A stretch of DNA of 40,818 nucleotides, from the NCBI GenBank assembly GCA_011176545.1, contig DUEN01000053.1, positions 9,970 through 50,787 on the forward strand, read 5' to 3'. The stretch comes from Caldilineae bacterium. Its GTDB lineage: Bacteria > Chloroflexota > Anaerolineae > DUEN01. Positions 1-40,818 of the stretch are shown piece by piece; position 1 is the stretch's first letter, and every line of letters starts with the position of its first letter. The notes beneath the pieces are model-generated. The model was not told the DNA's origin, did not search any database, and was given only the letters and a program-made list of their open reading frames with translations. The position numbers were made by a program, and so were the translations under genes.

Positions 1-458
1 CCCTGGTATCCCTCCTTGATGGCGGCCGCGATGAGCACGGTGGTATACTCGGCCGGGCGCTGATTGGTGTATCCGATCTCGGAACGGGCGATCTCGAAGA
101 TCATGGCCGCGGTATTCGTCTTGATGGCGGCCCTCAGGGCGGCGCGCATCATATCATACGTTAAGCCGCGGATGTTCATGGCGGGCACTGTGAAGCCGCC
201 GCATTCACCGCGGCCGCGGGCCATGTAGAGATCGTGGATCGATGCGGGCTGCGCGCCTAACGCCTGGCCCAGCTCCCATATCAGCCAGCGGGCGAAGGAT
301 TTCACCTCTTCCGTCCCGAACACCGCGTCGCGCACGAGGGTGTCGATCGCCTGCTCTCGCAGGGCCTTCTCGTCCAGGACGGACACCTTGCCATCGTCAC
401 CGACGCCGACGATTCCCTCCAAGGACGTCTTCAACTCATATACGGACTCGTGAATCAT
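1..458 (-). CDS. class II fructose-bisphosphate aldolase-like protein, N-terminal part (runs off window start)
   Basis: The minus strand stays open from an ATG at 458 to the window edge, giving about 152 residues. The start follows a good ribosome site (AAGGAGAG, about 6 bases before the ATG). After a ~75-residue helical N-terminal part the protein reads GGFTVPAMNIRGLTYD, then a stretch with IFEIARSEIGYTNQRP. This resembles the first TIM-barrel strands of class II sugar-phosphate aldolases, which start near 'VPAxN'. The family makes triose phosphates from fructose or tagatose bisphosphate using a divalent metal; the metal ligands lie beyond the window. The nearby phosphofructokinase-type gene (1796-2758) fits a sugar-phosphate role. 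Family call is by motif recall; the substrate is unknown. Confidence 0.68.
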   Translation of the reverse strand, partial: MIHESVYELKTSLEGIVGVGDDGKVSVLDEKALREQAIDTLVRDAVFGTEEVKSFARWLIWELGQALGAQPASIHDLYMARGRGECGGFTVPAMNIRGLTYDMMRAALRAAIKTNTAAMIFEIARSEIGYTNQRPAEYTTVLIAAAIKEGYQ

Positions 459-493
459 CTCGCTCTCCTTTCCTAGATAATGGTACTTGAATA

Positions 494-515
494 TGGCCGG
501 GCATAAACCCGGCCA
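494..515 (-). promoter_or_regulatory. leader hairpin before the aldolase gene
   Basis: TGGCCGGG (494-501) and CCCGGCCA (508-515) form a perfect 8-bp stem with a 6-base loop. It sits in the predicted ~106-nt untranslated leader of the minus-strand aldolase transcript, about 36 bases before its ATG. No U-run follows on either strand, so it is not an obvious terminator. An mRNA-stabilising or attenuating role is possible but unproven. Confidence 0.45.
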
Positions 516-570
516 GAGTGAAGGTCACAGATTCAGATGATGAAAGTATTCCCTCGCCTGTCCGAGCAGG

Positions 571-599
571 ATTATAACGACCTCATGCGTAGGTGTCAA
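571..599 (-). promoter_or_regulatory. consensus sigma70-type promoter for the aldolase gene
   Basis: On the minus strand a perfect TTGACA (599-594), a 17-base spacer and a perfect TATAAT (576-571) are present. Transcription would start near 564 and run into the aldolase gene at 458. Both hexamers and the spacing match the housekeeping consensus exactly, so strong expression is expected. Confidence 0.8.
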
Positions 600-635
600 C
601 GCGCTCAGTCATGATGTAATCGGTATCCTGATCGT

Positions 636-664
636 TTGACATCCCGTTCAGGCACGGGTATCCT
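636..664 (+). promoter_or_regulatory. sigma70-type promoter for the site-2 protease gene
   Basis: TTGACA (636-641), a 17-base spacer and TATCCT (659-664) lie on the plus strand, back to back with the aldolase promoter. The predicted transcription start near 671 leaves a short leader before the candidate starts at 703-730. Confidence 0.6.
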
Positions 665-702
665 AGGAACCCGATATGGCGGTTTAGACGACGGTTTCTC
701 GG

Positions 703-1824
703 ATGCCTCGAGATGTTCAGGAGGACATGTTGACCTTTTCTGCGACGACGATGGACTGGGATCTGGCTGAACGGTTGCGACGCTCCGTGTGGGATGTCTT
801 CCAGGTGGAAGACGTCACGCTGGCGGAAGGCCCCGTGGGAGCCGTGCGGCTGCGCGGCCGTCTGCTCATCGACTCCCAGCGGGCTTATACGGTCGTCTCG
901 GAGCGATTCCGAGCGCTGGGGTTGACCGCGCTTTTTCGGCGAGATGGCCCTGCGGATATGATCATCGCCGTGCCTGGGACCCTTCCCACCCGGATCGCGA
1001 ACAGCCCCTGGGTGCCCGCCGTCTTGCTCGTGTTGACCTTGGCTTCCGTTCTTTATATTGGCGCCCTGATGGATCCAACGCCTGATGGCCGTTTTCGCTT
1101 GTGGAACGGGCTGCCTTTCGCGATCAGCCTGATCGCCATCCTGGGCGCGCACGAGCTGGGGCATTATTTCGCCGCCCGGCGGGTGGGCACCCCTGTGACC
1201 TTGCCGTACTTCATCCCCTTGCCGATACCCCCCTTTGGCACTATGGGGGCCTTTATTCAGATGAAAGCTCCCTCCCGGGATCGCCGTGCCCTGCTGAGCG
1301 TGGCCATCGCCGGCCCCCTGGCCGGAATGGCGGTCGCTATCCCAGTGCTCCTCCTGGGCCTTTCCATGTCGAAGGTGGAACCCCTCCCGCCCAGCGGGTA
1401 TCTCATGGAGGGGAATTCCCTCCTTTACGCGGCTTTGAAGATCCTGGTCTTCGGGCGCTTCCTCCCCAGCGGCGGCTATGATGTCATGCTGCACTCCATC
1501 GCCTTCGCCGGATGGGCCGGCCTCCTGGTGACGGGACTCAACTTGATCCCCGCCGGCCAGCTTGATGGCGGGCACATCATCTACGCCTTGCTGGGCGAGC
1601 GCGCGCGATATCTGACTATCGCGATCATCATCGCCCTGTTGGGACTGTCCTGGCTGTGGCGCGGCTGGCTGATATGGGCGTTCCTTATCTTCATCTTCAG
1701 CCGGGCGCAAGCGACGCCTTTGGATGACATCACCTCGTTGACACCCAGCCAGCGGTTGGTGGCCATAGGGATGATGATCCTCTTCGTATTGGTCTATGTC
1801 CCCGTCCCGATCACGATCCACTAA
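703..1824 (+). CDS. site-2 protease family (M50) intramembrane metalloprotease
   Basis: This is a polytopic membrane protein of up to 373 residues. The zinc motif is HELGH at residues 150-154, inside a membrane segment. The second family motif, NLIPAGQLDGGH, places the third metal ligand at Asp288. About 105 soluble residues come first, then roughly six hydrophobic segments (about 105-127, 135-155, 197-220, 265-290, 305-330 and 355-372). Site-2 proteases cut transmembrane substrates such as anti-sigma factors; this substrate is unknown. The start is uncertain: ATG 703 has no clear ribosome site, whereas a full AGGAGG (719-724) lies 2 bases before ATG 727 and 5 bases before TTG 730. The 3' end overlaps the next gene by 29 bases, suggesting coupling. 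Confidence 0.88.
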   Translation: MPRDVQEDMLTFSATTMDWDLAERLRRSVWDVFQVEDVTLAEGPVGAVRLRGRLLIDSQRAYTVVSERFRALGLTALFRRDGPADMIIAVPGTLPTRIANSPWVPAVLLVLTLASVLYIGALMDPTPDGRFRLWNGLPFAISLIAILGAHELGHYFAARRVGTPVTLPYFIPLPIPPFGTMGAFIQMKAPSRDRRALLSVAIAGPLAGMAVAIPVLLLGLSMSKVEPLPPSGYLMEGNSLLYAALKILVFGRFLPSGGYDVMLHSIAFAGWAGLLVTGLNLIPAGQLDGGHIIYALLGERARYLTIAIIIALLGLSWLWRGWLIWAFLIFIFSRAQATPLDDITSLTPSQRLVAIGMMILFVLVYVPVPITIH

Positions 1825-2758
1825 GCCACTGATCGTCACGGTTACCCCCAATCCCGCGGTCGATCGCGTCCTCTTCCTCGAGAACTTCGCCTGGGGACGG
1901 CGGATACAGGTCCATCGAGCGGTCTGGGGGCCGGGGGGCAAGGGGACGGACGGCGCCTGCGTCGTCGCTGAACTGGGATATCCGTGCCTGGCGCTGGGCT
2001 TCGCCGCAGGGGAGCCAGGCGAGCGCCTGGCGGAGCTCCTGCGCGCGGCCGGGGCCACGCCTGATTTCACCCCCGCCGGCGGCATGACGCGCGTGAATTA
2101 CGTGCTGGTCGATACCGCGCGCGGCCAGCAGACCACGCTGACCACGGATACCCTGGAGGTATCACCAGAGCAGTTGGCCGCCTTCGAGGCGCGGGTGGAT
2201 CAGGCGCTGAGCCGTTGCTCCTGCCTCTGGCTTGGAGGAGCGATGCCCTCCGGCGTCCCGGATGATCTGCATGCCCGGTTCATCGAGAGGGCGCGAGCGC
2301 GCGGTATCCCCACCATCCTGGACGCGCGGGGGCCGGCGTTGCGCCTGGGCGCGGCGGCCCATCCCACGGTGCTGAAGCCGAATGAGCATGAGCTGGCCGA
2401 GCTGGTGGGGGAGGTGCCGGAGGAACCTAAGCGACTGGCGGACGTCCTGGCCGGGTTGTTGGGCGATGGTACGGAGCTGGTGATGGCCACGCTGGGAGGG
2501 CGCGGCGCCGTGGCGGTGACGGAGGAAGCACGCTGGTTCTTGCCGCCGTTACGGGTGCCGGTGGTGAACGCCGCGGGCGCGGGGGATGGCATGGCGGCCG
2601 CGCTGGCCATCGGCCTCAGCCAGGGATGGCCCTGGGAGAGGAGCCTGCGGTTAGCCGTGGCGACCGCCGCGGCCATCGTCATGACCCCAGGCACGGCCGA
2701 GTGTCACAAGGCCGACGTCGAGCGGCTCTTGCCTCAGGTCCGCCTGGAACCTCTATAG
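1796..2758 (+). CDS. PfkB-family sugar kinase, 1-phosphofructokinase / tagatose-6-phosphate kinase type
   Basis: The 320-residue protein opens with IVTVTPNPAVDRVLFLE, the usual start of hexose-phosphate kinases of the FruK/LacC group. The C-terminal PfkB signature NAAGAGDGMAAAL carries the catalytic Asp264. The family phosphorylates fructose 1-phosphate, tagatose 6-phosphate or fructose 6-phosphate with ATP; the exact substrate cannot be read here. The glycine-rich substrate loop is GPGGKGTDGA, where relatives usually have GGKGINVA, so specificity may differ. ATG 1796 lies inside the end of the protease gene; the only obvious later in-frame alternative is CTG 1829. Its 3' end overlaps the convergent amidohydrolase by 6 bases. 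A class II aldolase gene starts 1.3 kb away on the other strand. Confidence 0.82.
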   Translation: MSPSRSRSTKPLIVTVTPNPAVDRVLFLENFAWGRRIQVHRAVWGPGGKGTDGACVVAELGYPCLALGFAAGEPGERLAELLRAAGATPDFTPAGGMTRVNYVLVDTARGQQTTLTTDTLEVSPEQLAAFEARVDQALSRCSCLWLGGAMPSGVPDDLHARFIERARARGIPTILDARGPALRLGAAAHPTVLKPNEHELAELVGEVPEEPKRLADVLAGLLGDGTELVMATLGGRGAVAVTEEARWFLPPLRVPVVNAAGAGDGMAAALAIGLSQGWPWERSLRLAVATAAAIVMTPGTAECHKADVERLLPQVRLEPL

Positions 2759-4033
2759 TTTGAAAAATGCCTGTGCGTTGTCATGGAGGACCCTCCTGGC
2801 GATCACGCAGGCGTCCTCCTCGCCCAGGTACCCCTCATCGATCATCTCGGTCAGGGCCCAAGCGACGCCCCAACGCGCGAAGCGGGCGTGCCCATACACC
2901 CCATCGGCCATGCGCACGTCGCCGCCGAATCCGAAGATCTTGTTCACCGGGACCGCACTGATGAAGGTCTGCAAGGCTCGCCGCGTGGCATAGGGATCGA
3001 TGATCCAGGCCCAACAGAGATCGATGTAGACGTTGGGATAGTTCTTAGCCAGCGCCGCCACCTCACTCTGGTACGGATAGCCGATGTGGAAGAGGTCGAA
3101 GCGGACGCTGGGATATTGGACGAACAGGTTCGTCAGCAAGCCAGGACGGATGCGTTCGAGGTCCAAGTTGCGGTTGCCGGCCAGATAGCCGGTATGGATC
3201 TGTACGGGGAGGTCATATTCGGCCGCGCGACGCAGACAGTGATGGAACGTGGCGTCCTGTAGGGCCTTCAGATCGCCCGGCTCCAACGGCTGGCCGCGCA
3301 CGTAACGCTTTTCAAAGGCGGCCGCCGCCTGCTGCGGCGACACATCCTCGAAGTACAGGCTACGCCAGTAAGGGCAGTTGTTCTTGATGGCCACCGCCTC
3401 ACGTCCGTATCGCTCGAAGTACCAGTCGATGGTGGCCAGGAACGCCTCCCATGAGTCGGCGCGAATACCCGTGCGAGCGGCGAGACGATCCAATGGAAGC
3501 GGGTCCTCCAGAAAGCGGTTGACGGCCAATGCTTGTCGACATAAGCCTGGGTCGGTCTCGTCGCGATAAACGTCGCCGTCCTCCTCCACATCATGGAGGA
3601 TATACCAGGCCACGCCCGCCTTTTCCCTGAGGAGCCAGTGATGCACGCCCGGCTTGTTATGTGCCCTCATGGCGGCCGTCACATCGCGGTAAGTATGCTG
3701 ATTGAGGTCGGCGATACCGTATACCTCCCGGATGGTCAGGGCGATGGCCTGACCGTAACCCGTGTAGCGGACGCGCTCCCAATAGCGCGCCACGCGCCGC
3801 CACTTCTCGTCCTGATCGAGGGCGTCCGTGGGCATGTTCTCCGCGTCCGTGTCCGCCATGCCCGCGGAGATCAGGTCGGCTAGGAGGTAGGCCCGGAAGA
3901 GATAGGCGAAGTCCAGGCGATCGCCGAGGGCCAGACGTTCGCGCTCCTCCTGTAAGTGTTCATGAGTATCGATCAGCGGCGTCTGCTCCACGACGTCGCG
4001 CAGCCGGGGATAACGATCGGGCAGTCGGAACAT
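2753..4033 (-). CDS. amidohydrolase-superfamily metal-dependent hydrolase
   Basis: This 426-residue protein has the N-terminal HxH metal motif of the amidohydrolase superfamily, IDTHEHLQEE, at His24 and His26. Further barrel-strand motifs are PVQIHTGYLAGNRN, FDLFHIGYPY and the Asp-bearing GFGGDVRMADGVYGH. No signal peptide is visible, so it is probably cytoplasmic. The fold hydrolyses C-N, C-O or P-O bonds, or isomerises uronates as glucuronate isomerase does. The long insert between the first HxH and the later histidines resembles the uronate-isomerase / amidohydrolase-2 type, but the substrate is unassigned. The start at 4033 follows GGAGG with 7-base spacing and an extended -10 promoter. 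It is transcribed alone, convergent with the kinase. Confidence 0.75.
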   Translation of the reverse strand: MFRLPDRYPRLRDVVEQTPLIDTHEHLQEERERLALGDRLDFAYLFRAYLLADLISAGMADTDAENMPTDALDQDEKWRRVARYWERVRYTGYGQAIALTIREVYGIADLNQHTYRDVTAAMRAHNKPGVHHWLLREKAGVAWYILHDVEEDGDVYRDETDPGLCRQALAVNRFLEDPLPLDRLAARTGIRADSWEAFLATIDWYFERYGREAVAIKNNCPYWRSLYFEDVSPQQAAAAFEKRYVRGQPLEPGDLKALQDATFHHCLRRAAEYDLPVQIHTGYLAGNRNLDLERIRPGLLTNLFVQYPSVRFDLFHIGYPYQSEVAALAKNYPNVYIDLCWAWIIDPYATRRALQTFISAVPVNKIFGFGGDVRMADGVYGHARFARWGVAWALTEMIDEGYLGEEDACVIARRVLHDNAQAFFKL

Positions 4034-4068
4034 GGGGGGGCCTCCTTTTCTAGAGATGAGTCAAGGCT

Positions 4069-4077
4069 ATTATAGCA
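4069..4077 (-). promoter_or_regulatory. extended -10 promoter for the amidohydrolase
   Basis: The minus strand carries TGCTATAAT (4077-4069), a perfect -10 box with the TGn extension. The -35 position is weak. The leader to the ATG at 4033 would be about 30 bases and contains GGAGG. Confidence 0.6.
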
Positions 4078-4115
4078 CTGGTGCCCACTGTAGTCTCCTC
4101 ACGTCAAGGCGCCGT

Positions 4116-4144
4116 TTGCTTCTTAAGCGTTCCTCTTGTAAGAT
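4116..4144 (+). promoter_or_regulatory. promoter for the DUF92/glycosyltransferase pair
   Basis: TTGCTT (4116-4121), a 17-base spacer and TAAGAT (4139-4144) lie on the plus strand. A start near 4151 would exclude translation from the in-frame GTG at 4081 and supports the start near 4222. Confidence 0.45.
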
Positions 4145-4221
4145 CCCGCTTGGGGGTGCCGTTCACCCTTACCAATGCGTGTTGTGCCCCTCAGCTCGGG
4201 TTTGATGGACGGAGACGTCGC

Positions 4222-5064
4222 TTGGTGGTAGAATGGAGCATCGGACGTGCCGCAGCGGGGCTGGGCCTAAGTCTCGCCATCGCGTGGGCGGGATACAGGC
4301 TAAAGGCGCTCTCTCACAGCGGAGCTGTTGGCGCTATCCTCATAGGGACCTTGATCATGGGGATAGGCGGTTGGCTATGGGGATGGCTCCTGGTGGCTTT
4401 CTTCGTCTCTTCCAGCGTGCTTTCCCGCTATCGGAGCGCGGATAAGGCGGCCGTCCAGGTGGAATTCGCCAAGGGTGGGCGCCGCGATGGGGGACAGGTG
4501 CTGGCGAACGGCGGGTTGGGAGCCATATTGGCCCTGTGCTCGGCTGTGATCGGCGCGTGGTGGGCGTTTCCGGCGTACCTGGGCGCGATGGCGGCGGTGA
4601 ACGCGGACACGTGGGCCACGGAGCTAGGCGTGCTCAGCCGGCGGGCGCCGCGTCTGATCACTACGGGACGTCCGGTCCCGCCGGGGACCTCCGGCGGCGT
4701 GACGGCTCTTGGATTGGTGGCCGCGCTGGCCGGTGGGCTGTTCATCGGCTTAGCCGCGTGGGTGGGGCAGTGGATCGCCTCGTTCGTGGGGGTTTCATGG
4801 CCACCGGGGATCACCTGGTGGCCTCTGTGGGCGGCAGCGGGGGGTGTGGCCGGAGCCTTGTTCGACAGCCTGCTGGGCGCGACCGTGCAGGGTGTCTATT
4901 ACTGTGAGCGTTGTCGCAAGGAGACGGAGCGTTCCTTTCACCATTGCGGAACGCGGACGCGTCGGCTGCGCGGCTGGGCGTGGCTGAACAACGACTGGGT
5001 CAATTTCCTCAGCTCACTGGCGGGTGGGCTGATAGCTATGGAGTTGGCGATTTGGTTTCGGTAG
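4222..5064 (+). CDS. DUF92 (TIGR00297-type) integral membrane protein, possible prenol/phytyl-phosphate kinase-like enzyme
   Basis: About 280 residues, very hydrophobic, with roughly six to seven membrane segments. Family marks are the N-terminal KALSHSGAVGAILIGTLIMG, the central ADTWATELGVLSRRAPRLIT, and the C-terminal GWAWLNNDWVNFLSS. A CERC...HHC pattern near the C-terminus may bind metal. DUF92 relatives include the plant VTE6 phytyl-phosphate kinase, and the fold is related to CTP-dependent prenol kinases, so a role with polyprenyl or phytyl phosphates is likely but inferred. Start: the frame is open from GTG 4081, but those 47 residues look non-coding and precede the predicted transcription start. 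TTG 4222 and GTG 4225 follow GGAG at 4211-4214. A glycosyltransferase starts 12 bases after the stop. Confidence 0.8.
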   Translation: MVVEWSIGRAAAGLGLSLAIAWAGYRLKALSHSGAVGAILIGTLIMGIGGWLWGWLLVAFFVSSSVLSRYRSADKAAVQVEFAKGGRRDGGQVLANGGLGAILALCSAVIGAWWAFPAYLGAMAAVNADTWATELGVLSRRAPRLITTGRPVPPGTSGGVTALGLVAALAGGLFIGLAAWVGQWIASFVGVSWPPGITWWPLWAAAGGVAGALFDSLLGATVQGVYYCERCRKETERSFHHCGTRTRRLRGWAWLNNDWVNFLSSLAGGLIAMELAIWFR

Positions 5065-5075
5065 AGGGAGATCAG

Positions 5076-5849
5076 GTGGAACAAAGTACGGAGCGGCCGT
5101 TTCTCTCCATCGTGATCCCGGCGTACAACGAGGAGCGGCGGCTGCCACGCACTCTGTCGCAGGTGATGGCGTATCTGTCTAAGCAGCCGTTCGACGCCGA
5201 GGTCATCGTCGTGGATGATGGCAGTGAGGATGGCACCGTCAGGGTGGTGGAGGAGTTGCTGCCGGTTTATCCGAATCTGCGGCTGATCCGCAACGATCAT
5301 CGCGGCAAGGCGTACACGGTGCGCACCGGCGTGCTGGCCGCCCGGGGGCACTACGTCCTCTTCTGCGATGCGGACCTGGCGACCCCCATCGAGGAGTGGG
5401 CCAAGCTGCAGCGATATCTGGATGAGGGGTACGATATCGCCATCGGCTCCCGAGAGGGGGTTGGGGCCGTGCGTCACGGTGAACCATGGTATCGTCACGT
5501 GATGGGCCGCGTATTCAACCTGATTGTGCGACTGGTGGCCGTCGGCGGATTCCAGGATACCCAATGCGGCTTTAAGGCGTTCCGGCATGACGTGGCCCAG
5601 GATATCTTCCGCCGCGTGCGGCTGTATGGGGAAGACGCTCCTCCGGTGAAAGGGGCGGCTGTCACCGGGTTTGACGTGGAGCTATTGTTTATCGCCCTCA
5701 AGCGCGGCTATCGGGTGAAAGAGGTGCCGGTGGAGTGGCATTACGGCACCGAGACCAAAGTGCATCCGCTGCGGGATTCGCTGCGCAACCTGCGGGACAC
5801 GCTCATGGTGCGCTGGAACGACCTGCGCGGCGCGTACGACGCCCCATGA
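5076..5849 (+). CDS. GT2 glycosyltransferase, dolichyl-phosphate beta-glucosyltransferase-like
   Basis: A 257-residue GT-A enzyme. FLSIVIPAYNEERRLPRTL opens the nucleotide-sugar fold; Asp47-Asp48 lie in VVDDGSEDGT and the DxD motif is Asp98-Ala-Asp100 in FCDADLATP. IAIGSREG and the later TQCGFKAFRHD are typical of enzymes that move glucose from UDP-glucose to a polyprenyl phosphate carrier. No membrane segment is seen; it probably acts at the cytoplasmic membrane face. The frame is open from 4911 inside the DUF92 gene, but GTG 5076 has GGGAG 5 bases upstream and starts just where conservation begins. It is probably co-transcribed with DUF92, which suggests a shared lipid-carrier job. Confidence 0.87.
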   Translation: MEQSTERPFLSIVIPAYNEERRLPRTLSQVMAYLSKQPFDAEVIVVDDGSEDGTVRVVEELLPVYPNLRLIRNDHRGKAYTVRTGVLAARGHYVLFCDADLATPIEEWAKLQRYLDEGYDIAIGSREGVGAVRHGEPWYRHVMGRVFNLIVRLVAVGGFQDTQCGFKAFRHDVAQDIFRRVRLYGEDAPPVKGAAVTGFDVELLFIALKRGYRVKEVPVEWHYGTETKVHPLRDSLRNLRDTLMVRWNDLRGAYDAP

Positions 5850-6083
5850 GTGGATGGATGCGTTGTTATAGCTCCTCACAAGAGGCCCCGCTATCTTTGT
5901 GGTCATGCAGGAGTAGTTGGATCTAGAAAGTAAGCTTGAGCATTACCAGCGCTATTGACCCCCGCCTGACAACCGCCGAAAGATCATCATCCTCCATGTC
6001 TACGCCATCAGCGACAACAAGGTCAGCGTTCTGTTGCTCATGGGGTTCGTGATCACCCCGCGGTCATAAATCAGGAGGTCATC

Positions 6084-6758
6084 ATGTCCACAAAACGGAA
6101 GCGCATGTTTGACAATGTGGCGATGATGATCTTCGGGTTGCTCTTCATCGCCACAGGGCTCTTTTGTGTTTCGGGCACATTTTTTGAGAGCAGCGAACGA
6201 AGCCGTTGGAGCGCGGTCTCGCGATTGCAGGAAGCGGGCGAGCTGGCCACGTATGCCGAAGGCGCGGACGTGATCTTGGTCGGTCTCATCGATCCCAACG
6301 CCCAGATGACTTCTGAAGGTTTAGCCATCCAGGAATTTTGGCGAGAACGGAGAAGACGCTCGGGGAAGGACATTTATTACGTCATGGAACAGGACCTGGC
6401 TCGCACCTTCAAACCCAACGTGTCCGTGTTACTGGGCGAGGGAAACATCATCATCCAGACCGATCAAGCCTCCTTTCTCCTGTTTCGCATACTGCGCCAG
6501 GTAGGAAAGGTGGAGAGGAGCAAGATCTATGGCTTCGCGCCTGGCGATCAGGTGACGGTCATGGGGACCGTGACCCATGTGGCGGGAAACCCTCAAATAC
6601 AGGCCCAATATATCTGCGGCGCGGAACTGCAACCCTGTCTTGATCAACTCGAACGTATGGGCTGGACATGGCTTATCTTGGGCGGGCTGGCCTTCCTGGT
6701 CGGTATCGCCCTATTGATCTGGGGAGGCCTTCGCCTCTACCGGATGAGCCAGAGGTGA
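6084..6758 (+). CDS. membrane protein of unknown function with N- and C-terminal TM segments
   Basis: I do not recognise a family with confidence. The 224-residue protein has one hydrophobic segment at about residues 10-32 and another at about 193-220, with a 160-residue soluble loop between. The loop contains an OB-like beta stretch (GFAPGDQVTVMGTVTH). The layout of two membrane segments around such a domain recalls GIDE/NfeD-like membrane proteins, but no diagnostic motif is present. ATG 6084 follows AGGAGG at 6072-6077 with 6-base spacing, so it is very likely translated. The 234 bases before it and the 256 bases after it hold no other gene, so it seems to be a single-gene unit. Confidence 0.7.
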   Translation: MSTKRKRMFDNVAMMIFGLLFIATGLFCVSGTFFESSERSRWSAVSRLQEAGELATYAEGADVILVGLIDPNAQMTSEGLAIQEFWRERRRRSGKDIYYVMEQDLARTFKPNVSVLLGEGNIIIQTDQASFLLFRILRQVGKVERSKIYGFAPGDQVTVMGTVTHVAGNPQIQAQYICGAELQPCLDQLERMGWTWLILGGLAFLVGIALLIWGGLRLYRMSQR

Positions 6759-6943
6759 GAAAATCGTTACCGGATCCATCGGCACCACATTCATGCGGCG
6801 CCTGGGTTGCCCGCCCAGATGGCGGATTCTATCCGCCACCTCCTTTTATTCGCCTTGCGCCTGCCTGGTTGAAGCTTGAGTCGGCGGCCTGCGGCCCTAT
6901 GAGGGCGGGCGAAGCAGGGGCGACCGGTTAACTTAATGCCTAT

Positions 6944-6966
6944 GGGGCACGGCGGCGCCGTGCCCC
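6944..6966. repeat. palindromic dispersed repeat (GGGGCACGGC type)
   Basis: GGGGCACGGC (6944-6953) and GCCGTGCCCC (6957-6966) form a perfect 10-bp stem with a 3-base loop. The element lies in the 256-bp gap between two converging genes. It resembles the palindromes at 12913-12939 and 21095-21122, all built around GGGGC...GCCCC(TAC). No long U-run follows, so terminator activity is uncertain. Confidence 0.6.
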
Positions 6967-7014
6967 TACCCATGAGGCGATCCATGCGTCGTCCCCACCC
7001 CTCATGTCCCCAGT

Positions 7015-7860
7015 CTACCGCACCACCAACGCACATTCCATCTCACCGAGCAGTCTTTGCAGTTGTTCTCCGGGCAAGCGCGGGCTTTCGGCGGGCAGGA
7101 TCACGAGCCCGGCCCCCGCTGAACGAAAGACCTGAGCCAGTCGCGAGAGGTCCACGCCGGTCAGGTCGTGGAACCGTGCCTCTACCTCTTGTGCCTGCAG
7201 CTCTTGCTGAACTTCGTTGCGCAACTGGAGCGCATGTTCCGCGTCGTTCCCGAGGAGGAACACGATCAAGGGATCTCTACGCCCGCGCATGAGGCGCGCT
7301 GCCGTGTTCAGTGCCCTTTTAGCCGATGGCGAGCCATCGTACACAACAGCGACGGGAGCGGCCAGCCGAATGCCGCGCTGCGCCAAAAGCGCGTGACATC
7401 GCGCCTGGGCGAAGACGCCGCGCGCGGTCGAGCCGAGCTGCCCACGCCCCGGCCATGACCAGCCAGCCTTCCCCAGGCTGATCAGATCCGCTTCCGACGC
7501 CGCGGCCAGCACCTCCGAGGCCACCTGGCCACGCGTCACCCGAAACGACCAGCGTACACGGGTCCTCCCGGCGATCCTGGCCATCGCCCGCCGCGCGCGA
7601 TTGGCCTGTGCTCGTAGCTCCCGTTCCATCCGCTGGCTGTCGAGCCGCTGAGGAGTGGATGAGAGCGCGCCCACCTCTCGGGCGAAGGGGAGCCCCGCGG
7701 ACCGTAGCAGGTTGATGTCCTCGACGAAAAGGCCTAGCAGCTCCGCCTCCAGACGGGCGGCCAGCTCCGCAGCGGCCTCCAGCGCCGCCAGGCTGTGCGG
7801 CGAGGCATCCAAGGCCACCAGGATGCGCCGGATCTGCTGTTCAAGCTCCGTGTCGCTCAT
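7015..7860 (-). CDS. universal stress protein, two Usp-like domains
   Basis: This 281-residue protein starts with a typical Usp strand-helix (IRRILVALDASPHSLAALEAAAELAARL) and ends its first domain near residue 155. A second, more divergent repeat begins at about residue 166 (VAVVYDGSPSAKRALNTAARL) and closes with VILPAESPRLPG. Usp proteins are cytoplasmic nucleotide-binding or signalling proteins raised under stress; no client is known here. The clear ATP-loop pattern G-2x-G-9x-G(S/T) is not obvious in either half, so it may not bind ATP. Its ATG overlaps the TGA of the Lon-like protease gene (ATGA at 7857-7860), so the two are translationally coupled and probably act in the same stress response. 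Confidence 0.8.
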   Translation of the reverse strand: MSDTELEQQIRRILVALDASPHSLAALEAAAELAARLEAELLGLFVEDINLLRSAGLPFAREVGALSSTPQRLDSQRMERELRAQANRARRAMARIAGRTRVRWSFRVTRGQVASEVLAAASEADLISLGKAGWSWPGRGQLGSTARGVFAQARCHALLAQRGIRLAAPVAVVYDGSPSAKRALNTAARLMRGRRDPLIVFLLGNDAEHALQLRNEVQQELQAQEVEARFHDLTGVDLSRLAQVFRSAGAGLVILPAESPRLPGEQLQRLLGEMECALVVR

Positions 7861-10274
7861 GTCTCTCCCTCCTCAGCCCCCTTGCTGAACGCCAGCTGTT
7901 TCTCAGTCATCTCGGCCAGACGCTTCTCCACTAGATAGTTGATCGTCCCCTCTGGGTAATTCCCGCTCTCGTCTCGCTCGCCCGCGGGGATGCCCGTCAG
8001 GATCTCGATGCCCTGATCCACCGTCTCGATGGGGTAAATATGAAATTGCCCTGCGGCTACAGCCTCCACCACATCCGGCCGTAGCATAAGGTGCTTCACG
8101 TTGGCCGCCGGGATCAATACACCTTGCTCGCCCGTCAACCCGCGAGCTTTACATACGTCGAAGAATCCCTCGATCTTCTCGTTGACCCCGCCGATGGCCT
8201 GGATCTCGCCGTGCTGGTTCACCGATCCGGTGACGGCCAGGGACTGCTTGATGGGGACCTGGGCGATGGCCGAGAGGAGCGCGTAGAGTTCCGCCGATGA
8301 GGCGCTGTCCCCTTCCACGCCGCTGTAGGATTGCTCGAACACCAGGCTGGCCGAAAGTGATAGCGGCCGCTCGGCCGAGTATCGTGACGCCAGAAAGCTG
8401 GACAGGATGAGCACGCCCTTGGAGTGGATGGGACCGCCCAGCTCCACCTCGCGCTCGATGTCGATGACTTCGCCCTTGCCCAGCCGCACCCGGGCGGTGA
8501 TGCGACTGGGGCGCCCGAAGGCGAAGTTCCCTAGCTCGATCACGGAGAGCCCATTGACCTGGCCGATCCGCTCCCCCTCGGTATCGATAAGGATCGTCCC
8601 GCGCAGGATCTCCTCTTGTAGGCGCTCCCGGAGCCGGTCGACGCGGTAGATCTGGGCGTCAATGGCCCGTTGCACGTCCTGCGCGGTCACGACCCCGTTC
8701 CCCGCCTGGCCGGCCCAGTAATCCGCCTCTCGCAGCAGATCGCAGATAACCTGCATCCGGGTGGAGAGCTTCTCCGCGTCCCCTGCCAGCCGTGAGCTAT
8801 GCTCGATGACGCGGGCCACGGCGGTGCGATGGAACGGACGCAGCCCTTCTTTACGGGCCAGGGTGGCGATGAGGCGCGCATAGAGCATCTGATTCTCATC
8901 GTTGCGGTCGATCTCATCGTCGAAGTCCGCCGCCACCTTGAAGAGCTCACTAAAATCGGGATCCAGCGCGCTCAACAGGTAGTACAGAAGGCGATCGCCC
9001 ACCAGCGCTACCTTGACGTCCAGAGGGATCGGCTCCGGCTCCAGGGAGACGGTGCTCACCAGGCTGAGCATCTCGCCCAGCGATTCGATGCGTATCTGTC
9101 GGGCCTGCAGGGCGCGTTTGAGTCCTTCCCAGGCATAAGGTTGTAATAAGACCTTACGCGCGTCCAGGATGAGGTAGCCACCGTTGGCCCGGTGCAGCGC
9201 GCCAGGTTTGATCAGCGTGAAGTCCGTGACCAGCGCGCCCATCTGCGCGACATGTTCCACCCGGCCGATCAGGTTCTGATAGGTGGGGTTATCCTCGTAG
9301 ATCACCGGCGCGCCTTTGGCTTGGCTGTTGTCCACGAGGACGTTCACCTGATAGCGGCGAAGGGAGGGAGGCCCCGCCAGCGGGTGAGGTGGCGGAGAGC
9401 TGGAGGGAGGCTGCTGCTCCTGGGGCCTGAGGAACTCGCGCACATTCTCGATCACATCTTGCTGTACGGCGTTCAGGTATTCCACGACCTCGGGCAGCGC
9501 TTCGTACTTCTTGCGCAGCTCCTCGATGAGATGCCCCACGGCGAAGTTGGTCACCTCCCGATCCAGCTCGCGGATCTTCTCGCGCATCTCGCGTTCCCAG
9601 CGCGGCATCTCATGGACGATCTTCTGCAGCTCCTCCTGCATGACCTCTACTTCCGCCTCGATGCGCTTCCGCTCCTCCTCGGGCAGCTTCTGGAACTCCT
9701 CCGGGGCCATCACCTCGCCGTCGCGCAAGGGGGCGAAGACCAATCCGACGGGCGTGCGTAACAGGGCCAGGCCGCGCTCCTGCGCGCGCTCCCGCAATTC
9801 GTTGAAAGCCTTCTCTTGGCGTTCCCGGAACTCTTCCTCGATCACCTGGCGTCGGGTCCGGTACTCATCGCTCTCGAAGGCGGACGATAGCGCGGTACGG
9901 ATATCCTCCACCAGCCGAGACATATCCTTTTGCAGCGCGACCCCGGTGCCCGGCGGCAAGCGTAGGGCCCGAGGCTGGTGGGGACGCTCGAAGTTGTTGA
10001 CATAACACCAGTCGGGTGGGACGGGTTCCGTTGCCGCCTTCTGTTCAAGGAACTTACGTACGAGGGTGTGCTTGCCCGTTCCGGTAGGGCCCAGGGCGAA
10101 GATGTTGTATCCCTCTCGTTCGATGCCTATACCGAAGCGGACCGCTTCCACGGCGCGGGGCTGTCCGATGATCTCCTGCAGCTCTTCTAGCTCGTCCGTG
10201 GTCTCAAAAGGAAATTGCGCCGGATCGCAACGCCGATAAAGCTCCTCTGGTGCGAGTGGCCTGATGCTCGTCAC
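7857..10274 (-). CDS. Lon-like ATP-dependent protease (COG1067 / LonB-type, S16)
   Basis: An 805-residue cytoplasmic AAA+ protease. Walker A GPTGTGKHT lies at residues 62-70. A long helical, charged insert (about 130-300) ends in a proline/serine-rich linker. GGYLILDARKVLL is the likely Walker B strand. The S16 proteolytic domain is C-terminal: catalytic Ser657 in EGDSASSAE and Lys700 in GGVNEKIEGFF, 43 residues apart as in classical Lon. The classical N-terminal LAN domain is absent and there is no membrane anchor like archaeal LonB; this matches the bacterial 'AAA family ATPase/Lon protease' group. The start is GTG 10274 with AGGAGG 7 bases upstream. It heads an operon with the Usp gene behind a strong promoter overlapped by a palindrome. 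Confidence 0.9.
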   Translation of the reverse strand: MTSIRPLAPEELYRRCDPAQFPFETTDELEELQEIIGQPRAVEAVRFGIGIEREGYNIFALGPTGTGKHTLVRKFLEQKAATEPVPPDWCYVNNFERPHQPRALRLPPGTGVALQKDMSRLVEDIRTALSSAFESDEYRTRRQVIEEEFRERQEKAFNELRERAQERGLALLRTPVGLVFAPLRDGEVMAPEEFQKLPEEERKRIEAEVEVMQEELQKIVHEMPRWEREMREKIRELDREVTNFAVGHLIEELRKKYEALPEVVEYLNAVQQDVIENVREFLRPQEQQPPSSSPPPHPLAGPPSLRRYQVNVLVDNSQAKGAPVIYEDNPTYQNLIGRVEHVAQMGALVTDFTLIKPGALHRANGGYLILDARKVLLQPYAWEGLKRALQARQIRIESLGEMLSLVSTVSLEPEPIPLDVKVALVGDRLLYYLLSALDPDFSELFKVAADFDDEIDRNDENQMLYARLIATLARKEGLRPFHRTAVARVIEHSSRLAGDAEKLSTRMQVICDLLREADYWAGQAGNGVVTAQDVQRAIDAQIYRVDRLRERLQEEILRGTILIDTEGERIGQVNGLSVIELGNFAFGRPSRITARVRLGKGEVIDIEREVELGGPIHSKGVLILSSFLASRYSAERPLSLSASLVFEQSYSGVEGDSASSAELYALLSAIAQVPIKQSLAVTGSVNQHGEIQAIGGVNEKIEGFFDVCKARGLTGEQGVLIPAANVKHLMLRPDVVEAVAAGQFHIYPIETVDQGIEILTGIPAGERDESGNYPEGTINYLVEKRLAEMTEKQLAFSKGAEEGET

Positions 10275-10410
10275 GGTCCTTTCCTCCTTGATGAGTGGCC
10301 CGGCTACCGGACAGTCTTCCTCCGGCTTTCCTTATCCCTTCGCTGTAGGGAAAGGAGCATCCACGAGCAGCGGTGAAGATAAGGAGAGACCGGACAGTAT
10401 CTGTAGCCGC

Positions 10411-10443
10411 ATTGTAAGCTCGGCACTTGTGGTTGTCAACCAC
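10411..10443 (-). promoter_or_regulatory. lon promoter with overlapping 15-bp palindromic operator candidate
   Basis: On the minus strand TTGACA (10439-10434), a 17-base spacer and TACAAT (10416-10411) form a near-consensus promoter, with a start near 10404 and a ~130-nt leader. The -35 box is embedded in the 15-bp palindrome GTGGTTGTCAACCAC (10429-10443, plus strand), where a repressor would block RNA polymerase. It is not the CIRCE element. The regulator is unknown. Confidence 0.6.
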
Positions 10444-10471
10444 GTGATCTTATCCGAGACGGTCGGCCAAC

Positions 10472-10500
10472 TTGATAAGCTAGAAATTTTTAGTTATAAT
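10472..10500 (+). promoter_or_regulatory. sigma70-type promoter for the octaheme cytochrome operon
   Basis: TTGATA (10472-10477), a 17-base spacer and TATAAT (10495-10500) lie on the plus strand, divergent from the lon promoter and 28 bases from its palindrome. The leader to the ATG at 10635 would be about 128 nt. Confidence 0.75.
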
Positions 10501-10634
10501 GGTGTGTGAGGAATGGCACATATGAACAGCTGGCGTGAGTTACTGTTTTGTTCTTCTAGGGATCTCTTCTCCCCCTCTGGTAGGAGCCTCTCGCCCTACA
10601 TCCCATCCATGACGCAAAGTGATAGGAGGATCGT

Positions 10635-11912
10635 ATGACGCAAGATGCACAACCAGGCTGGATCCGTGTCACGCGGGTGTTGGTCTTTGGGGTGGTGGCT
10701 GTGATCATCGTGCTCGGGTTGGCCCTGATTGTGATGACCATCAGCCGCTCAGCCGCCCGGGTGGAGCCTGAACGGGTGAACGCCCTGGCCGAGAGTGATG
10801 ACGAATGCGTGACATGCCATCGTCGCACGACGCCGGGCATCGTGGCGCAATACGGCGTGAGCTCCATGGCTGCTGCTGAGGTGAGCTGTCGGGACTGCCA
10901 CGAAGTGAAGGCGGACTATCCGGGCGCCGTGGAGCATGAGGGAACCTATGTCCTGAGCAGTCCAACTACGGCCATATGTGAACGGTGCCATTCCGCCGAG
11001 GTGGCGCAGTTTAACCAGAGCCGACATGGGCTTCCCGCTTATATCGCGTATGCGGGCACGGAGGATCTCACCCCTGAGCTGCTCGCTGTATATGAGGCGA
11101 TCCCAGAGGGGGGCTTTAATCCTGACCGGATGAGGAATGCCCTCTATGCTCTGGAGGGGCCGGAGGTCACGCGCTTCGCCTGCGAGAGCTGTCATAATAT
11201 CGGCAAGCCAGCGGCTGATGGCTCCGTTGGACAGTGCCAGAAGTGCCACCTGCGGCATGAGTTCAGCCTGGAGCAGGCTCGCAGGCCTGAGACGTGTAAC
11301 GCTTGCCACATCGGGCCGGACCATCCGCAGTGGGAGATCTATCAGGAGTCGCCGCATGGCATCGCTTACATGACCGGCGGGGATCACTGGAACTGGGAGG
11401 CCGAGCCAGGTACCTTGACGGTGGAGGACTTTCCGGCCCCCACGTGTGCGACCTGCCACATCAGCGGGTTCGGCGCCAGCGGCACCACGCACGACGTGGG
11501 CGATCGTCTGACGTGGTATTTGTTCGCTCCCATCAGCCAGCGACGGCCAAGCTGGCAGGATAATCGGGCGCGCATGCAGAACGTATGTCGTGAGTGCCAC
11601 AATGAGAACTTCATTGAGGACTTCTACGCCGCGGCCGATAAGGCGACCGAGAAGGTGAACGCGTGGGTTGAGGAGAGCAACCAGATCGTGGCGCCGTTGA
11701 AGGAGCAGGGCCTCTTGACCGCTGAGCCTTTCGATGAGCCCATCGACTTCGCCTACTTCAACCTCTGGCACCATTGGGGCCGGACGGCCAAGTTCGGCGT
11801 CTGGATGCAAGGGCCGGATTACGTGCAGTGGCATGGTGTCTATGAGATCCTGAACGACCTGGCCGAGCTGCGCGAGATGGCCAAGGAGAAGCTTGAGGCA
11901 GCGGGGCAGTAG
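10635..11912 (+). CDS. octaheme c-type cytochrome, hydroxylamine oxidoreductase (HAO) family
   Basis: The 425-residue protein has eight CxxCH heme sites with histidines at 62, 89, 119, 187, 205, 225, 275 and 322. A membrane helix or uncleaved signal (about residues 13-36) puts the body outside the cytoplasmic membrane. The middle block, with FACESCHNIGKP, GQCQKCHLRHEFSLEQARRP and CHIGPDHPQWEIYQESPHGI, is the HAO-family signature. The fourth heme (C183-H187) would correspond to the catalytic P460 position. The family oxidises hydroxylamine or reduces nitrite to it. The part after the last heme (GPDYVQWHGVYEI) contains tyrosines, but whether the P460-crosslinking Tyr is present needs an alignment, so direction of catalysis is open. 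AGGAGG is 5 bases before the ATG. A membrane-protein gene follows 2 bases after the stop. Confidence 0.87.
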   Translation: MTQDAQPGWIRVTRVLVFGVVAVIIVLGLALIVMTISRSAARVEPERVNALAESDDECVTCHRRTTPGIVAQYGVSSMAAAEVSCRDCHEVKADYPGAVEHEGTYVLSSPTTAICERCHSAEVAQFNQSRHGLPAYIAYAGTEDLTPELLAVYEAIPEGGFNPDRMRNALYALEGPEVTRFACESCHNIGKPAADGSVGQCQKCHLRHEFSLEQARRPETCNACHIGPDHPQWEIYQESPHGIAYMTGGDHWNWEAEPGTLTVEDFPAPTCATCHISGFGASGTTHDVGDRLTWYLFAPISQRRPSWQDNRARMQNVCRECHNENFIEDFYAAADKATEKVNAWVEESNQIVAPLKEQGLLTAEPFDEPIDFAYFNLWHHWGRTAKFGVWMQGPDYVQWHGVYEILNDLAELREMAKEKLEAAGQ

Positions 11913-11914
11913 CC

Positions 11915-12817
11915 ATGTATCACCTGGCGACGGTCATTCCAAGGCTGCGATCGGCGCGGCGTCTGCTGCTCACCCGCGATCAGTGGATGTTGCTGATGGC
12001 CGCCATCAACGAGCTCTTCCTGGGGCTCGATACCTATCTGGCCCACAAGATCAGCGGGACGATCCGCCCGTATGAGTGGATCCCCATCATCTTCGGTACG
12101 GTGGCCGGCGTGCTCCTGTTGCTGGCGGGCCTGCTCGCCCTGAGGCGACGGAGCCTGGCGACGGTGATCGCCACACTTGTGTTGGCGAGCAGCATCGTCG
12201 TGGGGCTCCTGGGCGCGTATTTCCACCTGGTGCGAATCGTTCTACCCAACGCGCCGCCGGGGCAACGGGTGTTCCTGGATCTGTTCGTCTGGGGGCCTCC
12301 TATTCTGGGACCGCTCACTTTTGCCCTGGTGGGGGTCCTGGGCATCAGCGCCGCATGGATCGAGGATCCACCGGACAGCGGCGTGCTCGTCTTGATACGC
12401 GGATGGCGGCTGCACTTGCCCTACAGTAAGACGTGCGCTTACTTCTTCTGGGTGAGTCTAGGCACCCTGGCGACGGTGATCAGCAGCGTGCTGGACCATG
12501 CCCGGACGGGGTTCGAGAACCCGTGGCTGTGGGTTCCGACGGTGGCTGGCATTTTCGGCACCGCGGTTGCGTTCGCCCTCGGAGCCATCGAGCGTCCCAC
12601 CAGAGCGGATCTTCTCACTTATGTGGCTGCGATGCTGCTGCTCATCGCGGTAGGCGTGATCGGGGCTGTGCTGCACATCAGCGCGAACCTGGTGGCCGGA
12701 TACGCCATCGTCCCCGAGCGCTTTATCCGGGGGGCCCCATTCCTGGCGCCGCTTCTGTTCTCGAACATGGGGGCGCTCGGGCTCATCGCCTTAATGGATC
12801 CCAGCGAGCGGGATTGA
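11915..12817 (+). CDS. polytopic membrane protein partnered with the HAO-like cytochrome (function unknown)
   Basis: The 300-residue protein has about eight membrane segments and no heme-binding CxxCH, Fe-S or nucleotide motif. I do not recognise the family. Histidines close to or inside segments (YLAHKISG, GAYFHLVRIV, SSVLDHAR, AVLHISANLV) could bind heme b or take part in quinone chemistry, but this is speculation. It begins 2 bases after the cytochrome stop and ends just before a strong terminator, so the two genes form a closed bicistronic unit. In characterised systems HAO passes electrons via separate cytochromes such as c554 and cM552/NrfH; none is encoded here, so this protein is the best local candidate for the membrane link. 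Confidence 0.8.
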   Translation: MYHLATVIPRLRSARRLLLTRDQWMLLMAAINELFLGLDTYLAHKISGTIRPYEWIPIIFGTVAGVLLLLAGLLALRRRSLATVIATLVLASSIVVGLLGAYFHLVRIVLPNAPPGQRVFLDLFVWGPPILGPLTFALVGVLGISAAWIEDPPDSGVLVLIRGWRLHLPYSKTCAYFFWVSLGTLATVISSVLDHARTGFENPWLWVPTVAGIFGTAVAFALGAIERPTRADLLTYVAAMLLLIAVGVIGAVLHISANLVAGYAIVPERFIRGAPFLAPLLFSNMGALGLIALMDPSERD

Positions 12818-12842
12818 GAGAGCGACCCTCAGACTCTCACAG

Positions 12843-12875
12843 AAACCCCGGCCTCTTCAAGAGGCCGGGGTTTTT
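12843..12875 (+). terminator. rho-independent terminator of the cytochrome operon
   Basis: CCCCGGCCTC (12846-12855) pairs with GAGGCCGGGG (12861-12870), extended by AAA/TTT outside and closed by a 5-base loop, then runs into TTTTT (12871-12875). It lies 26 bases after the membrane-protein stop. It is the clearest terminator in the window. Confidence 0.93.
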
Positions 12876-12912
12876 CAGTCGCTCATATTGGAATAAGCGA
12901 CACAGTTCTATC

Positions 12913-12939
12913 GTAGGGCGCATGGCCGTGTGCCCCTAC
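12913..12939. repeat. palindromic dispersed repeat, GTAGGG(C/G) type, degenerate copy
   Basis: GTAGGGCGCA and TGTGCCCCTAC are near-complementary arms around ATGGCCG. The outer bases match the perfect palindrome at 21095-21122 and the inner arms that at 6944-6966, so it is probably a decayed family member. Confidence 0.5.
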
Positions 12940-12970
12940 ATTAACAACAAGGCCAATAACGCAACAGAAC

Positions 12971-13024
12971 CTCTCTCGTATTTTCTTCCTCCTCTGCGTT
13001 CTCCGTGCCTCAGCGGTGAGGAAG
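12971..13024. repeat. dispersed intergenic repeat, 'CTCTGCGTTCTCCGTGCCTCAGCGGTGA' type
   Basis: The stretch carrying CCTCTGCGTTCTCCGTGCC and CAGCGGTGA resembles the one at 18781-18860 (CCTCTGCGCCTCCGCGGTGA). Both are non-coding and lie in front of a promoter. The 307-base gap 12818-13124 therefore holds a terminator, two repeats and a promoter, but no gene. Confidence 0.55.
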
Positions 13025-13046
13025 GGGTAATCATTGCCGGAGCTGA

Positions 13047-13075
13047 TGGACAGCCCGCAAAAGTTAATGTATAAT
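13047..13075 (+). promoter_or_regulatory. promoter for the GH/PGRP protein and scpA
   Basis: TGGACA (13047-13052), a 17-base spacer and a perfect TATAAT (13070-13075) precede the ATG at 13125. The predicted leader is about 43 nt and contains GGAGGGAG. Confidence 0.7.
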
Positions 13076-13124
13076 TTTTGACGTTGTGGGCCTCTTCATC
13101 TGTGTTCATCGGAGGGAGCGAACA

Positions 13125-16100
13125 ATGCCGCGACCTTTATGCGATTCACCATATATTTTCGGTATCCACGAGGAAGGAGGCGAGCGATATATGCTCGCCA
13201 AGGGCAAGCCTGGGTGGATCGTGTTCACTGAGGAGCTGGGAGCGGACCCGAACGATCACTCCGGGCGGGATTATCGGCAGTGGTCGAATCAAGACCTGGG
13301 CATCATCGTGCGGCTCAACCATGGCTATGAGCCGAACGGGACGATCCCGCATTCGAGCCAGTATGAGGCGTTCGCTCAGCGGTGTGCGAACTTCGTGGCA
13401 GCATCGCAAGGCGCGCACATATGGATCATCGGTAATGAGCCCAACATGTCGGCCGAGCGCCCCGGCGTACAGCGAGATCTCAGCGTATCACCCCCTCGAT
13501 TGATCAACCCTGGGGAGATCATCACGCCGGAGCTGTACGTTAGGTGCTATCGGCTTTGCCGGGAGGCGATCAAGAGCGTCCCCGGGCACGAGAATGATCA
13601 GGTGTGCGTGGCGGCGGTGGCGCCGTGGAATAACGAGACCAAATACCCTGGGAACGAGCTGGGGGATTGGGTGATCTACCTCCGGGACGTGCTCCAGATG
13701 CTGGGTCCGGAGGAATGCGACGGGATCACATTGCACACCTATACGCATGGCTCAGATCCCAGCCTGATCTATAGCGAAGCGCGCATGGGGCCTCCCTTCG
13801 AGAACCGATATTATAACTTCTATGCCTATCGGGACTTCATGGAGGCGATCCCGGAGTCGATGAGGCATCTGCCAGTCTACATCACGGAGACTGATCAGAA
13901 CGAGCCGTGGGCGGACGTGAATAGCGGATGGGTGCGGAACGCGTATGCGGAGATTAACTGGTGGAATCAGCAACCGGGCCATCAGCAGATCCGACTGCTG
14001 GCGCTGTATCGGTGGCCTCCTCGGGATCAATGGGTGATCGAGGGGAAGCAGGGGGTGATCGAGGATTTCCTGATGGCCCTGGATAACGATTATCGATGGC
14101 GGGAGACGCCCGTCCCGGTCCGCGAACCCTACCGCGTGACCTTCCTCTCTCATGACACGCCGACGCAGATGAGCCCGGGGGAGATCTACACAGTCCGTCT
14201 CCATTTGCGGAACGAGGGGAGCCGCACCTGGCGACAGGACGGCCCCAACCCCGTCCACGTCGGCTATCACTGGTTTGACCAGGATGGTGATCCCGTGCTG
14301 CTCCCTCCGGAGCACGACTTCCGCTCCGAGCTTCCCTCCGACATCGCCCCCGATGAGGAGGTCGAGGTCGAGGCGCGAGTAGCCGCGCCGTCGCAGGTTG
14401 GCTCATTCACGCTGGAGTGGGACCTGGTCGAGGAAGGAATCACCTGGTTCCAGGACCAGGGGAGCGAGCCACTCTCCGTCCCCGTAGAGGTGGCGATCCC
14501 TGAGGAGTATTTCGAGGAGACGGGGCAATGGGTGCGCGGGCCCTTCCTCCTCTTCCTGCGCGAGCAGGGGATCGACGTCATCGGGCTGCCCGTGTCGCCG
14601 CAGTTCCTCGATGAGGAGACGGGCCGGGAAGTTCAATATTTCGAGAAGGTGGCGTTGGAGTTGATCGACGGCCAAGTGCGTGTGCACCCGACGGGGGGCG
14701 AGGCATACCGCGCTCGTTTGCGTGTTCGGGAACTGCAACAGCGGATCGAGGAGTTGTCGCAGGAGATCGAACGGTTGCGTCGAGAGCTTGAAAAACGTCC
14801 ACCGGTGGCTTATGTGCCGCGGCCTGAGATTGAGAACGTGATCGATCAGCTGGATCGGGACCCGGAAGGCTTCTTTAAGCGGCCCTTGGAGCGGGTGCGA
14901 TATCTCGTCTTCAATCACACGGCCGTCCCGGCCTCGGTCCCGGTGGATCGCCTGGCGGCCGCGCATCGCCAACGGGGGTTGCCTGGCTTCGCCGGCCAGT
15001 TCCTCATCACGGGGGATGGCCGTATCCTCCAGACGGAGCCGTTGGATGAGGTCATCGATGATCAACAGGTGTGGTCGGTGGAGGGCATCAACATCTACGT
15101 CGCGGGCAATTTCATGGAGGATGTGCCCACGCCGGCCCAGATCGAGGCGGCGGCGCGGCTTTGCGCCTGGCTTCTGCAAGAGTTGGGCTTGTCCGAGGCG
15201 GCGATCGTGGGGCTATCCGAGCTGATCACCACCCAATCGCCGGGGACGCAATGGCTGGAGGGCGCCCGCTGGAAGGATATGCTCTTGCGGCGGGTGCGCG
15301 ATCTGCGATATCCATCGCCCGCTCCCGAGCTGGAGCAGGAGGTCGCCCGCCTACAGTCAGAACTGGAGGCTACTCGCCAGCGGGCCGAGGCGGCGGAAGC
15401 GCGAGTCGAGGAGCTCCAGCAGGAGGTGGAGAGGCTGCGTCAGCGGCTAGAGGAGATGCCCTCTGGCCCCATCCCTAAGCCGGCCTTCCGGGTCATCGTG
15501 GACGAGCTGCCGAAGAGCGATGATCCGGAGAACGTCTATGACACGCGTGATCGCTCCGAGATCACGGCTATCGTCGTGCATCACACGGCGGTCCCGCCCA
15601 ACATCGACGCCTATCGCGTGGCGGACGCGCATGTCAGGATCAACGGCTGGCCGGGCATCGGATATCACTTCTTCATCAACCCTGATGGCACCATCGAGCA
15701 GACCAACTGGCTGGAGACGGTCTCGGCTCACACGCGCGGTCATAATCGGTATAGCGTCGGCATCGCCTTCGCCGGGGACTTCACCTCCGTGATCCCGACG
15801 CCCGCGCAGATCGAGCGCGGTGGCCACCTCATTGCTTGGTTGATGCAGGAGCTGAACATCCCCCTGGAGCGCGTGCGCGGGCACAAGGAGATGCCGGATC
15901 AGACGACGGTCTGTCCTGGGGATCAATGGGATAGCGGCCAACAGTGGCGGGAGTTGCTCTTCCGGCGGATCCGGGCCGTGCAGGCTGGCCAACTGGATGT
16001 CCAGAAGACCATCGGCCACTACATGCTGTTCTGGTGGCGCAACCCGGACTATTGGGCGCAAGCGGATTGGGAAAACGCCCAGAATTACATCCGCCACTTC

Positions 16101-16316
16101 CGCCCCACCTGCGGCTTCCTGGTGGAGGACGCCATGCAGGCGGAGTACGTGACCATCGTCGGGGGCGTGGCCGGCGTCTCCTGGCAGGATGAGGAGCGGC
16201 TACGCTTGGCTGGCTGCAAAGTGGAGCGCATCGCGGGGGCGAACGAGGAGGAGACCAAGGCCATGCTCGACGAGTTGGTGGCCCTGGGACGCCGCTTCAG
16301 GACCTTTGACGTGTAG
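13125..16316 (+). CDS. large multidomain protein: GH-like TIM barrel, NBR1-like Ig domain, two PGRP/amidase_2 domains (first degenerate)
   Basis: A 1063-residue protein. Residues 1 to ~330 resemble a clan-A glycoside hydrolase: Glu105 in IWIIGNEPN fits the acid/base and Glu255 in VYITETDQNEPW the nucleophile. An Ig-like domain of the NBR1 type follows (about 336-457, with RNEGSRTWRQDGP). Then come a short alpha/beta stretch, a coiled coil (528-561), a PGRP-like domain (about 590-725), a second coiled coil (734-782), and a second PGRP/N-acetylmuramoyl-L-alanine amidase domain with apparent zinc ligands His819, His920 and Cys930. The first PGRP copy has Asn597, Ser698 and Ser705 at those places and should not bind zinc. 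A ~105-residue C-terminal domain is unassigned. No signal peptide is visible, which is odd for a wall enzyme. ATG 13125 follows GGAGGGAG; an in-frame GTG at 13086 is less likely. Confidence 0.82.
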   Translation: MPRPLCDSPYIFGIHEEGGERYMLAKGKPGWIVFTEELGADPNDHSGRDYRQWSNQDLGIIVRLNHGYEPNGTIPHSSQYEAFAQRCANFVAASQGAHIWIIGNEPNMSAERPGVQRDLSVSPPRLINPGEIITPELYVRCYRLCREAIKSVPGHENDQVCVAAVAPWNNETKYPGNELGDWVIYLRDVLQMLGPEECDGITLHTYTHGSDPSLIYSEARMGPPFENRYYNFYAYRDFMEAIPESMRHLPVYITETDQNEPWADVNSGWVRNAYAEINWWNQQPGHQQIRLLALYRWPPRDQWVIEGKQGVIEDFLMALDNDYRWRETPVPVREPYRVTFLSHDTPTQMSPGEIYTVRLHLRNEGSRTWRQDGPNPVHVGYHWFDQDGDPVLLPPEHDFRSELPSDIAPDEEVEVEARVAAPSQVGSFTLEWDLVEEGITWFQDQGSEPLSVPVEVAIPEEYFEETGQWVRGPFLLFLREQGIDVIGLPVSPQFLDEETGREVQYFEKVALELIDGQVRVHPTGGEAYRARLRVRELQQRIEELSQEIERLRRELEKRPPVAYVPRPEIENVIDQLDRDPEGFFKRPLERVRYLVFNHTAVPASVPVDRLAAAHRQRGLPGFAGQFLITGDGRILQTEPLDEVIDDQQVWSVEGINIYVAGNFMEDVPTPAQIEAAARLCAWLLQELGLSEAAIVGLSELITTQSPGTQWLEGARWKDMLLRRVRDLRYPSPAPELEQEVARLQSELEATRQRAEAAEARVEELQQEVERLRQRLEEMPSGPIPKPAFRVIVDELPKSDDPENVYDTRDRSEITAIVVHHTAVPPNIDAYRVADAHVRINGWPGIGYHFFINPDGTIEQTNWLETVSAHTRGHNRYSVGIAFAGDFTSVIPTPAQIERGGHLIAWLMQELNIPLERVRGHKEMPDQTTVCPGDQWDSGQQWRELLFRRIRAVQAGQLDVQKTIGHYMLFWWRNPDYWAQADWENAQNYIRHFRPTCGFLVEDAMQAEYVTIVGGVAGVSWQDEERLRLAGCKVERIAGANEEETKAMLDELVALGRRFRTFDV

Positions 16317-16340
16317 GCCGGACGAGGGAAGCGTGTATCG

Positions 16341-17126
16341 ATGGCGTTGACCTGGAACCTGCCGCCGTACGAGATCGACTTGCCCGTGTTCCACGGCCCG
16401 CTCGATCTGTTGCTCCATCTGATCGAGCGGCAGGAGCTAGATATCTCCGCGGTCTCCCTGGCCCAGGTGACGGGGCAGTATCTGGAGTATCTCTCCCGCA
16501 TGGAGGAGCTTGAGGCCGGCGTTCTGGCCGATTTCTTGGTCGTGGCGGCGAGGTTGATCTTGATCAAATCCCGCTATTTGCTCCCCCGACCCGAGTCCCC
16601 AGAGGATAAAGAAGAGGAGGAGGATCCAGGAGAGGCGCTGGCCCGCCAGCTCCGCGAGTACAAGCAGTTCAAGGCGGTAGCCCAGCAACTTGGCGAACGG
16701 GAGCGTTGTGGGCTGCGCGCCTATGTCCGGGTGGCGTCGGCGCCTCCCGTCGAGCGGCGCCTGGACCTGGGAGGGGTGACGCTGGAGGACCTGCTGATGG
16801 CCATGCAGCAGGTCCTGACGGAGAAGCCCACGGCCCCAGTCGAAGAGATGATCCAGCCGCTCGTCGTCACCGTCCATGATAAGATCGTGCTCACCGGGGA
16901 GCTGCTGAGGCGACGAGGCACGATCCGCTTCCGGGATCTGTTAGAGCGGGCTACCCACCGCGTCGAGGTGGTGGTCACGCTTTTGGCCGTCCTAGAGCTC
17001 ATCAAGCGAGGCAGGGTCATCGTCGAGCAGCCCCGGCTGTTCGGCGAGATCCTGATCCGTCCGGTGCCGGGTGTAGACTGGGCGTCTTTTGCCGACGTCT
17101 CCACCAATGGCGCAGACTCAGAATGA
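16341..17126 (+). CDS. scpA: segregation and condensation protein A
   Basis: The 261-residue protein carries the ScpA kleisin N-terminal signature: EIDLPVFHGPLDLLLHLIER, then ADFLVVAARLILIKSRYLLP. An acidic linker (SPEDKEEEEDPGEA) and a C-terminal winged-helix (RFRDLLERATHRVEVVVTLLAVLELIKRG) complete the family layout at the usual length. ScpA bridges the heads of the SMC dimer and binds ScpB in the condensin complex that compacts and separates chromosomes. It starts 24 bases after the stop of the GH/PGRP gene, preceded by GAGGGAAG, so it probably shares that promoter. scpB, often the next gene, is not here. The last 110 bases overlap a convergent VanZ-like gene. Confidence 0.93.
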   Translation: MALTWNLPPYEIDLPVFHGPLDLLLHLIERQELDISAVSLAQVTGQYLEYLSRMEELEAGVLADFLVVAARLILIKSRYLLPRPESPEDKEEEEDPGEALARQLREYKQFKAVAQQLGERERCGLRAYVRVASAPPVERRLDLGGVTLEDLLMAMQQVLTEKPTAPVEEMIQPLVVTVHDKIVLTGELLRRRGTIRFRDLLERATHRVEVVVTLLAVLELIKRGRVIVEQPRLFGEILIRPVPGVDWASFADVSTNGADSE

Positions 17127-17481
17127 CCGATGCCGCCGCGACGTCGATCACCCAGTCCAGGGGATCGGCGTGTCGGCCTGGCACGAAGCGCTGATGCCAT
17201 TCATCGCTGGCGGCGTAAAGCATGACGATCACGATGGCCCATAGGTGGGGGCGCCGGACGTGGGTCTGGCGATCGATGGCGCGAGCCAGCAAAAAGGCCA
17301 GGACCCCGTATTCCACCACGTGGCCGAGGATATTTTGTAGATCAGGCGGGCCGGGGGTGAGATCCGGATAATCGGACCGTGAGGAGAGCAGGAAGATCAC
17401 CCCCATCCAGGCGATAGGGGGGACCCAGTGTCCCCATCGAGTGGAAAGCCTGCTTTGTATGCGACTCATCAGTCCTCGCAC
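17017..17481 (-). CDS. VanZ-like family membrane protein
   Basis: This 154-residue protein has about four membrane segments and the VanZ-like signature SDEWHQRFVPGRHADPLDWVIDVAA; an earlier GHVVEYGVLAFLLARAI is also typical. VanZ itself gives low-level teicoplanin resistance, but most family members have unknown roles near the cell envelope. GTG 17481 has GGGAG 6 bases upstream and is preferred to ATG 17469. The start lies 21 bases after the stop of the family 4 glycosyltransferase gene, so the two are probably one operon. The last ~36 residues, arginine-rich and poorly conserved in type, are encoded opposite the end of scpA. Confidence 0.82.
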   Translation of the reverse strand: MRGLMSRIQSRLSTRWGHWVPPIAWMGVIFLLSSRSDYPDLTPGPPDLQNILGHVVEYGVLAFLLARAIDRQTHVRRPHLWAIVIVMLYAASDEWHQRFVPGRHADPLDWVIDVAAASVILSLRHWWRRRQKTPSLHPAPDGSGSRRTAGAARR

Positions 17482-17502
17482 GAGCGTCTCCCTTCCCGGA
17501 TT

Positions 17503-18660
17503 TTAAGTTCGCCTCTCCATCGCAAGCTCATATGCCCTCTCCACGGTGGCGGCCAAGCGATCCCAGTTGAACCGTTCGATGACATGTCGTTGTGCCTCTT
17601 CCCCCATCCTATAGGCCTGCTCCCGATCCTGGAGGAGCCACGTCGTCGCCTCGGCGAAGGCCCCAAGATCCCCAGGAGGGACGAGAAATCCCGTCTCCCC
17701 ATGCATGATGTACGTCTCGTGTTCGCCGACCCGGCTGGCGACCGCGGGCAGTCCTGCTGCCATGACATCGGTCAGCCGCGCCGGACATTTCGCCAGGGTG
17801 ATCCGATGAGCCCTAGCCGGGAAGAGGGCGACGTCCGACGCGGCGCATAATTGAGGGATAGCCTCGAACGGGACCAATCCCCACCATGTCACCCCATCCG
17901 CCAGCGACGCGCTCGCGAGCATACGCCGGAGGGCGCGGTCCTCTCCTTGCAATGCCTCCCCAGCGATGATGAGCCGCGCCTCGGGAACGCGGCGCCGGAT
18001 GTCCATCCAGATGGACACCACGTCTCCCGGCGCGAATTCGATGAAGCGCGTGAGCAGCAGCGCCGTGGGAGGCGCCTCGTTGGGCCGTCGGGGACGCGGC
18101 CGCGGGATCGCGTCCACGCCATTGGGTAGATGGACGACGTGCCTGGCCCCCATCGTCTTGGCCTGCATCGCCAGCCAGCGGGACGCAACCGTGAGCGCGT
18201 CCGCGTGCCGAAACCCCCACCGCTCCTGCCAGGCGAAGAGCCATCGGGCTACGATCGGATATCCCATCCGATCGTTCCAGCCGCCCGGCCCCTCCCAGTC
18301 ATCCGCGTCGAGCACCAGGCCCCCGTGCCACAATCCTATTCGGCGGGCGTACCAGAGGGTTTGAAGGACAAGGCCGGCGTAGGCCTTGGGCTTGAACACG
18401 TGCACGAGGTCAGGACGACTCGCAAGTACGGCCCGGAGCATCTCGGCCATGATCTGGGCCGGATGGCGGACCCTTGCGTGGACGACCTGCACGCCATGAT
18501 CGTCCCATACGCGGCCCTCATCCTCTGGGCTATCCCATGGCGGGACGATCAGCGTGGGCTCATGGCCGCGTTGGGCCAGACTCCGGGCCAGAGGCAACGC
18601 CCGTCGCCACATGGTGCCACGTACCCGCAGTCCAAACGTCCCAACCAGCGCGATGCGCAT
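17503..18660 (-). CDS. glycosyltransferase family 4 (GT-B fold)
   Basis: A 385-residue enzyme. The N-terminal Rossmann half starts MRIALVGTFGLRVRGTMWRR and includes PDLVHVFKPKAYAGLVLQT. The C-terminal nucleotide-sugar domain has VVHLPNGVDAI, the family E-x7-E-like region around AKCPARLTDVMAAGLPAVAS, and GETGFLVPPGD. Such enzymes transfer a sugar from a nucleotide donor with retention of configuration, usually for cell-surface glycans or glycolipids. Acceptor and donor are unknown. It is cytoplasmic or peripheral; no membrane helix is seen. It has its own promoter (18703-18731) and is followed by the VanZ-like gene. Confidence 0.88.
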   Translation of the reverse strand: MRIALVGTFGLRVRGTMWRRALPLARSLAQRGHEPTLIVPPWDSPEDEGRVWDDHGVQVVHARVRHPAQIMAEMLRAVLASRPDLVHVFKPKAYAGLVLQTLWYARRIGLWHGGLVLDADDWEGPGGWNDRMGYPIVARWLFAWQERWGFRHADALTVASRWLAMQAKTMGARHVVHLPNGVDAIPRPRPRRPNEAPPTALLLTRFIEFAPGDVVSIWMDIRRRVPEARLIIAGEALQGEDRALRRMLASASLADGVTWWGLVPFEAIPQLCAASDVALFPARAHRITLAKCPARLTDVMAAGLPAVASRVGEHETYIMHGETGFLVPPGDLGAFAEATTWLLQDREQAYRMGEEAQRHVIERFNWDRLAATVERAYELAMERRT

Positions 18661-18702
18661 ATCACTCCAGAGGGCCTTGCCCGTATCCTGTGTAACGTCT
18701 GC

Positions 18703-18731
18703 ATTCTACGTGACGACCGCGATCGTTGCAA
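18703..18731 (-). promoter_or_regulatory. promoter for the GT4/vanZ operon
   Basis: On the minus strand TTGCAA (18731-18726), a 17-base spacer and TAGAAT (18708-18703) are present, with a ~36-nt leader to the ATG at 18660. A 10-bp palindrome GATAATTATC (18745-18754) lies just upstream and could bind a regulator. Confidence 0.6.
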
Positions 18732-18780
18732 GCCCATTGTGAAGGATAATTATCACAAGTCCTGCATGGGCGCTTGGCCG

Positions 18781-18860
18781 CGCTTTTCCTCACTGCAGAG
18801 ACGCTGAGGACGCGGAGTTTCTCTCTATTTTGTCTTCTCCTCTGCGCCTCCGCGGTGAAA
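18781..18860. repeat. dispersed intergenic repeat with imperfect inverted arms
   Basis: The left arm carries TCACTGCAGAGACGCTGAGG and CGCGGAG; the right arm carries CTCCTCTGCGCCTCCGCGGTGA, roughly its inverse complement. It belongs with 12971-13024. The 321-base gap 18661-18981 holds this repeat and two promoters, but no gene. Confidence 0.55.
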
Positions 18861-18908
18861 TATAGGCAATCGCCACTATGTGAACCGATGTCCTCGTGAT
18901 ATGTGCCA

Positions 18909-18937
18909 TTGCACCGGTCAGGGATACATGCTAGAAT
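18909..18937 (+). promoter_or_regulatory. promoter for the CBM48-eda-kdgK operon
   Basis: TTGCAC (18909-18914), a 17-base spacer and TAGAAT (18932-18937), with the TGC extension just before the -10 box, precede the ATG at 18982 by a ~38-nt leader. Confidence 0.7.
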
Positions 18938-18981
18938 CAGCAGGGGAAGATCATAGTCGCTCTTTCTGCCAGGAGGTCCAC

Positions 18982-19305
18982 ATGATTCACAAGGCGCCAG
19001 CTCCGGATCCTGATAAGATCCGTGTGATATTTGAACTCCCTAGTTCCATCTGGGCGGAGAAGATCTACTTGGTGGGGGAGTTTAATGGGTGGAATCGGAC
19101 GTCTCATCCCTTACGGCAGGAGCGAGATGGCGCCTGGCGGATCTCCCTGGACCTGCCAAAGGGGCGACGTTACCAGTTCCGTTATCTGATCGATGGCACG
19201 CAGTGGCAGAACGATCCTGATGCCGACGATTACGTGCCTAACGAGTTCGGATCTTATAACTCGGTGGTCTCCACCGAAGTATCACCGGAGGGGAAGGACG
19301 GGTGA
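18982..19305 (+). CDS. stand-alone CBM48 / isoamylase N-terminal (glycogen-binding) domain protein
   Basis: The 107-residue protein is a single early-set beta domain. KIYLVGEFNGWNRTSHPL, then GAWRISLDLPKGRRYQFRYL and the closing NDPDADDYVPNEFGSYNSVV are the CBM48/AMPK-beta signature; the aromatic Trp in FNGW is a usual glucan-contact residue. Such domains normally sit on branching or debranching enzymes. Here the domain is alone, with no catalytic part and no signal peptide. ATG 18982 follows AGGAGG by 5 bases; the longer open frame from 18880 includes the promoter and is not used. Its TGA overlaps the GTG of the KDPG aldolase gene (GTGA at 19302-19305), so they are translationally coupled. 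Confidence 0.85.
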   Translation: MIHKAPAPDPDKIRVIFELPSSIWAEKIYLVGEFNGWNRTSHPLRQERDGAWRISLDLPKGRRYQFRYLIDGTQWQNDPDADDYVPNEFGSYNSVVSTEVSPEGKDG

Positions 19306-19961
19306 GCGCGCGGACCATGGAGCATGCCGAGATCGTATCCTGCATCCTCGAAGGACGGCTGATCGCCGTCGTGCGTGTGGGCTCGCCGGATGAGGCTGTG
19401 GAGGTGGGGCGGGCGCTGGCTTGCGCCGGGGTTCACCTCATCGAGATCACGTTCACTGTGCCGAATGCCCCCCAGGCGATCGCTCGGCTGGCCGATGAGT
19501 CGCCGGATATCATCGTCGGCGCTGGCTCGGTCACGGACATGACGCAGGTCGAGGCCGCCATCGATGCCGGCGCCCGGTTCGTGGTCTCCCCTATAGGCTT
19601 CTTGGAGATGATCCCGATATGTCGGCGACGGGGCGTGGTCAGCATGGTCGCCGGGTTGACCCCTTCTGAGCTGTTTCGAGCGTGGCGCGCTGGCTCTGAC
19701 TTCGTGAAGCTGTTCCCTGCTGAGGCTGTGGGAGGGCCCTCCTATGTCCGAGACATTCTGGCGCCGCTTCCTGAGCTGCCCCTGGTCCCCACCGGTGGGG
19801 TGACTTTGGATAACTTCCTGGCGTATCTCGACGCTGGCGCGAGGGCCGTCGGCCTGGGCAGCGCGTTGGTGCCGAAAGCATTGACGCGCGCCCGTGATTG
19901 GGCTGCGCTTACAGAACACGCCGCGAGATTTGTAGAAGCGATGAAGGATCGCTCGCTTTGA
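19302..19961 (+). CDS. eda: 2-dehydro-3-deoxyphosphogluconate (KDPG) aldolase
   Basis: A 219-residue class I aldolase of normal family length. The Schiff-base lysine is Lys136 in DFVKLFPAEAVGG; Glu48 in LIEITFTVPNA is the general acid/base residue. VGAGSVTDMTQVEAAIDAGARFVVSP and LVPTGGVTLDNF complete the barrel signature. It splits KDPG into pyruvate and glyceraldehyde 3-phosphate. GTG 19302 overlaps the previous stop; ATG 19317 is an alternative. The kinase that would supply KDPG is the next gene, 21 bases on, so the pair forms the lower Entner-Doudoroff / uronate route. KDPGal cleavage cannot be excluded from sequence alone. Confidence 0.92.
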   Translation: MSARTMEHAEIVSCILEGRLIAVVRVGSPDEAVEVGRALACAGVHLIEITFTVPNAPQAIARLADESPDIIVGAGSVTDMTQVEAAIDAGARFVVSPIGFLEMIPICRRRGVVSMVAGLTPSELFRAWRAGSDFVKLFPAEAVGGPSYVRDILAPLPELPLVPTGGVTLDNFLAYLDAGARAVGLGSALVPKALTRARDWAALTEHAARFVEAMKDRSL

Positions 19962-19982
19962 GGGAAGATGGGTGGAGGCGTC

Positions 19983-20933
19983 ATGCTGGACATCGTATCC
20001 ATCGGGGAGTGCATGATCGAGTTCTTCGCCGAGGAGCCGATCGCGGAGGCAGAGTGCTTCACCAAGGCATTCGCGGGGGATGCGCTGAACATCATCGCCG
20101 CGGCGCAGCGTATGGGCTCGAAGACAGGGTTCATCACCCGGGTGGGAGATGACCCCTTCGCTCCGTACCTGTTGAAGGGATGGCGAGACTTAGGCATCGA
20201 CACCAGCCATTGCAAGGTGGTGCCCGGGTTTAACGGGATCTACTTCATCAGCCTGCTGCCGGGCGGTGAGCGGGAATTCACGTATTACCGGAAGGGCAGC
20301 GCGCCCTCGACGATGGAACCTTCGGACCTGGATGAAGCGTATATCGCCAGCGCCCGGATCCTGCTGACGACGGGGATCACTCAGGCGATATCGCCCTCCG
20401 CGCGCGCGACAGCATTGCGGGCGGCGCAGATCGCTCGAGCCCATGGCGTGAAGGTGGCCTATGATCCCAATCTACGGCTCAAGTTGTGGTCTTTAGAGGA
20501 GGCGCGGCAGGCCCTGGATGAGATCCTACCCTACGTGAACATCGCCATGCCGGGCGGGCCGGAGGAGAGTCAGCTCCTTCTGGGCGTTGAAGAGCCGCGG
20601 CAGGTGATCGAGTACTTCTGGCGCGCGGGGGTTGACCTGGTGGCGTTGAAGTGGGGCATGGTTGGGAGCTGGATCGGGGAGCGCGAGTCGGGCTCCATTG
20701 AGCTGGTGCCCCCCTTACAGGGAGTGAAGGCCAGGGATACGACCGGTGCCGGGGACGCGTTTAATGGGGCCTTCCTGCATGGCCTGTGCGCCGGGATGTC
20801 GCCTGTGGAGGCGGCGCGGCTAGGGATGATCGCGGCCGCGTTGAAGGTGCGCGGTCGCGGGGCTGTAGCCAGTCTGCCCAGCCGTGAGGAGGTATACGCC
20901 ATCTACAGGGAACAGATGACGACTCATCGGTGA
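19983..20933 (+). CDS. kdgK: 2-keto-3-deoxygluconate kinase, PfkB family
   Basis: The protein is 316 residues from ATG 19983, chosen over ATG 19968 because GGTGGAGG lies 4 bases before it and MLDIVSIGECMIEFF is the usual family start. PfkB marks are AGDALNIIAAAQRMGSKTGF, the ribokinase-type FITRVGDDPFA, and DTTGAGDAFNGAF with catalytic Asp258. VAYDPNLRLKLWSLEEA is the conserved central strand of KDG kinases. It phosphorylates 2-keto-3-deoxygluconate to KDPG, the substrate of the aldolase before it. Other PfkB sugar kinases (for example fructokinase) are possible, but the operon with eda argues for KDG. Confidence 0.88.
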   Translation: MLDIVSIGECMIEFFAEEPIAEAECFTKAFAGDALNIIAAAQRMGSKTGFITRVGDDPFAPYLLKGWRDLGIDTSHCKVVPGFNGIYFISLLPGGEREFTYYRKGSAPSTMEPSDLDEAYIASARILLTTGITQAISPSARATALRAAQIARAHGVKVAYDPNLRLKLWSLEEARQALDEILPYVNIAMPGGPEESQLLLGVEEPRQVIEYFWRAGVDLVALKWGMVGSWIGERESGSIELVPPLQGVKARDTTGAGDAFNGAFLHGLCAGMSPVEAARLGMIAAALKVRGRGAVASLPSREEVYAIYREQMTTHR

Positions 20934-20978
20934 GGATATGCCTGAGAACCCTTCAGGGTTTGGACAGTTTACTCTCCT

Positions 20979-21032
20979 AACCGCAAGGGACGCAAAGGCG
21001 GTTCAAAAAGTTCTTCTGACGTCAAAGCCTTA
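20979..21032. repeat. dispersed repeat, AACCGCAA type, partial copy
   Basis: TAACCGCAAGGGACGCAAAG is followed by a 24-base segment (21004-21027) that matches the inverse complement of 37897-37920 with one mismatch. This copy is shorter than the full element at 37847-37954. It lies between convergent kdgK and the histidine kinase gene. Confidence 0.6.
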
Positions 21033-21094
21033 CGCTCATATTGGCATACACGACAGAAATAATGTGGACAACGCGCGTGTTGCTTTTAAAAAAT

Positions 21095-21122
21095 GTAGGG
21101 GCGACCGGCCGGTCGCCCCTAC
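21095..21122. repeat. 28-bp perfect palindrome (dispersed repeat)
   Basis: The 14-base arm GTAGGGGCGACCGG is followed directly by its exact inverse complement. It lies between the convergent kdgK and histidine kinase genes, 22 bases before the latter's stop. A TATTTATT stretch follows on the plus strand, and a run of A/T precedes it, so a bidirectional terminator role is possible. Related copies: 6944-6966 and 12913-12939. Confidence 0.75.
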
Positions 21123-21143
21123 TATTTATTCCAAGTTGCGTGG

Positions 21144-21971
21144 TTATCCAGGATCCAGGGGAAGATGGATACGCGCGATGACGCCTTGTGCCCCAGGATC
21201 GGGCCATATCAAGCGGCCTCCATGGGCTTCAATGAATGCCGTAGCGATGAGGATGGGAAGGGATCGGTTTCGACGCTGCCTTAGTGAGCGGGAGAAGATC
21301 TCCTCGCCGTTGGATGAGTGTCGGGTGGCCTGTAGAGTCAGGACGAGCTGATCGATCTCGTTCGCCGTATGCGCTATGTGGAGGCGGAACACTTTAACGG
21401 CAGGTAGTTCCCGAGCGACGAAGCGTAACAGGAGCTGTAGAGCCTTCGCCAGGCGAGGCTTATCCGCCAGGATCCAGCGCACGCCGCTCTCATTGATAGG
21501 CTGAAGGTTTTGCTTACGCTGAGCTAGATATGCTTGCAGCTCTTCGGTCACCTCGCGGATGAGTTGGGAGAGATCCACCCAGCCTCTGTCAAGAACGAGA
21601 TCCCCCGATATCGCTGCAAAAGCCTCTGAGAGCGATCCGATGAGATCCACGGCACGCCGGGTGTTCTCCAGGATCGAGCGCGCATAGTTCGCCTGTTCCT
21701 CGGACAGCGGAGAGGGATAATTCGCACATAGCAGCTCCGCATATCCGATGGCCATCGCCAGGGGGGTGCGTAGATCGTGTGTGATCATGGAGATGAAAGG
21801 CCCCAGGGCAGGGTTAGCGATCGTCTCGGTGATCGACTGCTCGGAATCTGCCCTTTTATGAGGCGATATGATCTTTTCATCCCATGCTTGTAAAGCTTCC
21901 CTTGCGCCTGTCAGGTGTAATCTGTTCCTGGGCTTCGTGGCGAGCGGAGGGAGGGTTTGATCGATATACAT
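21144..21971 (-). CDS. histidine kinase-like sensor protein with degenerate ATPase domain
   Basis: The 275-residue protein has a clear HisKA dimerisation domain with phospho-acceptor His65 in FISMITHDLRTPLAMAIGYAE. The C-terminal half has the length of a HATPase_c domain and ends with AHGGRLIWPD...LPLDPG, like a normal kinase. However, the N-box has LQLLLRFVARE instead of the usual NLLxNAxK, and I find no DxGxG G1 box. ATP binding is therefore doubtful, and it may act as a phosphatase or phosphotransfer partner. No membrane or PAS sensor is seen; the first ~50 residues are short and polar, so it is cytoplasmic. It lies 12 bases after the response regulator gene. Confidence 0.78.
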   Translation of the reverse strand: MYIDQTLPPLATKPRNRLHLTGAREALQAWDEKIISPHKRADSEQSITETIANPALGPFISMITHDLRTPLAMAIGYAELLCANYPSPLSEEQANYARSILENTRRAVDLIGSLSEAFAAISGDLVLDRGWVDLSQLIREVTEELQAYLAQRKQNLQPINESGVRWILADKPRLAKALQLLLRFVARELPAVKVFRLHIAHTANEIDQLVLTLQATRHSSNGEEIFSRSLRQRRNRSLPILIATAFIEAHGGRLIWPDPGAQGVIARIHLPLDPG

Positions 21972-21983
21972 GATATCCTGCCC

Positions 21984-22376
21984 TTAGTTGGGTACCACAC
22001 TTGGCTCTCGGGAGAGGTATTTCTTGACGATCCGTATGACCTCAGCACCTGAGAAGGGCTTCATGATGTAATCGTTCGCGCCAACCGCAAGCGCGCGCTC
22101 GATCTCATCCATCTGTCCCCTGGCGGACAGCATGATGATGGGGATGGATGACATCCGAGGATGGGCCCGGATCGCCTTGATGGTCTCGATGCCGTCCATC
22201 GCCGGCATCACCATGTCGCAGATGACCAGATCTGGGGATAGGCGTTCAAGGTTCTCGATGGCCGACAGGCCATCGTGGGCTCCGACGACCTCGAATCCTG
22301 CCATGCCGAGGAAGATGGATACCAGCTTGATCAGCTCGGGTTCATCATCAATCACAAGGACACGCTTGTTCATCAC
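21984..22376 (-). CDS. single-domain response regulator (CheY-like receiver)
   Basis: A 130-residue receiver domain with no output domain. Asp10 and Asp11 (VLVIDDEPE) form the acidic pocket, Asp54 in DLVICDMVMPAMDG accepts the phosphoryl group, Ser in IIMLSARGQ is the switch residue and Lys in YIMKPFSG completes the site. It should work by protein contact rather than by DNA binding. The histidine kinase-like gene follows 12 bases downstream, so they are a cognate pair. Two ATG codons (22376 and 22373) are possible; GAGAGG lies upstream. The promoter at 22416-22444 serves both genes. Confidence 0.92.
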   Translation of the reverse strand: MMNKRVLVIDDEPELIKLVSIFLGMAGFEVVGAHDGLSAIENLERLSPDLVICDMVMPAMDGIETIKAIRAHPRMSSIPIIMLSARGQMDEIERALAVGANDYIMKPFSGAEVIRIVKKYLSREPSVVPN

Positions 22377-22415
22377 TGCCTCTCAGTTATTGGAAGGGAG
22401 CTAGATTCCAATTCA

Positions 22416-22444
22416 ATCCTAAGCGCGGGAGGGGCGGACGTCAA
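22416..22444 (-). promoter_or_regulatory. promoter for the response regulator/histidine kinase pair
   Basis: On the minus strand TTGACG (22444-22439), a 17-base spacer and TAGGAT (22421-22416) are followed by a ~33-nt leader to the start at 22376. Confidence 0.6.
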
Positions 22445-22623
22445 TATGACCGTGGTACTCAAAGGGGGCAAGTACCCCCCTGGATGGACCTCTTATCCCT
22501 CCTGGAGTCTGGTAAGACCTCGGTTTCTCCCTTACTGACAGGGCCAAGGTTCCACTAAGGCAAGGCCGTCTTTGCTATACAGAATGTCCTGCCGGTAGCA
22601 CCCCATTCAACCGTGGAGGGCAT

Positions 22624-22693
22624 GTAGGACGGGTTTCTTACCCGCCATCTTTCTGCAACAACCACGGTTAGAGTGTGGAGCTACCTGTCCTAC
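22624..22693. repeat. dispersed hairpin repeat with GTAGGAC/GTCCTAC ends
   Basis: GTAGGAC (22624-22630) and GTCCTAC (22687-22693) bracket the segment. Directly inside the left end, GGGT TTCTT ACCC makes a small hairpin. It is the only clear structure in the 389-base gene-free stretch 22377-22765 besides the promoter and a small GGGGG...CCCCC hairpin near 22465-22478; I see no coding potential there. Confidence 0.45.
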
Positions 22694-22765
22694 CAGAAGG
22701 CCTAAGAAATCGGGGTTTTTGGGGACTTTCTCCCCACGAATCCAAATTCGCCAGAGTCCAGTCCC

Positions 22766-24208
22766 TCATGAGGAAGTTTCACCTGTCTGTGCAGGCTCCT
22801 CCATCGGCTTGAACGCCAGAAGCGTCAGCACACGCTGACGAAATGCCAGGCGGCCATCTCGCTCGCGACGCACCTGTAGCCCGGCGGCGTCGCCCTCGAT
22901 CGCCGCGTCGAGCATGGCAGTCACGGCCTCCACCGTCTCCTCGTCGGTGTGTTCCGTGTCGAGCCACTCATCCAGATGACGTTCGATCTCATCCGTCTCG
23001 TCTTGTTCGATGACGAGACCGGCTTCGGCTACGAGGTCGCGTATCTGATCCGCGGTGAGCAACGTCACATGGGAGCTATCCCGCCTCAGCTCAATGACAT
23101 CCTGCGTGGCGCGCTTGACGGGGTCTACATCGCCGACGGGCTCATAAATGAGGATACGGCCTCCCGGTCGGCACACGCGCATCATCTCGCGAATCGCCGC
23201 GGCGGCATCTTCGAAGTGGTGCAGCCCATAGGCACACGTGACCAGGTCGAACGCGTTGTCCGGGAAGGGGAGCTGCTCGGGATGCGCCCAGCGTATGTGC
23301 AGATTCTCGACGCCGGCCTCGAGGCGAGCTCGCTCGGCCTGTTCGAGGGAATCCGGGCTGGTGTCCACGGCGATGATCCGTTCCACATGGGGGGCCAGCG
23401 CTACAGCCAACGTGCCATCACCGGTGGCCATATCGAGTACCTTCTCATGCGGTTGTGGTTGGGCGGCGCGCACGACATGTTCAATCTGAGCCTGCGTGAA
23501 ATCATGAAGCCGCAAGGTAGGCGTGAGCGATTGTGGCTCCGTCTCCGTCGCAGCGGGGGTGAGTTCCTGATCGGCTATCTCCTCCTGTGAAGGAGGTTGA
23601 GCGAGCGGTCGCAAAGGGAGAAGGAGATGCTCGGTCTTGTTGACGTAGACCAGCATCCACTGTTTCTCCGCCCAGACGAGCTTATGGATCGCCGTGTTCT
23701 CCTGATAGACCCGGACGTGGTGCCCGCCGATCAGAGAGCGTAGCAAGGTCGCCATCGTCCCTCCGTGGGTCACGATGGCGATACGCTGTCCCCAGAAGCG
23801 ATCCAGCACGGCCCGTAAGGCGCGCACCACTCGATCGCGGAAGGCGACGTAGGTGGGGGCCGTCTCCAGGGTGGGGATCCAAGGCTCATCGGGTAAGCCG
23901 CGGCTCTCGGCAAACGAGGGGAACTCCTCCCAATAGGGATGGCTCGTCTCCTCCAGGCCGTATTGGATGTGGACTGGTCGGCCTAGATGCATGGCCAGGA
24001 TGTCGGCTGTCTGTCGAGCGCGCAATAGAGGGCTGGAGATGATCACGTCGATGGGCTCGTTCTCCGCCAGCCACTCGGCCAGACGGCGGGCCTGTTGCCA
24101 TCCTCGGGAGGTAAGGCCGCTGTCGGGGCTGAAATCGGCCCCATAGATATTGCTCAGGGATTCCGCGTGGCGGATTAAAAGCAGGTGAGTCGTATCGGAG
24201 GTTTCCAT
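22766..24208 (-). CDS. fusion: histidine phosphatase (phosphoglycerate mutase family) plus class I SAM methyltransferase
   Basis: A 480-residue two-domain protein. The N-terminal domain (to about 200) has the histidine phosphatase motif LLLIRHAESLSN with nucleophile His14, VIISSPLLRARQTADIL, and the second catalytic His148 in IVTHGGTMATLL. A glutamine/threonine-rich linker (about 203-232) joins a UbiE/Methyltransf_11-type domain: KVLDMATGDGTLAVAL binds S-adenosylmethionine, with AVDTSPDSLEQA, FDLVTCAYGLHHFED and MRVCRPGGRILIYEP. The whole is one open frame with no sign of error. Substrates are unknown; a shared small-molecule substrate or lipid/quinone pathway is possible. ATG 24208 is preceded by GGGTGGGG; GTG 24217 is a less likely start. 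Confidence 0.88.
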   Translation of the reverse strand: METSDTTHLLLIRHAESLSNIYGADFSPDSGLTSRGWQQARRLAEWLAENEPIDVIISSPLLRARQTADILAMHLGRPVHIQYGLEETSHPYWEEFPSFAESRGLPDEPWIPTLETAPTYVAFRDRVVRALRAVLDRFWGQRIAIVTHGGTMATLLRSLIGGHHVRVYQENTAIHKLVWAEKQWMLVYVNKTEHLLLPLRPLAQPPSQEEIADQELTPAATETEPQSLTPTLRLHDFTQAQIEHVVRAAQPQPHEKVLDMATGDGTLAVALAPHVERIIAVDTSPDSLEQAERARLEAGVENLHIRWAHPEQLPFPDNAFDLVTCAYGLHHFEDAAAAIREMMRVCRPGGRILIYEPVGDVDPVKRATQDVIELRRDSSHVTLLTADQIRDLVAEAGLVIEQDETDEIERHLDEWLDTEHTDEETVEAVTAMLDAAIEGDAAGLQVRRERDGRLAFRQRVLTLLAFKPMEEPAQTGETSS

Positions 24209-24249
24209 GAGCCCCACCCTGGATTAACTGGAGACGAATCGCCTCGATG

Positions 24250-24287
24250 GTCCATCCCGGAAACGTAATATCCTATCTTGGATGGAC
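24250..24287 (-). promoter_or_regulatory. 8-bp inverted repeat at the predicted transcription start of the fusion gene
   Basis: GTCCATCC (24250-24257) and GGATGGAC (24280-24287) are perfect inverse complements 22 bases apart. They begin at about +1 of the minus-strand promoter, so they could be an operator or an mRNA leader hairpin. Confidence 0.4.
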
Positions 24288-24289
24288 AG

Positions 24290-24318
24290 AGTATACCGAT
24301 TCTCGGGCTCTATGTCAA
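24290..24318 (-). promoter_or_regulatory. consensus promoter for the phosphatase-methyltransferase gene
   Basis: On the minus strand a perfect TTGACA (24318-24313), a 17-base spacer and TATACT (24295-24290) are present. The -35 box overlaps the stop codon of the GT39-like gene just upstream, so the fusion gene has independent transcription. Confidence 0.75.
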
Positions 24319-25778
24319 CTATCCGTCGCGTGCTCGATGATCTTCACATAGCCTAACACGATCCTCTGATCCGTAAAATTGGTCTTAAGCCGATCGAGCG
24401 TCCTGGGATCGTATAGGCCGACCTCGATGAAGTAAATGCCAGGTGGCGCGTCATCCGGTAGCCTGAGCTGATAGGTGTCCTTGATGAGTCGTCCCGTCTC
24501 CCACGTGGATGTCGGGGCGGCGCCCCCCTGTGGCATGGCGTCCACTTGGGCCCACACCGCATCTGGGGGGAACACCAGATGCGTGAACACGACATAATCC
24601 TTCTGAGGCGCTGTCAGGGCTTCCCACCAAAGCGTTAGCGTCAGTGCCTCCCCAGGCCGCATCACCCGCCGGTCGAGCTGGAAGCCCACCAACGCGATCT
24701 GATCCTCGAAGTTGATGAAGATGGGATTGGGCAGCCCCCTTTCGGTGACCCGCGGGAGCAGCTGGATATATCCCAGCGTCAGGTGATCTTGCTCACCTAC
24801 GGATAGCCTGATCCCATCGGCGAAGTGATACAATCCAACGTCCACGCGAAGCCGCGCTGGCGCGATGGCCGTCTCCGGGATCTGGATGCTGTGCTGGTCG
24901 GGGATGATGGGGCCTACAGGCCACTCCGTGGTGGGTAGGGCCCCGCTGGCGGGATAGCTATCGCGCTGTGCCTGTATGATGCCCACCTCATCGACGAGGT
25001 GGATGAACACGCTGTAGTCGCGGTCGGGCGGGCGCAGCGCCTTCCAGTAAAGGGTGAGTTGAAGCGTCTGGCCCGGACGTAAAGCCGTCGTGTCCATCTC
25101 ATAGCCCACTAGGCGGATCTGGCCCTCGAATTCAGCGGCCAGCGGGTTAGGGACTTTCGCATTCGGGGGGAGCAGGGCGGGCGCCGCGTAGGCCGGTGCG
25201 ATCCATCGCCATGGAGCGAACGCAGCCAGCCCGAACAACCCGGATATCAACAACGTCGCGAACGTGCCTCGCCATCGTCGTGGGATCCAGATGTGCAGAC
25301 CGGCGCTGAGGAGCACCGCGAAGGCGCTGATCGCGGGGAACAGCAATCGACCTTGTGGATAGCGCATCTGCGCCCATTGGACTAGGGCGATGACGATGAG
25401 CATGAGCCAGAGGGCGAGTAAAAGGAGGGTGCGAGTGGGCGAGTCTGCGGGTTTGCGAGTCTGCGAGTCTGCGGGTGAGCGAGTGAGCGAGTGGGCGAGT
25501 CTGCGGGTTGGCGGGTTTACAAGTGGGCAGATGAGCAGGCCCGCCAGACCAAGGAGACTGAGGATGGTATACACATGGTAGAACCATTCGTCGGCTACGA
25601 CGTTAAACCACCCGAACACGGCCCAGCAGGATCGCCAGACGCCCTGGGCGCGGGCGAGGAGTTCTGCCCACGTGGGCGGTTCGGCCCGGCGAGGAAGGAC
25701 GGCGAACATCGCCTGTAGCCCCAACGGGTCACCATATAGCCGCCAGTTGCGCCAGTACCACCAGCCACCGACGGCCAT
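24315..25778 (-). CDS. GT39-like membrane protein, C-terminal part of a gene split by an in-frame TGA
   Basis: This 487-residue frame continues the 25803-26633 frame without shift; only one TGA (25805-25803) and eight codons separate the first half from this ATG. No ribosome site precedes ATG 25778, so separate translation is doubtful. It begins in a membrane segment (GGWWYWRNWRLYGDPLG), adds about four more, then has two tandem extracytoplasmic beta domains: FEGQIRLVGYEMDTTALRPG... and FEDQIALVGFQLDRRVMRPG.... Residues 89-117, rich in repeated TR/AD/SLT units, are encoded by an intergenic-type repeat (25428-25514). The whole is probably a polyprenyl-phosphate-sugar-dependent transferase. It is a pseudogene unless the TGA is a sequence error or is read through. 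Confidence 0.7.
   Translation of the reverse strand: MAVGGWWYWRNWRLYGDPLGLQAMFAVLPRRAEPPTWAELLARAQGVWRSCWAVFGWFNVVADEWFYHVYTILSLLGLAGLLICPLVNPPTRRLAHSLTRSPADSQTRKPADSPTRTLLLLALWLMLIVIALVQWAQMRYPQGRLLFPAISAFAVLLSAGLHIWIPRRWRGTFATLLISGLFGLAAFAPWRWIAPAYAAPALLPPNAKVPNPLAAEFEGQIRLVGYEMDTTALRPGQTLQLTLYWKALRPPDRDYSVFIHLVDEVGIIQAQRDSYPASGALPTTEWPVGPIIPDQHSIQIPETAIAPARLRVDVGLYHFADGIRLSVGEQDHLTLGYIQLLPRVTERGLPNPIFINFEDQIALVGFQLDRRVMRPGEALTLTLWWEALTAPQKDYVVFTHLVFPPDAVWAQVDAMPQGGAAPTSTWETGRLIKDTYQLRLPDDAPPGIYFIEVGLYDPRTLDRLKTNFTDQRIVLGYVKIIEHATDS
25428..25535. repeat. degenerate short-unit repeat inside the GT39-like gene
   Basis: Units such as GCGAGTCTGCGGGTTT and GAGCGAGTGGGCGAGT are repeated several times with small changes. 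The same unit types make up the intergenic stretches at 26623-26695 and 30579-30650. Here the array is in frame and adds about 29 residues to a loop between membrane segments. Confidence 0.8.
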
Positions 25779-25802
25779 AGCGACCGCGCCTATGAGCGCG
25801 CC

Positions 25803-26633
25803 TCAACGTATTAGGTCGCCGAAGGAGCGACGGCGCCAGGCTATAAGGGATAGGGTCAGCCCCGTCGGGACGAACAACAGCAGCCCATTCAGTTTGCTCA
25901 AAGCGGCCACGCCGAGCAGCACTCCGAGGAGGACGAGCTGATACCTCCTTGGCTTCTCCTGCGCCAGCAGCCGCACCAGCAGCCATATCCCGGCCGCGCT
26001 GCAGGCGATCACCAGGTTGTCGTTGTTCACGGCCGCGCTGAGGAAGAGGAATTGCGGGTTAAAGGCTACCAGCGCCGCGGCCGCGGCCGCGATGGTTCTC
26101 TGGCCCGGGAAGATGGTCCGTGCTGTGCCATATGTGCATAGCACGGTGGCGGCTCCCATCAGCAGCGAGAGGAAGCGCACCATATGGGCTGCCAGCGCCA
26201 CGCCTCGCCATGGCCAGGCGTCGGCTCGGCCGTGCACGATCACGTTCTTATTGCCGAAGGCATCGGCCCGTCCCATGGCGGCGTGCGGGTTGTAGCGGAT
26301 GACCTCGGCCGCGTTGTCAGTGGGGATGGGATAGGTCACCAGCGCGGCCAGCATGTAATACAAAGGTGGCTGACTGCCCTCCTGATGCCAGGGGGCGTTT
26401 CCCACCTGTTCCGGCCTCGGCAGCCCATGGCCTTCCACCAACCAACGCACATACTCGTAGTGCCATACCTCGTCTGGCGCCTCAAACAGCGGGTTAACGA
26501 CGCTGTAGATCGTTCCCAGGATGAGGAAGGCCAGGAGGATAACGGCGAGGGGCCAATCATCTCGAAGCCGCATGGCGAGTGAACGTGCCCTTCGCGACGG
26601 CATCATCTCCTCAACTCTTAAGGCGACTCGCAT
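25803..26633 (-). CDS. GT39-like membrane glycosyltransferase, N-terminal part ending at an in-frame TGA
   Basis: The 276-residue frame starts with a basic leader and a membrane helix (LAVILLAFLILGTIYSVV), then NPLFEAPDEVWHYEYVRWLVEGHGLP, in which the acidic DE of the first outer loop is typical of GT39-type and mannosyltransferase-like enzymes. EGSQPPLYYMLAALV and four to five more helices follow. The frame stops at TGA in SFGDLIR-stop-GALIGAVAMAVGG, in the middle of a typical transferase, and resumes in the same frame. Such enzymes move a sugar from a polyprenyl-phosphate donor at the outer membrane face; GT2 (26696-27667) just upstream makes such donors. ATG 26633 lies inside a repeat; ATG 26606 or 26603, near GAGGAG, are alternatives. 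Confidence 0.72.
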   Translation of the reverse strand: MRVALRVEEMMPSRRARSLAMRLRDDWPLAVILLAFLILGTIYSVVNPLFEAPDEVWHYEYVRWLVEGHGLPRPEQVGNAPWHQEGSQPPLYYMLAALVTYPIPTDNAAEVIRYNPHAAMGRADAFGNKNVIVHGRADAWPWRGVALAAHMVRFLSLLMGAATVLCTYGTARTIFPGQRTIAAAAAALVAFNPQFLFLSAAVNNDNLVIACSAAGIWLLVRLLAQEKPRRYQLVLLGVLLGVAALSKLNGLLLFVPTGLTLSLIAWRRRSFGDLIR

Positions 26634-26695
26634 ACCTGCAAACTCGCAGACTCACAGATCCGCAAACTCGCAGGCCCGCTCACTCGCAGACTCGT
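26623..26695. repeat. degenerate short-unit repeat between the GT2 and GT39-like genes
   Basis: On the minus strand the units read GCGAGTCTGCGAGTGAGC, GCGGATCTGTGAGTCTGC and similar. The array fills the space from the GT2 stop to the first codons of the GT39-like gene, and even supplies its first ATG. It is the same family as 25428-25535 and 30579-30650. Confidence 0.75.
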
Positions 26696-27667
26696 TCAGC
26701 GACCAAAGGTACCTGGAACATCATCTTCCTGCGACAGTTCCAGCCGCTTCACCCGCAGCAGGATCTCCTCGCTGAGGCGACGGTTGATGGCGATCAAGTC
26801 GGCCACCAGCCCGATCAGGATGACCTGAAACCCGGCGATAAGCAAGACGCTGGCCAGGATGACCGATTGGACGTGGCCCTTGCCCTCCCCCTGGAAGATG
26901 AAGTAGATATATCGCAGGGAGAGCAATAGTCCTCCAAGCAGGAGGAAGATGCCTGCGGCTATGAAGACCCGTAGCGGCTCATACATCGCATAGATACGCA
27001 CGATAGTCTCTGCTGACCGGATCAGGTAATCGGGCAGGCTACGGATCAGCCGGCTCTCCCGTAGCTGGGGGTTGGTGCGCACGGGGACGTGAGTCAGTGC
27101 CAATCGCTGTTTCCCGGCCTGGATGATGGTCTCCAGCGTGTAGGTGTAGTCCGACACGACGTTGAGGCGCAGCGCTGCTTCCCGACTGTACGCCCGGAAT
27201 CCGCTGGTCGTGTCAGGGATCATAGTATCGGAGGCTTGACGTACGACCCAGCTCCCCAATTTTTGTAGCCGCTTCTTCAGCGGGGAGAAGTGCGGAATGG
27301 TGTCGATCTGACGATCGCCGATGACCACGTCGGCCTCACCGGCCAGGATCGGGGCGATCAGTTTGGGGATGTCTGCGCCCGCGTATTGGTTGTCGCCGTC
27401 CGTGTTCACGATGATGTCAGCCCCTAAGCGCAGGCAGGCGTCGATGCCGGCGGCGAAGGCGGCCGCCAACCCGCGGTGGCGTGGGAAGCGCACGATGTGC
27501 TCCACCCCCAGCTCTCGCGCCACTTCAGCCGTGCGGTCAGTGCTCCCATCGTCGATCACCAGGATCTCCACCTCGTCCACGCCGGGGATCTGGCGGGGTA
27601 TATCGCGCACGGTGGCTGGAAGCGTCGCCTCCTCGTTCAGGCAGGGAATCTGCACGATCAGTTTCAT
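26696..27667 (-). CDS. GT2 glycosyltransferase with C-terminal membrane anchor (polyprenyl-phosphate sugar synthase-like)
   Basis: The 323-residue protein has a GT-A domain: [19 protein letters not shown], Asp-Asp in [16 protein letters not shown], and the metal-binding DGD in [28 protein letters not shown] and [15 protein letters not shown] follow the dolichyl-phosphate mannose synthase pattern. Two hydrophobic segments at about 233-260 and 272-295 anchor it in the membrane. It probably loads a sugar onto a polyprenyl phosphate at the inner face, for use by an outer-face transferase such as the adjacent broken GT39-like protein. It is the first gene of the group, preceded by a structured leader (27714-27846). 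Its stop codon touches the short-unit repeat. Confidence 0.88.
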
Positions 27668-27713
27668 GGCCCTTTTCGACCCATTTCACGCGCTTATGTT
27701 GATCCCTCACACA

Positions 27714-27745
27714 AAGGGGCCCTGAGCTGCCAAGCCGGGCCCCTT
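27714..27745 (-). terminator. terminator-like hairpin in the GT2 leader
   Basis: AAGGGGCCC (27714-27722) and GGGCCCCTT (27737-27745) form a perfect 9-bp stem with a 14-base loop. On the minus strand it is followed by TGTGTG, a weak U-tract, 47 bases before the GT2 start. It could end a short upstream RNA or act as an attenuator. Confidence 0.45.
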
Positions 27746-27754
27746 GTTCGCCTC

Positions 27755-27846
27755 GGTGGTCTCCCTGATGCGCGTGTTGGTGTTCCTGCCGATGTGCCGT
27801 CGTTGGTACGGCGCTGGGCAGCAAATGATCCTTGAGGGAGACCACC
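27755..27846 (-). ncRNA. candidate structured RNA or leader element (92 nt)
   Basis: GGTGGTCTCCCT (27755-27766) and AGGGAGACCACC (27835-27846) are perfect 12-base inverse complements. Inside lie two nested pairs, CTGCC (27786-27790) with GGCAG (27817-27821) and GCCGT (27796-27800) with ACGGC (27808-27812). The fold works for either strand. On the minus strand it stands between an AT-rich region (27856-27890) that could hold a promoter and the GT2 gene, and is followed by the hairpin 27714-27745. I could not match it to a known riboswitch, T-box, SRP or 6S RNA. Strand is inferred. Confidence 0.4.
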
Positions 27847-27919
27847 CTCGCCTCATTATGATAACATACTTGTCACTTTAACGTGAAACGTCGGTCGGTC
27901 TCGATGTGAAAGCGTCTCC

Positions 27920-28711
27920 TCAGGAAGATGATAAGAGCGAACGGATCGCCTGGGCGCTCTCGATGATCTCCTCCGTAGGATCATGATCGCCGGTCTCGAT
28001 CTCGATGCTCAACGGGCCATCGTAGCCGATGGCTTTCAGGGCTTTGACGATGCCTTTGACATCCACGACGCCTTTCCCCAGCGCGCAGCATCGATGGCCG
28101 CCGTCAGGCAGGATGTCTTTGAAGTGCACGTGGATGATGTGTCCTTGCAGCTCATAGATGGCCTGCACTGGATCGCCCCCGGCCGCGGCCATGTTCCCCG
28201 TGTCGATGGTCACGCCGATCCAGTTCTCATAGCCGCGGATGGTCTCCAGGAGCTCAGCGGCCGTCTTTTCGGGGTGGTTCTCCACGCCGACCTTAATCCC
28301 GTACTTCCGGCATAGGGGATAGATTTTCGCTGCCATATCCCGATCGATCCAGTCGGCGATGACCGGCGCGCCCAGCGCACGGGCGGCCTGGAAGGTGACC
28401 TCGGTGCGATCTAGATCCTCGCGTGCGTCGCCCAGGCCGCTGGCGAAGGAGACCACGCTTAGCCCCCGTTGCTCGATGAGCTGACGCAGCGCGACGAAGT
28501 CGGCCAGCTTCCACGTCCATGGACCGGCGTGTGCCTTCCACACCTCCACGGCATCCAGTCGCGCCGGCTTCAGGCGATCAAGCAGCTCGGCGAAGACTTG
28601 AGGTGTGGCGCGCTCCGTGGTGACCCGCTCCGCCTCGCCCCAGTTGAACTGGACGCCCGGATAGCCGATGGCATCACACACATAACTGGCGCTGACGAAA
28701 GAGATCTGCAT
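27920..28711 (-). CDS. sugar phosphate isomerase/epimerase (xylose isomerase-like TIM barrel)
   Basis: A 263-residue AP-endonuclease-2 type barrel. Metal-site strands can be followed: DAVEVWKAHAGPW, KVGVENHPEKTAAELLE, GVTIDTGNMAAAGGDP, HIIHVHFKDILPDGG and the final PLSIEIETGDHDPTEE. The conserved Glu, Asp and His residues expected to hold the divalent metal are all present. Such enzymes isomerise or epimerise sugars or inositol derivatives; the substrate is unknown. The ATG at 28711 follows AAGGAGG with 6-base spacing, only 24 bases after the oligoendopeptidase gene, so they share a transcript. The short gap contains a GCGTAAAGCGTAA repeat unit also seen near 40042. Confidence 0.85.
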   Translation of the reverse strand: MQISFVSASYVCDAIGYPGVQFNWGEAERVTTERATPQVFAELLDRLKPARLDAVEVWKAHAGPWTWKLADFVALRQLIEQRGLSVVSFASGLGDAREDLDRTEVTFQAARALGAPVIADWIDRDMAAKIYPLCRKYGIKVGVENHPEKTAAELLETIRGYENWIGVTIDTGNMAAAGGDPVQAIYELQGHIIHVHFKDILPDGGHRCCALGKGVVDVKGIVKALKAIGYDGPLSIEIETGDHDPTEEIIESAQAIRSLLSSS

Positions 28712-28735
28712 GGGAGCCTCCTTACGCTTTACGCA

Positions 28736-30502
28736 TTACTTTTTCTCCATGGCCTCCAGCTCATCGATCATACCGGAGATGACGTCGAAGCCGCCCCGCC
28801 AGAATTCGGGCGAGGTGATATCGATCCCCGCCTCGCTCAGGATGCGCTGGGGGCTCTCCGATCCGCCATAGGCGAGGATCTTCAGGTAGGCGGGTTTGAA
28901 CGTCTCACCTTCCTCCTTGTAGCGCTGATAAAGGGAAAGCACCAGAAGCTGCCCGAAGCTGTAAGCGTAGACGTAGAAGGGGGTGTGATAGATGTGAGGG
29001 ATGGAGACCCACTCCCATCGGAACTCATCACTGATCTCGACGGCGTCCCCAAATTGCTCGGTCAGGTTCCCCATGTATCGTTCGCACAGCTCATCGATGG
29101 TGCGGCCCTGATTGACCAGATCGTGAGCCTCGCGCTCGAACAGGGCGAAGTAGGCCTGGCGCATTACAGTGGCGTAGGCGTCGTCCAGCACCGCGACCAG
29201 CAGATCGCGGCGCACGGCCTCGTCCTCCTCCTCTCGCAGCAGCCGATCCGTCAGGAGCATCTCGCCGAAGACGGAGGCCGTCTCTGCCAGAGGGAGGGAG
29301 GGGTGGAAGGTGAGGACGGAGTGGTGCCCGGCGAGAGATGAGTGAATGGCGTGGCCCAGCTCATGCGCCATGACGGCCACGTCGCGCGCCTTACCAGTAT
29401 AGTTAAGCAGCACATAAGGGGTGAGGCCTGGGAGCACGCCGTAGGAGAAGGCCCCGCCTTGCTTCCCAGGCCGCACCTCGGCGTCGATATGGCGCTCGGC
29501 GAACACGCGCCGGGCGTGTTCCGCCATCTCCGGGGAAAAGGCCTGATATGTATCCAGCACCAGATCGATCGCCTCAGCGTATTCGTAACTCTTCTCCGCT
29601 CCGGCGATGGGCGCGTAGATGTCGTACCGGCGCAAGCGGTCCATGCCCAGCCAGCGGGCCTTAAGGCGGAAATAGCGCTGGAAGACGCTCGCGTTCTCGC
29701 GGCATATATCTAAAAGCGTATCCACGGCCGCGTCGGGGATATCGTTAAGCAGGTTGCGCACGGCGATCGGGGTAGCGAAATGGCGCAGCCTCAGGTTCTC
29801 GTTGTACCAGTCCCGCACCCGATAGGCGTAGATCTGCCCCAGGAGGTTGCCCTGCTCGCCATAAACCCGATACAACTCCTGATAAGCGGCTGCCCGCAGC
29901 TCGGGGCGCGGGTCCCGCACGTACACCATGAGTTCCTCTCGGGTGAGCCGCTTCTTCTCTCCATCCACTTCCAGCTCAAAGGTGAACCGGTTGGTGATCA
30001 TATCGTAGAGGGTGATGAGCGCGTTGACGCCGTTGACGTCCTTGATGTTGATGATGCGCTCCTCGGGCTCAGTGAGGGTGTGGGGCTTAAAGCGCCGCAG
30101 GCTCTCCAGAAAGTAGCGGTAATCGCCAGCGTTGCGCATCAGGCGCTGTGCCGGCGTGTCATCCAACCCCTTCCACCAGAGGCTGAAGAACAGGACGCGG
30201 TTCTGTATCTCGGCGCCCAGTTGCTCGATCTTGCTGCGGAAGGCCAGCGCCCGCTGGTCTTGCGTGTCCTCAGCGAACCAAAGGTAGGCGTAGCCGGCGA
30301 GACGGTGGAGCGCCAGGGTGATGGCCTCATACTGGCGCACCGCGGCGAGGAATTCTTCCTCCGGCATGTCCGGGGATAACCGATCGCGTAGCGCCTCCAT
30401 CTCGCCTACGAGGCGCTCCAGCTCGGCGATCGCATCATCGGCGGCCTCCGGCGACGGAAGCAGATCGCTCAGGTCCCAACGCGTCATCTCGTCAGGGTTC
30501 AT
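28736..30502 (-). CDS. pepF: oligoendopeptidase F, M3 family
   Basis: The 588-residue cytoplasmic metallopeptidase has family-normal length. The zinc motif is HELGH at 380-384 in VAVMAHELGHAIHSS; the third ligand is Glu407 in PLAETASVFGEM. The N-terminal helical domain (MTRWDLSDLLPSPEA...) is that of the PepF/M3B group, and the C-terminal FYVYAYSFGQLLVLSLYQRY and GGSESPQRIL segments are conserved. It trims peptides of roughly 7-17 residues taken up or released in the cell. ATG 30502 follows GGAGAGGA. It is transcribed away from the IclR-racemase-peptide-transporter cluster that begins 245 bases away, so a functional link to peptide uptake is plausible. Confidence 0.93.
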   Translation of the reverse strand: MNPDEMTRWDLSDLLPSPEAADDAIAELERLVGEMEALRDRLSPDMPEEEFLAAVRQYEAITLALHRLAGYAYLWFAEDTQDQRALAFRSKIEQLGAEIQNRVLFFSLWWKGLDDTPAQRLMRNAGDYRYFLESLRRFKPHTLTEPEERIINIKDVNGVNALITLYDMITNRFTFELEVDGEKKRLTREELMVYVRDPRPELRAAAYQELYRVYGEQGNLLGQIYAYRVRDWYNENLRLRHFATPIAVRNLLNDIPDAAVDTLLDICRENASVFQRYFRLKARWLGMDRLRRYDIYAPIAGAEKSYEYAEAIDLVLDTYQAFSPEMAEHARRVFAERHIDAEVRPGKQGGAFSYGVLPGLTPYVLLNYTGKARDVAVMAHELGHAIHSSLAGHHSVLTFHPSLPLAETASVFGEMLLTDRLLREEEDEAVRRDLLVAVLDDAYATVMRQAYFALFEREAHDLVNQGRTIDELCERYMGNLTEQFGDAVEISDEFRWEWVSIPHIYHTPFYVYAYSFGQLLVLSLYQRYKEEGETFKPAYLKILAYGGSESPQRILSEAGIDITSPEFWRGGFDVISGMIDELEAMEKK

Positions 30503-30578
30503 AAGTCCTCTCCTCCCTGGCTTCTCGTTTTTCGCTCCGCTATCTTGCTCCCTGTTAGCGGTTCGGTCAAGTTGAGGA

Positions 30579-30650
30579 GTAAGCGAGTTTGCGAGTAGGT
30601 GGGTGAGCGAGTAGGCAAGTGCGCGAGTTTGCGGGTATGCGGGTGGCGGC
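30579..30650. repeat. degenerate short-unit repeat between divergent pepF and IclR genes
   Basis: The stretch is built of units such as GCGAGTTTGCGAGTAGGTGG and GAGCGAGTAGGCAAGT, the same type as at 25428 and 26623. It ends just before the IclR promoter. Confidence 0.75.
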
Positions 30651-30659
30651 GGGATGGAT

Positions 30660-30707
30660 TTGCGCGGAGTCGGACTTTGTGCTATAGTAGAAATCCCTTT
30701 TCGGAAA
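30660..30707 (+). promoter_or_regulatory. promoter and candidate operator of the IclR gene
   Basis: TTGCGC (30660-30665), a 17-base spacer and TATAGT (30683-30688) with the TGC extension form the promoter; the start would be near 30695. The 9-base palindrome TTTCGGAAA (30699-30707) sits just after it, where an IclR-type repressor could regulate its own gene; this is inferred from position and symmetry. Confidence 0.5.
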
Positions 30708-30746
30708 GAGAGACATCGCTGCTTGATTCTGGGATGGCCTTTCTCA

Positions 30747-31535
30747 ATGGCTACCTCTGGTCCCTATCTCCAAACGGTAGATCGCGCGCTTCAGGTGTTG
30801 CTTCAGTTTGATGAGGCACATCCTGAGTGGAGCGCCGCTGAGCTGGCTCAACAACTGGGGTTGCATCGCAGCATCGTCTATCGGATTCTGGCCACGTTAG
30901 AGCGACGCGGGTTCGTCACCCAGGCCGACCGTCGTGGGCGTTTTCGCCTGGGGCTCAAGTTGGTCGAGTTGGGCAACGTCGTCCTGGCCAACATGGACCT
31001 GCGCCAGGTGGCGCATCCCGTTATGGAGCGGCTGGTGCGAGAGACCGGTGAGTCGGCTTTCCTCACCGTCGTCAGCGGCGATGAGAGCGTCTGTGTGGAT
31101 AAGATCGACAGCCCGCAGCCCATCCGGGTGACGCTTACCCTCGGTGGTCGTAGTCCTCTCCACGCGGGCGCGTCGAATAAGATCCTTTTAGCTTATCTCC
31201 CCCCCAAGGCCATTGATGCCTACATCGCCAAGGGCTTGGAACAGATCACACCGGATACTATTACGGATCCACAGCAACTCAAAGAGGAGTTGGCCCAGAT
31301 CCGCAAGCAGGGATGGGCCTACAGCGTAGGTGAGTTAACCCCTGGCGTGGCGGCTATGGCTGTCCCCTTGCGGAACAGCAACGGCGAAGTGGTCGCGGGA
31401 CTGAGCATCGCTAACCTGGCTTCCAGGTTCAGCGAAGACAGGCGCCCGATGCTGATTCAGAAGCTCCGCGAGGCGGCCGACGAGATCTCGGCTCAATTGT
31501 TGGTATGGCACACAGCCCAGTCACCCTCCTCGTAA
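30747..31535 (+). CDS. IclR-family transcriptional regulator
   Basis: The 262-residue protein has an N-terminal winged helix-turn-helix (YLQTVDRALQVLLQFDE...SAAELAQQLGLHRSIVYRILATLERRGFV) and a C-terminal effector-binding domain with the IclR signature around GRSPLHAGASNKILLAYLP and GWAYSVGELTPGVAAMAVPLRNSNGEVVAGLSIA. Such regulators sense small carboxylic or aromatic metabolites and control nearby catabolic genes. The frame is open from 30654, but that includes the promoter; ATG 30747 starts at the conserved region and follows GGGATGG. It is the first gene of the cluster, 109 bases before the racemase gene, so it most likely controls the racemase-transporter-M29 genes. Confidence 0.9.
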   Translation: MATSGPYLQTVDRALQVLLQFDEAHPEWSAAELAQQLGLHRSIVYRILATLERRGFVTQADRRGRFRLGLKLVELGNVVLANMDLRQVAHPVMERLVRETGESAFLTVVSGDESVCVDKIDSPQPIRVTLTLGGRSPLHAGASNKILLAYLPPKAIDAYIAKGLEQITPDTITDPQQLKEELAQIRKQGWAYSVGELTPGVAAMAVPLRNSNGEVVAGLSIANLASRFSEDRRPMLIQKLREAADEISAQLLVWHTAQSPSS

Positions 31536-31644
31536 GGGGATCTGGGTTCTATCTGCCATCATGACGCCTCGCCGCGACGGTGTATTGGGTTCCTCTTGCT
31601 GAACATGGCCTGGACTCCCAAGGCACATCTTTTTGAGGAAGAGC

Positions 31645-32307
31645 ATGATGTATCGAATTGGACTCATTCGTGTGTTTTCCACCGATGATGTAGAACTCCT
31701 GAATCGCCACGGCCGATTGCTGGAGAAGTTCATCGCCCGCCCTGATCTTCAGGTGATCAGCCGCTGCATTGAGGGTCACCCACAGGGCCTCTGGAATCAA
31801 GAGGAGATCCGCAAAGCGATCCCCAAGATCGTTCGGCTGGGCCAGGAGATGGAACGCCGGGATGGCGTGGCCGCCCTGTTGGTCAGTTGCGCCGCAGATC
31901 CTGGCGTCCCCGAGCTGCGGGAAGCGGTTCGCGTGCCGGTGATCGGCGCTGGCTCTGCATCGGCGGCCGTGGCCCTCTCCCTGGGACGGCCGGTGGGCGC
32001 GTTGGGCATCACCGACTGGATCCTGCCGCCGATCAGCGAGGTGTTGGGCTCGCGGCTCGTCGGCTGGGAGGTACCCGAAGGGGTGAAGACGACTGTGGAT
32101 CTCATGTCCGAACAGGGACAGGAGCGCTTCGTCGAGGCTGGTGAGCGTCTTAAGGGGCGAGGCGCCGGGGTCATCCTCCTGGCCTGTACCGGCTTTTCCA
32201 CCGTAGAGGCCGCCCCCCTCCTGGAGGAGCGATTAGGGTTGCCGGTGATCGATCCGCTCCTCTCTGCCGGGATGATCGCGTACTACGCGGCCAGGGGGAA
32301 CGCATGA
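31645..32307 (+). CDS. Asp/Glu/hydantoin racemase superfamily protein (first of two)
   Basis: A 220-residue two-lobed protein with the two catalytic cysteines of the superfamily: Cys82 in LLVSCAADPGVPELR and Cys181 in VILLACTGFSTVEAAP. The conserved VPVIGAGSASAAVAL and GLPVIDPLLSAGMIAYY pieces follow each cysteine, as in aspartate racemase, hydantoin racemase and maleate isomerase. Which reaction it carries out cannot be told from sequence. ATG 31645 (or 31648) follows GAGGAA; the TTG at 31633 is an unlikely start. Its stop overlaps the ATG of the second racemase gene (ATGA at 32304-32307). Confidence 0.85.
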   Translation: MMYRIGLIRVFSTDDVELLNRHGRLLEKFIARPDLQVISRCIEGHPQGLWNQEEIRKAIPKIVRLGQEMERRDGVAALLVSCAADPGVPELREAVRVPVIGAGSASAAVALSLGRPVGALGITDWILPPISEVLGSRLVGWEVPEGVKTTVDLMSEQGQERFVEAGERLKGRGAGVILLACTGFSTVEAAPLLEERLGLPVIDPLLSAGMIAYYAARGNA

Positions 32308-33011
32308 AGCGCATCAAGGTCATCGTGGCGGTCAGCACCGACCGCTGGAACCGTCCTTTGGCGGAGCAGTATGAGCAGCTTAAAAACCCAGACACTGAGC
32401 TCACGATCGTCAATTTGAAGAAGGGGCCGGAATCCATCGAGGCTTTCTATGACGAAGCCTTCGCTGAGCCTTTTGTGGTCAGAGAGATAGAGCAGGCGGC
32501 GGATGAAGGTTTCGATGGCATCATCATTTACTGTTTTGGCAATCCGGGATTATACGCCGCCCGCGAGGCGGTGAGCATCCCGGTGGTGGGCATCGGGGAG
32601 GCGGCTATCAACCTGGCCTGTATCCTGGGCCATCACTTCTCGGTGGTCACGGAAGTGGCCCACGCCGTGCCGCGGGTGTGGCGTACTATCCGACTCATGG
32701 GTGTGACGGAGAAAGTGGCCTCGGTGCGGTCGGCGGATATCCCGGTGCTGGATATGGGGGATCTGGATCGATTGCGGGCCGCCGTACTCCATGCTTGTGA
32801 GACAGCCATCGAGGCTGATGGGGCTGATGTGCTCGTGTTGGGATGTGGATCCATGTTCGGTGTGCGGGAGGAGATCGAGGGCCGATACGGGGTTCCCGTG
32901 GTCGAGCCTGGCCCGGCGGCGTTGAAGCTCCTGGAATCCCTGCTATCTCTGAAGCTGAGCCATAGCAAGCGAGCCTTCCGGCCACCGCCGGTGAAGCAGA
33001 TCTTATTCTAG
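32304..33011 (+). CDS. Asp/Glu/hydantoin racemase superfamily protein (second of two)
   Basis: A 235-residue relative of the previous protein. Catalytic cysteines are Cys77 in GIIIYCFGNPGLYAAREA and Cys181 in VLVLGCGSMFGVREEIE; IPVVGIGEAAINLACILG and GVPVVEPGPAALKLLESLL are the matching strands. GCGSM is close to the GCAGM motif typical of hydantoin racemases, so this copy is the more hydantoin-racemase-like. The two copies differ a good deal and are probably not redundant; they could form a heterodimer or act on successive intermediates. Translation is coupled to the first gene by a 4-base overlap; the transporter lipoprotein gene follows 84 bases later. Confidence 0.86.
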   Translation: MKRIKVIVAVSTDRWNRPLAEQYEQLKNPDTELTIVNLKKGPESIEAFYDEAFAEPFVVREIEQAADEGFDGIIIYCFGNPGLYAAREAVSIPVVGIGEAAINLACILGHHFSVVTEVAHAVPRVWRTIRLMGVTEKVASVRSADIPVLDMGDLDRLRAAVLHACETAIEADGADVLVLGCGSMFGVREEIEGRYGVPVVEPGPAALKLLESLLSLKLSHSKRAFRPPPVKQILF

Positions 33012-33095
33012 CGGAAAGGAGGGATGCGTCACAAGCGATCTCGGTCTAAAGTGTATGTTGGGTCCCCCACATCAATGTCTATGGAGGAGGCGACC

Positions 33096-34739
33096 ATGAG
33101 ACACAAGTCCTATACCCTAACGCTGCTTATCTTGCTCGTCGTCGTGTCCCTGGGGCTGGTCCAGTGCGCGCCAGCGGTCACCCCCGCGCCGACCGAGGCG
33201 CCGCCTGCTGAAGAAGCCGCCGCGCCGACGGAAGCCCCGGAGATCGCCATCACGTACGCGACGCAGCAGACGACGGTTACCCTTGATCCGGCGCTCCACG
33301 TGGACGAGACTCAAAGCCTGCACGTGATGAACGTCTACGACCCATTGGTCTTCCCGACCAAGGGCGGTCCACCCAGGCCCCATCTGGCGGAATCTTGGGA
33401 AGTCTCTGATGACGGCCTCACCTACACCTTCCACCTGCGTAAGGGCGTCAAATTCCACGACGGCACGGAGCTCACCGCCGAAGATGTGGCCTTCAGCATG
33501 GATCGCATGCTCTCCATCGGCAAAGGCTTCTCCTGGCTGTGGAAGGGCGTGTTGGATCCAGGCGACACCGAGGCGGTGGACGACTATACGGTGGTCTTCC
33601 ATCTGAACAAGCCCTACGGTCCCTTCCTGGCCACGCTGGTGCAGCTCTTCATCGTCAACAAGGACCTGCTCATGGCGAACAAGCAGGATGGGGACTACGG
33701 GGAATTTGGTGACTACGGCATGGCGTTTCTCAACCAGCAGGACGCCGGGTCCGGCCCCTACTGGGTGGAGACCTACGAGCCGGGCGTCAAGACCGTCTTC
33801 CGTAAGTTCGATGACTACTGGGGCGGTTGGGAGCCTGGCCAGGTGGACAAGGCTACCTTCCTCATCGTCAGCGAGATGGCCACCCAGAAGCTGATGCTTC
33901 AGCGGGGCGAAGTGGACATGATCGAGCAGTGGCACTCCGTGGAGACCTTCGAGGAGTTGAAGCAGTCGCCGGGGATCGTGGTGGAGGAGGATCCCAACGT
34001 GCAGCTCTTCTTCCTGAGCATGAACAACAAGAAGCCACCGCTCGACAATGTAGAGGTGCGCAGGGCCATCTCCTATGCTTTCGACTACGACACGGCGGTG
34101 AACGTCATCTTCAAGGGGGCTGCTCAGGCTCGAGGGCCGGTCCCCATCCTCTTGCCCGGCCATAACCCCAACACCATCCAATACACCCGCGACCTGGAGA
34201 AGGCCAAGAAGCATCTGGAAGCTTCTGGCATTGATCCCAGCCAGTACAAGCTGAACTACGTGTACGTGACCGGGCTGGAGAGCGAGGAGAAGATCGGCCT
34301 CCTGCTCCAGGCCAACCTCAAGGAGCTGGGCTTCGAGGTGGAGCTGCAGCCGGAGCCATGGGCGCGGATGGTGGAGTTGGTCTCCAAGCCGGAGACGGCG
34401 CCGCACTTCATGGCCGTCTTCCACACCGCCAAGTACCCCTCGCCGGATGGGCACACTTATCTGATGTTCCATCCGAATGCGTGGGGTACCTACATGTCCT
34501 GCAGCTACTATGAGAACCCCGAGGTCTCTGCCTTGCTGGAGGAGGCTCGGGCTACGGTGGACACGGAGAAGCGCTACGAACTGTATGGCAAGGTGCAGGA
34601 GATCGTGGCCGATGAGGCGGCCGCCCTCTTCATCGCTAATCCGCTGCACCGCATCGCTCATCGGGATCGGATCACGGGTTACACCTTCCTGGGTGTGCTC
34701 GGCTATGATCTGACCTGGTATCCGCTGCGGGTTAAGTAG
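33096..34739 (+). CDS. ABC transporter substrate-binding lipoprotein, oligopeptide/dipeptide type (SBP_bac_5)
   Basis: The 547-residue protein has a lipoprotein signal peptide (LLILLVVVSLGLVQC) with the lipidated cysteine at residue 24, followed by a proline/alanine/glutamate-rich linker to about residue 49. The mature part has the family 5 signature near residues 112-150 (YTFHLRKGVKFHDGTELTAEDV) and typical later blocks such as DNVEVRRAISYAFDYD. It binds the ligand outside the membrane and delivers it to the permease pair. Family ligands include peptides, nickel complexes, glutathione and some sugars; the ligand here is unknown. ATG 33096 is chosen over ATG 33024 because GGAGGAGG lies 5 bases before it and the signal peptide then begins correctly. 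Confidence 0.93.
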   Translation: MRHKSYTLTLLILLVVVSLGLVQCAPAVTPAPTEAPPAEEAAAPTEAPEIAITYATQQTTVTLDPALHVDETQSLHVMNVYDPLVFPTKGGPPRPHLAESWEVSDDGLTYTFHLRKGVKFHDGTELTAEDVAFSMDRMLSIGKGFSWLWKGVLDPGDTEAVDDYTVVFHLNKPYGPFLATLVQLFIVNKDLLMANKQDGDYGEFGDYGMAFLNQQDAGSGPYWVETYEPGVKTVFRKFDDYWGGWEPGQVDKATFLIVSEMATQKLMLQRGEVDMIEQWHSVETFEELKQSPGIVVEEDPNVQLFFLSMNNKKPPLDNVEVRRAISYAFDYDTAVNVIFKGAAQARGPVPILLPGHNPNTIQYTRDLEKAKKHLEASGIDPSQYKLNYVYVTGLESEEKIGLLLQANLKELGFEVELQPEPWARMVELVSKPETAPHFMAVFHTAKYPSPDGHTYLMFHPNAWGTYMSCSYYENPEVSALLEEARATVDTEKRYELYGKVQEIVADEAAALFIANPLHRIAHRDRITGYTFLGVLGYDLTWYPLRVK

Positions 34740-34761
34740 TGCGTATTGCGTGTTGCGTATT

Positions 34762-34799
34762 CCGTAGCCCCTGGTCCGTCCCGGGGCCAGGGGCTACGG
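34762..34799 (+). promoter_or_regulatory. intercistronic 13-bp hairpin after the binding-protein gene
   Basis: CCGTAGCCCCTGG (34762-34774) and CCAGGGGCTACGG (34787-34799) are perfect inverse complements around a 12-base loop. No U-run follows. Such hairpins between a binding-protein gene and its permease genes often protect the upstream mRNA and raise its level; that role is inferred. Short GCGTATT units (34741-34762) stand just before it. Confidence 0.65.
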
Positions 34800-34839
34800 C
34801 GCATTATACAGGGACATACTGCGCAACGCAGGAGATCCG

Positions 34840-35871
34840 ATGAGATACCGCGACTATCTGATCCGACGGCTGCTGTATACCATACCGGCGCTCATCGGCC
34901 TCTCGATGCTCATCTTCGTCATCGCCCGGGTGATGCCCGGCGATCCGGCCCGGCTGGCCCTGGGCCCTGAGGCCAGCGAGGAGCAGGTGCAGAAGCTGCG
35001 GGAGGAGCTGGGACTTAACTTACCCATCCACCTCCAATACATCCGCTATATGCGGGGGGTGCTCCAGGGCAGGCTGGGCGCTTCGCTGTACACGAATCGG
35101 GATGTGGTCATAGACCTGAAGGAGTACTTCCCGGCCACCTTTGAGCTGGTCACCGTAGCCATGATCCTATCCGTGGTCGTCGGCGTGCCCCTGGGCATCA
35201 TCTCAGCGGTCCGCAGGGATCAATGGGAGGACCATGTCACACGCATCTTCGCCCTCTCGGGCGTCTCCATGCCGCGCTTCTGGATCGGCATCCTCTTCCA
35301 ATTAGTCCTGGCCTATCACCTGGGCCTCTTGCCGACCACCGGGCGTATCGCGCCGGACATTCCGCCGCCGACGTCCATCACGGGGATGTATTTGGTGGAT
35401 AGCCTGATCACAGGTAACCTTGTGGCCTTCAAGAGCTGTCTGGTCCACATCATCATGCCCGCCGTCACCCTGGCGCTCTCGCCCATCGCCCAGCTCATGC
35501 GAGTCGTACGGGCCAGCATGATCGAGCAGATGCGCAAAGGATATATCCTGGCCGCGCGGGCGAATGGGATGCCGGAGAACTTATTGGTGTATAAGTACAT
35601 GCTTAAGAACGCCTTTATCGCTGCTTTAACGATCATAGGGCTCTTATATGGCTTCTTCCTGGGGGGCGCGTTCGTGGTGGAAACAGTGTTCTCCTGGCCG
35701 GGCATGGCGCGGTATGGCGTGAGAGCTTTCATCTATAAGGATTTCAACGCTCTCATCGGCGTGGTGTTGGTCATCGCCGTGGCTTACGCGGTGATCAACA
35801 TCCTGGTGGACATCGCGTATGGCCTGTTGGATCCACGCATCAGGTTGGGAGCGGAGGCGAGAGAGACGTGA
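34840..35871 (+). CDS. ABC transporter permease, DppB/OppB type
   Basis: A 343-residue inner-membrane protein with about six helices. The N-terminal YLIRRLLYTIPALIGLSMLIFVIARVMPGDPA is the classic DppB start, with a large first outer loop. The EAA-type loop that contacts the ATPase reads RANGMPENLLVYKYMLKNA, followed by GGAFVVETVFSWPGMARYG, a family signature. It forms half of the transport channel. The ATG follows AGGAG at 34830-34834. Its stop overlaps the GTG of the next permease gene, so the two are made in equal amounts. Confidence 0.95.
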   Translation: MRYRDYLIRRLLYTIPALIGLSMLIFVIARVMPGDPARLALGPEASEEQVQKLREELGLNLPIHLQYIRYMRGVLQGRLGASLYTNRDVVIDLKEYFPATFELVTVAMILSVVVGVPLGIISAVRRDQWEDHVTRIFALSGVSMPRFWIGILFQLVLAYHLGLLPTTGRIAPDIPPPTSITGMYLVDSLITGNLVAFKSCLVHIIMPAVTLALSPIAQLMRVVRASMIEQMRKGYILAARANGMPENLLVYKYMLKNAFIAALTIIGLLYGFFLGGAFVVETVFSWPGMARYGVRAFIYKDFNALIGVVLVIAVAYAVINILVDIAYGLLDPRIRLGAEARET

Positions 35872-36764
35872 CACAAGCCAGATTGTGGAAGCTTAGCTCT
35901 GGTGATGCTTTTGAGGCGCGTTTTGAGGATCTCCGACGTACACTGCATCGGCTGCGGCGCAGTCCCCTCTCTTTGGTGGGGCTGGCCATCGTCTTGGGGT
36001 TGATAGGGATGGCCATCTTTGCCCCGCAGATCGCCCCGTATCCTGAGGACATCGCCACAGTGCACTTCGATCGCACCTTCCAACCTCCGAGCCGTGAGCA
36101 CTGGTTCGGCACCGACGAGGTGGGGCGCGATGTGCTCAGCCGGGTCATCTTCGGCACTCGTATCTCCCTCTCCATCGGCCTGGCCGTGCTGGCGATCGCC
36201 CTGGCCATTGGCGTACCCCTGGGCCTTATCGCCGGCTATATGGGCGGCCTGGTGAACACCGTGATCATGCGCTTGACCGACATCTTCCTGGCTATCCCGC
36301 CTGTGGTGCTGGCCATGGCCGTAAGCGCCTTGCTCACGCCCACCCTGGAGAACAGCATCTTCGCCATCGCCTTCAGCTGGTGGCCTTGGTATACGCGCCT
36401 CATCCAGGGGCAGGTGCTCTCGATTAAAGAGGAGACCTTCGTGGAGGCGTCCCGCTCGGCGGGGGCCAGCGCCTTTTACATCGCCTTCAAGGAGATCCTG
36501 CCCAACGTCTTGACTATCCTCATCGTTAAGGTGACGTTGGATATCGGCTATGCCGTCCTCACCGGAGCGGTACTGGGCTTCCTGGGCTTGGGGGTGCGCC
36601 CGCCGACCCCGGAGTGGGGGACCATGGCCAGTAAGGGGCGGCTGCATCTGCCCACCCGCTGGTGGTTGACCACCTTCCCCGGCTTGGCCATCTTCATCAC
36701 GGTCCTGGGCTTTAACCTCTTGGGCGATGGCCTGCGCGATGCCTTTGACGTGGAGCTGGAGTAG
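35868..36764 (+). CDS. ABC transporter permease, DppC/OppC type
   Basis: The 298-residue partner permease begins with a cytoplasmic leader and a helix (LVGLAIVLGLIGMAIFAPQIAPY). The DppC-type outer loop HWFGTDEVGRDVLSRVIFGTRISL is present, then further helices and the EAA loop EASRSAGASAFYIAFKEILPNVLTI (read as two pieces). LGFLGLGVRPPTPEWGTM close to the C-terminus is a family signature. GTG 35868 overlaps the DppB-type stop by 4 bases. It completes the transmembrane channel. Confidence 0.95.
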   Translation: MTQARLWKLSSGDAFEARFEDLRRTLHRLRRSPLSLVGLAIVLGLIGMAIFAPQIAPYPEDIATVHFDRTFQPPSREHWFGTDEVGRDVLSRVIFGTRISLSIGLAVLAIALAIGVPLGLIAGYMGGLVNTVIMRLTDIFLAIPPVVLAMAVSALLTPTLENSIFAIAFSWWPWYTRLIQGQVLSIKEETFVEASRSAGASAFYIAFKEILPNVLTILIVKVTLDIGYAVLTGAVLGFLGLGVRPPTPEWGTMASKGRLHLPTRWWLTTFPGLAIFITVLGFNLLGDGLRDAFDVELE

Positions 36765-36766
36765 AG

Positions 36767-37777
36767 ATGCTGGAAGTCGAGGATCTGAGGGTCTACTTCG
36801 ACGTCTTCGAGGGCGAAGCCCGAGTGCTGGACAGCGTGAGCCTGCATGTGGACGAGGGGGAGACGGTCGCCCTGGTGGGCGAGACGGGTTGCGGCAAGTC
36901 GGTGACCATCAAGACCATCCTGCGCATCCTGCCCATGCCGCCGGGCCGTATCGTGAGCGGTCATATCATGTATAAGGGGCGGGATCTGCTGGCCATGTCC
37001 GAGGAGGAGTTGCATGCCCTGCGCGGCCGGGAGATCGCTTTCATCCCGCAGGAGCCGATGAGCTCGCTCAATCCCGTGTTCACCGTGGAGGAGCAGTTCA
37101 CGGAACTGATCCGTTGGCAGGGGCGCTATCGGGTGAGCTGGCTGGAGCGCTTGGCGAAGTCCTTCGATGGCGCGGGGAAGCGAGCCGCCTGGGAGCGGGC
37201 GTTGAGCTTACTGGAGAAGATGAACATCCCCGATCCGGTGCGGGTGATGCGCAGCTATCCGGTGGAGCTCAGCGGCGGGATGAGCCAGCGGGTGCTCATT
37301 GCCATGGCTCTGGCCGGCAACCCCTCGTTGCTCATCGCCGACGAGCCGGGGACGGCGCTAGACGTGACCACCCAGGAACAGATCCTGCAACTCCTGAAGC
37401 AGCGAGTGGAGACGGAGAAGCTGGCCGTGCTGTATATCACTCATAATCTGGGTGTGGCGCGAGAGATGACGAGGCGCATCTACGTCATGTATGCGGGCCA
37501 TATCGTGGAGGAGGCGCCGACGGTGGAGTTGTTCCGGGAGCCTCGCCATCCCTACACCCAGGGGTTGATCGCCTCCATCCCGAAGCTCACAGGCGGGGAG
37601 GTGATGGGCATCGAGGGGCGCATCCCGGACTACGTAGATCCGCCATCCGGCTGTCGCTTCCACCCGCGTTGTGAGCACGTCATGGACGTGTGTCGGGAGA
37701 TCAGGCCGAAACTTGTGCCCATCGGCCCGGGCCATCGGGTGGCATGCCACCTTTACGAGGCGGAGGGCTCAAACTGA
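36767..37777 (+). CDS. ABC transporter ATP-binding protein, DppD/OppD type
   Basis: A 336-residue ATPase with Walker A GETGCGKS (about 38-45), Q-loop in [13 protein letters not shown], signature LSGGMSQR, Walker [13 protein letters not shown] and the switch His in YITHNLGVA. The C-terminal oligopeptide-transporter extension includes [14 protein letters not shown], four cysteines of which can hold an Fe-S cluster in relatives. Its start is 2 bases after the permease stop. Note GTALD where most relatives have TALD/TSALD; the catalytic Glu is kept. The 208-base gap after it is occupied by an inverted-repeat element. Confidence 0.95.
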
Positions 37778-37846
37778 TCGCCTTCTGATCCAGGACAGCC
37801 ACAAGGGCTGCTCCTACGCGGTTATATGCTATTTACTACTTAGAGG

Positions 37847-37954
37847 AACCGCAAAGGACGCGAAGAGCGCTAAGGTTTTTAAATGGTTTTTAAGAACTTT
37901 GACGTCAGAAGGACTTTTTGAATCACCTTTGCGTCTTTTGCGCTCTTTGCGGTT
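37847..37954. repeat. ~108-bp inverted-repeat element (AACCGCAAAG ends) inside the transporter operon
   Basis: AACCGCAAAG (37847-37856) and CTTTGCGGTT (37945-37954) are perfect terminal inverse complements, and the arms continue to pair imperfectly inward (GGACGCGAAGAGCGC against GCGTCTTTTGCGCTC). The centre contains a 24-base segment shared, inverted and with one mismatch, with 21004-21027. It encodes no protein. It splits the two ATPase genes of one operon, so it may be a MITE-like or REP-like insertion. Confidence 0.7.
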
Positions 37955-37985
37955 ACCAAAGTCCAATATTTAGCAGGGGAGATGC

Positions 37986-38981
37986 ATGGCAGCACTGCTC
38001 TCAGTCAGCCATCTGAAGAAGTACTTTCCCATCACCGCGGGCTTCCTGGGCCGCCGGGTGGGGGAGGTGAAGGCGGTCGATGACGTCTCCTTTGCCATCC
38101 CAGAGGGGAAGACCTTTGCCTTGGTGGGGGAGTCCGGTTCCGGGAAGACCACCGTGGGCAAAACCGTCATCCGGTTGATCCGACCCACCGCCGGCGATAT
38201 CATCTTCGACGGTACTAACCTCTCCAAGTTCAAAGAGAGGGATCTGAAGCCCTGGCGGCGACAGATGCAGATCGTCTTTCAGGATCCCACGTCGTCGCTC
38301 AACCCTCGCCGCCGGGTGGCGGACATCATCGCCACGCCGTTGGAGGTGCACGGCATCGGCACCGCGCGGGAGCGGCTGGCTCGGGTAAAGGAGCTGCTTG
38401 AGCTGGTGGAGCTGCCCGACAAATACCTGTACAGCTATCCCCACGCCCTGAGCGGCGGCCAAAAGCAGAGGGTGGCTATCGCCCGCGCTCTGGCCTTAAA
38501 CCCTCGCTTCGTCGTCCTGGACGAGCCAACGTCGGCCCTGGATGTCTCGGTGCAGGCTAAGATCCTGGCCCTGTTGGCCCGACTGCAGAAGGAGCTGGGG
38601 CTGACTTACCTGCTCATCTCCCACGACCTGAGCGTGGTGAAAAACTTCTCCGATCACATCGCGGTGATGTACCTGGGCAAGCTGATGGAGATGGCGCCTA
38701 CCCAGGAGTTGTTCGCTAACCCGTTGCACCCTTATACTCGGGCGCTGCTCTCAGCCATCCCAGTGGTCATCGACGAGGAACTGGAGATGATCCCGGAGCG
38801 CATCACTCTGGAGGGAGAGATCCCCAGCCCGGTCAACGCTCCCAAGGGGTGCGTTTTCCACACGCGCTGCTACGCTCGCATGGACGTCTGTTCGTTGCAG
38901 GAGCCACAGCAGTGGGAGCCAGCTCCAGGACATTACGTGTGGTGTCATCTGTTTGCCGTAGGAGGGGACGCGCCAACATGA
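37986..38981 (+). CDS. ABC transporter ATP-binding protein, DppF/OppF type
   Basis: The 331-residue second ATPase has the DppF-type start LLSVSHLKKYFPITAGFLGRR (in two pieces), Walker A GESGSGKTT, QIVFQDPTSSLNPRR at the Q-loop, signature LSGGQKQR, Walker B VVLDEPTSALD and switch His in LLISHDLSVV. The C-terminal CVFHTRCYARMDVC is the oligopeptide-transporter cysteine motif. Together with the lipoprotein, two permeases and the other ATPase it completes a five-part importer. Its TGA overlaps the ATG of the M29-like gene at 38978-38981, so that enzyme is coupled to the transporter. Confidence 0.95.
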   Translation: MAALLSVSHLKKYFPITAGFLGRRVGEVKAVDDVSFAIPEGKTFALVGESGSGKTTVGKTVIRLIRPTAGDIIFDGTNLSKFKERDLKPWRRQMQIVFQDPTSSLNPRRRVADIIATPLEVHGIGTARERLARVKELLELVELPDKYLYSYPHALSGGQKQRVAIARALALNPRFVVLDEPTSALDVSVQAKILALLARLQKELGLTYLLISHDLSVVKNFSDHIAVMYLGKLMEMAPTQELFANPLHPYTRALLSAIPVVIDEELEMIPERITLEGEIPSPVNAPKGCVFHTRCYARMDVCSLQEPQQWEPAPGHYVWCHLFAVGGDAPT

Positions 38982-40033
38982 TCCTAGTAGAACGCAAAGA
39001 GATCGAGGATGCCGTTCTGAAGATGTTGCAGGTGAACATGGGGCTCCGGGCCGGCGAGCGACTGTTGGTGGTGGCCGATGTACCCACCCTGGAGCAGTGG
39101 TCGGCCCAGGATCAACCGTTCCTGACGGCCATGACCCGGCGGGCCCTGCTGGCCAAGACGGTGGCCGAGATCGCCCATGAACGGATGCCCGCGGTGCAGG
39201 TGGACTTCCTGCCTTTCCCGTCCACGGGTCGCAGCGGCGCGGAGCCGCCGGCCGACGTGGCCGAGCGCATGCGAGGCGCTGACGTGGTGGTCATCATCAG
39301 CTCTTTCTCTCTCTCCCACACTGACGCTCGAGAGGAGGCCTGCCGTGCCGGCGCGCGTATCGCTTCCATGCCCCGCTTTATCCCTGAGATGTTCTACCCC
39401 AGCGGGCCCATGGACGTGGATTATCATCAGGTCGAGCAACTGACGCAACGCCTTGCCGAGGCGCTGACGCCGGCCTCGCAGGTGCACGTCACCTGCCCGG
39501 CGGGCACGGATATCACGTTCAGCATCGAGGGGCGGCCGGGGCAGGTGGATGCTGGGATGTACACTCAGCCGGGGACGTGGGGCAACCTGCCGGCCGGCGA
39601 GGCGTACTGCGTGCCCCTGGAAGGCACCGCCGAGGGCGTGATCTATGTGACGCCTGGATGGTACGCTGGTCTCACCGAGCCCATGATCCTGACCTTCGCC
39701 AAGGGCGAGCTGGTAGAGCTGCGGGGTGGCGGCGCCGTAGGGGACCAATTGCGGGAGTTACTGCGCCCTGGCGAGCAGAGCGAGCCCTACAAATCCCGCC
39801 GCAACCTGGGGGAGTTTGGCATCGGCACCAATCCCAACGCTAAACGCATTGACATAACCCTTGAAGCGGAGAAGATCATGGGCACCGTCCATCTAGCTGT
39901 GGGCGACAACGCCCACATGGGTGGCCAGGTGAGCACGGACTACCACCAGGATTTCGTCATTCCCAAAGCCACCTTCACGCTGGACGGGGAGGTGGTCATG
40001 CGGGAGGGGAAGATCGTGTTGCGTAGTGCGTGA
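38978..40033 (+). CDS. aminopeptidase M29 (AmpS/AmpT-like) family protein
   Basis: A 351-residue COG2309-type protein. Likely metal-site residues are Glu215/Glu219 in VPLEGTAEG, Glu279 in NLGEFGIGTNPN, His305 and His313 in GTVHLAVGDNAHMGG, and His323/Asp325 in TDYHQDF, the order expected for M29 metallo-aminopeptidases. No signal peptide is seen. The same fold includes the iron dioxygenase NicX, which has a His instead of the Glu279-type residue, so this copy looks more peptidase-like. ATG 38978 overlaps the preceding ATPase stop and follows AGGAGGGG; the longer frame from 38849 is only the opposite-frame tail of that gene. It probably trims what the transporter brings in. Confidence 0.85.
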   Translation: MILVERKEIEDAVLKMLQVNMGLRAGERLLVVADVPTLEQWSAQDQPFLTAMTRRALLAKTVAEIAHERMPAVQVDFLPFPSTGRSGAEPPADVAERMRGADVVVIISSFSLSHTDAREEACRAGARIASMPRFIPEMFYPSGPMDVDYHQVEQLTQRLAEALTPASQVHVTCPAGTDITFSIEGRPGQVDAGMYTQPGTWGNLPAGEAYCVPLEGTAEGVIYVTPGWYAGLTEPMILTFAKGELVELRGGGAVGDQLRELLRPGEQSEPYKSRRNLGEFGIGTNPNAKRIDITLEAEKIMGTVHLAVGDNAHMGGQVSTDYHQDFVIPKATFTLDGEVVMREGKIVLRSA

Positions 40034-40037
40034 TGGG

Positions 40038-40075
40038 TAAAGCGTAAGGCGTAAAACGTAAGGCGTAAAACGTAA
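40038..40075. repeat. tandem 14-bp repeat (AAGGCGTAAAACGT) between the two M29-like genes
   Basis: AAGGCGTAAAACGT occurs twice head to tail (40046-40059 and 40060-40073), preceded by a partial TAAAGCGT unit. Related GCGTAAAGCGTAA and GCGTATTGCGTGTT units occur at 28722-28740 and 34741-34762. It ends just before the AGGAGG of the next gene. Confidence 0.75.
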
Positions 40076-40091
40076 TGTGGAGGAGGTTTAT

Positions 40092-40818
40092 ATGGAATTG
40101 GCTTTAGGCACGGAGCCGACGCGCACGTACCTGGCGTTTGAGCTGGCGCGCGGGGCGCGTAAGCTGATCGAAGACGTGATGCTTACCAAACCCGGTGAGC
40201 AGGTGGTGATCACCGCCGATACATCCAGCGATTGGCGAGTGGTGGAAGCCACGGCCCAGGCCGCCTTCGCCGCTGGCGCCACGCCCACCGTGGTATGGTA
40301 CGAGAGCCGTCCCGACGCGGTCATCGAGCCGCCGAAGCCGGTGGCTGGCGCCATCCGCGAGGCCGACGTGTGGATCGAGTATGCTGTGGCCTATTTGCTC
40401 CATACCGAGGCCTATAAGCGGGCGCTAGAGCAAGGCTGCCGCTACATCTGCCTGACAGGGATGGACGTGGACATGATGGTACGCACCATTGCTCAGGTGG
40501 ATTACCCCAAGATGATCGAATTGAGCCATGTGTTGGGTGGCCTCATCGCTCAGGCCGATCACATCCGGGTCGCCAGCCCGGCGGGCACCGATCTCTCGGC
40601 CCGCATGGGCGGACGCAAGATCCGCTACTCTGGCAAGTTGGCCGATACGCCTGGGGAGCCCATCATGCTCGGCGGGCAAATCTCCTGGTGTCCGCTGGAG
40701 GAGACCATCGAGGGCGTCATCGTCTTCGATGGGGCATGTTGGCCGCCCAAGGAACTGGGTTTATTGCGTTCGCCCATCCGGCTGACAGTGGAGAAGGGCC
40801 GGATCACCAAGGTCGAAG
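40092..40818 (+). CDS. aminopeptidase M29 / NicX-like family protein, N-terminal part (runs off window end)
   Basis: 242 residues are visible with no stop. The start follows AGGAGG by 5 bases. The visible part runs ARGARKLIEDVMLTKPGEQV, AGATPTVVWYESRP, ADVWIEYAVAYLLHTEAY, ADHIRVASPAGTDLSARMGG, EETIEGVIVFDGACWPP and LTVEKGRITKVE. This order matches the N-terminal two thirds of COG2309 proteins, and by recall it follows the 2,5-dihydroxypyridine dioxygenase NicX more closely than the neighbouring copy does. The C-terminal metal ligands that would separate peptidase from dioxygenase are outside the window. It belongs to the same operon as the transporter, 58 bases after the other M29-like gene. 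Confidence 0.8.
   Translation, partial: MELALGTEPTRTYLAFELARGARKLIEDVMLTKPGEQVVITADTSSDWRVVEATAQAAFAAGATPTVVWYESRPDAVIEPPKPVAGAIREADVWIEYAVAYLLHTEAYKRALEQGCRYICLTGMDVDMMVRTIAQVDYPKMIELSHVLGGLIAQADHIRVASPAGTDLSARMGGRKIRYSGKLADTPGEPIMLGGQISWCPLEETIEGVIVFDGACWPPKELGLLRSPIRLTVEKGRITKVE

Follow-up and report, generated by a model that had tools for sequence, protein, structure and literature searches.

Two adjacent genes of the window, i.e., the whole 40,818-nucleotide stretch of Caldilineae bacterium DNA analysed here, are read, with somewhat better than even confidence, as encoding a membrane-bound respiratory reductase in which electrons would run from quinol to a four-histidine membrane cytochrome, then to an octaheme cytochrome c and finally to nitrite or hydroxylamine. 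The coupling of both genes is strongly supported by their conservation across genomes, among them those of many uncultured Chloroflexota. The novelty lies in the membrane partner and not in the octaheme, and the open-access literature searched, which excludes most subscription papers, yielded no account of a pair like this one.

The upstream gene (10635..11912, + strand) encodes a 425-aa octaheme cytochrome c. This ORF holds the CHIGPDHPQWEIYQ block and eight CxxCH motifs in all, PF13447 matches it in a Pfam search (E 1.1e-31), and sequence comparison with the PDB retrieves the HAO family only, namely the Ignicoccus octaheme (4qo5), HAO (1fgj), HDH (6hif) and HAOr (6h5l). Although the structural model is mediocre (pLDDT 77), the best ten matches of a fold search all belong to the same family, the closest octaheme structures being Kuenenia HAOr/rHao (kustc0458, PDB 6h5l) and the Ignicoccus hospitalis protein (PDB 4qo5). 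Motifs, sequence and fold thus agree with the HAO-type octaheme announced by the earlier note. An N-terminal membrane anchor spans approximately residues 13-36, and an N-terminal hydrophobic segment is present in 76/76 relatives. A Shine-Dalgarno-like AGGAGG (10624..10629, + strand), read directly from the sequence, stands 5 nt 5' of the ATG.

The second gene (11915..12817, + strand) starts 2 bases past the octaheme stop codon. Both are followed by an intrinsic terminator (12841..12875, + strand) made of a 16-bp stem and a T-run (-29 kcal/mol, z = -8.7), a hairpin strength reached by 0/200 shuffles. They are preceded by a sigma-70-like promoter, TTGATA-N17-TATAAT (10472..10500, + strand), a pattern match only, with 11/12 consensus positions; as three sigma-70-like sites are observed in the region vs 1.1 expected, this site is suggestive only. 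With this nuance for the promoter, the two signals do flank exactly the two genes, as had been proposed. On the 5' side lies a divergent LonB-like protease gene (10274-7857, - strand) and on the 3' side an amidase gene (13086-16316), the 1076-aa product of which contains two Amidase_2 regions and coiled-coil-like spacers. Further along the window, a 483-aa ORF (22766-24217) joins a histidine phosphatase domain with a SAM methyltransferase domain.

The product of the second gene is a 300-aa membrane protein, proposed here as a b-type quinol dehydrogenase subunit. The polytopic protein of about eight TM segments that had been noticed directly downstream of the octaheme is recovered by AlphaFold2 as eight hydrophobic helical passes (pLDDT 88, pTM 0.87). 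Comparison of its two halves by hhalign (probability 97.95, E 3e-13) shows them to be homologous, and the protein is on this basis a duplicated 4-TM bundle. Four histidines are invariant in the 75-sequence family alignment as well as in 43 family and 22 distant sequences: His44 at the end of TM1 (codon 12044..12046), His104 in TM3 (12224..12226), His195 at the end of TM5 (12497..12499) and His254 in TM7 (12674..12676), all on the + strand. His104 and His254 each belong to a GxxGxxxH motif. In the predicted structure, the pairs 44/104 and 195/254 stand at matching ends of TM1/TM3 and TM5/TM7, so that the topology displays paired membrane histidines at equal depth as expected of b-type cytochromes. 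Bis-His haem b sites usually take this form: two helices each contribute a histidine at the same depth, next to small residues. The four residues are therefore probable, predicted b-haem ligands; alternatively, they could bind Cu/Fe or participate in proton transfer. The absence of haem motifs stated by the earlier note holds for c-type haem, but these histidines had been overlooked. A positive-inside count gives 10 K+R on one side vs 3 on the other, which places all four histidines on the outer, predicted periplasmic side, the same as the octaheme. E54 and D194 are kept in the close family and not in the distant one.

Known families give little guidance on this membrane protein. No credible match was obtained in Pfam, NCBIfam or PDB sequence searches, and Foldseek of the model against the PDB returned nothing below E 0.06. 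The soluble helical metalloprotein 3d19 (TM 0.43) was judged a chance architectural analogy. Nine members match Phage_holin_5_2 (best E 2.6e-5), which was put down to chance hydrophobicity or very remote similarity. No solved structure resembles the protein or offers an analogy for its putative haem geometry.

The 8-TM protein alone was used as query against 84,980 named species genomes, and 79 loci were returned, mostly from Anaerolineae and other Chloroflexota. A few come from MAGs labelled Gemmatimonadetes, Actinomycetota/Acidimicrobiia, Verrucomicrobia and Tectomicrobia, labels for which contamination is possible. An octaheme gene stands directly upstream in 77/79 loci, that is, in all those where the contig reaches: 75 are intact, one is frameshifted (L111) and one is truncated by the contig (L128), the other two loci being contig ends (L094 and L163). 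In the 75 intact loci, the eight-CxxCH gene shares the strand of the 8-TM gene, and in most of them no more than about 140 bases separate the two (508 in L145). For the reverse test, an octaheme search in 396 class genomes was compared with an 8-TM search in the same genomes. In 43/43 genomes whose octaheme shares at least about 60% identity, the 8-TM gene was present; none of the octahemes of 34-42% identity has it. Because the first search used the 8-TM protein only, this co-occurrence is not forced by the query. The coupling, previously deduced from gene order in one genome, is consequently extended to a near-absolute co-conservation in both directions, no member of the 8-TM family being found apart from an octaheme gene on contigs long enough to tell. 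Fragments of the 8-TM gene of about 30-63 residues in G451, G593, G651, G659 and G711 look like decayed or broken copies. Genes for CcmE, CcmF and a CcmG-like thioredoxin occur downstream of the pair in about a dozen loci (L088-L166) and not in the window.

Oxidative HAOs need a Tyr cross-linked to haem 4 (P460), whereas reductive epsilon-Hao proteins have a Trp there and a Met eight residues earlier (PMC8940962). In the octaheme, this position was located with the help of the Met-8-Trp rule and of an alignment to 4qo5, which has a Phe aligned with Trp399. Met391 and Trp399 (codons 11805..11831, + strand) are invariant in 76/76 octahemes, i.e., the reductive signature is present and the P460 cross-linking Tyr typical of oxidative HAO/HDH (EC 1.7.2.6-type) is replaced by Trp. 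The search for this Tyr suggested by the earlier note thus came out negative, and the hydroxylamine oxidation it had kept among the options is disfavoured: judging from these residues, the octaheme is unlikely to be a hydroxylamine oxidase. It resembles in this respect HAOr, a reductive HAO without cross-link.

Described reverse-HURM systems pair an epsilon-Hao-type octaheme with a NapC/NrfH/cM552 tetraheme (PMC3701875). No such partner was found at the pair loci. Indeed, in 37/38 loci no other 3-7-haem ORF is located within 6.5 kb of the pair, and the one at L111 is the frameshifted octaheme of that locus itself. The lack of a separate multihaem carrier, first seen at one locus, is thereby extended to many genomes. 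PF03264 (NapC/NrfH family) has no match in 24/43 pair-bearing genomes, and its matches in the remaining ones are mostly partial, inside larger multihaem ORFs; NrfA is absent in 41/43. The opposite situation envisaged by the earlier note, a known NrfH-type carrier encoded elsewhere and a pair that is not co-conserved, was not encountered, as the NrfH type is absent in 24/43 genomes and the pair is co-conserved. Hcp, needed in the described reverse-HURM pathway, was found in 17/43 pair-bearing genomes, and the full pathway therefore cannot be general here.

A sample of loci with more distant octahemes was examined for neighbours. In the clade L202-L206 and L208-L210, the octaheme adjoins a tetraheme, and the four tetrahemes tested are of NapC/NirT/NrfH type (PF03264, E 1e-27 to 1e-30). 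In the clade L198-L201, one polypeptide of 738-761 aa carries CopD-like membrane and cytochrome-b5 domains N-terminal to the octaheme (e.g., L199:3544-5829). Five further sampled octahemes have neither a tetraheme nor a fusion. Maximum-likelihood analysis groups each of the three types, 8-TM, tetraheme and fusion, into one clade (ultrafast bootstrap 100), and long branches between clades leave the clade order unsure. As partner types are clade-specific, the membrane module was exchanged as a unit, and on this comparative basis the 8-TM protein fills the slot of the quinol dehydrogenase in a sister octaheme clade. A role as quinone link is likely, favoured by the recognised quinol-dehydrogenase module occupying the same place in that other clade. 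In a GC-rich genome (G477), a 907-aa ORF with eight CxxCH (L211:1812-4535) may be a further octaheme fusion, unless the reading frame is simply overlong.

In other Chloroflexota (L007-L033), the 8-TM protein has homologues that are about 30% identical, with a gluconate-2-dehydrogenase subunit 3-like gene adjacent in 26/27 loci, the exception being at a contig end. A GMC oxidoreductase gene is often found there too, where the stretch reaches, and the membrane gene comes first in this order. The same gene order, with all four histidines kept, is found on plasmid pACIX903 of Granulicella tundricola MP5ACTX9 (L222:4689-5636), where the membrane gene is annotated 'hypothetical protein'. Gluconate 2-dehydrogenase-type complexes consist of a GMC flavoprotein, subunit 3 and a cytochrome c; the distant 8-TM relatives adjoin the first two, whereas no cytochrome c gene was seen beside them in the operons examined. 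These flavoprotein operons represent another enzyme needing a membrane electron acceptor and support the electron-link reading. A membrane module common to a flavoprotein dehydrogenase and an octaheme reductase is best explained, from these gene neighbourhoods, as the connection that passes electrons to or from the quinone pool. Whether the 8-TM protein founds an undescribed family is evenly balanced in our judgement; such a family would comprise membrane quinone oxidoreductases of duplicated structure, with two b haems (or another four-His arrangement) and a fold outside the PDB. They would be interchangeable between HAO-type octaheme reductases, in Chloroflexota and a few MAGs assigned to other phyla, and GMC/gluconate-2-dehydrogenase-type flavoproteins, in Chloroflexota and Acidobacteriota.

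The b-type haems, quinone link, electron direction and substrate that we infer would combine as follows. An N-terminal helix would hold the octaheme at the outer surface of the cytoplasmic membrane, where this epsilon-Hao/HAOr-like reductive enzyme may reduce nitrite and/or hydroxylamine, possibly NO; the first two substrates are suggested by family membership only. The 8-TM protein would be its dedicated quinol dehydrogenase, with two b-type haems close to the periplasmic face that are most likely bound by His44/His104 and His195/His254. From menaquinol, electrons would pass to these membrane b haems, along the octaheme chain and to the active-site haem. The 8-TM protein would thereby do the job done elsewhere by the c-type tetraheme NrfH/NapC/cM552.

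The proposed pair can be compared with several known systems. The reverse HURM of Campylobacterota (HaoA, e.g., in Nautilia profundicola, PMC3701875) likewise has an octaheme devoid of the P460 Tyr and a proposed quinol feed via a dedicated membrane partner, but this partner is a NapC/NrfH-family tetraheme c cytochrome, whereas the partner encoded in the window is an 8-TM protein that lacks c haem and carries four invariant histidines. NrfHA follows the same route, from quinol through a membrane subunit to a periplasmic multihaem c nitrite reductase; it differs in being composed of a pentahaem NrfA and a tetraheme NrfH. We know of no 8-TM partner for Kuenenia HAOr or the Ignicoccus octaheme. 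In an Ignavibacteriae MAG, an octaheme tetrathionate reductase is clustered with cytochrome b561 (PMC7509429), also an octaheme reductase beside a proposed b-type membrane cytochrome, although both partners belong to other families.

NrfD and PsrC have eight TM helices in two four-helix bundles, an arrangement shared by the 8-TM protein. The latter might thus bind quinone without haem like NrfD/PsrC/DmsC anchors, its four histidines, with E54 and D194, being quinone or proton sites. A weak DmsC match in 2/22 members (best E 0.006) points the same way but was judged chance hydrophobic or very remote. This option is doubtful: no significant NrfD/DmsC profile match was obtained, and no PsrC-like structure is among the Foldseek matches listed. 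Furthermore, NrfD-type anchors partner an Fe-S subunit, absent at the pair, and paired histidines with GxxGxxxH in each repeat are more like haem ligation. It is still less probable that the 8-TM protein serves the octaheme only in assembly, in haem handling or as an anchor. The Ccm genes downstream of some pairs, which also agree with the preferred reading, would fit such a role, but the octaheme carries its own anchor, the relatives serve GMC flavoproteins, whose examined subunits contain no c-type haem, and a quinol-dehydrogenase-type module fills the same slot in the sister clade.

A forward HURM-type system, in which the octaheme oxidises hydroxylamine (or some other reduced N compound) and the 8-TM protein delivers the electrons to quinone, would be workable with the same architecture and with an octaheme of the HAO family; the Met-8-Trp signature of nitrite-reducing epsilon-Hao, in place of the P460 Tyr throughout the 76 sequences, makes it improbable. 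The octaheme might instead reduce a non-nitrogen-oxide substrate (e.g., sulfite, tetrathionate or metal) with the same membrane wiring, which we consider unlikely. Multihaem reductases are promiscuous (PMC8840924), and none of the genes recurring near the pair was recognised as a nitrogen gene; however, sequence and fold group the octaheme with HAO, HAOr and the Ignicoccus octaheme and not with octaheme tetrathionate reductase.

The preferred reading of a quinol-fed nitrite/hydroxylamine reductase, if right, would reveal an undescribed connection between quinone pool and multihaem nitrogen reductases, used by Chloroflexota that are mostly devoid of NrfA and NrfH. It would also imply nitrite/hydroxylamine reduction in genomes whose genes may be annotated hydroxylamine oxidoreductase and read as those of nitrifiers. 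An unclassified membrane family that recurs with GMC flavoproteins, including in G. tundricola MP5ACTX9, would also receive its first hypothesis on function. Another contig of the genome from which the window originates (C124, L036:7278-16296) carries a large multihaem cluster with a second octaheme of 487 aa, a 9-haem protein with a PKD-like domain, and 13-haem and 8-haem ORFs, between which Rieske- and cytochrome-b-like ORFs were recognised by eye.
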